Part shown: positions 1 to 53,306 of the stretch, one piece after another
How positions within the stretch are numbered: position 1 is the first letter of the stretch
Layout of the letters: every line of letters begins with the position of its first letter
Assembly (NCBI GenBank): GCA_903932685.1
Contig: CAIZGX010000057.1
Coordinates: 1-53,306 of the forward strand
Source: an uncultured Bacteroidota bacterium
GTDB lineage: Bacteria; Bacteroidota; Bacteroidia; Flavobacteriales_D; Sanyastnellaceae
DNA length: 53,306 nt
Reading direction: 5' to 3'
Translations under genes and position numbers: made by a program
Notes under the pieces: generated by a model
Database searches by the model: none
What the model saw: the letters and a program-made list of their open reading frames with translations, nothing else
What the model was told of the DNA's origin: nothing

Positions 1-28
1 CAGCACTTAACTGAAACAGATTTAAACC

Positions 29-937
29 ATGAAAAAACTTTTATTCTTTTTTGCTCTCTCTTTTCCACTGCTTGGCTATTCGCAGACTGCGGCTTTACCG
101 TTGCCAATTGACATGCACTATGTATACTTAAATCTTTATGGTCAAAGCTGCAACTACGGCATTAATCTGATTGAAGCTGACCTAGGGCAATATGGCCAGC
201 CGGGAGTAACTTATTACCAAGAAGAAATCGTCGCTCCTATGTATTGTCCTTTGAGCACCGATTTTTGTCCGGGTTCCATGATGACTGAATTTGTGTTTAG
301 TCAGGTTGGAAATAAATGGTATAGGAACGATATCCTTTGGTTCGATTGGGACAATCAAGTAGGGGACTCTTGTAAATTAGATCATACAACTTTGTTTGAT
401 TGTATCATAATAGATATAGACACCTTAATATTTGCCGATGGTATTCCAAGAAGGCAATATCATATTGTCGAGGCAACAAATGGTTCGGAATTATATATGG
501 GTGGTTCACTTGTACCATTTTCATTTATTGAAGGAATAGGTACGAATCTTATGGGGTTGGAGTTTCAGGACGTTGAGACTAGGCAATTTTTATCGTGCGT
601 ATACGATAAGAACGGGTTGCAATTGATGGAAAATGAATGGTATTCTCCAATGTACCCTGGTTGTTGTAATGTTAATTCAGTTAGTGATTTTACAACTAGC
701 TCTTTCTCAATCTTCCCCAGCCCCGCCACCAATGAAACCTCATTACAATTCGAATCCGCACACATTCCACAAACCATTCAAATCTTCAACGCAACCGGAC
801 AGCTTATGCACATCGAAAAAGTTTTAGGTAGAGTACAAATGCAAGTGAATGTTTCGGAATACGCGAAAGGTATTTATACGGTAAGAGCAAGATTTGAGAA
901 TGGGGAAGAGGTGAGTGAGAAGCTTGTTGTTGAATAA
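29..937 (+). CDS. Secreted T9SS type A sorting-domain protein, paralogue 1
   Basis: This 302-residue protein begins with a clear signal peptide (MKKLLFFFALSFPLLGYSQ, cleavage about residue 19). It ends in a type A T9SS sorting domain of about 75 residues, starting near FPSPATNETSLQFES and closing with EEVSEKLVVE. By family knowledge it should cross the inner membrane by Sec and reach the surface or medium through the type IX machinery. The middle (about residues 25-220) is Cys-, Trp- and Tyr-rich and I do not recognise it; it shares WFDWDNQVGD and PRRQYH blocks with the paralogue at 3268. The start follows a 26-base leader that recurs before the 3268 copy. Secretion is well supported; the molecular function is unknown. 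Confidence 0.85.
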   Translation: MKKLLFFFALSFPLLGYSQTAALPLPIDMHYVYLNLYGQSCNYGINLIEADLGQYGQPGVTYYQEEIVAPMYCPLSTDFCPGSMMTEFVFSQVGNKWYRNDILWFDWDNQVGDSCKLDHTTLFDCIIIDIDTLIFADGIPRRQYHIVEATNGSELYMGGSLVPFSFIEGIGTNLMGLEFQDVETRQFLSCVYDKNGLQLMENEWYSPMYPGCCNVNSVSDFTTSSFSIFPSPATNETSLQFESAHIPQTIQIFNATGQLMHIEKVLGRVQMQVNVSEYAKGIYTVRARFENGEEVSEKLVVE

Positions 938-944
938 TGAACAA

Positions 945-1093
945 GGAACTGCGTAATTGGAAAATCGAAGATTTTATTCCTACTTCGTAATTCCTATTTC
1001 ATAATTCCAACTTCGTAATTAAGATCGTCGAAGACATTCGCGAAGCATTCGCCAACGGCATTCGTACGAAGTACATTCTTCAGAGGTCTCTGA
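945..1093. repeat. Linker-hairpin array 1 (ATTCC then ATTC linkers)
   Basis: The array begins 8 bases after the stop of the preceding gene. Small perfect hairpins are separated by constant linkers. With ATTCC linkers: AAAATC-GAA-GATTTT (961-975), TAC-TTC-GTA (981-989), TAT-TTC-ATA (995-1003). With ATTC linkers: GTC-GAA-GAC (1027-1035), GC-GAA-GC (1040-1046), GCC-AAC-GGC (1051-1059), GTAC-GAA-GTAC (1064-1074), and finally TCAGAG-GT-CTCTGA (1080-1093). The hairpin at 1009-1017 is mismatched. About the first 65 bases recur almost unchanged at 5881-5946. Confidence 0.85.
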
Positions 1094-1147
1094 CAGCTGG
1101 GGGAGAATGTTAAAATGAAAATAGATTTTGAAATAAAAAAGACAACA

Positions 1148-2032
1148 ATGAAAAAACTTTTATTCTTTTTTGCTCTCTCTTTTCCATTGCTTGGCTACTC
1201 GCAGACTGCGGCTTTGCCGCTGCCGACTGATGGAAGCGTTTGGGTTGCGTATAATTTATATTCGCCTTGGAGCACAAATTGGGCATACAAACTGAATCAA
1301 ACGATTGAGCCAGATGGCGATTTGTCATGGGAAAATTCAGTTTGTCAGATTACCAATTGTGATAATCCTGAAGCTCCTGCCTCATCGAGTTTCCAATTCG
1401 TCGAAAATGAAAATAAATGGTATCGAGATGGTTCTTTGTTTTTCGATTGGAATTTAATGGTTGGAGATTCTATTCTGTTAGAATGGTGGGGTGATTATAT
1501 GTCGGTTTCAGCAATTGATACTGTTGAATACGCCGATTTTGTTCCGAGAAGGGTATATCACATGACTTATGACGGAAACCCTATGGTTTGGTACAACATG
1601 GAAATGAATTATATTGAAGGAATTGGCTCAAGTATATGGGGGCTTGAAATGTGGGATTCAGAGAACAAGCCTCTTTTTCAATGTTTTTATGATAAAAACG
1701 GATTACTTCTTTATCACAACGACTGGTCTAGTGCATTCTCCGGGGTGCCGAATAGTTGTTGTGCAATTGTTTCAGTAGAGGAAACAACGTCTAAATCCTT
1801 CAAACTATTCCCCAGCCCAGCCTCCAATCAAACTTCCCTTCAATTCGAATCCGCTCACATTCCGCAATCCATTCAAATCTTCAATGCAACTGGACAGCTT
1901 ATGCATACCGAAAAAGTTTTGGGTAGAATGCAAATGCAAGTGAATGTTTCGGAATACGCGAATGGTATTTATACGGTAAGAGCAAGATTTGAGAATGGGG
2001 AAGAGGTGAGTGAGAAGCTTGTGGTTGAATAA
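1148..2032 (+). CDS. Secreted T9SS type A sorting-domain protein, paralogue 2
   Basis: This is a 294-residue secreted protein. I place the start at 1148 rather than the in-frame ATG at 1115, because 1148 gives the same MKKLLFFFALSFPLLGYSQ signal peptide as the neighbouring paralogues. The C-terminal sorting domain (about residue 220 on, with FPSPASNQTSLQFES and EEVSEKLVVE) is nearly identical to copies 1 and 3. The central part is the most divergent of the three: the FDW, VGD and PRR-YH landmarks remain but the surrounding sequence differs. No enzyme motif is visible. Surface display or secretion through T9SS follows from the domain; the function is unknown. Its 3' neighbour is an unrelated secreted protein, so the paralogues are interrupted. 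Confidence 0.83.
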   Translation: MKKLLFFFALSFPLLGYSQTAALPLPTDGSVWVAYNLYSPWSTNWAYKLNQTIEPDGDLSWENSVCQITNCDNPEAPASSSFQFVENENKWYRDGSLFFDWNLMVGDSILLEWWGDYMSVSAIDTVEYADFVPRRVYHMTYDGNPMVWYNMEMNYIEGIGSSIWGLEMWDSENKPLFQCFYDKNGLLLYHNDWSSAFSGVPNSCCAIVSVEETTSKSFKLFPSPASNQTSLQFESAHIPQSIQIFNATGQLMHTEKVLGRMQMQVNVSEYANGIYTVRARFENGEEVSEKLVVE

Positions 2033-2106
2033 AAGAGAATTCAGTTGCTGCGTTAGTTTTTAGCATACAATTAGAGCGTGGTTAAAATAAAAACGATAAT
2101 GAAGAA

Positions 2107-3225
2107 ATGAGTCTTCGCGACAAAAAAAATTCTATAGCTATATTGTTTTTCCTTACTGAGGGTTTGATTTCTTACGGCCAAAATAATTTCATTCTAAATG
2201 GCGGTTTTGAAGAACCGAAAGAAGTGAGTCTTTCAATTTCTGCTTGGGATAGCAACGGAGGCCAGCCCTATTATTTAGCCGATGGTTGGAAGTCTGTTCT
2301 TGGCTCATGCGATTATTACTGCGACTCAGTCGAGTTTTTCTCTTCAATGGAGGGGAATCCGATCCTGTATGATTTTCAGATGTTGTACCGTATTTACCCT
2401 GATATTACTAATTCCTATTGTCCACCTTTGTATGAGAATAATGTTGACTTGCCATACGTAGGGAATAATTTTGCAGGAATAGTTCTAGCATCTAGAGTAA
2501 ATTTTCAGTCTTACAATTATTATTCTGAATTATTGCAAGGCGAGTTTATCCAACCTTTAAAAAACAATAAAGAATACAGATTGTCTTTTTGGTATAAGTT
2601 TAATGTTGGATTTAATGTCGAGTCATTGAATAATTTCAATATCGTTTTAACTAACGATGTGGTCTTAGGGCCCCAAACTGATATTTTGGGCTGTCAATTT
2701 ACTCCTGGAAATACTGAAGATGTCAGTTTTTTCAATTCATTGAATATGCATCAGAAATATAAGGCTCAGTTGCAACCGCATATTGCGTTTAACAATTGGG
2801 CCTATTGTGAATTATTCTTTCAAGCTAGAGGAGGAGAGCGATATTTTTATATTAATGTTCCCGATGGAGAGGTAGAACATTGTAATGAATTTGCTGGGCA
2901 ATACGAATTATCGCCCGCATATCCAGGCTACGATACTTGTCTTTGTTTGAATCAATCCTATATTTATCTCGATGAATTTTCGTGTGTCGAAGCTCCTGCT
3001 TTTCCAAATATCGTAACACTTGATTCCGACACACTAAATAGCTCATTTCACAGTACAGATGTGACTTGGCCTTGTGACATAGAAATTTATAACCGTTGGG
3101 GAGTCCACGTAGGAGATATTACACCTCAATTGCCATACTACACGCCAAATGAAAGTGGAATTTATTTTTATGCAGGATTATGCGGTAACGCAAAAAAGCA
3201 TGGGTATTTCGAAGTGATAGAATGA
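2107..3225 (+). CDS. Secreted protein with a gliding-motility-type (T9SS type B-like) C-terminus
   Basis: The 372-residue product has a weak N-terminal signal (hydrophobic stretch at residues 10-24, possible cleavage after SYGQ). The last 50 residues (IEIYNRWGVHVGD, GIYFY, GYFEVIE) resemble the gliding-motility-associated C-terminal domain, the type B T9SS signal. The middle contains ILNGGFEEP near residue 30 and aromatic blocks typical of a carbohydrate-binding-like beta sandwich; that assignment is inference. Just upstream lies a three-codon reading frame, ATG AAG AAA TGA (2099-2110), whose TGA overlaps the chosen ATG. This could be translational coupling or the remains of a frameshifted MKK start. 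The gene sits between two tandem paralogues. Confidence 0.72.
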   Translation: MSLRDKKNSIAILFFLTEGLISYGQNNFILNGGFEEPKEVSLSISAWDSNGGQPYYLADGWKSVLGSCDYYCDSVEFFSSMEGNPILYDFQMLYRIYPDITNSYCPPLYENNVDLPYVGNNFAGIVLASRVNFQSYNYYSELLQGEFIQPLKNNKEYRLSFWYKFNVGFNVESLNNFNIVLTNDVVLGPQTDILGCQFTPGNTEDVSFFNSLNMHQKYKAQLQPHIAFNNWAYCELFFQARGGERYFYINVPDGEVEHCNEFAGQYELSPAYPGYDTCLCLNQSYIYLDEFSCVEAPAFPNIVTLDSDTLNSSFHSTDVTWPCDIEIYNRWGVHVGDITPQLPYYTPNESGIYFYAGLCGNAKKHGYFEVIE

Positions 3226-3267
3226 CAAATAAAATACACAGCCCCTTAACTGAAACAGATTTAAACC

Positions 3268-4161
3268 ATGAAAAAACTTTTATTCTTTTTTGCTCTCTCT
3301 TTTCCATTGTTAGGCTATACGCAGACTATTGCTTTGCCGTTGCCAATTGATATGCATTATGTCTATCTTACTTTGAATGGACAGAACTGCAATTACGGCG
3401 TGGATTTGGTAGAATTCCCAGGACAACAGGGTTTGCCCGGTGTAACATATTACGAGGAACAATTCAATAGCATGTATTGCCCACTTAATGAGTCCTATTG
3501 TGATCCAAACTACGCTCAATTGTGTATGTCTCAAGTTGGGAATAAATGGTTCAAAGGCGATTATCTGTGGTTCGATTGGGACAATCAAGTTGGAGATTTT
3601 TGTCAATTAGATTTTCCGGGAAACTTATTGATTGATTGCGTGGTATCCAGTATAGACACCCTAATTTTTGCTGATGGAGTTCCAAGAAGACAATATCACC
3701 TTGAAAGCATTGAAGGTTATTCTTTATCACAATATGGTCTAACATTCACCTTTATAGAAGGCATAGGCACGAACATCCTTGGAATTGAAAATCAAGGAGT
3801 AGAAAGTCAACAGTTCTTGTCTTGTGTTTTCGACAAAAATGGTTTGCAAATAATTCAAAATGATTTTTTTCCAAATATGCTAGGTTGTTGCAATCCGATT
3901 TCAGTGGAAGAAAACGCAACCTCATCATTCAAACTCTTCCCTAGTCCAGCCACTGACCAAACCTCCCTTCAATTCGAATCCGCTCACATTCCGCAATCCA
4001 TTCAAATCTTCAACGCAACCGGACAGCTCATGCACACCGAAAAAGTTTTAGGTAGAATGCAAATGCAAGTGAATGTTTCCGAATACGCGAAAGGCATTTA
4101 TACTATAAGAGCAAGATTTGAGAATGGGGAAGAGGTGAGTGAGAGGCTTGTTGTTGAATAA
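3268..4161 (+). CDS. Secreted T9SS type A sorting-domain protein, paralogue 3
   Basis: This 297-residue protein is closest to paralogue 1 (gene at 29). The roughly 25 bases before the ATG, the signal peptide and the sorting domain are almost identical, and the middle shares IDMHYVYL, WFDWDNQVGD, IDTLIFADG and PRRQYH. The sorting domain begins near FPSPATDQTSLQFES and ends EEVSERLVVE. Cysteines recur at matching places (for example the CC pair before the sorting domain), which suggests a disulphide-stabilised extracellular fold. There is no recognisable catalytic motif. The next gene starts 26 bases beyond its stop, so the two may be co-transcribed. Confidence 0.85.
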   Translation: MKKLLFFFALSFPLLGYTQTIALPLPIDMHYVYLTLNGQNCNYGVDLVEFPGQQGLPGVTYYEEQFNSMYCPLNESYCDPNYAQLCMSQVGNKWFKGDYLWFDWDNQVGDFCQLDFPGNLLIDCVVSSIDTLIFADGVPRRQYHLESIEGYSLSQYGLTFTFIEGIGTNILGIENQGVESQQFLSCVFDKNGLQIIQNDFFPNMLGCCNPISVEENATSSFKLFPSPATDQTSLQFESAHIPQSIQIFNATGQLMHTEKVLGRMQMQVNVSEYAKGIYTIRARFENGEEVSERLVVE

Positions 4162-4186
4162 TGAAATTGAAAATGAATTTAACGAA

Positions 4187-5881
4187 ATGAATAAAAGAAT
4201 ATTCCTTCTATTAACCATCGTATTTCCGCTGGTCGCATATGCTCAACCGCATCATTTGGCATATTCGTCATTTGTTACTGCTGACACTTCGACCATTATT
4301 TCCAAAATATCATGTGTAGATAGCCATGGAAATGTATATGTAGCGGGACATATCTACAGTGCATGTTTGCCTACAAATGAAAACTCATTCGACACCACAG
4401 TTTCAGCTACTATTTTTGGAGGACAAGATATATTTCTAATGCAAATTAAACCCAATCATGAAATAGGTTGGTGCACTTACTTCGGCGATACTGGTTGGGA
4501 GGAAATTAATTCGATTACGTGTGAAAATGACACCTTGTATCTCACCATGTTCACGGGCTCGCAAGATGGGATTGTAACTCAAAACGCATTGTATCCCAAT
4601 TCACCACCACCTCTCCCAGAAACACAAACAGTATTTCCGTTTATTACGACCTGGAGCACAGAAGGTCAATTGATTTATTCTTCATATCTACAAAAAAGCT
4701 TGAGATGCCTAAGTATAACGGATCGTTTTTTTTTCAAAAACGGGCACTACTATATCACTGCTCGATATCAATGGCATTACCCAACTTATTTCAGCGGTGA
4801 AATGACTTCAGGGCTGGGGGATGGCTACTTCGCAATTTTCGATGAATATGGGAATTTTATTTACGATCGTTTCTTGGGAGGAAATAAAGGCGATGTTCTT
4901 CAAGATATTTTTGTAGATGACAACTACATCTATTGCTCATTGAGGGCTTTCAGCGACACGTCAAGTATCTATCCACCTGGCTTTATTCCTACGTTCTATT
5001 CAAATGTGCTATTTGTCAAAATAAATCAAACTACAAAGAATGTAGAGTGGACATATGCCAAGAATCAGCCAACTGTGAATACCCTAGAACAAGATATTTT
5101 CGTGGATTCAAATGGTAAGATTTACATATTGATCAGTGATAGCCCCTCTGATTTTACCCCGCTTTATGGACAAGGGGGTATTCAAAGTGCTGAAATAACA
5201 GGCAATTTCCTTATCGAATTAGATCCAAACGGAGCACCCGTTTGGTCAAGTTACTTGCCAACAGACATGTATTATGTGGAAATGCTCGAGGTGGATTATA
5301 ACGGGAAGTTACTTTTATATTCTTATATCAACGCTTCTGCCGATTCCCCTCAAACCGCAGACAATTGGGGTTACGCGACTGGACCAAACCAAGGATATTA
5401 CATAATCTTAACGCCAGAGCACAACATTGCATTCGCCAGTTATTTGGGAGGAAATGATACCTACGAACCTCTCACTTCTTGCATATTCAACAACAAGCTC
5501 TATGCAATTTCTTCGACCTATTCAAATGATATGATAATCACCAATGAACTATCTCCTGCGTCGCCAGACAGCGATGTTGGTAAATCTATATTCATGCATA
5601 TATTCGACGATGCAGTTAACATTGAAGAGGCCGCAGGAATGAATAGCACAATGCAATTATTTCCAAGTCCAACTTCTTCCAACCTCACCATTCAACTTCC
5701 AACAAACGACAACTGGACCGTTCGTCTTTACAACATGAATGGACAAGTGGTTTCAATAGAAAAAATAAACGGTAACAATCGCCTTCATTTGAATCTTCAA
5801 AATTTCACATCTGGTTTGTACACCGTTCAGGCTATGAATGATGGCGGGAAGGTTTATACGGAGGTGGTGGTGAAGGAGTAG
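4187..5881 (+). CDS. Secreted beta-propeller-like T9SS type A protein
   Basis: I choose 4187 because MNKRIFLLLTIVFPLVAYAQ is a good signal peptide; an ATG at 4139 would add 16 residues inside the previous gene. The 564-residue product carries repeated motifs of the kind found in SBBP or delta-60-type propellers: GNVYVAGHI, FLMQIKPNHEIGWCTYFG, GKIYILIS, LDPNGAPVWSSYL, FASYLGGNDTY. These suggest a seven-bladed-type propeller over about residues 25-480. The C-terminus is a type A sorting domain (FPSPTSSNLTIQL, then GLYTVQAM and VVVKE). It is probably a secreted or surface-bound protein whose ligand is unknown. A hairpin array starts at the stop codon. Confidence 0.82.
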   Translation: MNKRIFLLLTIVFPLVAYAQPHHLAYSSFVTADTSTIISKISCVDSHGNVYVAGHIYSACLPTNENSFDTTVSATIFGGQDIFLMQIKPNHEIGWCTYFGDTGWEEINSITCENDTLYLTMFTGSQDGIVTQNALYPNSPPPLPETQTVFPFITTWSTEGQLIYSSYLQKSLRCLSITDRFFFKNGHYYITARYQWHYPTYFSGEMTSGLGDGYFAIFDEYGNFIYDRFLGGNKGDVLQDIFVDDNYIYCSLRAFSDTSSIYPPGFIPTFYSNVLFVKINQTTKNVEWTYAKNQPTVNTLEQDIFVDSNGKIYILISDSPSDFTPLYGQGGIQSAEITGNFLIELDPNGAPVWSSYLPTDMYYVEMLEVDYNGKLLLYSYINASADSPQTADNWGYATGPNQGYYIILTPEHNIAFASYLGGNDTYEPLTSCIFNNKLYAISSTYSNDMIITNELSPASPDSDVGKSIFMHIFDDAVNIEEAAGMNSTMQLFPSPTSSNLTIQLPTNDNWTVRLYNMNGQVVSIEKINGNNRLHLNLQNFTSGLYTVQAMNDGGKVYTEVVVKE

Positions 5882-6130
5882 GAACTACGTAATTGGAAAA
5901 TCGAAGATTTTATTCCTACTTCGTAATTCCTATTTCATAATTCCTACTGCGTAATTGGAACTACGTTGTTGGAACTGTGTTGTGAGAACTATGTTGTTTG
6001 AACTGCGTTGTTCCTACTTCGTAATTGGAACTACGTTGTCAAACCCTCGTCCGAAGGACCCTCGCGATGCAATCGCCCTCGCAACGCTTGTTGCCTTCGC
6101 GATGCAATCGCCTTCGCAACGACATTGTTG
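5881..6130. repeat. Linker-hairpin array 2 (three linker types in series)
   Basis: This is the richest array, about 250 bases and some 18 modules, starting at the stop of the preceding gene. The first part has 9-base hairpins with 5-base linkers (14-bp period): TAC-TTC-GTA, TAT-TTC-ATA and TAC-TGC-GTA with ATTCC or ATTGG, then AAC-TAC-GTT, AAC-TGT-GTT, AAC-TAT-GTT and AAC-TGC-GTT with GTTGG, GTGAG or GTTTG. The second part (6049-6130) has larger hairpins with CCTC or CTTC linkers: GTCC-GAA-GGAC, GCGAT-GCA-ATCGC (twice), GCAAC-GCTT-GTTGC, and a last weaker CAAC/GTTG stem. Stems vary on both arms together. Confidence 0.88.
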
Positions 6131-6178
6131 AATAAACAGCATATAACTTGCACATAAAAGTTAGGGTGTTTTTCAAAT
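6124..6178 (+). repeat. Shared upstream element, copy A
   Basis: A stretch containing ATAAACAGCATATAAC, then TGCACATAAAAGTT, and ending in CAAATTG has a near-identical partner at about 35682-35728. In both places the element reads in the same direction toward the next gene: here the ORF6N gene, there the second toxin gene. The core of about 33 bases differs at one internal position. It could be a cassette boundary, a recombination site or a regulatory region; the sequence alone does not decide. Confidence 0.7.
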
Positions 6179-6186
6179 TGGCGAAA

Positions 6187-6194
6187 TAGGTTTG
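6187..6194 (+). promoter_or_regulatory. Bacteroidota -7 box (TAGGTTTG) for the ORF6N gene
   Basis: TAGGTTTG fits the TAnnTTTG consensus, and its last base is only 4 bases before the ATG at 6199. The transcript is therefore probably leaderless. No convincing TTG box is seen at the expected distance. Confidence 0.5.
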
Positions 6195-6198
6195 CTCT

Positions 6199-7065
6199 AT
6201 GGAACAAAACCTAATTAAATCAGAAATAGAATCACGAATATTTACCATACGTGGGAGGCAAGTGATGCTCGATAGTGATTTGGCGAATTTTTATGGTTCT
6301 GAAACGAAGTATATTAACAGAGCGGTCAGCAGAAATATAGATCGGTTTCCACCAGATTTCGCATTTCAACTGTCGCTAGATGAGTTTGAAAGTTTGAGGT
6401 GCCAATTTGGAACCTCAAAGAATTCAAGAGGAGGGCGCCGTTATATGCCATTCGTATTCACTGAGCAAGGCGTGTCTATGCTCTCTGCTGTTTTGAACAC
6501 AAATATTGCAATCAAAATCAGCATTAAAATTATTCGGGCATTTGTCGACCTCTGCAAATCAAATGCAGATATAAATCTTTTAAATAGTAGGATTGACCGT
6601 CTTGAGGCGAAGCAGGTTATATCAGAATCAAAACTGAATAAAGTTCTAAATGCCCTTGAAGGAAATAATTCACCAAGCAGTGGCATATTCTTCGACGGAC
6701 AAATTTTTGACGCATATGTCTTTTCAAGCGAACTTATTTCCAGATCAAAAAAATCAATTGTGCTTATCGATAATTTTATCGATGAAAACACATTGTTGCA
6801 ACTTTCGAAAAGAAGTCAAAAGGTAAATTGCATTATATACACAGAAAGAATATCAGAGCAATTAAAACTTGATCTTGAAAAGCATAACTCGCAATATCCT
6901 CCAATTGAAATTCGAATTTTAAAAAGTTCACACGACAGATTTTTAATTCTTGATGAGAAAGAACTTTATCATATTGGGGCTTCATTGAAAGATTTAGGAA
7001 AGCGATGGTTTGCTTTTTCGAGAATGGATGGGCTTGTTAAAGAAATTCTTATTCACCTTCGGTGA
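6199..7065 (+). CDS. ORF6N-domain protein with a C-terminal phospholipase-D-like domain
   Basis: This 288-residue protein opens with an ORF6N (KilA-N-related, phage antirepressor-type) DNA-binding domain at about residues 9-105: IFTIRGRQVMLDSDLA, NRFPPDF-like NIDRFPPDFAF, and FTEQGVSMLSAVL. A short helical linker (about 120-150, SRIDRLEAKQ) follows. Then comes a C-terminal domain of about 125 residues with SIVLIDNFID and HDRFLILD, which looks like a degenerate phospholipase-D-fold (HxRxxxxD instead of HxKxxxxD), probably without nuclease activity. Such proteins are common in Bacteroidota accessory regions; their role is not established. The gene is flanked by hairpin arrays on both sides, and the downstream array begins inside its last codons. 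Confidence 0.82.
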   Translation: MEQNLIKSEIESRIFTIRGRQVMLDSDLANFYGSETKYINRAVSRNIDRFPPDFAFQLSLDEFESLRCQFGTSKNSRGGRRYMPFVFTEQGVSMLSAVLNTNIAIKISIKIIRAFVDLCKSNADINLLNSRIDRLEAKQVISESKLNKVLNALEGNNSPSSGIFFDGQIFDAYVFSSELISRSKKSIVLIDNFIDENTLLQLSKRSQKVNCIIYTERISEQLKLDLEKHNSQYPPIEIRILKSSHDRFLILDEKELYHIGASLKDLGKRWFAFSRMDGLVKEILIHLR

Positions 7066-7175
7066 TCAATTCTTCGAATCAATCTTTCAGATCAATCCTG
7101 CGGATCAAACCTTCGGTGAAATCGGAACGATTGATCACGTAGTAATTGATTGCAACGCAATTGATCATCGAAGAT
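7054..7175. repeat. Linker-hairpin array 3 (ATCAAT / ATTGAT linkers)
   Basis: The first hairpin, CACC-TTC-GGTG (7054-7064), includes the TG of the ORF6N stop codon. Modules with ATCAAT linkers follow: TC-TTC-GA, CT-TTC-AG, CC-TGC-GG and ACC-TTC-GGT. The linker then appears inverted as ATTGAT between CG-GAA-CG (7123-7129), AC-GTA-GT, TGC-AAC-GCA (7151-7159) and ATC-GAA-GAT (7167-7175). The inversion midway makes the whole array roughly palindromic. The rest of the gap to 7405 is AT-rich, with one perfect palindrome at 7295-7314. Confidence 0.82.
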
Positions 7176-7294
7176 GATTAGAAAGGTAATGATTGAAGGT
7201 ACAAAGTTCCCTAGGTATTAGTGCGGATTTTTCTAAACCTCAAAACTCTTAAAACCCCTTTTAAATAAGGAAAAACATAAAAATAAAGGTTGAA

Positions 7295-7314
7295 AAAACT
7301 GCGCAGTTTTTTAG
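7295..7314. other. Perfect 20-bp palindrome
   Basis: Six A, then CTGCGCAG, then six T form a perfect inverted repeat without a loop. It lies 91 bases upstream of the secreted protein at 7405. It may be a terminator for transcription leaving the ORF6N gene or a dimer-binding operator. No other clear signal is seen between 7176 and 7404, apart from a short CTAGGTATTA direct repeat near 7210 and 7372. Confidence 0.5.
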
Positions 7315-7404
7315 AACGGTAAGAATTGGCAATGTTTGGTGTAATTCCGAATAGTGAAGAGATTAAATTTACTAGGTATTAATTTATTCATTCAAATTAA
7401 ATCA

Positions 7405-9093
7405 ATGAGGAAACTTTTATTTTCACTCGTCATTATATGTAACGCCCTTATTGTTCACGCCCAATGGCCGGAATTTAATCAAGCGCATCCCGTAAGTTGT
7501 CAGTGGCCTAGTTATAACTATAACTCACAAGGCTTTTTTGAAAATGTATTCTTAATTGACACTGTTTCTAACTTCTATGATGGATACTTGTTATTTGGAC
7601 GCGGTATTTTGTGTCACCCAGACTCGTGCATCAACTACTCCCGAAACTTTTCAGCAAAGTGCAATAGTAATGGTGATTTGCTTTGGTGGAAGCGTTATGA
7701 TAACACAGAGATTGATGAAAATGAACAATGGTTCAATTGGGCTTATGGAAATTTTGGTGGAATGATTAGGAATCACAATAATCACATTGTTTCTATTTTT
7801 TCACGGTATGTTATAGGAGAGTACTTTAATGATTATTTGATTAATATGGATTATCAAGGACAGATTCTGAATCAGTATCTACTCGATTCATCCATAGAGA
7901 TACACGCAATGAGTTGTCTCATTGAGGATTTTTCTGATAGTTCTTATGTGGTGTGTGGTTGGCATATGGATTCTTTAGATGTTATAACCAATACAGAACC
8001 TGATGCTTTTATAATGAAAATTGATAGTTTAGGTGGTCGTATTTGGCAAAGAGACTACATTAATACTTTCGGCTCATATACAGTTTCTAAGGCTATTGAT
8101 GGAGGCTTTTGGTTGTGTGCAAACACACCATCAGTAGGTGAATGTTCAGATGGTTTTTTTGCTAATACTGATTTTGTTTTGATTAAAACCGATGAAAATG
8201 GAATCGAACAAAGTCGCATTGTATTTGGTGGATCATGCGGCGGAGAGAGGGTTTCTGTTTATGAATACGAAGAAGATAAAGTAATCCTATTTGGTAGAAT
8301 GACATCGCAAGATTTTAGTATCTCGCCATATACAGGTTATTTTTTTTCAGCTTTGATTGAACAGTTAAATAACAATCAACTTTCAACTTTATCCGATGTT
8401 AAGCATTACTCACCAAGTTTCTGGGGGACTTTTGTAGATTTTATGCCTCAAATAGATGGGACTTTCGTTTTAACAGGCGATAATGTAGTTCCATCTAATT
8501 GGACTGATTTTAGCGCAAATTATGAAAAGCTGAATGGATTTATTCTTAAACTTAATCAGCAGAGAGATAGTGTTTGGTGCAGAAACTATAGTTACTACGA
8601 CAACATACCAACTCATCCCGAAGCCTTTGGATTTGCGGAACACCATATACTAGATTCTAAACCAACCCCTGACGGTGGTTTCATTTGCTGCGGATATATA
8701 AAACAACAGCCTCAAGATCCCAATCCACACCTACAAACCCCCTGGATCTTCAAAGTAGATTCCATGGGATGCCTAGAACCAGGATGCCAATACGTGAACG
8801 TTGAGGAAATTGTAGTTGGTTTAGAAAACACCATCTCTGTTTTTCCGAATCCAGCGCGTGATCAAGTAAAACTCAATTTCAACTTTCCAGAAAACTACGT
8901 TCCGAACAATCAGAATGAAATTGTAATCATAGACATGCAAGGTAGAGAAGTCTTAAGAGAAAATATTTTTCTCTTCGCTTCTTCAAGCAATACCATTGAA
9001 ATAAATATTTCTTCGCTCAGCGCTGGAATGTACACACTTCATTGGTTAAGCAACAATGCGTGGTTAGATAGTTCGAAGATTATGGTGGAATGA
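7405..9093 (+). CDS. Secreted T9SS type A sorting-domain protein
   Basis: The start at 7405 gives the signal peptide MRKLLFSLVIICNALIVHAQ; an ATG at 7354 would put 17 non-signal residues before it. The 562-residue product has repeated blocks such as NCNSNGDLLWWKRY-like (SAKCNSNGDLLWWKRYD), DAFIMKIDSLGGRIWQRDY, FVLIKTDENGIEQ and PDGGFICCGY. These are typical of the beta-propeller-like repeats in secreted T9SS proteins. The sorting domain occupies about the last 85 residues (ISVFPNPARDQVKLN, GMYTLHWLS, KIMVE). It is presumably exported and surface-attached; no enzymatic motif is seen. A long hairpin array follows immediately. Confidence 0.82.
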   Translation: MRKLLFSLVIICNALIVHAQWPEFNQAHPVSCQWPSYNYNSQGFFENVFLIDTVSNFYDGYLLFGRGILCHPDSCINYSRNFSAKCNSNGDLLWWKRYDNTEIDENEQWFNWAYGNFGGMIRNHNNHIVSIFSRYVIGEYFNDYLINMDYQGQILNQYLLDSSIEIHAMSCLIEDFSDSSYVVCGWHMDSLDVITNTEPDAFIMKIDSLGGRIWQRDYINTFGSYTVSKAIDGGFWLCANTPSVGECSDGFFANTDFVLIKTDENGIEQSRIVFGGSCGGERVSVYEYEEDKVILFGRMTSQDFSISPYTGYFFSALIEQLNNNQLSTLSDVKHYSPSFWGTFVDFMPQIDGTFVLTGDNVVPSNWTDFSANYEKLNGFILKLNQQRDSVWCRNYSYYDNIPTHPEAFGFAEHHILDSKPTPDGGFICCGYIKQQPQDPNPHLQTPWIFKVDSMGCLEPGCQYVNVEEIVVGLENTISVFPNPARDQVKLNFNFPENYVPNNQNEIVIIDMQGREVLRENIFLFASSSNTIEINISSLSAGMYTLHWLSNNAWLDSSKIMVE

Positions 9094-9099
9094 GTAGAG

Positions 9100-9375
9100 A
9101 ACTTCGTTATTGGAAAATCGGAGATTTTATTCCTACTGCGTAATTGGAAATCCTTCGGATTTATTCCTACTGCGTAATTGGAAAACCTTCGGTTTTATTA
9201 CTACTGCGTAATTGGAAAACCTTCGGTTTTATTACTACTGCGTAATTGGAAAACCTTCGGTTTTATGCCTACTACGTAATGGGAAAACCTTCGGTTTTAT
9301 GCCTACTACGTAATTGGAACTACGTTGTCAAACCCTCGTCCGAAGGACCCTCGCGATGAAATCGCCCTCGCAAAG
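9100..9375. repeat. Linker-hairpin array 4 (34-bp higher-order period)
   Basis: After AAC-TTC-GTT (9100-9108) the array alternates long and short hairpins with 5-base linkers, giving a 34-bp higher-order unit (15+5+9+5). Long hairpins are AAAATC-GGA-GATTTT (9114-9128), AAATCC-TTC-GGATTT (9148-9162) and AAAACC-TTC-GGTTTT (9182, 9216, 9250 and 9284). Short ones are TAC-TGC-GTA and TAC-TAC-GTA. From 9338 it switches to CCTC linkers with GTCC-GAA-GGAC and GCGAT-GAA-ATCGC, nearly the same as in array 2. The remaining 140 bases to the toxin gene hold a TTATGCGCATAA palindrome (9415-9426) and the toxin promoter. Confidence 0.88.
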
Positions 9376-9483
9376 CCCGATCGGTTTCTTTGTTTCTTCA
9401 ACATTTATGCGCATAACCATTTGTTAAGCGATTGCCTTAATGCGTTTATGTTTGATTCATTGTAAGTGTTAAAATATTACGAC

Positions 9484-9498
9484 TTACATGTAGTGTAA
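9484..9498. promoter_or_regulatory. Inverted repeat upstream of the higB-like gene, possible operator
   Basis: TTACA and TGTAA arms flank a 5-base centre, 13 bases before the -7 box of the toxin gene. Antitoxins of the HigA type usually bind such sites to repress their own operon; the assignment here is inference from position. Confidence 0.35.
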
Positions 9499-9511
9499 AT
9501 CAAAAAATATT

Positions 9512-9519
9512 TATATTTG
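9512..9519 (+). promoter_or_regulatory. -7 box (TATATTTG) of the toxin operon
   Basis: TATATTTG matches TAnnTTTG exactly and ends 2 bases before the GTG start at 9522, so the toxin mRNA is probably leaderless. Confidence 0.55.
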
Positions 9520-9521
9520 TC

Positions 9522-9854
9522 GTGAAAATTACATTTAGAGATAAAAGGCTTAGAGGTTTGATTGAAAACAATCGGAAGTTGCTGAAAGAGTTTGGATTAG
9601 TTCGCTCTAAAAAACTCATCTTACGACTTACGCAATTGGAAGATGCAATGAACCTTGAAGAAGTCAGATATCTTCCAGGTAATTATCATGAACTACAACA
9701 CAATAGAAAAGGGCAGTGGTCATGCGATTTAGATCAACCATATCGACTCGTTTTTACACCAATGGAAGATCCAATTCCAGCCAATGAAAATGGACAGTTC
9801 ATTTGGATTGAAATTACCGGGGTAGAGATTTTAGAAATTATAGATTACCATTAA
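9522..9854 (+). CDS. higB: HigB/RelE-superfamily toxin
   Basis: This 110-residue protein starts with GTG. It matches the HigB (plasmid maintenance killer) branch of the RelE/ParE superfamily in length and sequence: FRDKRLRGLIENN at the start, a NYHELQHNRKGQWS segment, then QPYRLVFTP and a terminal VEILEIIDYH. HigB toxins are ribosome-dependent mRNA interferases held in check by a partner encoded downstream. That partner follows 11 bases later, which is the usual higB-higA order. The GTG lies directly behind the -7 box, and no alternative start exists for over 100 bases. The symbol is by family only. Confidence 0.8.
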   Translation: MKITFRDKRLRGLIENNRKLLKEFGLVRSKKLILRLTQLEDAMNLEEVRYLPGNYHELQHNRKGQWSCDLDQPYRLVFTPMEDPIPANENGQFIWIEITGVEILEIIDYH

Positions 9855-9865
9855 TCACAAATACA

Positions 9866-10792
9866 ATGGAAGCAAAACACGAGTACTTTCCGCAAACAAG
9901 ACCTCATCCGGGTGAAACTTTAAACGAGAAGTTAGAAGAGATGAAAATGGGTCCAAAAGAGTTTGCACTTAGAACAGGGAAGCCAGAGAAAACCATTATC
10001 GCAGTAATGAATGGTAAGAGTGCCATTACTCCAGATATGGCTGTGCAGTTTGAACAAGTGACACTGATTCCAGCTAACTTCTGGATGAACCATCAGCGCG
10101 GATACGATGAGTTCATCGCACGAGTGAAACGCAAAAAGGCCATAAAAGCGGCAATACCTTGGGCAAAGAAATTTCCCCTTGCTGAAATGATGCGGAAGGG
10201 CTGGATTCCTTCAACAACAAAAATGGAAGAAAAGACAACAGAGCTATTGAACTTTTTTAGTTTCTCGAATCACACCGGTTGGGAAGATTATTATTTCAAA
10301 CAACAGCTCAAGGTTGCCTTCCGAATTTCATTGAAGAAAACGGTTGATCCATATGCTATTTCAGCATGGCTGCGAAAGGGAGAACTGCAGGCAAAGGAGC
10401 TTCAGGCGGAGCCATTTTCTTTAATCGATTTCAAAGCAGCATTACCCGAATTGCAGCAAATCATGCGGAAACAACGAAAGGACTCTTTCAGTCAGGTGCA
10501 AAAGATTTGCCTTTCCATCGGAGTGAAAGTGGTCATTACCCCAGGAATAAATAAAGTCCCCATTAGCGGTTCAACGCGCTGGATAAAGGATACACCGCTC
10601 ATTCAATTGAGCGATAAATTCAAAAATACAGATGCCTTTTGGTTCACCTTTTTTCATGAGGTCGGACACATATTGCTTCACGGTAAAAAAGATATTTTCC
10701 TAGAAAAAGTAGAGTATTCAGATAAGCAGCAAAACCAAGAGGAGGAAGCCGATGCTTTTGCTTGGAACTTCGTTGTTGGAACTTCGTTGTGA
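9866..10792 (+). CDS. HigA-type XRE regulator fused to ImmA/IrrE metallopeptidase, 3' end truncated by repeats
   Basis: Residues 10-75 form an XRE/HigA helix-turn-helix domain (RPHPGETLNEKLEEM, EKTIIAVMNGKSAITPDMA). Residues 200-308 carry an ImmA/IrrE (COG2856-type) zinc peptidase domain with FHEVGHILLH, a proper HExxH motif, and a distal EEEADAFA helix. Proteins of this architecture normally continue for about 40-60 residues after ADxFA. Here the sequence changes to WNFVVGTSL and stops, and those last residues are encoded by two AAC-TTC-GTT repeat units of array 5. It should pair with the toxin just upstream, as antitoxin and self-repressor. Whether the shortened peptidase is active is uncertain. 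The HExxH and the third acidic ligand region are still present. Confidence 0.82.
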   Translation: MEAKHEYFPQTRPHPGETLNEKLEEMKMGPKEFALRTGKPEKTIIAVMNGKSAITPDMAVQFEQVTLIPANFWMNHQRGYDEFIARVKRKKAIKAAIPWAKKFPLAEMMRKGWIPSTTKMEEKTTELLNFFSFSNHTGWEDYYFKQQLKVAFRISLKKTVDPYAISAWLRKGELQAKELQAEPFSLIDFKAALPELQQIMRKQRKDSFSQVQKICLSIGVKVVITPGINKVPISGSTRWIKDTPLIQLSDKFKNTDAFWFTFFHEVGHILLHGKKDIFLEKVEYSDKQQNQEEEADAFAWNFVVGTSL

Positions 10793-10946
10793 GAACTACG
10801 TTGTTATAACTTCGTTGTTGGAACTATGTTGCTGGAACTACGTTGTTGGAACTAAGTTGTGAGAACTGCGTTGTTATAGTCGTCGAAGACATTCGCGAAG
10901 CATTCGCACGAAGTGCATTCGTCCATAGGACATTCGCCCTTCGGGC
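10766..10946. repeat. Linker-hairpin array 5, filling the space between two convergent stops
   Basis: Eight 14-bp units of AAC-nnn-GTT plus GTTGG, GTGAG, GTTAT or GCTGG run from 10766; the first two are inside the XRE/IrrE reading frame. From 10882 the array changes to ATTC linkers: GTC-GAA-GAC, GC-GAA-GC, GCAC-GAA-GTGC, GTCC-ATA-GGAC and GCCC-TTC-GGGC (10936-10946). It stops one base before the stop codon of the convergent SDR gene (10948). Loops are mostly GAA or TTC, with one ATA; stems are perfect but all different. Confidence 0.88.
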
Positions 10947-10947
10947 A

Positions 10948-11628
10948 TTAAAGCATCTTCAACGCCCCCATCCCTCCATCTAATCCTAAAACCTGCCCCG
11001 TCATCCAACTGCTTTTGTTGCTTAAGAGGAAGGTGATGGCTTCGGCAAGATCGTTCGGTTGGCCTATTCGGCCTAGCGGATGACGCTTGTTAGAGGCTTC
11101 GAGTTTTTCGGGAGTGTTGATGAATTTGTCGGCCAATTGCGTTTGCGTAAGCGATGGGGCAACGACGTTCACGCGAATCTTTGGAGCCAATTCAGCTGCT
11201 AGGCTTTTGCCCAATCCTTCCAAGGCGCCTTTCGCCATAGCCACACTCGCGTGAAAGGGCATGCCCAACTTCACAGCTACTGTGCTAATGAATACGATGG
11301 ATGCCGACTCTGATTTTTTCAAATAGGGAAGTGCCAACTGCGTCGCCTTCAGCGCGCCGTAGGCATTAATGTTCATGTCGGAAAGAAACACTTCGTGAGA
11401 AATACGATGGGCAGGAAGTAAGTTAATCGTTCCCGGACAATACACCAATCCGTCTAGCACTAAGCCTTCTGGAAGATTCAGCGAATCGTCTTCAATGTTC
11501 CAAACCAAACTGTTCACATGGGAAGAAGCTTCGCGTGAAGTGAAATAAACCGAATGTCCTTGTGCTTCGAGCAATTCTACTGTCGCAGCGCCAATGCCCT
11601 TCGATCCACCAATAACTAAATAATTCAT
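10948..11628 (-). CDS. Short-chain dehydrogenase/reductase-family protein, catalytic Tyr absent
   Basis: This 226-residue SDR-fold protein has the nucleotide-binding GGSKGIG motif (residues 7-13), an NINAYG segment near residue 88, VFISTVAV with Ser115, and a C-terminal TGQVLGLDGGMG. The usual YxxxK reads VAMAK here: Lys133 is kept but position 129 is Val instead of the catalytic Tyr. An SDR subgroup with an H-S-aK motif is known to me only loosely, so this may be a legitimate variant rather than a broken enzyme. It is translationally coupled to folE (TAATG overlap), which suggests a pteridine-related role, for example as a reductase. That is inference. Confidence 0.8.
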   Translation of the reverse strand: MNYLVIGGSKGIGAATVELLEAQGHSVYFTSREASSHVNSLVWNIEDDSLNLPEGLVLDGLVYCPGTINLLPAHRISHEVFLSDMNINAYGALKATQLALPYLKKSESASIVFISTVAVKLGMPFHASVAMAKGALEGLGKSLAAELAPKIRVNVVAPSLTQTQLADKFINTPEKLEASNKRHPLGRIGQPNDLAEAITFLLSNKSSWMTGQVLGLDGGMGALKML

Positions 11629-12308
11629 TACTTGTCCAGGTTAACGTATTTCAAAAATTCGTTGCGAGTGGCTTCGTTGACGAAAGCACCCGAATAGGAT
11701 GATGTAACTGTTGCGCTGTTGAAGTCTTGCACGCCGCGACTGCTCACGCACAAGTGAACAGCATCTATAAGCACTGCCACATCTTCCGTTTCCATCACAC
11801 GCTTTAATTCTTCAGCAATTTGAATGGTCAAGCGCTCTTGCACTTGCGGACGCTTGGCGAAGAATTGCACAATGCGATTCAATTTCGAAAGTCCAATTAC
11901 TTTTCCGTTTGAAATGTAAGCCACATGCGCTTTTCCAATGATGGGGACGAAATGATGCTCGCAGTTCGAATAGAAGGTGATGTTACGCTCCACCAACATT
12001 TCCTTGTATTGGTATTTGTTTTCGAAAAGCTTTACCGCTGGTTTATTCGCTGGATTCAATCCCGAGAAAATTTCCTTGATGTACATTTTCGCCACGCGAT
12101 GTGGAGTTCCCTGCAACGAATCATCCGTCAAATCAAGTCCCATGATGTTCATGATGTCGCGAAACTTCTCTTCAATCTGCTCAATTTTCTCTTCATCGCT
12201 GAGCAAGAAAGCGTCTTCCCTCATAGGAGTCTCAATCGTGGTCATCACGTGTTGATCTCCCATTTCGTCTATTTGTATCGCAATCAGCTCTTTTTCCGTG
12301 TGTATCAT
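11628..12308 (-). CDS. folE: GTP cyclohydrolase I
   Basis: The 226-residue protein carries the signature zinc and active-site residues: Cys116 in CEHH (116-119), His119, and Cys187 in HLCVSSRG. It also has TPHRVAKMY near residue 68 and the QVQERLT motif near residue 155. It converts GTP to 7,8-dihydroneopterin triphosphate, the first step of tetrahydrofolate (and tetrahydropterin) synthesis. About 35 N-terminal residues precede the conserved core, which is ordinary for the family. The SDR gene follows with a one-base TAATG overlap, so the two are an operon. The upstream gap of 83 bases is shared with a divergently transcribed permease gene. Confidence 0.96.
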   Translation of the reverse strand: MIHTEKELIAIQIDEMGDQHVMTTIETPMREDAFLLSDEEKIEQIEEKFRDIMNIMGLDLTDDSLQGTPHRVAKMYIKEIFSGLNPANKPAVKLFENKYQYKEMLVERNITFYSNCEHHFVPIIGKAHVAYISNGKVIGLSKLNRIVQFFAKRPQVQERLTIQIAEELKRVMETEDVAVLIDAVHLCVSSRGVQDFNSATVTSSYSGAFVNEATRNEFLKYVNLDK

Positions 12309-12361
12309 TTTTTTCTATTGTAAAGTTTAAACCACTTAAACTGAACTTTGTTCGAATCCAT

Positions 12362-12369
12362 TATATTTG
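12362..12369 (+). promoter_or_regulatory. -7 box (TATATTTG) of the amino-acid permease gene
   Basis: TATATTTG lies 22 bases before the ATG at 12392 and fits TAnnTTTG. The upstream TTTG at 12347-12350 is closer than the usual spacing, so the -33 element is unclear. Confidence 0.5.
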
Positions 12370-12391
12370 TGGAATACCTAAACCTAGTATT

Positions 12392-13972
12392 ATGTCACTT
12401 TGGAGGAAAAAAGATTTAGCCGCGATGCTCGCAGATGCAGAAGGCGGAGAGAAATCGTTAAAGAGAACGTTGGGCGCCTTTCAGTTGGTTGCTCTTGGAG
12501 TGGGCGCCATTATTGGTGCTGGATTGTTTGTTAGAACTGCTGCCGCTGCCGCAGAAGCTTCTGGAAATGGGGTAACCCTTTCCTTTATTGTTGCTGCAAT
12601 TGGATGTGCTTTCGCAGGTCTATGCTACGCAGAATTCGCAGCAATGATTCCTATTTCAGGAAGTGCTTACGCTTACTCATTCGTTACCATGGGTGAGTTG
12701 GTTGCTTGGATTATCGGATGGGCGTTGGTTATGGAATACGCACTGGGCGCGGCTACCGTGTCTATCGCATGGAGCGAATACTTGAATAATCTCTTTGGAG
12801 GAACCATACCTTACGAATGGTGTCATTCGCCGTTTGAAAGTATTCAGTACTTAACGGGAGAAGCTATGAATCAAGCAACTGCCTTGATTCCTGATTTGTC
12901 TAAGTCGGTTCACCACGGTAAACTTATTTTATCTGGAGAGATGTTAGAGAAACTTCCTTCGTTGCAAGGAGCTGTTCAAAATTCTTCAGGAATTATCAAT
13001 GCTCCGGCTTTGATTATCCTTTTCATGCTGACTTTACTTCTTATTAAAGGAACCAAAGAATCTGCTTTCGTTAACGCAATTATCGTTTTCTTGAAAGTGG
13101 CTATTGTATTGGTGTTCATTGTTATCGGATGGCAGTTCATCAACCCAGATCACTATTCACCTTACTTAATCCCAGAAGGGGTGAAAGGACACGAAGGATT
13201 CTTCGATTGGGGATGGGGCGGTGTTTTAGGTGGAGCAGGAATTGTATTCTTCGCCTTCATCGGATTCGATGCTGTTTCTACTGCTGCGCAAGAAGCGAAA
13301 AATCCAAAGCGCGATATGCCAATCGGAATCTTAGGTTCGTTGGTGGTGTGTACCATCTTGTACATTTTGTTCGGACACGTGCTGACAGGTGTTGCACCTT
13401 GGTCTGACTTCGGTGATCCTGCTTTAGGAAAAGAAGCATCGGTAACGTACACGATTTCCACCTACATGAAAGGATACGAGTGGTTGGGCACAACAGTGAA
13501 TGTGGCTATCCTAGCGGGATTCTCGAGTGTTATCTTAGTTATGTTAATGGGACAAAGCCGTGTGTTCTACTCTATGAGTAACGACGGATTATTGCCGAAG
13601 GCATTCGGAGAATTGCACCCGCGTTTCAACACCCCGTACAAAGCCAACTGGATTCTATTCGTATTCGTTGGATTGTTCGCCGCTTTCGTACCTGGAAGTG
13701 TAGCTGGTGATTTGACTTCGTTCGGAACACTATTCGCCTTCATTCTGGTGAGTGCTGGTGTTTGGATCATGCGCGTGAAGAACCCTGAATTTGTTCGTCC
13801 ATTCAAAACCCCATTGGTTCCGTTGGTTCCAATACTTGGTATTTTAGTTTGTGGCGCCATGATAGCTTCTTTAGATGAGCAAACATTGAAGGTTGCAGCT
13901 ATTTGGATGGCAGTTGGATTGTTGATCTACTTCGGTTATTCAAGAAAGAACTCGCACCTTCATAAAAAGTAA
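12392..13972 (+). CDS. APC-superfamily amino-acid permease (cationic amino-acid transporter type)
   Basis: This 526-residue, very hydrophobic protein has about 12-13 membrane segments. The N-terminal region shows the APC consensus (GAFQLVALGVGAIIGAGLFV), and FFAFIGFDAVSTAAQEAKNPKRDMP in the middle matches the CAT/YfnA branch. It should sit in the inner membrane and import amino acids by proton coupling. The substrate cannot be read from the sequence. A soluble loop of about 60 residues lies between the third and fifth helices (around 135-200). Two strong hairpin terminators follow the gene. Confidence 0.9.
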   Translation: MSLWRKKDLAAMLADAEGGEKSLKRTLGAFQLVALGVGAIIGAGLFVRTAAAAAEASGNGVTLSFIVAAIGCAFAGLCYAEFAAMIPISGSAYAYSFVTMGELVAWIIGWALVMEYALGAATVSIAWSEYLNNLFGGTIPYEWCHSPFESIQYLTGEAMNQATALIPDLSKSVHHGKLILSGEMLEKLPSLQGAVQNSSGIINAPALIILFMLTLLLIKGTKESAFVNAIIVFLKVAIVLVFIVIGWQFINPDHYSPYLIPEGVKGHEGFFDWGWGGVLGGAGIVFFAFIGFDAVSTAAQEAKNPKRDMPIGILGSLVVCTILYILFGHVLTGVAPWSDFGDPALGKEASVTYTISTYMKGYEWLGTTVNVAILAGFSSVILVMLMGQSRVFYSMSNDGLLPKAFGELHPRFNTPYKANWILFVFVGLFAAFVPGSVAGDLTSFGTLFAFILVSAGVWIMRVKNPEFVRPFKTPLVPLVPILGILVCGAMIASLDEQTLKVAAIWMAVGLLIYFGYSRKNSHLHKK

Positions 13973-13993
13973 TGAAGGACATGTGTTGAATTG

Positions 13994-14019
13994 AAAAGAA
14001 CAGCTTCGGCTGTTCTTTT
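13994..14019 (+). terminator. Rho-independent terminator after the permease gene
   Basis: An 11-bp stem (AAAAGAACAGC / GCTGTTCTTTT) with a TTCG loop, followed by T residues. Confidence 0.85.
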
Positions 14020-14044
14020 TTATTTCCCAAAGTATTGAGCATTA

Positions 14045-14072
14045 AAAAGCCCGGAACGTTTTCCGGGCTTTT
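14045..14072. terminator. Bidirectional terminator between convergent genes
   Basis: A perfect 12-bp stem (AAAAGCCCGGAA / TTCCGGGCTTTT) with a CGTT loop. The A and T runs at the two ends let it serve both the permease gene and the minus-strand gene ending at 14177. Confidence 0.82.
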
Positions 14073-14176
14073 CAATACCTTAACCTAAACCTTAACTAAA
14101 ACTTATAACGAAAGAATATCGTTATAGTATTAATAACGCTTGAGATTCAAAAAGGTTTCAATTATTATAAAAAAAA

Positions 14177-15436
14177 TTATGTCTTCTGCTTTTCTCGCTT
14201 CGCAGCTGGGAAAAGAATGTTGTTCAAGATAAGTCTGTAGCCCGGAGAATTCGGGTGCAATGAAAGGTCTGTTGGTGGATCTCCAACGCGGTGTTGGTAG
14301 TCTTCAGGATCGTGACCACCGTAGTAAGTCCATTGTCCTTGTCCCATTTCGCCGTGAACGTATTTCGCGCAATTGATGTTCTTCGATTCACCCATAACGG
14401 TGACTTCACTCTTTAAATAACCTTCACGGAAAGAAGTCGTCTGTCCCATGAAACCATGAATCACTTGCGTGTGGTTTTGAGTCAATATGGTTGGAATAAT
14501 ATCCCACTTCGCCGAAAAGTCGAAGAGCGTGAAGAAGTCGTTTTCCTCTTTTACCTTCAAATGATCTTCAGTCCCATCAATATTTGAAAACTCATAGACC
14601 ATCGGGTCTTTAATGATGTTGTAATTCTGGAATGCAAATCCCTGCGCGAAGTCCAATTTCTTCTGAGCATTCGCATCACTCGGGTCACCGTCGAACACAC
14701 TTTCCACCATATCTGTTCCTTGCGCGGAAAGCGCAATGTCGTATGAGTCGGTTCCGCTGCACATCGTAAACAGAAACCCTCCGCCTAAAACGAAGTTCTT
14801 AATGTTCACTGCCACGGCACGCTTCATTTCAGACACTTTGTTGAATCCCAATTTCGCTGCTGTGGCCTCCTGATTTCGTACTTCGTCTCTATACCAGGGC
14901 GCCGCCTTATAGGCACCGTAGAACTTGCCGTACTGTCCCGTGAAATCTTCGTGGTGTAGGTGAAGCCAATCGTATTCAGGAAGTTTTCCAGTTATAATTT
15001 CTTCATCATAAATACTCGTGTAAGGAATTTCCGCATAGGTAAGAACCAAGGTTACAGCATCGTCCCAAGGCTGCTTGCCTTGCGGCGTATAAACTGCAAT
15101 CTTCGGAGCGACTTCCAATTTAACCTTTTCCATATTTACTTCAGGGTCGGCAATCTCTTGATAAATGGCTTGAACTTGCGCATCTGCAATGACTTGAAAA
15201 CTCACGCCACGCTCGGTGCATTTGCGCTGAATAGTCGGGATGTTCTCCATTAAAAAGCTTCCGCCACGGTAATTCAATAACCATTCAATGGGGAGTTTCT
15301 GCTCTAAAACCCAGTAGGCAATGCCGTAAGACTTAATGTGGTTCTGCTGTGACTCGTCCATGGGAATAAGCAACATGCCTGCAAAGGAGGTGTTTCCCAA
15401 AAGGGCCAAAGCCAAAATGACAATTAATTTGCGCAT
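14177..15436 (-). CDS. Secreted conserved Bacteroidota protein, commonly labelled asparagine synthetase B
   Basis: This 419-residue protein has an N-terminal signal peptide (MRKLIVILALALLGNTSFAG). It belongs to a family found in Bacteroidota that databases often name asparagine synthetase B. Landmarks are MLLIPMDESQQNHIKSYGIAYW, DWLHLHHEDFTGQYGKFYG and GGFLFTMCSGTDSYDIAL. The last resembles a class-I-amidotransferase-like (DUF4159/ThuA-type) fold with a Cys turn. The Cys2 glutaminase and ATP-pyrophosphatase loop of real AsnB are absent, and the protein is exported, so that name is doubtful. The end of its -7 box is 4 bases from the ATG. Function unknown. Confidence 0.75.
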   Translation of the reverse strand: MRKLIVILALALLGNTSFAGMLLIPMDESQQNHIKSYGIAYWVLEQKLPIEWLLNYRGGSFLMENIPTIQRKCTERGVSFQVIADAQVQAIYQEIADPEVNMEKVKLEVAPKIAVYTPQGKQPWDDAVTLVLTYAEIPYTSIYDEEIITGKLPEYDWLHLHHEDFTGQYGKFYGAYKAAPWYRDEVRNQEATAAKLGFNKVSEMKRAVAVNIKNFVLGGGFLFTMCSGTDSYDIALSAQGTDMVESVFDGDPSDANAQKKLDFAQGFAFQNYNIIKDPMVYEFSNIDGTEDHLKVKEENDFFTLFDFSAKWDIIPTILTQNHTQVIHGFMGQTTSFREGYLKSEVTVMGESKNINCAKYVHGEMGQGQWTYYGGHDPEDYQHRVGDPPTDLSLHPNSPGYRLILNNILFPAAKREKQKT

Positions 15437-15440
15437 GGTT

Positions 15441-15448
15441 CAAAGATA
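15441..15448 (-). promoter_or_regulatory. -7 box (TATCTTTG), minus strand
   Basis: On the minus strand a TTG, 19 bases, then TATCTTTG give a full Bacteroidota promoter. The box ends 4 bases before the ATG at 15436, indicating a leaderless message. Confidence 0.6.
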
Positions 15449-15533
15449 CTCATGACGAAGAACAACGCAAGGCCTAAAAAATTGTGTGTGCTTTTGGTTG
15501 AAAAGTCGGTTTGACCTTCCTCATTCAAATGGC

Positions 15534-15541
15534 TAACTTTG
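15534..15541 (+). promoter_or_regulatory. -7 box (TAACTTTG) of the aldolase gene
   Basis: TAACTTTG preceded by TTTG at 15510-15513 with a 20-base spacer is a textbook Bacteroidota promoter, 18 bases upstream of the ATG. Confidence 0.65.
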
Positions 15542-15559
15542 TAAAAAAATAACCACACC

Positions 15560-16225
15560 ATGAAATTTTTCATCGACACAGCGAATCTTGATCAAATTAG
15601 AGAGGCACAAGACCTTGGCGTTCTTGACGGAGTAACAACCAATCCTAGCTTAATGGCAAAGGAAGGTATTTCTGGAACAGACCGCGTAATGAAGCACTAT
15701 GTTGACATTTGCGAAATTGTTGGAGACGGCGATGTAAGTGCTGAAGTCATTGCTACTGACTTCGACGGTATGGTGAAAGAAGGAGAAGAATTGGCTGCAT
15801 TGCACGAGAATATCGTGGTGAAAGTTCCAATGACCAAAGACGGAGTGAAGGCGATTCGCTATTTCACAGACAAAGGAATCCGTACGAACTGTACGTTGAT
15901 TTTCTCTGCCGGACAAGCTCTTCTTGCTGCCAAAGCAGGTGCGTCATATGTTAGTCCTTTCGTTGGACGTTTGGACGATATTTCTACAGACGGTATTGAT
16001 TTGATTGAACAAATCAGAACCATCTTTGATAACTACGGATTCGATACTGAAATCCTTGCAGCTTCTGTTCGTCACCCAATGCATGTAATTGCTTGCGCAG
16101 AAATTGGAGCAGATGTTATGACCGGTCCTTTAAGCGTGATCTTGCAATTGTTGAAGCACCCGTTAACAGATATTGGATTGGCTCAATTCCTTGCCGATCA
16201 CAAGAAAGCTGCTGAAGCGAAATAA
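15560..16225 (+). CDS. fsa: Fructose-6-phosphate aldolase / transaldolase-like
   Basis: The 221-residue length and sequence fit the short FSA/TalC branch of the transaldolase family: [38 protein letters not shown] with Schiff-base Lys88, NCTLIFS, and [15 protein letters not shown]. These enzymes cleave fructose 6-phosphate to dihydroxyacetone and glyceraldehyde 3-phosphate, or act as transaldolases; sequence alone does not separate the two. It is cytosolic. The gene has its own promoter, and the YrdC-family gene begins two bases after its stop. Confidence 0.92.
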
Positions 16226-16227
16226 TT

Positions 16228-16827
16228 TTGATAGCTAGTTCAGACAACAACGCAGATTATACTGCGGCACAAATTATTCGCAAGCAAGGGATTTGTATTC
16301 TTCCCACAGATACAGTTTATGCTTTCGCTTGTGCGTTGTCAGACAAAAAAGCAATAGAGAAAATGGCCCAATTGAAAGGCGTGCGTTTAGACAACGCGCG
16401 CTTTTCTATTGTTTGCAACGACCTTTCTCACTTAGCCACATTTACGAAGCCCATTTCAACACCGTATTATCGCGCATTGAAAAGGCATACCCCTGGCACG
16501 TTTACTTTTTTGTTGGAAGCAAGTAGCCTTGTTCCAAAACTTTTTACTTCACGCAGAACCACCATTGGTCTTCGTGTTCCCGATCACGATTTTCTTCAAC
16601 GAGTGCTCACGCACTTGGGTGAAACCATCGTAGTTTCTTCGGTCCATCGGAAAGAAAATACAGCAGAATATCCTGTGGAAGCCATTGACTTGGAAGAAGA
16701 TTGGTCAAATGACGTTGCTGAAATTTTCTTTGAAGACACTTCGAAAATGTTACTCTCTACGGTCGTAGATTTTTCTGGTTTGAATCCGGTCGTGGTTCGC
16801 CAGGGTGCAGGGGAGTGGAATCCCTGA
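16228..16827 (+). CDS. Sua5/YciO/YrdC-family protein
   Basis: This 199-residue protein has the YrdC-fold hallmarks: GICILPTDTVYAFAC near residue 20, a KGVRLDNARFSIV segment (K-R...-P loop variant), HTPGTFTFLLEA and GLRVPDH. The family makes threonylcarbamoyl-AMP for tRNA t6A37 (TsaC/Sua5) or, in YciO, a less certain activity. The usual KxR-(S/T)xxN set is only partly visible (SSVH instead of S-A-N), so YciO-like is the safer label. The only start in range is TTG at 16228, directly behind the aldolase stop, so the two are co-transcribed. Confidence 0.82.
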   Translation: MIASSDNNADYTAAQIIRKQGICILPTDTVYAFACALSDKKAIEKMAQLKGVRLDNARFSIVCNDLSHLATFTKPISTPYYRALKRHTPGTFTFLLEASSLVPKLFTSRRTTIGLRVPDHDFLQRVLTHLGETIVVSSVHRKENTAEYPVEAIDLEEDWSNDVAEIFFEDTSKMLLSTVVDFSGLNPVVVRQGAGEWNP

Positions 16828-16922
16828 ACAATATCCATAAACAATTGCTCGTTCGCAAGTTTCAGAATTAGCACATTCTCACGAAGGTGGTCTTGGTAAT
16901 TTCACATTGACAAATTGTGACT

Positions 16923-19900
16923 ATGAGAAAAATTGCACTGGGTTTTGTTTTATTTATTTTGAGCGCCACATCTGTGTTTGCTCAGAAATCGTTCGAAAAG
17001 GTTGTGCCTGAGCGTGTCTATCGCGAAGCCTTGAATCTTTTTGAGAACGAAAAGTTCGTTCCGGCGAAAGAGTCGTTTGAAAAATATCTTTCATTAACTT
17101 CTGGAAACGATAGCTATAGAGCCGATGCAGAATACTATCAGGGGCTGTGCGCCATGAATCTGTTCCATCCCGATGCGGAGTTCTTGTTAACCAACTTCGT
17201 TCGTAATCATCCCGATTCACACTGGTGTCAGAGTGTGTATTTGGAATTGGCGAACTTCAAGTACAAGAGTAAATCATACAAACAATCACTCGAGTGGTTC
17301 GATAAGGTTGAAGAAAAACAATTGTTGGCGGAAGAACGTCCCGCATTTTATTACAAGCGTGGATTCGTGAAATTCGATCAAAAGAAATATTCCGATGCGC
17401 GTGTAGATTTTGCAAAAGTGAAAGACGGTGATTCAGAATACAAAGCCGCGGCGACCTACTATTATGCCTACATGGCCTACGCAAGCAAGGATTATCAAGT
17501 AGCATTGGAGTCTTTTTTTAAATTGAAGGAAGACAAGGATTTCAAGTCGGTTGTTCCTTATTTCATTTCGCAGATTTATTATGTTCAGAAGCGATTCGAT
17601 GAGTTGTTGGCCTATGCTCCACCGTTGATCAACGCAGAAGAAAACGTAAAGAACAACTATCCGAATGCAAATGAAGAAATTGCACACTTGATTGGTGACG
17701 CCTACTTCATTCTCGAAAAATACCAAGAGGCCCTACCGTATTTAGAGAAATATCACAATTCTCCAACCGCTAAACCTTCGGTTGAAGACTACTATCAATT
17801 GGGATTTTGTTATTACCGCAACAGCAACTTCGAACGTGCTGTTGATGCCTATTCTCACTGCACGAAAGAAGATTCTCCAACTTCACAATTGGCGAACTAC
17901 AACATAGGTGATTGTTATTTGAAGTTAGAACAAAAGGAATATGCGCGTACTGCTTTCGAGGTGGCTTCCAAGCAAACGCATAACGTCGATGTGCAGGAAG
18001 ACGCTTTATTCAACTACGCGAAATTGGCTTTCGAACTTTCGTACAACCCCTTCCATGAAGCCATTTCAGCTTTTGAAGGATATCTGGAAAAGTATCCAAA
18101 TTCTGCGCGTCACGACGAAGCTTACGAGTTCTTGTTGAATGTGTATTTGAAAACAAGAAACTACGAGCGTGCGCTGACTTCATTGGATAAAATGAAGGTG
18201 AAAGACATTCGTGCAAAAACGTCTTATCAGATTGTTGCCTTCAACCGCGGTGTTGAATTGTACCAGGCTGAAAGCTTCGCGAAGTCTGAAGAGTTCTTTA
18301 CGAAATCGCTGGAATATCCTGTGAGCACATACCTCATGGCACAGGCGAAATATTGGATGGGAGAGATCAACTACCGTCAGAATAAATATCCTAAGGCGAA
18401 GGAATACTATCAAGCGTGCATTGCTGAACCAGCAGCGTTCAATTCTGAGTATTATGCCTTGGCAAACTACAGTTTGGGATACACGTATTTTAAATTGGGC
18501 GTGGCGCAAAAAGACTACGATGCATCTAAGCCTTATTACTCCAATGCCAATACAGCTTTTAGAAAATATGTCGATTCCAATGAAGCAAATGATTTGAAAA
18601 AAGGCGATGCATACTTGCGCATAGGAGATTGCTTCTTCGTTTCAAAAAGCTACAAGCAAGCCATAGAAAGTTATTCCAAAGGAACACCAGCGCAGAAAGA
18701 TTACATCCTTTATCAAAAGGCGCTTTGCGAAGGGTATGAAGGAAACAATTCTGCGAAAATTAACTTATTGAAGTCGTTAGTAGATTCTGAGAGCAATTCG
18801 AAGTTTAAAGTAGATGCAGCATTTGAATTAGGAACTACCTACCTCAGCGCCGGAAGCAATGCTGAAGCTAAGACAGTATTCTTACAGTTGATGGCCGATG
18901 AGCCTACTTCCAACTACACCAGAAGAATTTTAGTGAATTTGTGCTTGATCTATCGCAATGAAGAGAACGACGCGAAGGTGAAGTCTACGTGGAACACGCT
19001 ATACGCTAACTACGGGAACGATAAGATTATTCTCGATGCTTTGGAGATTGTTAAGCCGGTATTGATCGATGATATTGAATTCCAAAATCAGATTACGCAT
19101 TTAACTGTTGCAGATGTGAGTGCTTTAGAAATTGAAGAAGGCGTCTTCACCAAAGCTTCTGCTCCTGCTTATGCTGGAGAATGCGCAAAAGCAAAAGGAA
19201 AGCTTGAATCATATTTGAATCAATATCCAAATGCCATTCATGCCGCTGAAGCGAATTTTTTGTTGGCCGACTGTTTCAAAAACGAAGGAAATAAAGAGTC
19301 AGCAATTGTCTATTATGAGCGTGTGATTGCCTTACCATTCTCCGACTTCACCGAAGAGGCCTTGAACAACGCCGCAGACATTCGCCTTCAACAAGGGGAA
19401 TATGCGAATGCCATAGGACATTTGTTAAAAATTGAGAGTGCTGCTGTTTCGAAGAAGAGTGTGGAAGATGCACAAATGGCTTTGCTAGTTGCGTATTACA
19501 GCATTGAAGAAATGGGATTGGCACGCGAATATGCAGACAAGGTTATTGCAGACGCTGCGGCCAATGCCGACAATCGCGCGAAGGCTTATCTCTGGAGAGC
19601 ACGTATGAAGATGAAAGAAGAAGAGTTCTCAAGTGCTTTGGAAGATTACACTGAAGTTGCGAAACGCGGCGGTGAAGGAGCGGCTGAAGCGGCCTATCAA
19701 AATGCATTCGTCGAATTCAAGATGAATGAAATTGAAAAAGCCGAGAAGTCAATTTTCAAGGTGATTGAAAAGTATACTGCGTTTGATAAGTGGAAGTACG
19801 AGTCGTTCTTGCTGCTGTCTGACATATATGTGGCGAAGCCAGATTATTATCAAGCAAGAAAGACATTGGATGCCATTATTTCCAAAGTAAAAAACCCGGA

Positions 19901-20030
19901 TATTTTAGCACGTGCAGAGCAAAAGAAAATCGCGTTAGAACTTTTGGAAAACCCAAAGCCGAGGGCGGTAGAGATTCCTATTGACAACACAGATGAGAAT
20001 ATTCAAAACGATGAGTTCCATGAAGAATAA
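16923..20030 (+). CDS. Large periplasmic tetratricopeptide-repeat protein
   Basis: The 1035-residue product starts with a signal peptide (MRKIALGFVLFILSATSVFAQ); an ATG two codons upstream is the alternative. The remainder is a near-continuous series of TPR-like helix pairs, for example YREALNLFENEKFVPAKESF, EYYQGLCAMNLF, YYQLGFCYYRNSNFERAVDAY and YWMGEINYRQNKYPKAKEYY. That makes it a long superhelical scaffold. Its stop overlaps the start of the outer-membrane barrel gene, and TPR-plus-barrel pairs of this kind recur in Bacteroidota. An envelope assembly or docking role is therefore likely, but the client is unknown. Confidence 0.85.
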   Translation: MRKIALGFVLFILSATSVFAQKSFEKVVPERVYREALNLFENEKFVPAKESFEKYLSLTSGNDSYRADAEYYQGLCAMNLFHPDAEFLLTNFVRNHPDSHWCQSVYLELANFKYKSKSYKQSLEWFDKVEEKQLLAEERPAFYYKRGFVKFDQKKYSDARVDFAKVKDGDSEYKAAATYYYAYMAYASKDYQVALESFFKLKEDKDFKSVVPYFISQIYYVQKRFDELLAYAPPLINAEENVKNNYPNANEEIAHLIGDAYFILEKYQEALPYLEKYHNSPTAKPSVEDYYQLGFCYYRNSNFERAVDAYSHCTKEDSPTSQLANYNIGDCYLKLEQKEYARTAFEVASKQTHNVDVQEDALFNYAKLAFELSYNPFHEAISAFEGYLEKYPNSARHDEAYEFLLNVYLKTRNYERALTSLDKMKVKDIRAKTSYQIVAFNRGVELYQAESFAKSEEFFTKSLEYPVSTYLMAQAKYWMGEINYRQNKYPKAKEYYQACIAEPAAFNSEYYALANYSLGYTYFKLGVAQKDYDASKPYYSNANTAFRKYVDSNEANDLKKGDAYLRIGDCFFVSKSYKQAIESYSKGTPAQKDYILYQKALCEGYEGNNSAKINLLKSLVDSESNSKFKVDAAFELGTTYLSAGSNAEAKTVFLQLMADEPTSNYTRRILVNLCLIYRNEENDAKVKSTWNTLYANYGNDKIILDALEIVKPVLIDDIEFQNQITHLTVADVSALEIEEGVFTKASAPAYAGECAKAKGKLESYLNQYPNAIHAAEANFLLADCFKNEGNKESAIVYYERVIALPFSDFTEEALNNAADIRLQQGEYANAIGHLLKIESAAVSKKSVEDAQMALLVAYYSIEEMGLAREYADKVIADAAANADNRAKAYLWRARMKMKEEEFSSALEDYTEVAKRGGEGAAEAAYQNAFVEFKMNEIEKAEKSIFKVIEKYTAFDKWKYESFLLLSDIYVAKPDYYQARKTLDAIISKVKNPDILARAEQKKIALELLENPKPRAVEIPIDNTDENIQNDEFHEE

Positions 20031-21777
20031 ATTGAAAACAATACTACTGGCTGTGGGTTTTGCTGCAGCTTCTACACCGGCTTTTGCGCAGGTTGACAGT
20101 GTGCTTATTCAGAGCGCGCAATTCGTTGGGGATTTGAATATCTTTTTGCGCGATGCGAATAAAATCTCGAATCAGCCTTTCGTCATTGAAACGGAAACCA
20201 ATGCTTCATTAATGAAGTACAACATGCTTCCCACCCGACTCATTTCTTTTACACAACCGGCGACTATTTTGTCTTCGAATTTCCCGATGGAAAAGAAGTT
20301 GAAGAAGCTTCAAAACGGATGGGTGGATGTTTCTTTCGGAAGCTATGTTACACCCAAGGTAGATGCGTATTACACCGATGGAAGATCGAAGAAAGGGGAT
20401 TGGGGTGTTCTCTACGGACACCAAAGTTCGAACACGAATTTTGAGGTGCTTTCTGGAGCCGATCTTCCAACCACGTTCAGTGATAACCATGCAACGTTAT
20501 GGGGCAAGCGTTTTTACAAGAAAACAGTGGCCGATGCGAAGTTCAATTGGAACAGAAATGTGACCAATTGGTATGGAATAGATTCTTCGCAACAAAGTTA
20601 TTTCTCGGACTATGCGAAGTTGAAACAAACGATGAATGTGTATAGCGGTAATATAGGTATTCACACCTTTGACAGAGATAGTAACGATTTGAATTGGTGG
20701 GGAAAGGCAGGGTATCGCTTGGCTTCAGATGCATTCAATTCGAACGAGCACTTTGTTGACGTGAGCGGCGGCGCAAGTAAATTGGTGAAGACCGAAGTGT
20801 TTAGTGGAGAATTCGGAATGACTTACAATCAGTTTAATTCAACCGGATTGGATTGGTCTCCAGATTATGCGAATACTTGGGGTGAGGGTGATTCGTTGAG
20901 GTCTATCCGAACTTTTGATAACGCAATTGTTCGCTTCATTCCAACGGCATATACCGTTTACAAGGATCTTCGCGTGAAGATCGGAATGGCCCTTTACATG
21001 CAATCGCGCGGAGAGCAACGCGGACACTTTTATCCGCAAGCTGAAGTGAGTTACAGCATCCTCGATGGAATGTTTGTTCCTTATGCTGGAATTAAAGGCT
21101 CTTTGGCACCGACAACGTATTACGGTTTATACAATCAGAATCCATTCGTAGTTGTTCAACCGCAATTGCTGAATCAGAATAACAAGATGCAATTGTATGG
21201 CGGTGTAAGTGGTTCAATTTCGCGACGTGTGAATTACACCGTTGGTGCAGAACTTAACAAGATTGAAAATTTTGCTTTCTTCGTGAATGACAGTTTGTTT
21301 TCTAGGGGAAATATGCAAGGAGTTTTGTACGACAATTTGAGAGTTGCGAAGGCAAAAGGTGAAATTGAAGTTTTAGGTGGAAAGAAATGGAGTGCGAAAA
21401 TCGGAGGTTCTTATTCTTATTTCGAAACCGACCAACAATATGCGTGGCAATTACCGAATCTACAGTTCTCGGCAGAGGCGTCGTATAATTTGAACTCGAA
21501 GTTTAAGTTTAATTTCCAAGGTATGTATTACGGCGAGCGCTGGGCGAAGTCAGTGCTGCCTGTTACAGGTAGAGATGCAGCATTGCAATTGGACGGCTCT
21601 TACGTCTACAAAATGAAAGGATTCGTAGACGTGAATTTGCGCACTTCGTATACCTATAATGAGCGTTTTTCTGCTTATTTGCAGTTCAACAATATCTTGG
21701 CTCAGAAATACGCTATTTACAGCGGAATTCCAACGCAGCGCTTCTTCGCTGCCTTGGGGGCTTCTTATTCGTTCTAA
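20020..21777 (+). CDS. Outer-membrane beta-barrel protein, TonB-receptor-like without plug
   Basis: I choose ATG 20020 because MKNKLKTILLAVGFAAASTPAFAQ is a clean signal peptide; ATGs at 20011 or earlier only add charged residues. The 585-residue mature region is rich in alternating aromatic strands and ends in ALGASYSF, with a terminal Phe as in barrel proteins. The C-terminal VDVNLRTSYTYNERFSAYLQFNNIL resembles the last strands of TonB-dependent receptors. The N-terminal plug domain and TonB box are not evident. The gene overlaps the TPR gene by about 11 bases, which implies coupled translation and a joint function. A strong terminator follows. Confidence 0.8.
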   Translation: MKNKLKTILLAVGFAAASTPAFAQVDSVLIQSAQFVGDLNIFLRDANKISNQPFVIETETNASLMKYNMLPTRLISFTQPATILSSNFPMEKKLKKLQNGWVDVSFGSYVTPKVDAYYTDGRSKKGDWGVLYGHQSSNTNFEVLSGADLPTTFSDNHATLWGKRFYKKTVADAKFNWNRNVTNWYGIDSSQQSYFSDYAKLKQTMNVYSGNIGIHTFDRDSNDLNWWGKAGYRLASDAFNSNEHFVDVSGGASKLVKTEVFSGEFGMTYNQFNSTGLDWSPDYANTWGEGDSLRSIRTFDNAIVRFIPTAYTVYKDLRVKIGMALYMQSRGEQRGHFYPQAEVSYSILDGMFVPYAGIKGSLAPTTYYGLYNQNPFVVVQPQLLNQNNKMQLYGGVSGSISRRVNYTVGAELNKIENFAFFVNDSLFSRGNMQGVLYDNLRVAKAKGEIEVLGGKKWSAKIGGSYSYFETDQQYAWQLPNLQFSAEASYNLNSKFKFNFQGMYYGERWAKSVLPVTGRDAALQLDGSYVYKMKGFVDVNLRTSYTYNERFSAYLQFNNILAQKYAIYSGIPTQRFFAALGASYSF

Positions 21778-21813
21778 AGTAGCAATTTGTTAACGAAATG
21801 TTCATAAAACTAA

Positions 21814-21836
21814 GGGGGCTTCGGCCCCCGTTTTTT
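21814..21836 (+). terminator. Rho-independent terminator
   Basis: A GGGGGC-TTCG-GCCCCC hairpin followed by G and six T ends the TPR/barrel operon. Confidence 0.88.
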
Positions 21837-21857
21837 GCTACAGCAATGGGGCTTTCG

Positions 21858-21865
21858 TAACTTTG
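21858..21865 (+). promoter_or_regulatory. -7 box (TAACTTTG) upstream of gyrB
   Basis: TTG at 21835-21837, 20 bases, then TAACTTTG. This gives a gyrB leader of roughly 75 bases. The TTG overlaps the T run of the upstream terminator. Confidence 0.55.
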
Positions 21866-21924
21866 GTCACCTTGAAAAAATGGGCTTGTCCCAATCTTCA
21901 ATCTGTAATAAAAAAGTTAGATAA

Positions 21925-23904
<1,980 letters not shown>

Positions 23905-23948
23905 CGACACTCTCTCTGCTTTGCGGCAGAGCAGGGTAACCTGCAAGA

Positions 23949-23975
23949 ATAAGGGCCTCCTTCGGAGGCCCTTAT
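23949..23975. terminator. Rho-independent terminator after gyrB
   Basis: A 12-bp stem (ATAAGGGCCTCC / GGAGGCCCTTAT) with a TTC loop. It is nearly symmetrical, so it may also stop the convergent mazG transcript. Confidence 0.85.
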
Positions 23976-23994
23976 TTATTTCAACGAAGTTGAA

Positions 23995-24327
23995 TTACTT
24001 CAATTTCTCATTGTTCAAATGTCGCGTGGCATCGCGCTCGGTTTTCTTGGCCATGTTTTTTTCGAAGGCTTCTTGTAAATTGATTCCGGTCTGATTTGCG
24101 AGGCAAATCAGAACGAAAAGAACATCGGCCATTTCATCGCCGAGGTCTTTGGCTTTGTCGCTTTCTTTTTCGCTTTGCTCGCCGTAGCGGCGGGCAATGA
24201 TGCGAGCGACTTCACCGACTTCTTCAGACAGCATTGCCATGTTGGTGAGCTCGCTGAAATAACGAACGCCAACTGTTTTAATCCATTCGTCTACTTGCGC
24301 TTGTAGCGCATTCAAATCTTTTTCCAT
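23995..24327 (-). CDS. MazG-like nucleotide pyrophosphohydrolase
   Basis: This 110-residue single-domain all-alpha NTP pyrophosphatase has the metal-binding pair EExxE (Glu35, Glu36, Glu39 in LSEEVGEV) and ExxD (Glu65-Asp68 in GDEMADV). Enzymes of this size hydrolyse NTPs or dNTPs, often non-canonical ones, to the monophosphate and pyrophosphate; the substrate is not readable. The start codon overlaps the stop of the upstream sugar transporter (TAATG), so the two are co-transcribed although no functional link is obvious. Confidence 0.88.
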   Translation of the reverse strand: MEKDLNALQAQVDEWIKTVGVRYFSELTNMAMLSEEVGEVARIIARRYGEQSEKESDKAKDLGDEMADVLFVLICLANQTGINLQEAFEKNMAKKTERDATRHLNNEKLK

Positions 24328-25748
24328 TAATGACCTCCAGCCATTTCACCAATTTGAATGTTTTGCTTTTTCAAAATTCCTTTCACGCGGTAGGCGTAGA
24401 AAGCCAAGTAAGCAAAACATGCAACGCCTACGAAGTAAGAATACTGAATACCTAAATAAGCGTCATCAGACAACGCTCCTTGTGCCACAGAAATAAATCC
24501 ACCGCCCATAATCATCATAATTAAAAGACTTGAACCTGTATTTGTTCTGCTTCCCAATCCTGCTATTCCCAAAGTGAAAATACAAGGCCACAAGGTGCTG
24601 CAGAACAATCCAACAGACATAAACGCAAACACGCTAATCATTCCAGATGCGAAAATTCCAACCAACAATGCAACAATACCCAAAAGTGAATACATCAACA
24701 ATTGCTTTATCGGATTCCCCTCACTTATTTTATCTGCTGCAATTAGTACAAGCACTAAACCTAAATACGGATAGAAGTCTTTTACCGCGTGACCAGCAAT
24801 GGCATTCACTGTCATGAAAATTCCAAATGCCGCGAAAGGTAGAATAATATTCAATTTGCTTTTCAACGATTGTGAAATGTTGAATGATCCCGCAGCACTG
24901 GTCCAACGCCCAATCATTAAACTCGCCCAGAACAAAGAAACAAACGGAGCAATAGCGCTCTCTTCGGTTCCCAATTTTTGCTTCATGAATTCAGGAAGAT
25001 TACTCGCCGTAGAAACTTCAACACCCACATACAAGAAGATGGCAAGCATACCCATAGACAACTGCGGGTACTTCAAAATAGAAAGCAAGCTTGCATTGTC
25101 ATTGTCAGATTTTACGGTCTCAATTTTATCTGGAACAGAAGAGAACTTGAACATAACAGCAGCAAGTACAAATGCAGCTCCTAAAACCAAATACGGAATT
25201 TGAACCGCTTTCAAGTCTAAGGTCGTTGGACCAGATCCTATTCCACCAAAGATTGCAAACGAAACAATAACAGGTCCTATCGTCGTTCCAACGTTGTTAA
25301 TTCCACCGGCTAAACTTAAACGCTGATTCCCTGTTGCAGGATCTCCCATTTGAATGGCCAATGGATTCGCAGCAATTTGCTGAAGAGAAAATCCAAGTCC
25401 AACAATGAAGAGTCCTGAAATAAGCAACTCGAAAGATGCCGTGTTCGAAGCAGGAATGAACAACAACGTTCCGCATGCGGAAATTAAAAGTCCAAGCGCT
25501 AATCCGTTTCTATACCCCAACGAATTCAAAATGTCTCGCTTCATGAATGCTGAAACGGCGAAATACACAAGCGAACCCACCGTGTATGCAACGTAAAAAG
25601 CAAAAGAAATTAATTGCGACTGCATTTGAGAAAGGTTCAACGCTTTCTTGAATACTGGAATTAAGATGTCGTTACTTGCTGCAACGAATCCCCAGAAAAA
25701 GAAAATCGAGATTAAGGTTGCCAATGCGCCTTTAGGTGCTTTTTGCAT
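24327..25748 (-). CDS. MFS sugar transporter, FucP/GlcP family
   Basis: The 473-residue protein has about 12-14 membrane segments. The start region (LISIFFFWGFVAASNDILIPVFKKAL) and GLGFSLQQIAANPLAIQMGDP are typical of the fucose/glucose-galactose permease group of the major facilitator superfamily. Such carriers import hexoses by proton (or sodium) symport across the inner membrane. The specific sugar is not determinable, and no sugar-metabolism genes are adjacent. The middle contains a charged cytoplasmic loop around residues 205-220, as expected between the two halves. Confidence 0.88.
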   Translation of the reverse strand: MQKAPKGALATLISIFFFWGFVAASNDILIPVFKKALNLSQMQSQLISFAFYVAYTVGSLVYFAVSAFMKRDILNSLGYRNGLALGLLISACGTLLFIPASNTASFELLISGLFIVGLGFSLQQIAANPLAIQMGDPATGNQRLSLAGGINNVGTTIGPVIVSFAIFGGIGSGPTTLDLKAVQIPYLVLGAAFVLAAVMFKFSSVPDKIETVKSDNDNASLLSILKYPQLSMGMLAIFLYVGVEVSTASNLPEFMKQKLGTEESAIAPFVSLFWASLMIGRWTSAAGSFNISQSLKSKLNIILPFAAFGIFMTVNAIAGHAVKDFYPYLGLVLVLIAADKISEGNPIKQLLMYSLLGIVALLVGIFASGMISVFAFMSVGLFCSTLWPCIFTLGIAGLGSRTNTGSSLLIMMIMGGGFISVAQGALSDDAYLGIQYSYFVGVACFAYLAFYAYRVKGILKKQNIQIGEMAGGH

Positions 25749-25814
25749 GTTGTTTTGGTTTAAGGTTTAGACTGCAATATAATAATGTAATTTCTACAAT
25801 AAGTATAACTGTTG

Positions 25815-27305
25815 TTATTTCTTGTTCTTGCGAAGAATCTCCTCCCACTTCTGTTGAATGCCTTCCGCAGGAAGGGGCGTGTATTCATATTGAAGCAAGC
25901 CTTTGAAATTTGTCTGTATGGCATACGGCACAGCGCCTATGCGAAGGTCTTGCATCAGTTTGAAGTCATTTCCGCCATACAATATTTCCATGTTTTCAAG
26001 CTTCAGTGGTGCTATTGTTTTCTCGAAAGACTCGAAAGTCTCGTGCATGCCTATGACCACAATTCGAAAATCATTTTTGTATTTTGAAGCCATGTGGTTC
26101 AAGAGCGCAAGATCACGCTGACACGATTTGCCCTCATTAAAGAAATACAAATACATGTTCCGATCGCAATGCTCCGTGAATTTCCATTTATCGTTATTCG
26201 AATTAATCAAAGTGAAGTCAGGCAAAACACTGTTTCTTTTCAATCCTGAAAACTCAATATCACAAGCCTTCGCCAATTGTTTACTCGTTTCGAATTTACT
26301 GGTGCTCTCAATCATGGAAAGAATTCTTTTTATCAGTACCGGACTTTGGGCACGCGTGTAATAATTTTTGCGTAACGCAGCAATGAGAATGAGTTCTTCC
26401 AATTGCGCGTAGTGTGTGCTATCTGGATTTAAATAGTGAATAATCGGCTCTGCAGTCTTTGCTGTTTCCATCAGCGCGGTAAACGCTTGCGCATCGCGGG
26501 TATTCAACGAAGGATCTAAATAGTTGGAAGCGGCTAGCTCTAACCATTTAATGAAGGCTGAGTTTTTTAAATCAATGTATTGACTTGCCGTCTCAAGATT
26601 TACCGGGGAATTAGCTAAAAGACGCAAAGTAAAAATTTCACATGCAGCGTAATTTTGCAGAAACGAGTCTTTCTTGAATTCAGGTTCAAACAACGACTGC
26701 ATTTTGTTTTCAAGCGATTCAATTTGTCTGAGGAAGTTCACTTGAGCCGATGCGTATTTCGAAGAGTCTTCCTTCGATTTGAATTTCACCAAATCCGATT
26801 TCGGATTGTTCTCTTGCATGCGTGAAGTAGCCGCTTCGTTTTGATGAGAATTTGAGAGTAAATAATTGAAAGAATTTTCAGAAAGGAATTTGGCTATTTC
26901 AGTATTGATTTCTCCAATAACGGCATTCGTTCGATCAGCACTGTTGTTTTCAATCCGCGCTTCCCAACTGCGAATGAGCCCGTTCTGTGTTAGCGTTGTG
27001 TCCGCCGAAAGAAATTCAACCACATACGTTTGCTTCGGATTCACCCACAAGGATATCTGCGCATTGCTGGCACACAAATACAAATTCTCTTTTTGTTTGG
27101 TTGGAATTTTTAATTCGAATTCTCCTTTTGCATTCGCTGTAGTTTGGGCTACAATGTTTAAATTTTGCGTCAACCCATCCGTTGTAAAACAAGCGTATAC
27201 TTTATTGTTGGAAGTCACCGCGCCAGATCCTTTAATGGTCACATCTTGACCAAAAAAAAAGTGAGCGCTGAAAAGAAAAAATACAATTGAAATGTGCTTC
27301 ATCAT
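25815..27305 (-). CDS. Secreted thioredoxin-fold protein lacking the CxxC motif
   Basis: A 496-residue exported protein (signal peptide MMKHISIVFFLFSAHFFFGQ; two consecutive ATGs make the first residue ambiguous). The N-terminal part (about 20-110) looks like a DUF4369-type beta domain (ITIKGSG-like start, GEFELKIP). The last 150 residues have the TlpA/thioredoxin layout (YLYFFNEGKSCQRDLALLNHM, FRIVVIGMHETFESF, VPYAIQTNFKG). The redox site WCxxC is replaced by GKSCQRD with a single Cys, so it is unlikely to be an oxidoreductase. Its start overlaps the coaD stop. It may be the last gene of the DUF3822 operon. Confidence 0.75.
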   Translation of the reverse strand: MMKHISIVFFLFSAHFFFGQDVTIKGSGAVTSNNKVYACFTTDGLTQNLNIVAQTTANAKGEFELKIPTKQKENLYLCASNAQISLWVNPKQTYVVEFLSADTTLTQNGLIRSWEARIENNSADRTNAVIGEINTEIAKFLSENSFNYLLSNSHQNEAATSRMQENNPKSDLVKFKSKEDSSKYASAQVNFLRQIESLENKMQSLFEPEFKKDSFLQNYAACEIFTLRLLANSPVNLETASQYIDLKNSAFIKWLELAASNYLDPSLNTRDAQAFTALMETAKTAEPIIHYLNPDSTHYAQLEELILIAALRKNYYTRAQSPVLIKRILSMIESTSKFETSKQLAKACDIEFSGLKRNSVLPDFTLINSNNDKWKFTEHCDRNMYLYFFNEGKSCQRDLALLNHMASKYKNDFRIVVIGMHETFESFEKTIAPLKLENMEILYGGNDFKLMQDLRIGAVPYAIQTNFKGLLQYEYTPLPAEGIQQKWEEILRKNKK

Positions 27306-27760
27306 AACTGAATTCCTTTTGGAAGGAACGAAGAAATGTCGCCGTTATTTTTATAGATCTCACGAAGAACCGTACTTTGAACATGCGACAACTCAGGAGC
27401 GGTCACAAGCAATATTGTTTCAATGCCATCTGAAATGGCTTTGTTCATGTTCGCAATGGTGCTCTCGTATTCAAAGTCGGTGCTGTTGCGCAATCCTCGA
27501 AGCAAATACTTTGCTCCAATCGATTGACAGAATTCAACTGTTAATCCTTCATACTTCGCTACACGAATATTCGAATGTCCTGCAAATGTTTGTTCCACAA
27601 ATGCCATTCGTTGCTCCAAGGAAAATAAATAATTCTTCGTGGTGTTCACGCCAATGGCTACGACCACTTCATCGAATAGCGCTGCTCCACGAAGAACAAT
27701 GTCTTCATGGCCGGTTGTAATCGGATCAAACGATCCTGGAAATACTGCTATGCGTTTCAT
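27302..27760 (-). CDS. coaD: Phosphopantetheine adenylyltransferase
   Basis: The real start is MKRIAVFPGSFDP at 27760; a longer in-frame extension runs back into rsmD. At 152 residues the length is typical. GSFDPITTGHED contains the nucleotidyltransferase T/HxGH motif, and YLLRGLRNSTDFEYE and the C-terminal HVQSTVLREI are diagnostic of CoaD. It transfers AMP to 4'-phosphopantetheine, the penultimate step of coenzyme A synthesis. The start overlaps the rsmD stop (ATGA), placing it in an operon with rsmD and DUF3822. Confidence 0.96.
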   Translation of the reverse strand: MKRIAVFPGSFDPITTGHEDIVLRGAALFDEVVVAIGVNTTKNYLFSLEQRMAFVEQTFAGHSNIRVAKYEGLTVEFCQSIGAKYLLRGLRNSTDFEYESTIANMNKAISDGIETILLVTAPELSHVQSTVLREIYKNNGDISSFLPKGIQL

Positions 27761-28299
27761 TTGTTTTCGATTTTGAAAAATGAAAAATGCACATGTCCGT
27801 AACTTCGTGCTTGCCAAAAATACGGACTGTCTTCGAATTTTATGTCTTTCCCGTGCTCAATAATTAACAACTGAAGTTGATCACTTTTCTTTTCGAAAAT
27901 CAATGCAGGCAATTCCTTCAGCCAAGGTAAATCGTAAGGCGGATCAGCGAATACCACTTGCGGTAAGTCGGTTTGTCTTCCTAAAAAAGTTCGGACATCC
28001 GCTGTGAATATATCCATTCCATCGGCTTGAAAGTCACGCTTCACTTGTTGCAAATGTCTTGAATGCTTCGGGCTGCTTTCCACCGAAATGACCCGTTGAA
28101 CCCCGCGTGAAGCGGCTTCTAGACTAATAGCGCCGGTTCCTGCAAAGAGATCCCACATGAGCGAAACGTCATCCCATTCCACCAAATGTTGCAACACATT
28201 GAACAACGCTTCTTTTGCGAAATCGGTCGTAGGTCTTCCTGTGAATGATTTTTCCACCTTAATGATGCGACCTTTCCATTCGCCGCCAATTATGCGCAT
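27757..28299 (-). CDS. rsmD: 16S rRNA (guanine(966)-N2)-methyltransferase
   Basis: A 180-residue Rossmann methyltransferase. MRIIGGEWKGR at the start is an RsmD signature. The SAM site DLFAGTGAISLEAASRG begins at residue 50, and DPPY (119-122) is the catalytic motif for exocyclic amino methylation of guanine. It methylates G966 of 16S rRNA late in 30S assembly. It overlaps DUF3822 by 10 bases and coaD by 4. Confidence 0.95.
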   Translation of the reverse strand: MRIIGGEWKGRIIKVEKSFTGRPTTDFAKEALFNVLQHLVEWDDVSLMWDLFAGTGAISLEAASRGVQRVISVESSPKHSRHLQQVKRDFQADGMDIFTADVRTFLGRQTDLPQVVFADPPYDLPWLKELPALIFEKKSDQLQLLIIEHGKDIKFEDSPYFWQARSYGHVHFSFFKIENK

Positions 28300-29081
28300 A
28301 GCATGTGCAATTTCCAGAGATCATTCAACGAATTCGCTTGCATGTTTTCAGAGAACTGAACCTGACGAACGTACGATTCAAAAACTTCAACATAATTCGA
28401 ATCGAAATGCGTTCCCTGCACGAATACCGGCAATGCCGCTAAATCAATTCCATATTGAATACATCCATTAGCCAAGAAGTACAAAATGTCTTCGGCCGTA
28501 TTCCCGGCGTATTCATTCAACAACACCAAGGCGTTGTTTTTTTCAAGACATAAATAATGTTTTTCCTTACCAACCCAAAGCGTTGCTTTCGACTGCACCA
28601 AACTAGCATGTGCGCGCTGTCCGGGAAGGAGCAGGGAAGGAAGGGCAAGAATTTCAACACCCACAATGAATCTTTCCAAATTCACAACAGACGAATGCGT
28701 TGCGAAAACAACTACAACATCTTGTTGCGTGTTGAATCGATACGCCAAGAATTCATTCGATGTTATTTGAGGAAGGTAATTCGCCACCTCATTTTCTTGG
28801 AACATAGCCTTCGGAATAAGATTGAAGGCAAGAGGCTCAACAGATAGAATGGTCTTCTTGAAAACCGCGCTGGGCCAATGTTTTTGAATCCAGGCAACAC
28901 TTTCTGCGAAAGGAATACTTTCTCCAATCGGAAACGATAGGTTATGCGTAAATATGACAACGCCATCTTCCGGCTGAGCGAAGGCAATGGAAACAAAGAA
29001 AGATTCCAGGTGCACAGAGGCATGCAGACGCGCGCTGTTTTCTACCACAGCTGTCGGAATTTGAAAGGTCTCAGTGTTCAT
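28290..29081 (-). CDS. DUF3822-family protein
   Basis: A 263-residue cytosolic protein recognised as the Bacteroidota DUF3822 family by sequence style and by its usual place before rsmD and coaD. Visible pieces are HLESFFVSIAFAQPEDGVVIFTHN, AYRFNTQQDVVVVFATHSSVVNLERF, and HYLCLEKNNALVLLNEYAG followed by EDILYFLANG. The alternating strand pattern recalls actin-like (FtsA/PilM-type) ATPases, but that is speculation. The biochemical role is unknown. It is the first gene of the operon, and no clear TAnnTTTG box precedes it. Confidence 0.8.
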   Translation of the reverse strand: MNTETFQIPTAVVENSARLHASVHLESFFVSIAFAQPEDGVVIFTHNLSFPIGESIPFAESVAWIQKHWPSAVFKKTILSVEPLAFNLIPKAMFQENEVANYLPQITSNEFLAYRFNTQQDVVVVFATHSSVVNLERFIVGVEILALPSLLLPGQRAHASLVQSKATLWVGKEKHYLCLEKNNALVLLNEYAGNTAEDILYFLANGCIQYGIDLAALPVFVQGTHFDSNYVEVFESYVRQVQFSENMQANSLNDLWKLHMLCA

Positions 29082-29165
29082 CGTGAAAAAATACGCATAA
29101 TTAATTTCTCAGCTAATTTACATCATTGCTGCGCTTGGTCTTTCTTTGCATGCGATAATAAAATC

Positions 29166-30617
29166 ATGAGTCACACTGCGTTCGAACAATTACTACTAGA
29201 GAATTTTTCTTTTGCTCCCACAGCGGGGCAGAAGAAGTTGTTCCATGCCTTTGCGCGAATGATGTTTTCCGAGAAGGCACGGTTAGCACTTATGATCAAA
29301 GGTTATGCGGGAACGGGTAAGACCACCTGCGTGAAAGCCATGGTTGATTCGCTTGCGGAACATCGCGTGAACGCATTGCTCCTAGCGCCAACAGGAAGAG
29401 CCGCGAAGGTCTTGGGGAATTATTCAAACCGGAAGGCAAGTACCATTCACAAAGAAATCTATGTAAAGCGCATGGATCGCAGTGGACGCGTTTGGTTCGA
29501 GTTGAAGGAAAACGAAAACATTGATACCGTGTACTTCGTCGATGAAGCTTCCATGATTGGACAAGATACCGTTGTGTTTTCAGAAGATAGTTTCGATGCG
29601 GGAAGTTTATTAGATGATTTGCTCTCGCATGTATATAGCGGCGAGCGATGCAGGTTGGTCATCATCGGTGACACCGCGCAGCTTCCTCCTGTCGGCTGTC
29701 CGTTAAGCCCTGCGTTGAATATGGAAGGCTTACGCGACAACTACTCGCTGAATATTGCCGCCATTGAATTGCTCGAAGTCATTCGTCAAAAAGAAGGCTC
29801 TGGAATTTTAATCAATGCGACTTCCTTGCGCGAATTAATTGTGAGTCAAGGAAAAGAATTACCGCAATTTTCAACCTTGAATTATAATGATATTCATCGG
29901 GTAGACACCGACATGCAGCCGGTTGTAGAGGAGGCGCTGCAAGAATATGGCATTGAAGATTTGGTCATCATAACGCGTTCAAACAAACGTGCGAATCTAT
30001 TCAACCAGCAAGTGCGTTCTCGAATTTTAGGTAACGAAGAAGAGATCAATTCGGGAGACCGAATGATGGTGTTGAAGAACAATTATTTCTGGCTCGATGA
30101 AAAAGAATCGAAGGAAATTGGCTTCATTGCGAACGGAGATATTCTGAATATCCTTCGCATAAAATCGTTTGAAGAACGCGGAGCTTTTCGCTTTTGCAAA
30201 GCCATTGTGAAAATGGCGGACTATCCTGAAATGCCCGAGATGGAAGTCATTCTTTTATGCACCACCATTTGGGAAGAATCTGCTCAATTGTCAAAGGCGA
30301 AAATGCAAGAACTGTGGCAGGTATGTGCGCTTGATTATCCTGATGCATCCACTGTTGGGCAGTTGCGAAAGCTTCTTCAAAAAGATCCGTATTACAATGC
30401 ACTTCATGTGAAGTTCGCTTATGCCATTACGTGTCACAAAGCGCAAGGTGGGCAGTGGCCGTGTGTGTTTGTAGATCAAGGATATCTAACCGATGAGATG
30501 GCAGGATTGGAATTGAACCGTTGGTTTTATACGGCTATAACCCGCGCCCAGAAAGAAGTCTATCTTGTCGGATTTCAAGAAAAATTAATAGTGGAAGAAG
30601 AGCGGAATTTATTTTGA
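29166..30617 (+). CDS. RecD-like/Pif1-type superfamily 1 DNA helicase
   Basis: The correct start is ATG 29166 (MSHTAFEQLL); 74 upstream codons are a shadow of the divergent DUF3822 gene. The 483-residue protein has helicase motif I GYAGTGKT (46-53), a LLAPTGRAAKVL motif Ia, motif II FVDEASMI near residue 124, motif III GDTAQLPPVG near 177, and a UvrD-like C-terminal AYAITCHKAQGGQW near 420. It resembles the short AAA/RecD2-like helicases of Bacteroidota, which unwind DNA 5' to 3'; the in vivo role (repair or recombination) is unknown. It overlaps the convergent TlpA gene by 9 bases. Confidence 0.9.
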   Translation: MSHTAFEQLLLENFSFAPTAGQKKLFHAFARMMFSEKARLALMIKGYAGTGKTTCVKAMVDSLAEHRVNALLLAPTGRAAKVLGNYSNRKASTIHKEIYVKRMDRSGRVWFELKENENIDTVYFVDEASMIGQDTVVFSEDSFDAGSLLDDLLSHVYSGERCRLVIIGDTAQLPPVGCPLSPALNMEGLRDNYSLNIAAIELLEVIRQKEGSGILINATSLRELIVSQGKELPQFSTLNYNDIHRVDTDMQPVVEEALQEYGIEDLVIITRSNKRANLFNQQVRSRILGNEEEINSGDRMMVLKNNYFWLDEKESKEIGFIANGDILNILRIKSFEERGAFRFCKAIVKMADYPEMPEMEVILLCTTIWEESAQLSKAKMQELWQVCALDYPDASTVGQLRKLLQKDPYYNALHVKFAYAITCHKAQGGQWPCVFVDQGYLTDEMAGLELNRWFYTAITRAQKEVYLVGFQEKLIVEEERNLF

Positions 30618-31922
30618 AAGCTTGAAGAACATTTCAATTTCTTCGGGCGATTTAGGTTTCGCTGCAATGCGCATATTCTTGTCTAGAATGAAAAAAGCCG
30701 GAGTCTTCGTAATGCGATAGTCTTTTGCTCCTTTTGAATCCCAACCTTTCATTCCGCATAAATTGGTAAAGGTGAATTCTCTTTCAGTTACCGCTTGTTT
30801 CCATGCGTTCGCATCGTTGTCTACCGAGTATCCCACGAACGCAATGTTCTTTGCAGCATAGTCTTTACTCAACTTCGCAATCTTCGGAGCTTCGGTTTTG
30901 CAATGGCTGCACCAGCTGCTCCAGAAAACAAGAAGCGTGTATTGGCTGGCAGCACAAGTCTTTTTCAAATCGAAGGCAACATTGTTTAGGTCGTTACCGG
31001 TGATATTTGGAGGCGTCTTTCCAACGCTCACGCGCTCAATGCTTTCAGCGTTTCGCTTAATGACGTTCGAGAAATTATCGTCGCCGCACGATTCATCGTT
31101 AATGAAATTATCCATGAGGTAAAGCGTAATGTTTTCCATTCCACTTTCATAAAATCCGGTGAGCATTTCATTCAACACAAATTCATATACGCGTTCATTG
31201 GCGTGCGCTTTTTCCGTGAGAAGTCCAATGCAATCAATGAATCCGCTTTCGGTTCCTTTGCTAAACTGACGCATAAAATTTTGAATACGATCATTCAAAA
31301 CGGTTGAATGAACCAAGCGTGCATCGCTGAAATTAACATTGTCCCAATAGTGTGCTTTGTCTTTCGAGGGTTCACGTTTCCAGTCGATCAACTGAGAAAC
31401 GAACGAAGTTTTAATCGACTGCTTGTCGCGCTGTATGCATTCCAGTTGGTAGGCATTGAACGAAGCTTCTAAGTCGGTTAATTCTTTTTCAGCGGTAGAG
31501 TCTTTGTCTTTTTTCCAACGAATGTTCAGCGCTTTTTTCTTCTGATTGAATTCGTTTTCCTTCTTCACGTATTCATTCCAAAGAATGTTTCTATTTCCTT
31601 TCGTACAAGAAATCCCATTGTCCCAACGCGCGCCCTGAATGGCGAAATTCGATTCTGGCTCGGCATTGTCCATAGTTATTATAGCCATGTTTGAAGGGGT
31701 TAGCCCGAGTGCGTAAAGTCCTTCTCCGTATGCACCTTTAAATTGAAAACTGTTGTTTGTTATTGTGGTTGAATCGGCTACATCGAGCGTTCTTCCTGTG
31801 GTTTTCCACAAGCGAACCGCTGTCCCATTAGGGTAAGTGGCAGTTCCAGAAATGACATGAGATTGGGCAAAAGCCGCAACGCTGCATAGAAGTAGTGAAA
31901 AGGCGAATAGTGTTTTTCTCAT
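30609..31922 (-). CDS. TlpA-family thiol-disulfide protein with N-terminal DUF4369-like domain
   Basis: The 437-residue exported protein starts with MRKTLFAFSLLLCSVAAFAQ. A beta-rich N-terminal segment (SHVISGTATYPNGTAVRLWK) and a helical middle precede a thioredoxin domain whose active site reads WCSHC near residue 337 (LVFWSSWCSHCKTEAPK). A cis-Pro loop (KTPAFFILD) follows near the end. It is likely a periplasmic thiol reductase for cytochrome c maturation or envelope repair; the substrate is unknown. Compare the neighbouring relative at 25815-27305, which has the same layout but lacks CxxC. Its -7 box lies in the short divergent region with the gene at 31975. Confidence 0.86.
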   Translation of the reverse strand: MRKTLFAFSLLLCSVAAFAQSHVISGTATYPNGTAVRLWKTTGRTLDVADSTTITNNSFQFKGAYGEGLYALGLTPSNMAIITMDNAEPESNFAIQGARWDNGISCTKGNRNILWNEYVKKENEFNQKKKALNIRWKKDKDSTAEKELTDLEASFNAYQLECIQRDKQSIKTSFVSQLIDWKREPSKDKAHYWDNVNFSDARLVHSTVLNDRIQNFMRQFSKGTESGFIDCIGLLTEKAHANERVYEFVLNEMLTGFYESGMENITLYLMDNFINDESCGDDNFSNVIKRNAESIERVSVGKTPPNITGNDLNNVAFDLKKTCAASQYTLLVFWSSWCSHCKTEAPKIAKLSKDYAAKNIAFVGYSVDNDANAWKQAVTEREFTFTNLCGMKGWDSKGAKDYRITKTPAFFILDKNMRIAAKPKSPEEIEMFFKLSK

Positions 31923-31938
31923 CGTGAAATTTCTAAAA

Positions 31939-31967
31939 CAAAAATAACACCAACTTTAATAGCTTTG
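31939..31967. promoter_or_regulatory. Divergent promoter pair
   Basis: TATTTTTG on the minus strand (31939-31946) faces the TlpA gene, and TAGCTTTG on the plus strand (31960-31967) faces the gene at 31975. The two -7 boxes are 13 bases apart, so the promoters overlap and probably compete. Confidence 0.45.
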
Positions 31968-31974
31968 TTCGGAT

Positions 31975-32499
31975 ATGCGAGAATCTATACTTTTAAAGTA
32001 CGATGTGGCTTCAGAAGAGGAGCTGGAAGAGTTCCTTTACAACGCTGCGTTTGAAGAGGCTAAGCTCTTTCGTTCACGCATAGGCGTGCGTTTGCTGCGC
32101 AGAAAGCATTTGAAGAAAATTGAAGAATGGTCTGCAGATATTACGCTCGGATTGAATGTGGAAGAGGTTAAGTTCTCTCAGGCGATGTGGGTTGAAGGAA
32201 ATTCGTGGTTGGAAAATCTGCGAGCTTTAGAAGCAGCGATGAGTCTTGGATTCAGACAGGTCTTTCAGGCGAGCGGGGTGTATGAGATGCATTATGCGTT
32301 GGAAGGATTGGAGCGAGCCGTGACCACTTGGGAAGATTTTTTGTTGAAGTCAGATTTGGAGTTGTTGGAAGAACCGGTTCACTCGAAAGAAGAATTACCA
32401 ACCGCAGAAGCCATTCAGTTTTTGTTGAAGGGTGAAGAGCCGAGTGCCTTGAATTTATTGCAAAAGGAAAGAAAAAGGCTCAATGTCTTCATTAAATAG
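31975..32499 (+). CDS. Hypothetical protein
   Basis: A 174-residue soluble, strongly acidic and mostly helical protein with no signal peptide or membrane segment. I do not recognise a family. The N-terminal half (SEEELEEFLYNAAFEEAKLF, then RIGVRLLRRKHLKKI) and the C-terminal helices (VHSKEELPTAEAIQFLLKG) suggest a small alpha bundle. It has its own promoter, and 43 bases separate it from the RND exporter, so the two may be one transcript. Coding status is supported by promoter, position and codon pattern. Confidence 0.7.
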   Translation: MRESILLKYDVASEEELEEFLYNAAFEEAKLFRSRIGVRLLRRKHLKKIEEWSADITLGLNVEEVKFSQAMWVEGNSWLENLRALEAAMSLGFRQVFQASGVYEMHYALEGLERAVTTWEDFLLKSDLELLEEPVHSKEELPTAEAIQFLLKGEEPSALNLLQKERKRLNVFIK

Positions 32500-32542
32500 T
32501 TGCGAATTGAAAACCTTTTCGAAATAAGATTGTTGGAAGAGT

Positions 32543-34813
32543 ATGAAAATGTCTGATGTTCGAATTTCCTGGCTTTCCATCGCATTCATTGCGCTTGGAA
32601 CCATGACTTCCATTTACTTGATTTCGCAGTTGAAGTTCGATTATGATTTCGAAGACTTTTTTCCGAAGAACGATCCTGAAACCGAATATTTCTTAGAATT
32701 CCGAAAGTCATTCGAAACAGACAACGACTTCTTCATAGTAGCGCTTGAAAACGAAGGGAGCATTTTCGATTCTACTTTTCTTTCTCACGTCGATTCGTTA
32801 ACGAAAAAACTTCAAGCCATTCCAAATGTGGAAGAATGCGTTGGACCAACATCGCTCATGACCTATGCCGTGGACCCTTTGTTTGGTGGCGTTTTTGAGA
32901 CTCCCTTGCTTTCTGCAAATTCTTCTCAATCATTCAAACAAGATTCCGTGACCATCTGGAATTCGCCGTCATACGTAGGCGTCTTCTTCGGAACGAACGG
33001 AAAGTCGGTAGCCATTAACATGAAGCATACGCAAATGTTAAGCAAGGAAAAGTGCGACGAACTTTCAAAGAACATTCAAGACGATGTCAATAAATTTCAA
33101 TTTAAAAAATCGCATGTCATTGGTCGCGCGCTAGGCCAGACGCTCTATGTAGAGCTCATGATTAAAGAGTTGGCGCTCTTTATTTCAATCAGTTTAGTCT
33201 TAACCACCATCTTCTTATTCATCGCTTTCCGAAGCGGATGGGGAATCATTATTCCAACAACTGTGGTGCTGTTGAGCATTATCTGGACGCTCGGATTCTT
33301 GAAGATCATGGGCAAAGATTTAGATTTGATGCTTACTGTTTTGCCTACGATTCTTTTTGTAGTTGGAATGAGCGACTCGGTGCACGTCCTTACGAAATAC
33401 ATGCAAGAACTTCGAAAAGGGAAGGAGAAAATTGAAGCCATTCGTTATGCATTTAAGAGTATTCGCCTAGCTACTTTTTTAACGGCGTTAACGACAGCTA
33501 TTGGATTTTTCACTTTGGTGTTTTCCAACATTCAACCCATTTCGGATTTTGGAATTTACACAGCCGTTGGAGTGCTCTTGGCCTACGGGCTGACGTACAC
33601 GCTACTTCCAGCTATATTGATTTTGGGCAAGCCGAAGCGCATGAACGACTTCGCCATGTCAGATGATTTCTGGACTTCGAAATTGCACAACAGTTTTATT
33701 TGGATACTTCGAAACCGCAAGAAGATTTGGATTGGAGGAGTTGTCCTTTTGGCATTAAGCGCTTGGGGTGTTTCCACCATTGTGGTAGACAACAAGATGT
33801 TGGAAGACTTGAAAGACGACCACGTGTTGAAGCAAGAATTTTCTTTCATGGAAAAGGAATTCGCGGGGTGTCGTCCGTTTGAATTGGGCATTGTTATGCC
33901 GAACGATTCTGCCATTCAATCGGTGAAGGTGTTGAAGCAATTGGATACGCTGGAGTCTTATTTACGCAATGAATACGGAGTAGGAGCCATGCTAGGCTAT
34001 GCGCAGTTGGTAAAGGAAGCGAACAAGACATTGAATTTCGGAATGGAGGAGTATTATGTCATTCCAGACAGTCTGAAAGAGATTAGAGCCATTGAAGAAT
34101 TGTTGCAGCAAGGACCAATAGCGCGCGCAACAGGAATGGCCTACAACGATAGCACGCGGACGCTTCGCATTAGCGGAAAGGTTGGAGATATTGGAAGATT
34201 GCATTTCGATTCGTGCAATCAAAAGTTACTGGTGTTCATGGATCAGAACTGTCCCGATTTATCGAATCGAAAAATCACCGGAACAGCTCATTTGATCGAC
34301 GTCAACAACCGTAGCTTAATCGAGAACACCGTTTGGGATTTGCTCATTAGTGTCTTAGTTATTGGAATCATCATGGGTATCGTTTACAAGTCGTGGCGCA
34401 TGATCCCGTTAACCATTCTCCCGAATTTATTTCCGTTGTTGATTGTCGCTGGAATCATGGGCTTCACGGGCATTCCGTTGAAGGTGAGTACGAGCATTAT
34501 TTTCAACATCGCTTTCGGAATTGCGGTTGATGATACGATACATTTCTTGGCTCGCGTCCGCAGTTTATTGGGTGAAGGACTCAGCGTTCACTACGCCGTT
34601 AAGCGCACCTTCCTCACAACAGGAAAAGCCATGATTGTCACCACGCTCATCCTCAGCGGCGGTTTCCTCACCTTAATCTTCAGCGACTTCTTAGGAACGC
34701 ATTACATCGGCTTGTTAGTGAGTCTCACGCTCTTCATAGCGTTGTTTGCGGAGCTGTTGTTTTCTCCGTTGATTGTGATGTTCTTTTTTAAGAAAAAAGT
34801 TAAGAGAGGTTAA
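32543..34813 (+). CDS. RND-superfamily exporter of the MMPL/HAE3 type
   Basis: A 756-residue inner-membrane protein (ATG two codons further in is possible). It has the two-fold RND plan: helix 1, a periplasmic domain, helices 2-6 (about 205-365, with GMSDSVHVLTKYMQELRKGKEKIEAI), a second periplasmic domain (about 405-590), and helices 8-12 with FGIAVDDTIHFLARVR. The GMSDS/H and VDDTIHF motifs are typical of the sterol-sensing/MMPL group thought to export lipids or hopanoids using the proton gradient. No adaptor or outer-membrane partner is adjacent. The C-terminal KKKVKRG runs into a purine-rich repeat. Confidence 0.87.
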   Translation: MKMSDVRISWLSIAFIALGTMTSIYLISQLKFDYDFEDFFPKNDPETEYFLEFRKSFETDNDFFIVALENEGSIFDSTFLSHVDSLTKKLQAIPNVEECVGPTSLMTYAVDPLFGGVFETPLLSANSSQSFKQDSVTIWNSPSYVGVFFGTNGKSVAINMKHTQMLSKEKCDELSKNIQDDVNKFQFKKSHVIGRALGQTLYVELMIKELALFISISLVLTTIFLFIAFRSGWGIIIPTTVVLLSIIWTLGFLKIMGKDLDLMLTVLPTILFVVGMSDSVHVLTKYMQELRKGKEKIEAIRYAFKSIRLATFLTALTTAIGFFTLVFSNIQPISDFGIYTAVGVLLAYGLTYTLLPAILILGKPKRMNDFAMSDDFWTSKLHNSFIWILRNRKKIWIGGVVLLALSAWGVSTIVVDNKMLEDLKDDHVLKQEFSFMEKEFAGCRPFELGIVMPNDSAIQSVKVLKQLDTLESYLRNEYGVGAMLGYAQLVKEANKTLNFGMEEYYVIPDSLKEIRAIEELLQQGPIARATGMAYNDSTRTLRISGKVGDIGRLHFDSCNQKLLVFMDQNCPDLSNRKITGTAHLIDVNNRSLIENTVWDLLISVLVIGIIMGIVYKSWRMIPLTILPNLFPLLIVAGIMGFTGIPLKVSTSIIFNIAFGIAVDDTIHFLARVRSLLGEGLSVHYAVKRTFLTTGKAMIVTTLILSGGFLTLIFSDFLGTHYIGLLVSLTLFIALFAELLFSPLIVMFFFKKKVKRG

Positions 34814-34890
34814 GAAGAGGTAAGAGAGGGTAAGGTTAAACGGATCGAAATATTTTTCGACCCTAGATAAGAGAAATTAAGAGAGGGGAA
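34803..34890. repeat. Purine-rich degenerate repeat with a central hairpin
   Basis: Units close to TTAAGAGAGG repeat irregularly from inside the last codons of the exporter gene. Between them sits TCGAAA-TATT-TTTCGA (34845-34860), a perfect 6-bp hairpin. This may be a decayed relative of the linker-hairpin arrays because it too begins at a stop codon, but the linker pattern is not clear. Confidence 0.5.
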
Positions 34891-34892
34891 GA

Positions 34893-34965
34893 GAACACTC
34901 ATTCTGTTTCTCATTTTGTTTCTGTTTCTTAAAAATAGAAATGAGTAGGACAATGAGAATGAGAG
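34893..34965. repeat. Imperfect inverted repeat, copy 1 (left of the toxin-antitoxin pair)
   Basis: It begins GAACACTCATTCTGTTT and ends in ACAATGAGAATGAGA, so the two arms are rough reverse complements. A similar element in the same orientation starts at 35755. The pair brackets the toxin-antitoxin genes. Confidence 0.6.
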
Positions 34966-34968
34966 GAA

Positions 34969-35268
34969 TTAGAACAGGATATTAACTTCTAATCTCGCGC
35001 CGAAGCCATGCTCAACTATTTTTTGAAGTGTTGAAATTCGAGCTTCTTTGAGGTTGTTTTCAATTTTCGAGATGTAAGATTTCGTGGTTCCAACTTTAAT
35101 GGCCAGTTCTTCTTGTGTCATTCCTAATTGTTGCCTTGTTTGCTGAATCAGAACACCCGATTTGAATAACTCATATCCAGCATCAAGGTCATCACGTTTT
35201 TTTGTTCCTTTTTTACCAAAGTGTTTGTCCTTGATTTCACTGAGGGTTTGTGTGTTTTTCTTTTTCAT
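34969..35268 (-). CDS. XRE-family antitoxin
   Basis: A 99-residue protein with a helix-turn-helix of the XRE/Cro type in its second half: RQQLGMTQEELAIKVGTTKSYISKIEN at about residues 45-71, then a dimerisation tail ending in LEVNILF. The lysine-rich N-terminus (first 30 residues) may bind the toxin. Antitoxins of this type neutralise the partner and repress the shared promoter. The gene overlaps the toxin gene by 32 bases in the toxin-first order used by HigBA-type modules. Confidence 0.86.
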   Translation of the reverse strand: MKKKNTQTLSEIKDKHFGKKGTKKRDDLDAGYELFKSGVLIQQTRQQLGMTQEELAIKVGTTKSYISKIENNLKEARISTLQKIVEHGFGARLEVNILF

Positions 35269-35599
35269 AATCTTCCTTTATTCTTAATGCCAATTGTAAT
35301 TCTTTGATCGGAGTTTTTTGGGTTTTCTTGTAGAATCCTGTTGTTGCTACAATGAGTTTTTCCTTTTCAAAGAAGCAAAAGATTCGATAGTTGTTCTTCC
35401 CTTGTTGAACCCTTATTTCATACAATCCTTTAGTATTTTCAAGGTGCTTGAGATAAATCTCAGGTGCCATTTCAAGGTCTTCAATGAGTTCTATGGTCCA
35501 AATAATTTTCTTTTGAACCTTGATGCTTTGAGCAACTAAAAAGTCATCGAAATAGGATTTATAGAAAATTACTTTTCTGAATTTTTTACTTTGTTCCAT
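35237..35599 (-). CDS. RelE/ParE-superfamily toxin, phage Gp49-like (HigB-type)
   Basis: A 120-residue toxin of the DUF891 / Gp49-like group: LYEIRVQQGKNNYRIFCFF in the middle and TTGFYKKTQKTPIKELQLA near the end are diagnostic. Such toxins are usually ribosome-associated mRNA endonucleases. The C-terminal 25 residues are charged (KEDYEKEKHTNPQ) and overlap the antitoxin gene. The -7 box ends one base before the ATG. The module differs from the HigB-type pair at 9522, so the window has two unrelated toxin systems. Confidence 0.86.
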   Translation of the reverse strand: MEQSKKFRKVIFYKSYFDDFLVAQSIKVQKKIIWTIELIEDLEMAPEIYLKHLENTKGLYEIRVQQGKNNYRIFCFFEKEKLIVATTGFYKKTQKTPIKELQLALRIKEDYEKEKHTNPQ

Positions 35600-35600
35600 A

Positions 35601-35608
35601 CAAATTTA
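35601..35608 (-). promoter_or_regulatory. -7 box (TAAATTTG) of the toxin-antitoxin operon
   Basis: Reading the minus strand: TTG, 19 bases, TAAATTTG, one base, ATG. The spacer contains CAC-TAAA-GTG, a possible operator for the antitoxin. The message must be leaderless. Confidence 0.65.
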
Positions 35609-35681
35609 ATCAAGTGTCACTTTAGTGCAACATTTTATTATAATGTTGTTTTTTGTTCAAGCAAAATTCAGTCAAGCAATT

Positions 35682-35730
35682 TGGAACTATACCAACTTTT
35701 ATGTGCAGGTTATATGCTGTTTATTCGTGA
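35682..35730 (-). repeat. Shared upstream element, copy B
   Basis: It reads toward the toxin gene on the minus strand and matches copy A at 6124-6178: ATAAACAGCATATAAC, then TGCACATAAAAGTT, and further on CAAATTG. One core base differs. It lies about 85-130 bases upstream of the toxin ATG. Confidence 0.7.
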
Positions 35731-35754
35731 GACAGGAATTTCATTCTATCTAGG

Positions 35755-35853
35755 GAACACTCATTCTGTTTGTCATTCTCTTTTTCATTCTAAAATCAAG
35801 AAAGAGAAACAGAATGAGAATGAGAATCGGAAGGAGAATGAGTGTAATAAAAA
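35755..35853. repeat. Imperfect inverted repeat, copy 2 (right of the toxin-antitoxin pair)
   Basis: It starts GAACACTCATTCTGTTT, like copy 1, and ends AAGGAGAATGAGTGT. The arms of about 35-40 bases are built from degenerate CATTCT/AGAATG units around AAAATCAAG. An open reading frame across it is only a low-complexity shadow. Confidence 0.6.
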
Positions 35854-35882
35854 AATGCCGACATGACGTCGGCATAGTTTCG

Positions 35883-35969
35883 CGGAAAAGGGGGGATTCG
35901 AACCCCCGGTACAGTTTCCCGTACGACAGTTTAGCAAACTGTTGGTTTCAGCCACTCACCCACCTTTCC
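35883..35969 (-). tRNA. tRNA-Ser(GCU)
   Basis: On the minus strand, 87 bases fold as a class II tRNA. The acceptor stem is GGAAAGG paired with CTTTTCC (one G-U); the anticodon loop contains TTGCTAA, so the anticodon is GCU (serine AGC/AGU). There is a long variable arm, and the T arm contains GGTTCGAATCC. The discriminator is G and CCA is not encoded. Its 3' end faces the toxin-antitoxin island, a typical integration side. Confidence 0.95.
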
Positions 35970-36037
35970 TAACGGCTGTTCCTCTTTTACGAGGATTGCA
36001 AATGTAAACCGACATTCCTATATTTCAAATTTTTTTT

Positions 36038-36637
36038 CTATTCCTTCCCGAACTGCTCCTTCAGCGCCGCATAGACCCTGTGCGTCGGCAATCCCATGAC
36101 ATTGAAATAACTTCCTTCCAAATTCACTATTCCAACTAAACCAATGAAATCCTGCGCGCCATAGCTTCCTGCTTTATCAAAAGGTTTGTAATGCTCAATG
36201 TAAAAGCGTAGTTCAGATTCGTTCATCTCTGCGAAGGTCACCTTCGTGCAATCGGTAAACGAATGTTTCCAGGTGGAAGTAGAAATGCACACGCCCGTGT
36301 ATACTTCATGACTTCTTCCACTTAATTGCTTCAGCATACTCAATGCTTCCTCGAAGTCTGCTGGTTTATTTAACAATGCCCCTTCAACATGAACTACGGT
36401 GTCTGCGGTTATCACCAACTCGTTGGCTGACGCCGTTTCCAACAAAGCCTCGGCTTTCCTTTCCGCTAAGCGCTGTGCCACTTCTGTCAAAGGCCAAGAA
36501 GGATCAATGCTTTCGTCTACATCCGAAACCCGAACTTCGAACGTTAGTCCCATGCCAGACAACAATTCCTTCCTTCTCGGAGAGCCTGATCCCAAGACTA
36601 ACTTGAAGTTGTTCATCAACGGTAATAATTCTTCCAT
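36038..36637 (-). CDS. maf: Maf-like nucleoside triphosphate pyrophosphatase
   Basis: A 199-residue Maf/HAM1-fold enzyme: [18 protein letters not shown] near residue 12, [29 protein letters not shown] near 80, and the C-terminal [27 protein letters not shown]. Maf proteins hydrolyse dTTP, UTP or modified nucleotides and can affect septation. I start it at 36637 (MEELLPL) because a -7 box ends 5 bases upstream; 36616 (MNNFKL) is the alternative, and the 36670 ATG would overlap guaA. It is divergent from guaA. Confidence 0.92.
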
Positions 36638-36642
36638 GAGTA

Positions 36643-36663
36643 CAAATTTACATCGTAAATTTG
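36643..36663. promoter_or_regulatory. Palindromic divergent promoter of maf and guaA
   Basis: A perfect 9-bp inverted repeat (CAAATTTAC and GTAAATTTG) around ATC gives one TAAATTTG -7 box on each strand. Each box ends 5 bases from its own start codon (36637 on the minus strand, 36669 on the plus strand). Polymerase cannot occupy both at once. Confidence 0.6.
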
Positions 36664-36668
36664 CGCGC

Positions 36669-38201
36669 ATGCATCAATTAGTTCTTATCCTCGACTTCGG
36701 TTCGCAAGTCACCCAACTTATTGCACGTCGCTTGCGCGAAAACAACGTTTACTGTGAAATTAAACCTTGGAACAAGGTTACTTCAATTCCAGAAAATTGT
36801 GTTGGTGTAATTCTTTCTGGAAGTCCATTCAGCGTTCATCAAGAAGGCGCGCCACTTCCAGCAGTTTTCGATATTAATCCGAACCTTCCAATGCTTGGAA
36901 TTTGTTACGGAGCCCAACTCATGGCGCAACTGAACGGAGGAAAGGTTGAGCGCAGCACGCACCGCGAATACGGTCGCGCTAACTTAATTAGTCATCAAGC
37001 GAATCATATTTTGTTTCAAGGCATTCCAGATAATTCACAAGTGTGGATGTCTCACGGAGATACCATTACAGGTCTAGGTGAGAACATGGACATCATCTGC
37101 AGCACAGAGAATGTGAAAGTAGCAGGATATGCCTTCAAAGACCGTCCGGTTTTCGGAGTGCAATTTCATCCGGAAGTGTTCCACTCAACAGACGGTGGAA
37201 TCATGTTGAAGAACTTCGTTGTTGATGTATGCGGATGTAAACAAGACTGGACGCCGGCTTCTTTCGCCGACGAAACCATTGCCGATTTGAAAGTTAAGTT
37301 AGGTGACGATAAAGTAATCCTTGGTCTAAGCGGCGGCGTAGACAGCAGCGTAGCTGCAGTGCTTATTCACAAAGCCATTGGAAAGAATTTATACTGCATT
37401 TTCGTGAATAACGGATTGCTTCGCAAAGACGAATACGAAAGCGTTCTCGACAGCTATATGCATTTAGGATTGAACGTAAAAGGTGTAGATGCGAGCGAAC
37501 TGTTCTACGACGCTTTGGAAGGTTTATCAGATCCTGAAGCAAAGAGAAAAGCAATTGGCAAAACATTCATCGATGTGTTCGATGCGGAAAGCAAATTAGT
37601 AGAAGGCGCGAAATGGCTCGGACAAGGAACCATCTATCCAGATGTGATTGAATCCGTTTCTGTTTCAGGAGGTCCTTCGCAAACCATCAAGAGTCACCAC
37701 AACGTGGGCGGACTTCCAGATTACATGCAGCTTTCGTTGGTTGAACCGCTTCGCTTGTTGTTCAAAGACGAAGTAAGAAGAGTAGGGCGCGAGCTTGAAA
37801 TTCCAAATGCAATTTTATCGCGTCATCCGTTCCCAGGTCCAGGCCTAGGTATTCGAATTTTAGGAGATATCACCCGCGAAAAAGTGCGTGTGCTTCAGGA
37901 AGTAGATGCTGTTTGGATCAACGGATTGAAAGAAGCGAATCTCTACGACGAAGTGTGGCAGGCAGGTGCAATCCTCCTTCCTGTGCAGAGTGTAGGCGTT
38001 ATGGGCGATGAGCGCACATATGAGAATGCAGTTGCGTTGCGCGCCGTAACGAGCACCGACGGTATGACCGCAGACTGGGCGCATTTGCCTTACGAGTTCT
38101 TAGCGAAAGTAAGTAACGACATCATCAATAAAGTGAAAGGAGTGAACCGCGTGGTGTATGACATCAGCAGCAAGCCACCGGCAACAATAGAGTGGGAATA
38201 A
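36669..38201 (+). CDS. guaA: GMP synthase (glutamine-hydrolysing)
   Basis: The start at 36669 ([17 protein letters not shown]) gives 510 residues, a normal GuaA; upstream in-frame codons belong to the maf shadow. The N-terminal class I amidotransferase has GICYGAQ (nucleophile Cys near residue 79) and QFHPEVFHS (His/Glu near 168). The ATP-pyrophosphatase domain has [11 protein letters not shown] near 220. The C-terminal dimerisation domain has [14 protein letters not shown]. It converts XMP to GMP. The promoter is shared with maf, and the LysM gene follows after 20 bases. Confidence 0.98.
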
Positions 38202-38221
38202 AATTTGTTACCTTTAGTTCA

Positions 38222-39589
38222 ATGAAAAGAATTGGATACATTTTTCTTTTGGTATTGGTAAGCACTTCGGCTTTTGCGCAGAATTGCAAAAACAACCATG
38301 TGGTTGCTGCGGGTGAGACCCTTTATCGTATTTCGCGTATTTACGGAATCACAATTGCCGAGATTCAAGCACTTAATCCAGGTTTGGTCACAACAGTTAA
38401 ATTAGGCGAGCGCATATGTCTACCAAATTATGTGAAGCCAATTGGTTCGGAGGTTTCTGAGACTTATCCGGAGTATGACGGTGTTATTGCTGTTGAAAGC
38501 AAGAAAGATACTTCTCGCACTTCCATTTCTTCGAAGAAAGATTCTTATGCAATAGCCCTGTTATTGCCTTTTTCAACGTATCAAATGAGCAATGACTCGT
38601 TGGATGAGCGTTCTGTGAAGTTGAGAAATGTTGCTGTGAATATGTACCGTGGTGCAATGATGGCGCAGCAAGAATTACAAGATCGAAATGTAAACGCAAC
38701 CGTTTATTTATTCGATGTTGGAAATAGCGTTGATGCTGGTAAACGTGCCGTTGAACGATGTGAAGAAGTGAATGCAGATGTAGTTGTGGGTCCGTTATTT
38801 AAAGATCCAATTCAAGAAGTAGCGAAGTGGGTAGCCAACAGAAATTCGCATTTGGTTGTCCCAGTTAAAATGAGCAACAAGATTTTATTGTTGACCGACA
38901 ATATGAGCAAGGCATACCCGGGAAACAACTCGCAATGGTATTATCTGGCCGGTTTCGCTCAGCAAGAGTTTCCGAATTCAATTGTTGTAGGTGCTTATGC
39001 AAAAGGAAAAGATGATTTTTCAAGTGAAGCGGCTATGAGTGGATTCCTTTCGCAAGGTGGCGATTCATTGATGGTGTTTGACATTTCACAAAATTGCGTA
39101 GCGCTTTACAACTTCATTAAAAAGTCGAATCGAAACGTGGTGGTGTTAGACATGACTACAGACGAGAAAACGGGAACTGCACTCACGACAGCACTTACAG
39201 GACTTAACGTAAATTTTGTCGGCGGTGAATCGAATGTCAGTGAGGGCAGAGTTGCGGAAGGAACCAAGAACGTAAGTACTCGCGGCATTATGCTCGATTA
39301 TTACAACTTAGATAATCTCAAATGGATTGCTGCCTACCGCAAAGAGTTCCAATCGGAACCCGACGAGTTCTCGGCTGTTATGCATGACATAGTGTTATAC
39401 TATGGAACAGGGCTGCATCTTTTTGGAAGTGATGTTGGAAAACATTTGAATGAAATTGATCAAACCGGATTAATATCCTTGGGCTTTGAGTTTTTCAAAA
39501 CAGGACCAGAATCTGGGTATGAAAATGCATACGTGAACGTGGTTCAAAAAATGAATGGAAGATGGGGATTGAAGAACAACTTGAAATAA
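38222..39589 (+). CDS. LysM-domain protein with periplasmic-binding-protein (type 1) fold
   Basis: A start at 38222 gives the signal peptide MKRIGYIFLLVLVSTSAFAQ. The 455-residue protein has one LysM motif (VVAAGETLYRISRIYGITIAEIQALNPG, about residues 24-55) for peptidoglycan binding. After a Ser/Lys-rich linker comes a region resembling Peripla_BP_6/LivJ-type binding proteins (SYAIALLLPFSTYQM, then ADVVVGPLFKDPIQEVAKW, SAVMHDIVLYYGTGLHLF). This LysM-plus-binding-fold gene beside guaA is a recurring Bacteroidota pair. The role, perhaps an envelope sensor or PG-linked scaffold, is unknown. It overlaps hemF by 28 bases. Confidence 0.85.
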   Translation: MKRIGYIFLLVLVSTSAFAQNCKNNHVVAAGETLYRISRIYGITIAEIQALNPGLVTTVKLGERICLPNYVKPIGSEVSETYPEYDGVIAVESKKDTSRTSISSKKDSYAIALLLPFSTYQMSNDSLDERSVKLRNVAVNMYRGAMMAQQELQDRNVNATVYLFDVGNSVDAGKRAVERCEEVNADVVVGPLFKDPIQEVAKWVANRNSHLVVPVKMSNKILLLTDNMSKAYPGNNSQWYYLAGFAQQEFPNSIVVGAYAKGKDDFSSEAAMSGFLSQGGDSLMVFDISQNCVALYNFIKKSNRNVVVLDMTTDEKTGTALTTALTGLNVNFVGGESNVSEGRVAEGTKNVSTRGIMLDYYNLDNLKWIAAYRKEFQSEPDEFSAVMHDIVLYYGTGLHLFGSDVGKHLNEIDQTGLISLGFEFFKTGPESGYENAYVNVVQKMNGRWGLKNNLK

Positions 39590-40473
39590 ATTTAACGCCG
39601 TTTCAGAAGAAAGTCGTTAGCGATTTATTGGAAATTCAAGACAGTATTTGTGCAGCTTTGGAAACCTTCGACGGTTCAGACTTTCGTGAAGATATTTGGA
39701 AACATGCAAACGGTGGCGGTGGAAGAACACGCGTGATGAACGGCACTTTAATAGAGAAAGGTGGAGTGAATTTTTCTGCAGTTACAGGTCCTGTTCCGCC
39801 CATGATGAAAGACCGCATGCATCCTGATGCTAGAACGTTTTTCGCCACTGGTGTATCCTTGGTTATTCATCCGTTCTCCCCTCAAATTCCTATTGTTCAC
39901 ATGAATGTACGGTATTTCGAAAGTGATGCCGGAGACCAATGGATTGGCGGAGGAATAGATCTAACGCCGATTTACATCAACGAAGGGCAACGTGATTTTT
40001 TTCATTCCGAAATGAAAAACGTTTGCGATACGCACGGAATGAATCACGAAGAATTCAAGTTGTGGGCCGACAAGTATTTCTTCATTCCACATAGAAATGA
40101 AACGCGCGGAGTAGGTGGAATATTTTACGATTATCAGAAGCCTTCCGACCAGAAATCAATGGAAGAGCTTTGGGCCTTCAACAATGCCGTAGGTCACACC
40201 TTTAACAAGGCTTATTTGCCTGTCGTTGAAGCCAATATGCAATTGGAATTCACCGAGCAGCAGAAGCAATGGCAATTGCTTCGCAGAGGCAGGTATGTTG
40301 AATTTAATTTGGTTTGCGATAAAGGAACCCTGTTCGGTCTTCAAACCGGAGGCAGAACAGAAAGCATTCTCATGAGCCTCCCGAAATTCGCCTCCTGGGA
40401 ATACGACTTTCAAGTCGAACCCAATTCTCCTGAAGAAAAAACGCTAAACATCTTACGTTCTCCAATCGCGTAG
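39562..40473 (+). CDS. hemF: Oxygen-dependent coproporphyrinogen III oxidase
   Basis: This 303-residue protein matches HemF throughout: HANGGGGRTRVMNG, VNFSAVTGPVPP, HMNVRYFES, WIGGGIDLTPIY, PHRNETRGVGGIFYDY and GRYVEFNLVCDKGTLFGLQTGGRTESILMSLP. It oxidatively decarboxylates coproporphyrinogen III to protoporphyrinogen IX, so the organism uses O2 for haem synthesis. The start lies inside the LysM gene (28-base overlap), which implies coupled translation. Its stop codon TAG is within the first hairpin of array 6. Confidence 0.97.
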   Translation: MGIEEQLEINLTPFQKKVVSDLLEIQDSICAALETFDGSDFREDIWKHANGGGGRTRVMNGTLIEKGGVNFSAVTGPVPPMMKDRMHPDARTFFATGVSLVIHPFSPQIPIVHMNVRYFESDAGDQWIGGGIDLTPIYINEGQRDFFHSEMKNVCDTHGMNHEEFKLWADKYFFIPHRNETRGVGGIFYDYQKPSDQKSMEELWAFNNAVGHTFNKAYLPVVEANMQLEFTEQQKQWQLLRRGRYVEFNLVCDKGTLFGLQTGGRTESILMSLPKFASWEYDFQVEPNSPEEKTLNILRSPIA

Positions 40474-40542
40474 CGTCATCCGCTTGCGGTCATCAATCGA
40501 AGATTGTCATCACAACGTGTTGTGTCATCCGCTTACAAGCGG
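40467..40542. repeat. Linker-hairpin array 6 (TCAT linkers), joining the stops of hemF and lolA
   Basis: Five hairpins are separated by exact TCAT linkers: CGC-GTA-GCG (40467-40475, containing the hemF stop TAG), CCGC-TT-GCGG (40480-40489), CAATC-GAA-GATTG (40494-40506), CACAAC-GT-GTTGTG (40511-40524) and CCGCTT-AC-AAGCGG (40529-40542, containing the lolA stop codon). The array therefore fills the convergent gap exactly and uses both stop codons as hairpin sequence. Confidence 0.9.
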
Positions 40543-41174
40543 TTGTCGACCATCTTCACACCAGGGAATCCCGCTTGATTGAATTTGAAGTCACCTTCGT
40601 TAATTGCAGGATTCGCTTTGAAGTTTTTAATCTTGTAGGTGACGTTTGCGTTCTCGCGAGTCACAACATTTACTTTCACCAATTCCATTTTCGCTTTATC
40701 TACGAATAGCGTAATGGTATGAAATGACTTTGATTTTGGGTTGAGAGGATACAAAGCAATTTCATAACAAGCAACACCGTCAAGGGTAGCGTTGGCGTTT
40801 TTCATTTCGTGTTTGAAATCTTTGTTCCAAATGGTATACATCTCAGAAGGATCGAATCCGCCGTCTTTCACATCGGCTAGATTGTCTATGGAACATGAAT
40901 TAGATTTTTTGTTGTAGGTCCAAACTGTGGCTCCGTCGCAATAAACAGAATAGTCTGGAAGGGCCAATTGGTACTTTTTTCCTTTAACTTTTACGGCCCC
41001 GTTTTGCTTGGTCACCTTTCCTGTTTTAGGATTGCTTAGCTCTGAACTGAAGTCAGAAGAGGTAGTTGTCCACGTTTTAGCCTTGGTAGAAATTTTATCT
41101 AATATTTCTTTAGACGTTTGTGCTTGAGCGGAAAACGTTGCAAGAAGTGCGAACGCTAGGAATAGATTTTTCAT
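40533..41174 (-). CDS. lolA: LolA-like outer-membrane lipoprotein carrier protein
   Basis: A 213-residue periplasmic protein with signal peptide MKNLFLAFALLATFSAQA and an open half-barrel sequence pattern typical of the LolA family (DKISTKAKTWTTTSSDF, GAVKVKGKKYQLALPDYSVYCDG, VVTRENANVTYKIKNF). It carries lipoproteins from LolCDE to the outer membrane. It lies 11 bases after ftsK in the same direction, the usual Bacteroidota ftsK-lolA pair. The last hairpin of array 6 covers its stop and the Asn-Arg-Leu codons before it. Confidence 0.9.
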   Translation of the reverse strand: MKNLFLAFALLATFSAQAQTSKEILDKISTKAKTWTTTSSDFSSELSNPKTGKVTKQNGAVKVKGKKYQLALPDYSVYCDGATVWTYNKKSNSCSIDNLADVKDGGFDPSEMYTIWNKDFKHEMKNANATLDGVACYEIALYPLNPKSKSFHTITLFVDKAKMELVKVNVVTRENANVTYKIKNFKANPAINEGDFKFNQAGFPGVKMVDNRL

Positions 41175-41185
41175 TTTATTTTTTA

Positions 41186-43732
41186 TTAATCACGCAGGTT
41201 TTTCAAGAACTGTTCCAAAGCCATCTCATCAGGTATTAAAACCTTCCGAGCTTTGCTTCCTTCAAAGGGGCCAATAAGTCCTGCAGCCTCCAATTGGTCT
41301 ATCAATCGGCCTGCTCTGTTATAACCCAATTTCAGTTTGCGTTGAAGAAGAGAGGCTGATCCTTGTTGACTTAACACAATGACCTTCGCAGCTTCTTCAA
41401 ACAATGAATCGCGTTCCGAGTTGTCAAAATTACCAATTTCCATTGAATTTTCATCAGCAACTTCAGGAAGATGGAAAGCATGAGCGTAACCTTGCTGACT
41501 TCCAATGAATTCAGTTATGGCTTGAACCTCAGGCGTATCAACGAATCCGCATTGTAAACGAATAAGCTCATTGCCTGTGCTGAGTAACAAATCTCCGCGT
41601 CCAATCAATTGATCTGCACCTCCAGCATCGAGAATGGTGCGCGAATCGATCTTAGATGTCACACGGAACGCCATACGCGCAGGGAAGTTGGCTTTGATAG
41701 TTCCGGTAATAATGTTCACGGAAGGTCGTTGTGTGGCAATAATTAAGTGAATGCCAATCGCACGTGCTAATTGCGCCAAGCGAGCGATAGGTGTTTCCAC
41801 CTCGCGACCAGCGGTCATGATCAAATCAGCGAACTCATCCACCACCAATACAATGTATGGAAGGAAGCGGTGCCCGTTATTCGGATTTAATTTTCTTGAA
41901 ATGAATTTCGCGTTGTATTCCTTAATGGTTCGGCACTCTGCTGTTTTCAGAAGTTCGTATCGCTCATCCATTTCAACACACAGCGAATTCAAGGTTTTTA
42001 CAGCCTTGCTCGTATCTGTTATAATGGCTTCAGCTTCGTCAGGAAGTTTCGCTAAGAAGTGTCTTTCAATTTTGTTGAAAAGGGTAAGCTCTACTTTTTT
42101 CGGGTCAACCAAGACGAACTTTACTTGAGAAGGGTGCTTGCGATACAGCAACGAAATCAATATCGCATTCAATCCAACTGATTTACCTTGTCCAGTGGCA
42201 CCAGCCATAAGTAAGTGAGGCATTTTCGTTAAGTCGGTCACGAAGATGTCGTTCGAAATAGTTTTTCCCAATACCAACGGAAGTTCCATGTCGGCATTTT
42301 GAAACTTATCGCTAGCAATTAACGAGCGCATAGAAACCACGTCGGGTTTGCTATTCGGAACTTCAATACCTATAGTTCCTTTTCCGGGAATTGGAGCTAT
42401 GATGCGAATGCCCAATGCCGCAAGCGAAAGAGCAATGTCGTCTTCCAAACTTTTGATTTTGGAAATACGAACTCCGGGAGCTGGGACAATTTCATAGAGG
42501 GTAACCGTAGGCCCTATGGTTGCTTTAATCTTCGCAATCTCAATCTTGTAATGATTGAGGGTTTCAATAATTCTGTTCTTATTTTCCTCAAGTTCCTCTT
42601 TCGAAATCTGAGGTCCATTGCCTCCGTAATTCTGAAGCAAATCAATGGAAGGAAGCTGATAGCGGGAAAGGTCAAGCTTCGGGTCGTACTCACCGAATTC
42701 GGTACTTTCAATTTCATCGGAGCTTAATTCTTCAGCTTTAACGGTAGGTGCGATTTCAATGCCTAAATCGCCCAAATCATCATCTTCGAAAATGGTTGAA
42801 TTTCCTGAAGAGGTCGGACTTAATTCAAATTCATCTGATTCTTTTTCTTCTTCTGGAATTAAATCGAACGTCGGTTGTGGATCAAGGGGATTGTTGAAGT
42901 CAAAAGAAGCTGCTTTCAGGGGAGTTTCTTCCTCTTGAATAACTTCGAATATTTCTGGTTCAGCCTCCGGTTCAGGCATGTAGGAGGGGATAGCTTCCGC
43001 CTTTACCTCAATGGTGGTCTCTTGGTTGTTTACTGCAGTTTGAAATTCTTCTTCTTCCTCTTCAATAATTCGAGGTTTGTCGGCCTTCGGTTTCGATCTG
43101 AAAAGAACGCCGAGACGAGCAATGAAGGCGTCGACATGGTGATTGAAATTCACAACGAAAAACACGATCAACACAAAAGTTATTCCGAGCAAAGTGCCCA
43201 TCCATCCAAAATGCGAAACACAGAATTGTGTGGCTACAACACCATACCCGCCGACGAACAAGCCGTTAATGAGGATTTCAATATGATCGAAAGGAATCGG
43301 ATTCGTGCGATGCGCAAAGAAACCAATAGCCAATGGTAGAAAAAGCATAACACCAATACAGACGCGAATGGTCTTTAGGAAAGGAAGCAAGTGTTTTCCA
43401 GTAAGCATGCGCATGCCAACTAAGAAGGTAAGAAGAGGAATGCAAAGCGCCGCTATTCCTGCAAAGTGAAACATAAGTGAATGCGCCCAACGTGCCCCGA
43501 GACCGCCCATCCAATTGTGAAACGACTCATTTAAACCACCACTTCCAACGAAAAGTTGCTGGTCGTGAGTGCCAGAGAATAAATAGGAAATACAGGCTAA
43601 TGCCGTAAATGCCGAAAACAAAAGAACGGCAAGTCCTGCAATGCGCATGGTGCGGACGTCGCGATTCAAATGTTCGTTTCTATCTTCAAATTCGGCAGAA
43701 GTATCGACCTCGCCTTTTCTTTTTTTAGCCAA
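41186..43732 (-). CDS. ftsK: FtsK/SpoIIIE DNA translocase
   Basis: An 848-residue septal translocase. The first 190 residues hold about four membrane helices; about 190-370 is an acidic linker; the motor follows, with Walker A GATGQGKSVGLNA near residue 510, Walker B VLVVDEFADLI near 632, and ATQRPSVNIITG. The gamma winged-helix domain ends the protein (LLQRKLKLGYNRAGRLIDQLEAAG). It pumps chromosome ends through the closing septum toward dif. The start appears to be TTG at 43732, because no ATG or GTG is available before residue 29. Confidence 0.95.
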   Translation of the reverse strand: MAKKRKGEVDTSAEFEDRNEHLNRDVRTMRIAGLAVLLFSAFTALACISYLFSGTHDQQLFVGSGGLNESFHNWMGGLGARWAHSLMFHFAGIAALCIPLLTFLVGMRMLTGKHLLPFLKTIRVCIGVMLFLPLAIGFFAHRTNPIPFDHIEILINGLFVGGYGVVATQFCVSHFGWMGTLLGITFVLIVFFVVNFNHHVDAFIARLGVLFRSKPKADKPRIIEEEEEEFQTAVNNQETTIEVKAEAIPSYMPEPEAEPEIFEVIQEEETPLKAASFDFNNPLDPQPTFDLIPEEEKESDEFELSPTSSGNSTIFEDDDLGDLGIEIAPTVKAEELSSDEIESTEFGEYDPKLDLSRYQLPSIDLLQNYGGNGPQISKEELEENKNRIIETLNHYKIEIAKIKATIGPTVTLYEIVPAPGVRISKIKSLEDDIALSLAALGIRIIAPIPGKGTIGIEVPNSKPDVVSMRSLIASDKFQNADMELPLVLGKTISNDIFVTDLTKMPHLLMAGATGQGKSVGLNAILISLLYRKHPSQVKFVLVDPKKVELTLFNKIERHFLAKLPDEAEAIITDTSKAVKTLNSLCVEMDERYELLKTAECRTIKEYNAKFISRKLNPNNGHRFLPYIVLVVDEFADLIMTAGREVETPIARLAQLARAIGIHLIIATQRPSVNIITGTIKANFPARMAFRVTSKIDSRTILDAGGADQLIGRGDLLLSTGNELIRLQCGFVDTPEVQAITEFIGSQQGYAHAFHLPEVADENSMEIGNFDNSERDSLFEEAAKVIVLSQQGSASLLQRKLKLGYNRAGRLIDQLEAAGLIGPFEGSKARKVLIPDEMALEQFLKNLRD

Positions 43733-43892
43733 AATGTACGGATGTATGGATGTGTGAAATTATTCAGTAGAACAACTTAAAAAGCAAGGGTTGTAGTGTC
43801 TTATTAACATAGATTTGTGGCTATGTGGTTGTTCAACGTTGAGAATAGTCGAAAAAAATGAAACGCAGTGTTGCATTTCTCAATATTCTACG

Positions 43893-43900
43893 TATATTTG
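43893..43900 (+). promoter_or_regulatory. -7 box (TATATTTG) of the rpmG operon
   Basis: TTG at 43871-43873, 19 bases, TATATTTG, then a 19-base leader to the rpmG ATG: the best promoter match in the window. Confidence 0.75.
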
Positions 43901-43919
43901 CCGTCCAATTTCTGCAACA

Positions 43920-44102
43920 ATGGCTAAGAAAGGTAATAGAATACAAGTTATAATGGAGTGCACAGAACATAAAGAGTCTGGCAAGCCCGGCACAAGCCGT
44001 TACATCACTACTAAGAACAGGAAGAACACTCCTGAGCGCTTAGAGAAGAAAAAATTCAACCCGATTTTGAAGAGAATGACGGTTCATAAAGAAATCAAAT
44101 AA
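43920..44102 (+). CDS. rpmG: 50S ribosomal protein L33
   Basis: The 60-residue protein starts [18 protein letters not shown] and contains [21 protein letters not shown], standard for L33. An upstream in-frame extension to 43815 is not coding because the promoter lies within it. The zinc-binding cysteine pairs of some L33 proteins are missing (only one Cys), so it is the zinc-free type. In many Bacteroidota rpmB (L28) precedes it; here the preceding gene is ftsK on the opposite strand. The DUF4295 gene follows after 9 bases. Confidence 0.96.
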
Positions 44103-44111
44103 GCTTAAGTC

Positions 44112-44267
44112 ATGGCAAAGAAAGTAGTTGCGACCCTTCAAACTGGTGGTGGTAAGAACCACACCAAGGTTATTAAAATGATCAAGTCTGCCAAAACAGG
44201 CTCGTATTCCTTTAAAGAGGAAATTGTACACAATGACAAAATCGGCGAGTGGTTTGCTAAAGGCTAA
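44112..44267 (+). CDS. DUF4295 family small basic protein
   Basis: A 51-residue, lysine-rich protein that begins MAKKVVATLQTGGGKNHTK and ends EWFAKG. It is the DUF4295 family, which sits between rpmG and ftsY in Bacteroidota and is probably a ribosome-associated protein specific to the phylum; that role is inference from size, charge and operon context. Spacing (9 bases after rpmG) and an AAGT leader support co-transcription. Confidence 0.92.
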   Translation: MAKKVVATLQTGGGKNHTKVIKMIKSAKTGSYSFKEEIVHNDKIGEWFAKG

Positions 44268-44286
44268 TCGCTGTTAGAAATATTTT

Positions 44287-44319
44287 AAAAGGCTTTTCCT
44301 TTGGAAAGGCCTTTTTTTT
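44287..44319 (+). terminator. Terminator or attenuator between DUF4295 and ftsY
   Basis: An imperfect hairpin (AAAAGG and CCTTTT outer arms, TTTCC and GGAAA inner arms) followed by eight T. It may only partly separate the ribosomal genes from ftsY. Confidence 0.7.
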
Positions 44320-44335
44320 ATTTTAGACCTATACT

Positions 44336-45304
44336 ATGAGTTTCTTTAAACGCCTCTTTTCGAAAGAAAAAAAAGATAAGTTAGATCTTGGTCTTGAAAG
44401 AACCCGCGAAGGTTTTTTCGGGAAATTGGCACGTATTATTACGGGAAAGGCCCACGTAGATGAAGAGATGCTCGATGAGTTGGAAGAAATTTTAATTACA
44501 TCGGACGTTGGAACCGCCACCACCGAAAAGATTATTAAGCGTATTCAAGAGCGTGTTCGTCTAGAAAATTCAATGCCTTCAGATCAGCTGAATCAAGTGT
44601 TGCGAGATGAAATTGCACAAATGCTTGTGGGTCACGAGGGTGAGGAAAGCGAAGAGATTTTCATTCCAGCTTCAGATGGAATGCCCTATGTAATTATGGT
44701 GGTAGGAGTAAACGGAGTGGGAAAGACCACCACCATTGGAAAGATGGCCTACCAACTTCAACAACAAGGAAAGAAGGTGGTATTGGGTGCAGCAGATACT
44801 TTCCGCGCAGCAGCCATTGATCAATTAAAAATTTGGGCTGAGCGTGCAAAGGTAGAGATTGTTGCGCAAGCCATGAACGCTGATCCAGCTGCTGTTGCTT
44901 TCGATACACTTCAATCTGCAGTTTCTAAAAAGGCCGATGTTGTGATTATTGACACAGCGGGTCGTTTGCACAATAAGGTCGGGCTCATGAATGAGTTGAC
45001 TAAAATTAAGCGAGTGATGCAGAAGGTTGTGCCGAATGCACCGCACGATGTGATGCTCGTTTTAGATGGTTCAACCGGACAGAACGCATTCGAACAAGCC
45101 AAGCAATTTACAGCAGCTACGGAAGTTTCTTCGTTGGCCATTACCAAAATAGATGGAACTGCTAAGGGTGGTGTGGTGATTGGAATTTCAGACCAGTTTA
45201 ATATACCTGTCCGCTTCATAGGAGTGGGAGAGCAGGCCGGTGACCTTCAAGTCTTCAATAGATTTGAATTTGTAGATAGTTTATTCGCAGGAAAAACAAA
45301 ATAA
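44336..45304 (+). CDS. ftsY: Signal recognition particle receptor FtsY
   Basis: A 322-residue SRP-GTPase. There is a short NG-type protein without a long acidic N-terminal region; GVNGVGKTTTIGKMA (G1, near residue 125), AADTFRAAAIDQLK, IDTAGRLHNK (G3) and ITKIDGTAKGGVVIGI (G4/G5) are all present. With Ffh it docks translating ribosomes at the Sec translocon. The stop overlaps the rimO start (TAATG). Confidence 0.97.
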   Translation: MSFFKRLFSKEKKDKLDLGLERTREGFFGKLARIITGKAHVDEEMLDELEEILITSDVGTATTEKIIKRIQERVRLENSMPSDQLNQVLRDEIAQMLVGHEGEESEEIFIPASDGMPYVIMVVGVNGVGKTTTIGKMAYQLQQQGKKVVLGAADTFRAAAIDQLKIWAERAKVEIVAQAMNADPAAVAFDTLQSAVSKKADVVIIDTAGRLHNKVGLMNELTKIKRVMQKVVPNAPHDVMLVLDGSTGQNAFEQAKQFTAATEVSSLAITKIDGTAKGGVVIGISDQFNIPVRFIGVGEQAGDLQVFNRFEFVDSLFAGKTK

Positions 45305-46617
45305 TGAAGACGAAGACTCTCAAGAAGAACAAGGTGAACGTAGTAACCTTGGGTTGCGCGAAAAATATTTTCGATTCGGAAATCATGATGGCCCAATTGA
45401 AGGCCAACGCGTTTGATGTTGAACACGAGTCGGAAGAAACCGATTCGGAAATTGTAATCATCAACACCTGCGGATTCATAGACAACGCCAAAGAAGAAAG
45501 CATCAATACAATTTTGGCGTGGGCAAAAGAGAAGGAGAAAGGAAATGTTTCGAAGCTCTACGTAACGGGATGTTTGAGCGAACGCTACAAGCCAGAATTG
45601 GAAAAAGATATTCCAGAAGTAGATGCGTTTTTCGGAACGCGAGACCTTCCACGTTTGTTGAAAACATTGAAGGCCGATTACAAAACGGAATTAGTGGGAG
45701 AGCGTTTGTTAACCACACCAAGTCACTTTGCCTATTTCAAAATCGCTGAAGGATGTGATCGTCCGTGTTCGTTTTGCGCCATTCCGCTCATGCGTGGAAA
45801 GCACGTGAGCACGCCTATGGAGCAGTTAGTGAAAAACGCGAAATCTTTGGCGGCTAACGGTACCAAGGAGTTGGTGCTTATCGCTCAAGATTTAACCTAT
45901 TACGGATTGGACATTGAAAAGAAACGTTCGCTTTCAGAATTATTGAAACGCCTTTCTGATGTGGAAGGAATCGATTGGATTCGTTTGCAGTATGCCTTTC
46001 CAAGTGGATTTCCGATGGATGTGCTGGACGTGATGAACGAGCGTGAGAACATTTGTAAATATTTAGACATGCCTCTTCAACATGGTACAACAAAAATGTT
46101 GCAAGCCATGAAGCGCGGTATTACGCGTGAGAAGACCGATGCGCTTATTCAGGATATTCGTATGAAAGTTCCGGACATTGCAATTCGCACAACGTTGATC
46201 ACTGGATTCCCGGGTGAAACCCCAGCGGATCACAAGGAATTGTTGAAGTGGATAGAGCAATCGCGTTTCGAGCGATTGGGTGTCTTTACATATAGCCATG
46301 AAGAGAATACATCGGCGTTCGTTTTGAATGACGACGTTTCTGCAAAGACAAAGAAGAAACGTGCCGATGAAATTATGGAAGTTCAATCGCACATTTCGTT
46401 GGAATTGAACGAAGCTAAAATTGGAAAAACCTTTAAAGTATTAGTAGATAAAATGGAAGGCGATTATTACATCGGTCGAACCGAATTCGATTCACCTGAA
46501 GTAGACAATGAAGTAGTTATTGCCAAGTCTGAGGGGTATTTGCGAGTGGGTGATTTTGCCGATATTGAAATAGTTAACGCAGAGCACTACGATTTAATTG
46601 GAAAGATTAAGGCGTGA
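45304..46617 (+). CDS. rimO: Ribosomal protein S12 methylthiotransferase
   Basis: A 437-residue radical-SAM methylthiotransferase. The N-terminal UPF0004 domain has the auxiliary-cluster Cys residues (VTLGCAKNIFDSE, NTCGFID, TGCLSERY). The radical-SAM CDRPCSFCAIP motif lies near residue 150, and a TRAM domain ends the protein. MRGKHVSTP and PLQHG fit RimO rather than MiaB. It adds a methylthio group to Asp89 of S12. It is coupled to ftsY and queE by overlapping start and stop codons. Confidence 0.96.
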   Translation: MKTKTLKKNKVNVVTLGCAKNIFDSEIMMAQLKANAFDVEHESEETDSEIVIINTCGFIDNAKEESINTILAWAKEKEKGNVSKLYVTGCLSERYKPELEKDIPEVDAFFGTRDLPRLLKTLKADYKTELVGERLLTTPSHFAYFKIAEGCDRPCSFCAIPLMRGKHVSTPMEQLVKNAKSLAANGTKELVLIAQDLTYYGLDIEKKRSLSELLKRLSDVEGIDWIRLQYAFPSGFPMDVLDVMNERENICKYLDMPLQHGTTKMLQAMKRGITREKTDALIQDIRMKVPDIAIRTTLITGFPGETPADHKELLKWIEQSRFERLGVFTYSHEENTSAFVLNDDVSAKTKKKRADEIMEVQSHISLELNEAKIGKTFKVLVDKMEGDYYIGRTEFDSPEVDNEVVIAKSEGYLRVGDFADIEIVNAEHYDLIGKIKA

Positions 46618-47222
46618 ATTCCGAAGTGAAATACCCTGTCATGGAGACATTCACCAGTGTTCAAGGTGAAGGCGTTCACACAGGTGTTCCAAGTTTTTTT
46701 ATTCGTTTAGCGGGCTGCGATGTAGGATGTGTTTGGTGCGATGTGAAGGAGAGTTGGGATAAAGAAAAGCATCCGCTTGTTTCTCTCGAGACCCTTGTCG
46801 AAGCAGCTGTGGGAAGTGGAGTGAAGGTAGTTATTGTCACCGGAGGGGAACCTACCATGCATGATTTGGCGCCACTGACAGAAGCACTTCGAAATGTTGG
46901 CCTCCGTATCCATTTGGAAACAAGCGGCACGCAAAAGCTTACCGGATTATTCGATTGGATTACTTTTTCACCCAAAAAATTCAAGGCCCCGTTGGCAGAG
47001 TATTTTCAGTTGTCGAATGAATTGAAAGTCGTAATCAGTCACAAGTCGGACATTGAATGGTCTCATGAATTATCTGCACGCATGAATGAAAATGCCCAGT
47101 GGTTTATGCAACCCGAGTGGGAGAAGCGAGAAACAATGCTTCTGCTTATTTTCGATTGGGTACTAAAAAAACCACACTGGCGTGTGGGTCTTCAAATTCA
47201 TAAATACATGGGGGTGGAATAA
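46614..47222 (+). CDS. queE: 7-carboxy-7-deazaguanine synthase
   Basis: A 202-residue radical-SAM enzyme starting with GTG inside the end of rimO (GTGA overlap). It has FTSVQGEGVHTGVPSFFIRLAGC followed by the cluster motif C-x3-C-x2-C (Cys35, 39, 42), and GGEPTMHD near residue 77. It converts 6-carboxytetrahydropterin to 7-carboxy-7-deazaguanine in queuosine synthesis. No other queuosine genes are nearby. Its stop is inside a bidirectional terminator hairpin. Confidence 0.95.
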   Translation: MNSEVKYPVMETFTSVQGEGVHTGVPSFFIRLAGCDVGCVWCDVKESWDKEKHPLVSLETLVEAAVGSGVKVVIVTGGEPTMHDLAPLTEALRNVGLRIHLETSGTQKLTGLFDWITFSPKKFKAPLAEYFQLSNELKVVISHKSDIEWSHELSARMNENAQWFMQPEWEKRETMLLLIFDWVLKKPHWRVGLQIHKYMGVE

Positions 47223-47262
47223 TTAATGGGGGTGAATGAGCATTCACGCCCATTAATTATTC
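47217..47262. terminator. Bidirectional terminator containing both convergent stop codons
   Basis: A 22-bp near-perfect stem (outer arm GAATAATTAATGGG, inner arm GTGAATG, one G-G mismatch) with an AG loop. It contains the TAA of queE and the stop of the minus-strand gene at 47257. Confidence 0.85.
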
Positions 47263-48897
47263 TTTTATTATTCTAATCTTATTTCCTTCTTCATCTGTGA
47301 CAATGTATATCCCAGCTCCGTAGTTGCTAAAATTAATTTGCAACGCGCCGTAGAAGGTTTCAACTAAATTTCCCTGAATAGAATAAACACGAATGTTGCT
47401 TTTCTTCGAGCATTGCACAATGCCCCTGGTTGGGTTAGGATAAACGGAAAATATTTCTTTAGAGGCATTCATTTCTTGAATGCTTATGACACCCTGATTA
47501 TTTGAGAAATCAGGAGTAGTGACAATGAAGTTTACCCATTCAGGACTTCCATCTGTTTGACGACCAAGACTTGTATCGGCATCCATGTGCACCCATGCGA
47601 TTTCATCTACACGGGTTAATCCGTCCGGACTGTATAATCCAACAAACTCGTTGTTGTTATTTAAATTAAAGCTTGCGTGTCTTACCCCTTGTGAACCACT
47701 GTCGTCAATAAAAAAAGTGAGCCATCCGAGAGCAGGCACCGTGACACTATCTACGAATGTTGCTGGAATTTGCCACCTTCTTGGATTATTGCTGTCGTCA
47801 CTCATGAAATAGCCGGCTAGACTTACATCGTAGTTCAATGGATTATAAATTTCAACCCAATCATCGAATTGTCCATAGTTATCCGCGAATGTTACAATGT
47901 TGTCCGCCATAACTTCATTGATAACAACAGGCTTTGGAGTTATAAAAATTAAGGTGTTGGTGTTTATCGGAGTAGCCGGATTAAAGGTCGTGATAGTAGG
48001 TGCGCCGTCTGTTGAACACCCAGCGCTTTGGCCTGCAGAAAGAGCGCCCCAGGTGAGTGAACTTACAGGAGTTATTCCATCTGGACCAGTAAGTGAAGCC
48101 GTGCCTCCTGCGGAGTTCAAAACAAGAGGTGCGTGTGTTGCACCAAAAGCTAGATCGTTGTCACACCAAAAAACTTTGAAACTATTTGGAGCAATTACTG
48201 TATTGTAGGGTTCGTTGGCAGGAATAAGCCATTGCGTCGGATTACCGTTTACACTCAAATAATACCCGCCTAAGTTAATTTGATTAGTATTCGGATTATA
48301 GACTTCAATCCAAGGGTCATATTCAAATTCGGGATCATGATAGATTCCTGTGTTCTCGGGTTGAACTTCATTTAAGAAAAGTAAGGCTGAAGTTTGAGGA
48401 AGTTCTAAATTAGGTGCAGAGTAGGTAACATTATTAAAATATTGCCATGAAGCACATGCTTCACACGCACGTCCGTAACTAATATCCGAAGCCATTTGGG
48501 GGTATGAAATGCTGTCAATAATTGTCACCCCATCAGGCGCAGTTAAAAACACATTTTCGCCATTCGCACTAAGCGTGAAGTTTAAATGCAGCGCTCCTTG
48601 AGTTAAATTGTCATTGTCGGCGAAGACTACCTTGAAACTTCCAGGAAGCATTATTGTTGCGCCAGGATCAGTCGCAGGAATTTGATGCTTTGTTAAATTG
48701 AGTTGGTCGTCTGATAAATAATACCCTGCAAGATTCACAATTCCTCCTGAGTTGTAAATTTCAATCCAATCATCGAATTCGAAAAACTCATCCATTTGAT
48801 TGGTGTTATTCGATGCCAACAACTCATTTAATTGAAGCTGGGCATTTCCAAAGAATGATATGAATAGAAAACAAAGAAATATCAGGGGTTTTGTCAT
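47257..48897 (-). CDS. Secreted lamin-tail-domain protein with T9SS type A signal
   Basis: A 546-residue exported protein (signal peptide up to SFFGNAQ). Three lamin-tail domains follow in tandem, each starting with an (L/I)NE block and a (D/P)W(I/V)E(I/V)YN motif: residues about 23-150 (LNELLASNN, DDWIEIYN), about 175-305 (LNEVQPEN, DPWIEVYN) and about 325-460 (INEVMADN, DDWVEIYNP). The end is a type A sorting domain (IFSVYPNPTRGIVQ, GIYIVTDEEGNK). Such domains are beta sandwiches often found in secreted nucleases or adhesins; no nuclease module is present here. TAACTTTG at 48919-48926 is its likely -7 box. Confidence 0.87.
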   Translation of the reverse strand: MTKPLIFLCFLFISFFGNAQLQLNELLASNNTNQMDEFFEFDDWIEIYNSGGIVNLAGYYLSDDQLNLTKHQIPATDPGATIMLPGSFKVVFADNDNLTQGALHLNFTLSANGENVFLTAPDGVTIIDSISYPQMASDISYGRACEACASWQYFNNVTYSAPNLELPQTSALLFLNEVQPENTGIYHDPEFEYDPWIEVYNPNTNQINLGGYYLSVNGNPTQWLIPANEPYNTVIAPNSFKVFWCDNDLAFGATHAPLVLNSAGGTASLTGPDGITPVSSLTWGALSAGQSAGCSTDGAPTITTFNPATPINTNTLIFITPKPVVINEVMADNIVTFADNYGQFDDWVEIYNPLNYDVSLAGYFMSDDSNNPRRWQIPATFVDSVTVPALGWLTFFIDDSGSQGVRHASFNLNNNNEFVGLYSPDGLTRVDEIAWVHMDADTSLGRQTDGSPEWVNFIVTTPDFSNNQGVISIQEMNASKEIFSVYPNPTRGIVQCSKKSNIRVYSIQGNLVETFYGALQINFSNYGAGIYIVTDEEGNKIRIIKE

Positions 48898-48918
48898 TTT
48901 CCAATAAGTATGTTACCC

Positions 48919-48926
48919 CAAAGTTA
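48919..48926 (-). promoter_or_regulatory. -7 box (TAACTTTG) of the lamin-tail gene
   Basis: TAACTTTG on the minus strand, 21 bases before the ATG at 48897. No TTG at the preferred distance is obvious. Confidence 0.4.
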
Positions 48927-48973
48927 AGTGAATCGTGTTGATTTCAGTTCAATGAAAATTATTTCAAAGCCAC

Positions 48974-51900
48974 TTATTGAATTCCTAATTCTTTTTTCGC
49001 CTCAGGTACTGTAATTCTCTTTCCATTTTGGTATGCCGTAATAAATGCATCTGGAATTCCATTGGACCGAACAAAATCACGTTGCTTAACGACTTCAGCT
49101 ATTGTTTGGAATTTTCCACTTGTATAGCGAACTTGTCCATTAGCAAGTTTTTCTACATGCAAATCAGAATAGGTGTTAAGAACGGGATTTCTTGAAGGCT
49201 TGGCGTAAACACCAACTTGCACCGTAAAGAAAACACCTTGGGTTTTTTCAATCAGATTAGCAGGAACCGCTAATGGATCTGAGTAATAGGTTAAATCTGC
49301 TGCTGGCGCAGTTGCAGTATTCGCTGGCGGTGTAGCATCAACATTGTTAGATGCGCGCTCTGTAGCGGTCATGAGTTCACTGTAACGAACACGCTCGCGA
49401 TTTTTGTACGCTACAATGAATGCGTCGGTATATCCCATTAGACGAATTTCATTGCGCGCTTGAATGGCCTCAGTATAAGAGACGAAAAATCCGGTACTGT
49501 ATCGAATGAAACCATTCGTTTGTCGCTCGGCATAAACAGGAGCGAATTGACTGAACGTATTGTTAGCAACAGGTATTCGGAAGGCACCAACTTGAATGGT
49601 GTAGAAAGATCCTTCAGGCAGAGGCAAGCCAATTGGAATAGGCGTCGCGTCGCTATAGGCCGAACTGGCTTGCTTTTGATAAAGGGTTTGTTGTATGATC
49701 GCAGGAATACTTGTGAATGAACTAACGTTGTTAGAACTTGCGTTGTTAGAACTTGCGTTGTTTGAACTTGCGGTGTTGGAACTGGCGTTGTTTGAACTAA
49801 CGTTGTTAGAACTGGCGTTGTTGGAACTAACGTTGTTTGAACTTGCGTTGTTTGAACTTGCGTTGTTAGAACTTGCGTTGTTTGAACTGGCGTTGTTGGA
49901 ACTTGCGTTGTTAGAACTTGCGTTGTTAGAACTTGCGTTGTTAGAACTAACGTTGTTGGCCGATGGAGTAGTTTTTTCAACCAAGAATTGTAATTCGTTT
50001 TTTGCATTTCGTTCCAAAGCAAATGCACGTGCATTTTTTGCATAACGCTCAAAGAAATCGGTTTCTGTTTTAGCCGCTGCTCGAAGTGCGCTTGCCTCTT
50101 TCATATAGGCCACTGCAGTATCGTATGCCTTCTTGTCGCTTAATGTCGCAATACTTGAAGATGCGCTTGTGTTCTTTTTCCAAGCCGATTGAAGATCGAT
50201 AAGTGAATTCGAATTGTGCTCAGCAATGAGCGTCGCATTCTTATCCTCTTCTTGCATTTTTTGAAACGTCAATTGATTTCTTTGTTTAGTCAAATCGGCA
50301 ACTATTTCAGCGGAAGTTTCTTCTTTTATACGTCGATTGATAGCTTCAATTTCAGTGTATATGTTTTCTATTTCTGCTTGATTTGAAATTTCAATGTTCG
50401 CACCAGTCAATTCTGCGAATATTTTTTCTTCCCGGTAATTCGTTTGTCCAGGACTATTGATAATAGCAGTTTCTGCCGCAGTGAATGTTTTTGAACTGTC
50501 GTTGTTAGAACTGTCGTTGTTAGAACTTGCGTTGTTAGAACGAGTGTTGTTAGAACTAGCGTTGTTAGAACTGTCGTTGTTAGAACTTGCGTTGTTAGAA
50601 CTTGCGTTGTTAGAACTTGCGTTGTTAGAACTTGCGTTGTTAGAACTAGCGTTATTGGAACTAGCGTTGTTGGAACTGACGTTGTTGGAACTGACGTTGT
50701 TTGAACTAGCGTTGTTTGAACTGACGTTGTTTGAACTGACGTTGTTTGAACTAGCGTTGTTTGAACTGTCGTTGTTAGAACTAGCGTTGTTAGAAATAGC
50801 GTTGTTTGAACTATCGTTGTTGGAAGTTGGATTTTCGTATTGGGAATTTTCTAATGCGGCAGATACACGGTTTTTCGAATCGGCAATTTCAATTTTCAGC
50901 GACTCAACATTTACAGTGTTGGTTAAGTTTTTGAATTCAGGCTTTACTTCAGGCTGTTTTTCACTCTCTAAATCTTGAAGGAGTTTCATTAAAACAATGG
51001 ACTCTTGAAGTCCTAATTCACGAACGCGCAAGTTTTCTTTTTCTATTTCAATTTCTTCTTGAATCGAAGTGTATTCAACCTCAATTGCATTTAATTCACT
51101 ACCTAAACGTTCAATGTCTTTTTTCTTGTTAGTAGCCGACATTTGTTTGCCTACATCATTTGCTTTACTCTCTAAATCTGCTAGCTCCTTTGTTTTCGTG
51201 TTCAAACGAAGTTGGGTGTCGTCGCGCTTTGCTTTGTTGTCGTTAACCTCCGTTTTTGCAATTTCCGATTTCCAAGGAGCTTTCGCTTCAGTGGACAAAC
51301 CTTGCGCGCTTGCTGGGTTTTTGGCTACATAGTCATTGACAAGGTTTGCTGCTATTGGCGAATCTTTTTCCGCAAGAGATTCCTTGATTTGAGTGTTTGT
51401 TATTTGAACGCTGTTTAGTTTTTCGCGAAGTTCTTTTTCTCTTCCTTTAGAAATTTCATAGGCGGCTATGGCTGCAGCACTTTTGTCTTGCGTCGCAATC
51501 ATATTGTTTCTAGCTGCGACCAATTTCGCACTGTCCGCGATTGATTCAGGTTTCTCGAATCGAAAGGTTTGAAATTCTTCGTATGCCTCATCTGTTTCCG
51601 ATAAGGTTTGCTGAACATATTGAAGCAACGATTTTGAAGTTTGTTCAGCTAACAATATTTCACGCTGCAAAACCGCTATAGTTTTTTCTTGTGAGGAAAG
51701 TACCGTATCTATTTCAATGAGCTGTGTAACCGGAGCAATTTCAGTAGTGTTAGTTCCGGTTGAATTCGAATTGCTTGTATTGGACGCAATGGAATTGGCT
51801 TGGTCCGCAGTGGCATTCACGTCGAGTTGCGATTTGGCCAGAAGCATTTGACGCTGAAGATCTTCAACATTATCATTCAATGGATCGTTCCAATAATTCT

Positions 51901-53269
51901 TTACTTCAACTTTCTCGCGACCTTCTATTTTGGAGTAAACGATTTCCTGACGGAACACCCGAGATCCTTCAGATGGTGGAATTTTAACGAGTACTTCGTG
52001 CACTTGAGGACTTCCTGGAGGTTGAATCTTGTAGGTATAGTTGCCTGCTGTTGGAATGAAAAGTAAGTATTGTCCATTCAACTCACGGGCTTGAGTATCC
52101 ATGATTTTTCGATTCGTTAAATCTTCGAACACTTGAATCTTCGCCTCTGTTTGGTTCACATCTACTCGAGAAATGAATTCGCCTTTGAGGTAGGTGATAT
52201 TCATGGGTATTCCATTTACGAAAACACGATAGACAAAAAGTTTATCTGGAGAAGTTAAACGGCTACTTGCGAAATAGGCTGTTGTATTTAATGAGTCGGT
52301 GATGAAGAACAAATCGTCATCGGGAGTATTAATTGCGAAGTCCATATTTATCGCCGGACCGAAATCGTTCATGCTTGTATCCCATTCACAACGGAAAATA
52401 TCGTAGCCACCCATACTTCCATGTCCTTTTGAAGCAAAATAGAGTGTACTTCCATTGGGATGCATAAATGCGAAGTCTTCATCGAACTCAGTATTAACAG
52501 TGCTTTTCAATTTAACGGGTAAAGTGAAGGCGCCGTTCAAACGTGAGGTCATGTAAATGTCCTTTCCGGTTGTGTCATCTTTCCCTTTGCTTGAAAAGAA
52601 AATTTTCTTGCCATTGTTCGGAAGGAATAAGACATGCTCTTCCTTCGACTTCAAATCGAGCTTTGACAACAATTCATTTGGTGTGGCAATAATTTTCCCA
52701 ATCGAGGGGTCAATGTTCATGTAACGATAGAAGCTTGATTTTTCCGCTTCTGTTTTTTCAAGTACTTGAACATCCTTAATGCTATTCATAAGGTTCAATC
52801 CAGACTCTGCAGAAAGCTTTTGTGCTTTGCAATCAGATTTGGCGAGTTGTTTTTTTTCTGCCGAGGTTTGGAATTTCTCATATTCAACCAAGGCTTCTTT
52901 GAAATTGTAACTTAGGTGGTAAGCTCGCGCCAAGTAATAGTGAGTTTCAGGTTCGGTATAGCCTCGGCGAACCCCGTCTTTCATGAAGAAAATACAATTG
53001 TCGCGATCTGTCGTGGCATAAATGCCCGCCGCACCAAAACGAAAGGCATACAAGGGATTGCTTCCGTAGAGCGACACCAATTGCGAATACATGGCGTAGG
53101 CTTGCACGTAATTTCCTTCCTCAAAAAACACATTCGCTTCGGTGGCTAATGTTTTTTCGTCAATCGGCTTTTGGGCGTGAAGTGTCCCTAGGCAAATTGT
53201 TAAAATGAATATGGAAATTAGTTTTCTAATGGCCTTTATTTTTGTTGGAATTGTAAAAATACATCGCAA
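48974..53269 (-). CDS. Giant PorE-like envelope protein: TPR, PD40 propeller, CRD, Asn/Ser repeat tracts and two SPOR domains
   Basis: A 1431-residue protein, complete except that its promoter is cut by the window edge. A signal sequence (hydrophobic residues about 16-33, ending LHAQ) is followed by TPR-like helices (about 36-150), a PD40/WD40-like propeller (about 205-330: KIFFSSKGKDDTTGKDIYMTS, LYFASKGHGSMGGYDIFRCEWD), and a carboxypeptidase-regulatory-like beta domain (about 355-435). Long charged coiled-coil helices follow (about 450-800 and 930-1100). Two tracts of NASSN-type pentapeptides (about 816-925 and 1104-1183) interrupt them. Two SPOR-like domains (YTIQVGAF near 1217, FTVQVGVY near 1348) finish the protein; SPOR modules bind denuded peptidoglycan. 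The TPR-propeller-CRD order is that of T9SS PorE, in which an OmpA domain fills the peptidoglycan-binding role. Confidence 0.86.
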   Translation of the reverse strand: MRCIFTIPTKIKAIRKLISIFILTICLGTLHAQKPIDEKTLATEANVFFEEGNYVQAYAMYSQLVSLYGSNPLYAFRFGAAGIYATTDRDNCIFFMKDGVRRGYTEPETHYYLARAYHLSYNFKEALVEYEKFQTSAEKKQLAKSDCKAQKLSAESGLNLMNSIKDVQVLEKTEAEKSSFYRYMNIDPSIGKIIATPNELLSKLDLKSKEEHVLFLPNNGKKIFFSSKGKDDTTGKDIYMTSRLNGAFTLPVKLKSTVNTEFDEDFAFMHPNGSTLYFASKGHGSMGGYDIFRCEWDTSMNDFGPAINMDFAINTPDDDLFFITDSLNTTAYFASSRLTSPDKLFVYRVFVNGIPMNITYLKGEFISRVDVNQTEAKIQVFEDLTNRKIMDTQARELNGQYLLFIPTAGNYTYKIQPPGSPQVHEVLVKIPPSEGSRVFRQEIVYSKIEGREKVEVKNYWNDPLNDNVEDLQRQMLLAKSQLDVNATADQANSIASNTSNSNSTGTNTTEIAPVTQLIEIDTVLSSQEKTIAVLQREILLAEQTSKSLLQYVQQTLSETDEAYEEFQTFRFEKPESIADSAKLVAARNNMIATQDKSAAAIAAYEISKGREKELREKLNSVQITNTQIKESLAEKDSPIAANLVNDYVAKNPASAQGLSTEAKAPWKSEIAKTEVNDNKAKRDDTQLRLNTKTKELADLESKANDVGKQMSATNKKKDIERLGSELNAIEVEYTSIQEEIEIEKENLRVRELGLQESIVLMKLLQDLESEKQPEVKPEFKNLTNTVNVESLKIEIADSKNRVSAALENSQYENPTSNNDSSNNAISNNASSNNDSSNNASSNNVSSNNVSSNNASSNNVSSNNVSSNNASSNNASSNNASSNNASSNNASSNNASSNNDSSNNASSNNTRSNNASSNNDSSNNDSSKTFTAAETAIINSPGQTNYREEKIFAELTGANIEISNQAEIENIYTEIEAINRRIKEETSAEIVADLTKQRNQLTFQKMQEEDKNATLIAEHNSNSLIDLQSAWKKNTSASSSIATLSDKKAYDTAVAYMKEASALRAAAKTETDFFERYAKNARAFALERNAKNELQFLVEKTTPSANNVSSNNASSNNASSNNASSNNASSNNASSNNASSNNASSNNVSSNNASSNNVSSNNASSNTASSNNASSNNASSNNVSSFTSIPAIIQQTLYQKQASSAYSDATPIPIGLPLPEGSFYTIQVGAFRIPVANNTFSQFAPVYAERQTNGFIRYSTGFFVSYTEAIQARNEIRLMGYTDAFIVAYKNRERVRYSELMTATERASNNVDATPPANTATAPAADLTYYSDPLAVPANLIEKTQGVFFTVQVGVYAKPSRNPVLNTYSDLHVEKLANGQVRYTSGKFQTIAEVVKQRDFVRSNGIPDAFITAYQNGKRITVPEAKKELGIQ
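49720..49957 (-). repeat. In-frame 15-bp hairpin repeat, block 2
   Basis: About 16 units. On the plus strand each unit is AAC, a 4-base loop, GTT, then GTTAG, GTTGG or GTTTG. Loops include TTGC, TAAC and TGGC. On the coding strand the unit reads Asn-Ala/Val-Ser-Ser-Asn. Confidence 0.9.
50494..50820 (-). repeat. In-frame 15-bp hairpin repeat, block 1
   Basis: About 22 units of the same kind, with loops TTGC, TAGC, TGTC, TGAC, TATC and GAGT. The variable residue is Ala, Val or Asp, with one Thr-Arg unit and one Ala-Ile unit. The linker variants (GTTAG, GTTGG, GTTTG) are those of the intergenic 14-bp arrays. Confidence 0.9.
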
Positions 53270-53306
53270 ATTCGCTAGGATTTTTAATTCCTTCTTTAAA
53301 TATACG

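Follow-up and report, generated by a model that had tools for sequence, protein, structure and literature searches.

The locus raises the question of how a tandem repeat that encodes part of a very large protein is related to a repeat of almost the same form that lies between genes. The window, that is the whole stretch of DNA analysed here, is contig C57 (53,306 nucleotides) of a genome (G000) assembled to 2.37 Mb in 84 contigs. Its SPOR gene (Table 1) encodes a protein with a PD40 match (PF07676, E 2e-5) as well as the SPOR domain; the start codon is uncertain, the mechanical start being a TTG at 53269. The initial annotation had described about 38 in-frame 15-bp units in two blocks of this gene, encoding a pentapeptide repeat with a variable residue that is mostly Ala, Val or Asp, together with a 14-bp intergenic form that has the same arms and linkers and a 3-base loop. 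Codon reading bears out the coding part of this description, giving 38 units in which the variable residue is Ala 24 times, Val 8 times, Asp 5 times and Thr once. On the sense strand the consensus of the coding unit is AAC-GNNA-GTT-CNAAC and the peptide is NNxSS. The 14-bp form was likewise recovered, as arrays called by Tandem Repeats Finder.

Table 1. Repeat arrays and associated coding features of the window, with the basis of each assignment.
Feature	Position	Strand	Basis
SPOR gene, ~1431 aa, PD40 and SPOR domains, contains both coding arrays	48974..53269	minus	ORF
SPOR domain, downstream of block 2	49412..49612	minus	PF05036, E 1.2e-6, residues 31-97 of window:48974-49702(-)
Coding array block 1, N-terminal side, 15-bp units	50493..50825	minus	Tandem Repeats Finder, 22.2 copies; 19 exact pattern matches
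Coding array block 2, before SPOR domain, 15-bp units, block 1 consensus	49726..49957	minus	Tandem Repeats Finder, 15.5 copies; 13 exact pattern matches
Intergenic 14-bp AAC-GTT array beside other mini-hairpin families	5955..6039	+	Tandem Repeats Finder; sequence; cluster
14-bp AAC-GTT array over 3′ end of ORF 9866-10792	10762..10875	+	Tandem Repeats Finder, 8.1 copies; sequence
Intergenic related mini-hairpins, arms AAAACC-TTC-GGTTTT and TAC-TGC-GTA, linkers ATTCC/ATTGG	9100..9348	+	15-hairpin cluster; sequence
TCAA-linker mini-hairpin array, different self-complementary arms	7053..7117	+	4 hairpins; sequence

A search of the own genome with the pattern GTTGTKDGAACN{3,4}GTT gave 88 matches, and the reversed control gave 2. 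The 32 matches that have a 4-base loop are all in the SPOR gene, and the 56 that have a 3-base loop are all outside it, so that the division of loop length by location, which had been proposed from the window, is complete in this genome. It is not strict across the genus. A two-unit 15-bp pattern, which demands TNNC loops, matched 170 times in nine genus genomes, 165 times in the SPOR gene and 5 times in intergenic arrays; 15-bp forms are thus rare outside genes, and not equally common there. The five intergenic matches are mixed with 14-bp units, and one of these arrays (L272) overlaps a mechanical 63-aa frame. Seven intergenic 4-base-loop units were found in the genus loci, all of them TNNC, only two of which were picked independently of the TNNC-demanding pattern. 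Their presence inside intergenic 14-bp arrays indicates that a rare 4-base variant exists outside the SPOR gene.

Samples of three genomes (551 kb of G000 and 400 kb each of G004 and G006, with ORFs of at least 100 aa called mechanically) gave 3-base loops in 60/61 units between genes and 4-base loops in 120/132 units in ORFs; the G000 sample was chosen partly around matches, and the loose linker pattern admits a few chance matches. A sample of G007 contained no AAC-GTT units in either location. The linkers GTTAG, GTTGG and GTTTG are common to the 14-bp and 15-bp forms, and in the samples GTGAG and GTGGG occur only between genes. The stop codon of ORF 9866-10792 (TGA) is supplied by the GTGAG linker of the array that covers its 3′ end. 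The intergenic AAC-GTT units are embedded in composite arrays, where neighbouring units differ from them in the arms, resemble them in the linkers (ATTGG, ATTCC) and match them in class of loop.

Both forms follow the genus. The N-terminal part of the SPOR-gene protein was matched in 40/40 genomes searched, including eight congeners, many of the others giving partial matches only. NNASS coding arrays were seen directly in G000 and six congeners, with differing copy numbers, and intergenic AAC-GTT units in G000 and seven congeners. The assemblies are fragmented MAGs in which arrays break contigs; in G003 two contigs end at the coding array from both sides, leaving only the array edges visible. 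Close relatives carry the same arms and linkers, not unrelated ones. Of the 9 genus genomes, 8 contain the unit, with 13 to 140 matches each; outside the genus it was found once or twice in 8/31 genomes, no more than the reversed control. Within the order, the two-unit 14-bp pattern is present in 7/399 genomes, all of this genus, G001 and G007 being without it. A second family, GTCGAAGACATTCGC, was found in 12/399 genomes, namely seven of the genus (own included) and five with single matches elsewhere. G007 is the most divergent congener (58% identity), and a pattern search of it returned no match to the AAC-GTT unit of either length. At the corresponding places, assigned by order along the protein and not by alignment, G007 has Asn/Ser/Thr-rich SSNNT stretches. 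These are coded without a stem, Ser4 being TCG in 7 of 10 units, and the peptide repeat may therefore predate the DNA form.

Codon choice within the arrays was counted in 227 units from seven genomes, G003 giving none because its contig ends. Asn is coded by AAC 428 times and by AAT 14 times; the array-free parts of these genes, in eight genomes, give 236:353. The first Ser is AGT in 221 cases and AGC in none (91:115 elsewhere in the same genes). For the second Ser, TCG is never used (0/226), whereas outside the arrays it is the commonest Ser codon (153/676); one TCG is present at the edge of the G003 array. The third positions of Ala and of the second Ser vary freely, except that GCG is rare (2/183). 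Comparison of these positions, where T and C are interchangeable, with those of the first Ser and Asn, where they are not, gave p values of 5e-43 and 1e-54, both of which are overstated as the units share ancestry and are not independent. Recent tandem copying also lowers silent variation. The silent sites are nearly frozen, which argues that the DNA is constrained and not the peptide alone. The first Asn codon belongs to the linker and not to the arm, yet it is frozen to the same degree; therefore stem pairing alone is insufficient to account for the constraint.

The same pattern of fixed and free positions is found in both forms of the unit. The AAC and GTT arms and the AAC of the linker are fixed, the middle of the loop is free, and one base of the linker varies among A, G and T. 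No counted unit, coding or intergenic, has C at the fourth linker position (0/139 in the genus loci, many of which were fetched with patterns that exclude C). Given the shared arms, linkers and variable positions, the missing linker base and the distribution across relatives, there is good support for a single family that comprises the coding and the intergenic repeats and whose two unit lengths are set by the reading frame.

Read on one strand, most loops outside genes are C(GNA)G and most of those within genes are C(GNNA)G, GNA being TNC on the other strand. TAC, TTC and TGC make up 45/55 of the 3-base loops of the AAC family in G000. Between genes, the samples of G000, G004 and G006 had 119, 23 and 96 C(GNA)G hairpins whose arms were 4 or longer, against 5, 2 and 2 in shuffled sequence; the G007 sample had 0 against 1. 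Intergenic C-G-closed hairpins with other loops were raised less in the same three samples (73, 25 and 48 against 19, 11 and 12). Within ORFs, C(GNA)G hairpins numbered 117, 81 and 76, and 41 in G007, against 46, 32, 41 and 30. Both outer arm positions are paired at 274/379 non-AAC intergenic sites, with 31 expected by permutation (maximum 52), and at 165/1024 sites in ORFs, with 82 expected (maximum 115). The AAC-GTT arms are 3 bp long and hardly vary in the SPOR arrays, so that pairing there is without covariation support. C(GNNA)G would be the stable counterpart of the C(GNA)G loop, and our literature search returned no paper on its stability. Two RNA tetraloops were also considered. GNRA was rejected as a selected feature, since Ala codons that end in a purine are less common in the arrays than outside them (41:142 against 386:364), and C(UUCG)G was set aside, as on the sequence it cannot form together with matched outer arms.

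The AAC-GTT repeat is one of several mini-hairpin families. Clusters of at least three mini-hairpins, counted for loops of 3 or 4 and with the SPOR arrays, numbered 43, 14 and 26 in the G000, G004 and G006 samples, where shuffles predict 0 to 0.7; G007 had none, and neither did 372 kb sampled across 20 genomes outside the genus. The linker differs by family, and the arms vary yet stay complementary. Further families lie at 976-1090 and 6040-6130 of the window, with fixed linkers (CATTCG and CCCTCG are among those of the families) and variable matching arms.

Hairpin spacing is a multiple of three in 112/112 cases in the SPOR arrays, 41/49 in other ORFs, 30/149 between genes and 2/47 in arrays that straddle ORF ends. 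Mechanical ORF calling partly helps this frame rule by favouring stop-free arrays, which lengthen ORFs, and conserved genes therefore carry more weight. In a phosphoglucomutase gene (L084:5868-7694, L202-L205), mini-hairpins spaced at 12 bp form an in-frame array between domains I and II; this insert is present in five genomes, each time different, and is absent in G007 and in the other-genus relatives compared. A cyclase-family enzyme (L162:18720-19649, L254-L262) has an in-frame (ASQD LPQD LSQN LETx) repeat insert of variable copy number in G000, G001, G003, G006 and G008, a single short unit in G004 and none in G005, in G007 or in the relatives compared from other genera. In the own genome the cyclase gene is broken within the array, its two parts lying at separate contig ends. 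Neither this wider frame rule nor the division of loops into GNA and GNNA classes was part of the initial annotation. Mini-hairpin arrays are also read as N-terminal extensions of the ORFs at L119, L128 and L174, which we take to be ArsR-like, RNA-methyltransferase-like and FabH-like, and the true starts of which may lie downstream of the arrays.

On balance, the SPOR arrays are probably an in-frame coding branch of the tandem mini-hairpin repeats of this genus. The basic unit consists of a short arm, a C-G-closed GNA loop, the matching arm and a family-specific linker, and intergenic arrays are often placed at the 3′ ends of genes and between convergent genes. Within genes, most unit lengths divide by three, being either 12 bp with a GNA loop or 15 bp; for the AAC-GTT family in the SPOR gene, the longer loop (GNNA in place of GNA) gives the 15 bp. 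Arrays may expand by slippage or templated copying, helped by hairpins formed in single strands, and the NNxSS stretch may be a flexible linker whose length is nearly neutral. The AAC-GTT family would have entered the SPOR gene and not left it. Spread from intergenic arrays into the gene is the more likely direction because AAC-GTT units occur in composite multi-family arrays and because sister families are found in unrelated genes; on account of the Asn/Ser-rich stretch of G007 the reverse may hold instead. The proposal that the elements spread into, or arose from, this gene under selection for frame is partly supported, in so far as there is one family in which frame decides loop length. We suggest, tentatively and with some doubt, that the repeats form a selfish or semi-selfish lineage-specific system in which the loop is the part that adjusts, with C(GNA)G where frame is irrelevant and C(GNNA)G where it is relevant; by a swap between two stable loop types, a single element would then serve as an intergenic and as a protein-coding repeat.

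Were the gene the source, the NNxSS repeat would have arisen in it by slippage, and copies would have escaped to intergenic places and lost a loop base to become 14 bp long. The SSNNT-type repeats of G007, which have no DNA form, could represent such a beginning, and the arms and linker of the family are a possible product of Asn-Asn-x-Ser-Ser codons. However, this origin does not sit well with the composite arrays, in which the intergenic AAC-GTT units share a loop class and similar linkers with units that have other arms, nor with the insertion of sister families in unrelated genes, and we consider it rather unlikely. A still less probable explanation is that the likeness of the two forms is convergent, a low-complexity peptide array having spread by slippage from one founder and undergone codon homogenisation, so that it merely resembles the intergenic family. 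Asn/Ser-rich linkers are common and tandem arrays homogenise, and such an array would need no special stability in DNA or sense RNA, which is what the fold test described below returned. Against this, the very units that leave T and C free at the third positions of the second Ser and Ala have them frozen at the first Ser and Asn, both forms are without C at the same position of the linker, and coding and intergenic forms are co-distributed across relatives. Slight as we judge the chances of convergence to be, those of a function in RNA are somewhat better, though still low. Here the hairpins would serve as terminators or protect mRNA at gene ends, and the SPOR copy would be a by-product or have an antisense role.

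The position of the arrays is in keeping with such a function. Of 53 arrays, 23 lie between convergent, 24 between tandem and 6 between divergent genes, against 71, 293 and 134 of 498 intergenic regions, convergent regions making up 18% of intergenic length. The distance from array to stop codon is within 30 bases in 30/70 cases (a raw count, without a null), and in intergenic arrays the T-type loop is on the strand of the nearest-ending gene by 137 to 64. In the SPOR arrays it is the G-type loop that is on the sense strand, the reverse of what most intergenic arrays show, and this orientation counts against a function in RNA and also against the coding-branch reading. Two further points against a function in RNA are that GNRA-type loops, which are the kind stable in RNA, occur less often than expected from codon usage, and that folding of the sense RNA is not enhanced. 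In the fold test, which used standard energy parameters and 60 synonymous recodings per block on both strands, the coding arrays were no more stable than the recodings as DNA or as sense RNA, and the G006 arrays were clearly less stable in DNA, which likewise speaks against the coding-branch reading. Antisense RNA, which carries the T-type loop, fell below the recoding mean in 6/6 SPOR blocks and below all 60 recodings in 3/6 (win_b1, G006_b1 and G004_b0); this excess is possibly due to codon composition only. A search for PF01797 (Y1_Tnp), the family of the RAYT transposases that go with REP and REPIN elements, gave no match in G002, G003 (96% complete, with many arrays), G005, G007 or G008, and matches in G000, G001, G004 and G006.

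The closest known kind of element to the mini-hairpin repeats is the Rickettsia palindromic element (RPE). RPEs are about 150 bp long (PMC10969869), and counterparts are reported in Wolbachia and Methanocaldococcus. Such palindromes also occur in frame within unrelated genes that are presumed to be functional (PMC10969869, PMC3733652, PMC2996958), as do the repeats here in the genes for phosphoglucomutase and the cyclase. The repeats of this genus differ in being tandem mini-hairpins of 12-15 bp with fixed linkers, one loop class and a loop-length switch, and with arms that in the other families are variable and matching. Rickettsia and a few other microbes are the best-known carriers of in-frame palindromic repeats, and our literature search, mostly without subscription papers, named no such arrays in Flavobacteriales, Bacteroidetes or bacterial genomes. 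A single genus with several mini-hairpin families, a clear frame rule and insertion differences between close relatives, and with one family in two versions that are one loop base apart, offers a direct test, through comparison of relatives, of how protein sequence can arise from short repeats.

Three other systems share single features with these arrays. The PARCEL element is described as a 25-residue amphipathic repeat, tandem in ORFs, with dyad symmetry in its DNA (PMC2996958). The repeat here is a polar NNxSS of 5 residues, and the PARCEL passages of that source mention no intergenic form of another length (PMC2996958). GNA-loop DNA minihairpins are described as unusually stable (Yoshizawa et al. 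1997, as cited in PMC6479982), and the intergenic units follow the same GNA loop rule, closed by C-G; those minihairpins are an in vitro biophysical motif and not a genomic repeat family. REPs are described as lying downstream of genes and between convergent genes, with some supplying stop codons and some inside ORFs (PMC3733652), and REPINs are the subject of PMC3116915. The arrays here are likewise mainly downstream of genes and depleted between divergent genes; they differ in that the hairpins, each of some 9 bp, follow one another in long tandem series. CGTC repeats have been reported in Bacteroidetes (PMC3733652), and CGTC occurs in some of the mini-hairpin units of this genus.
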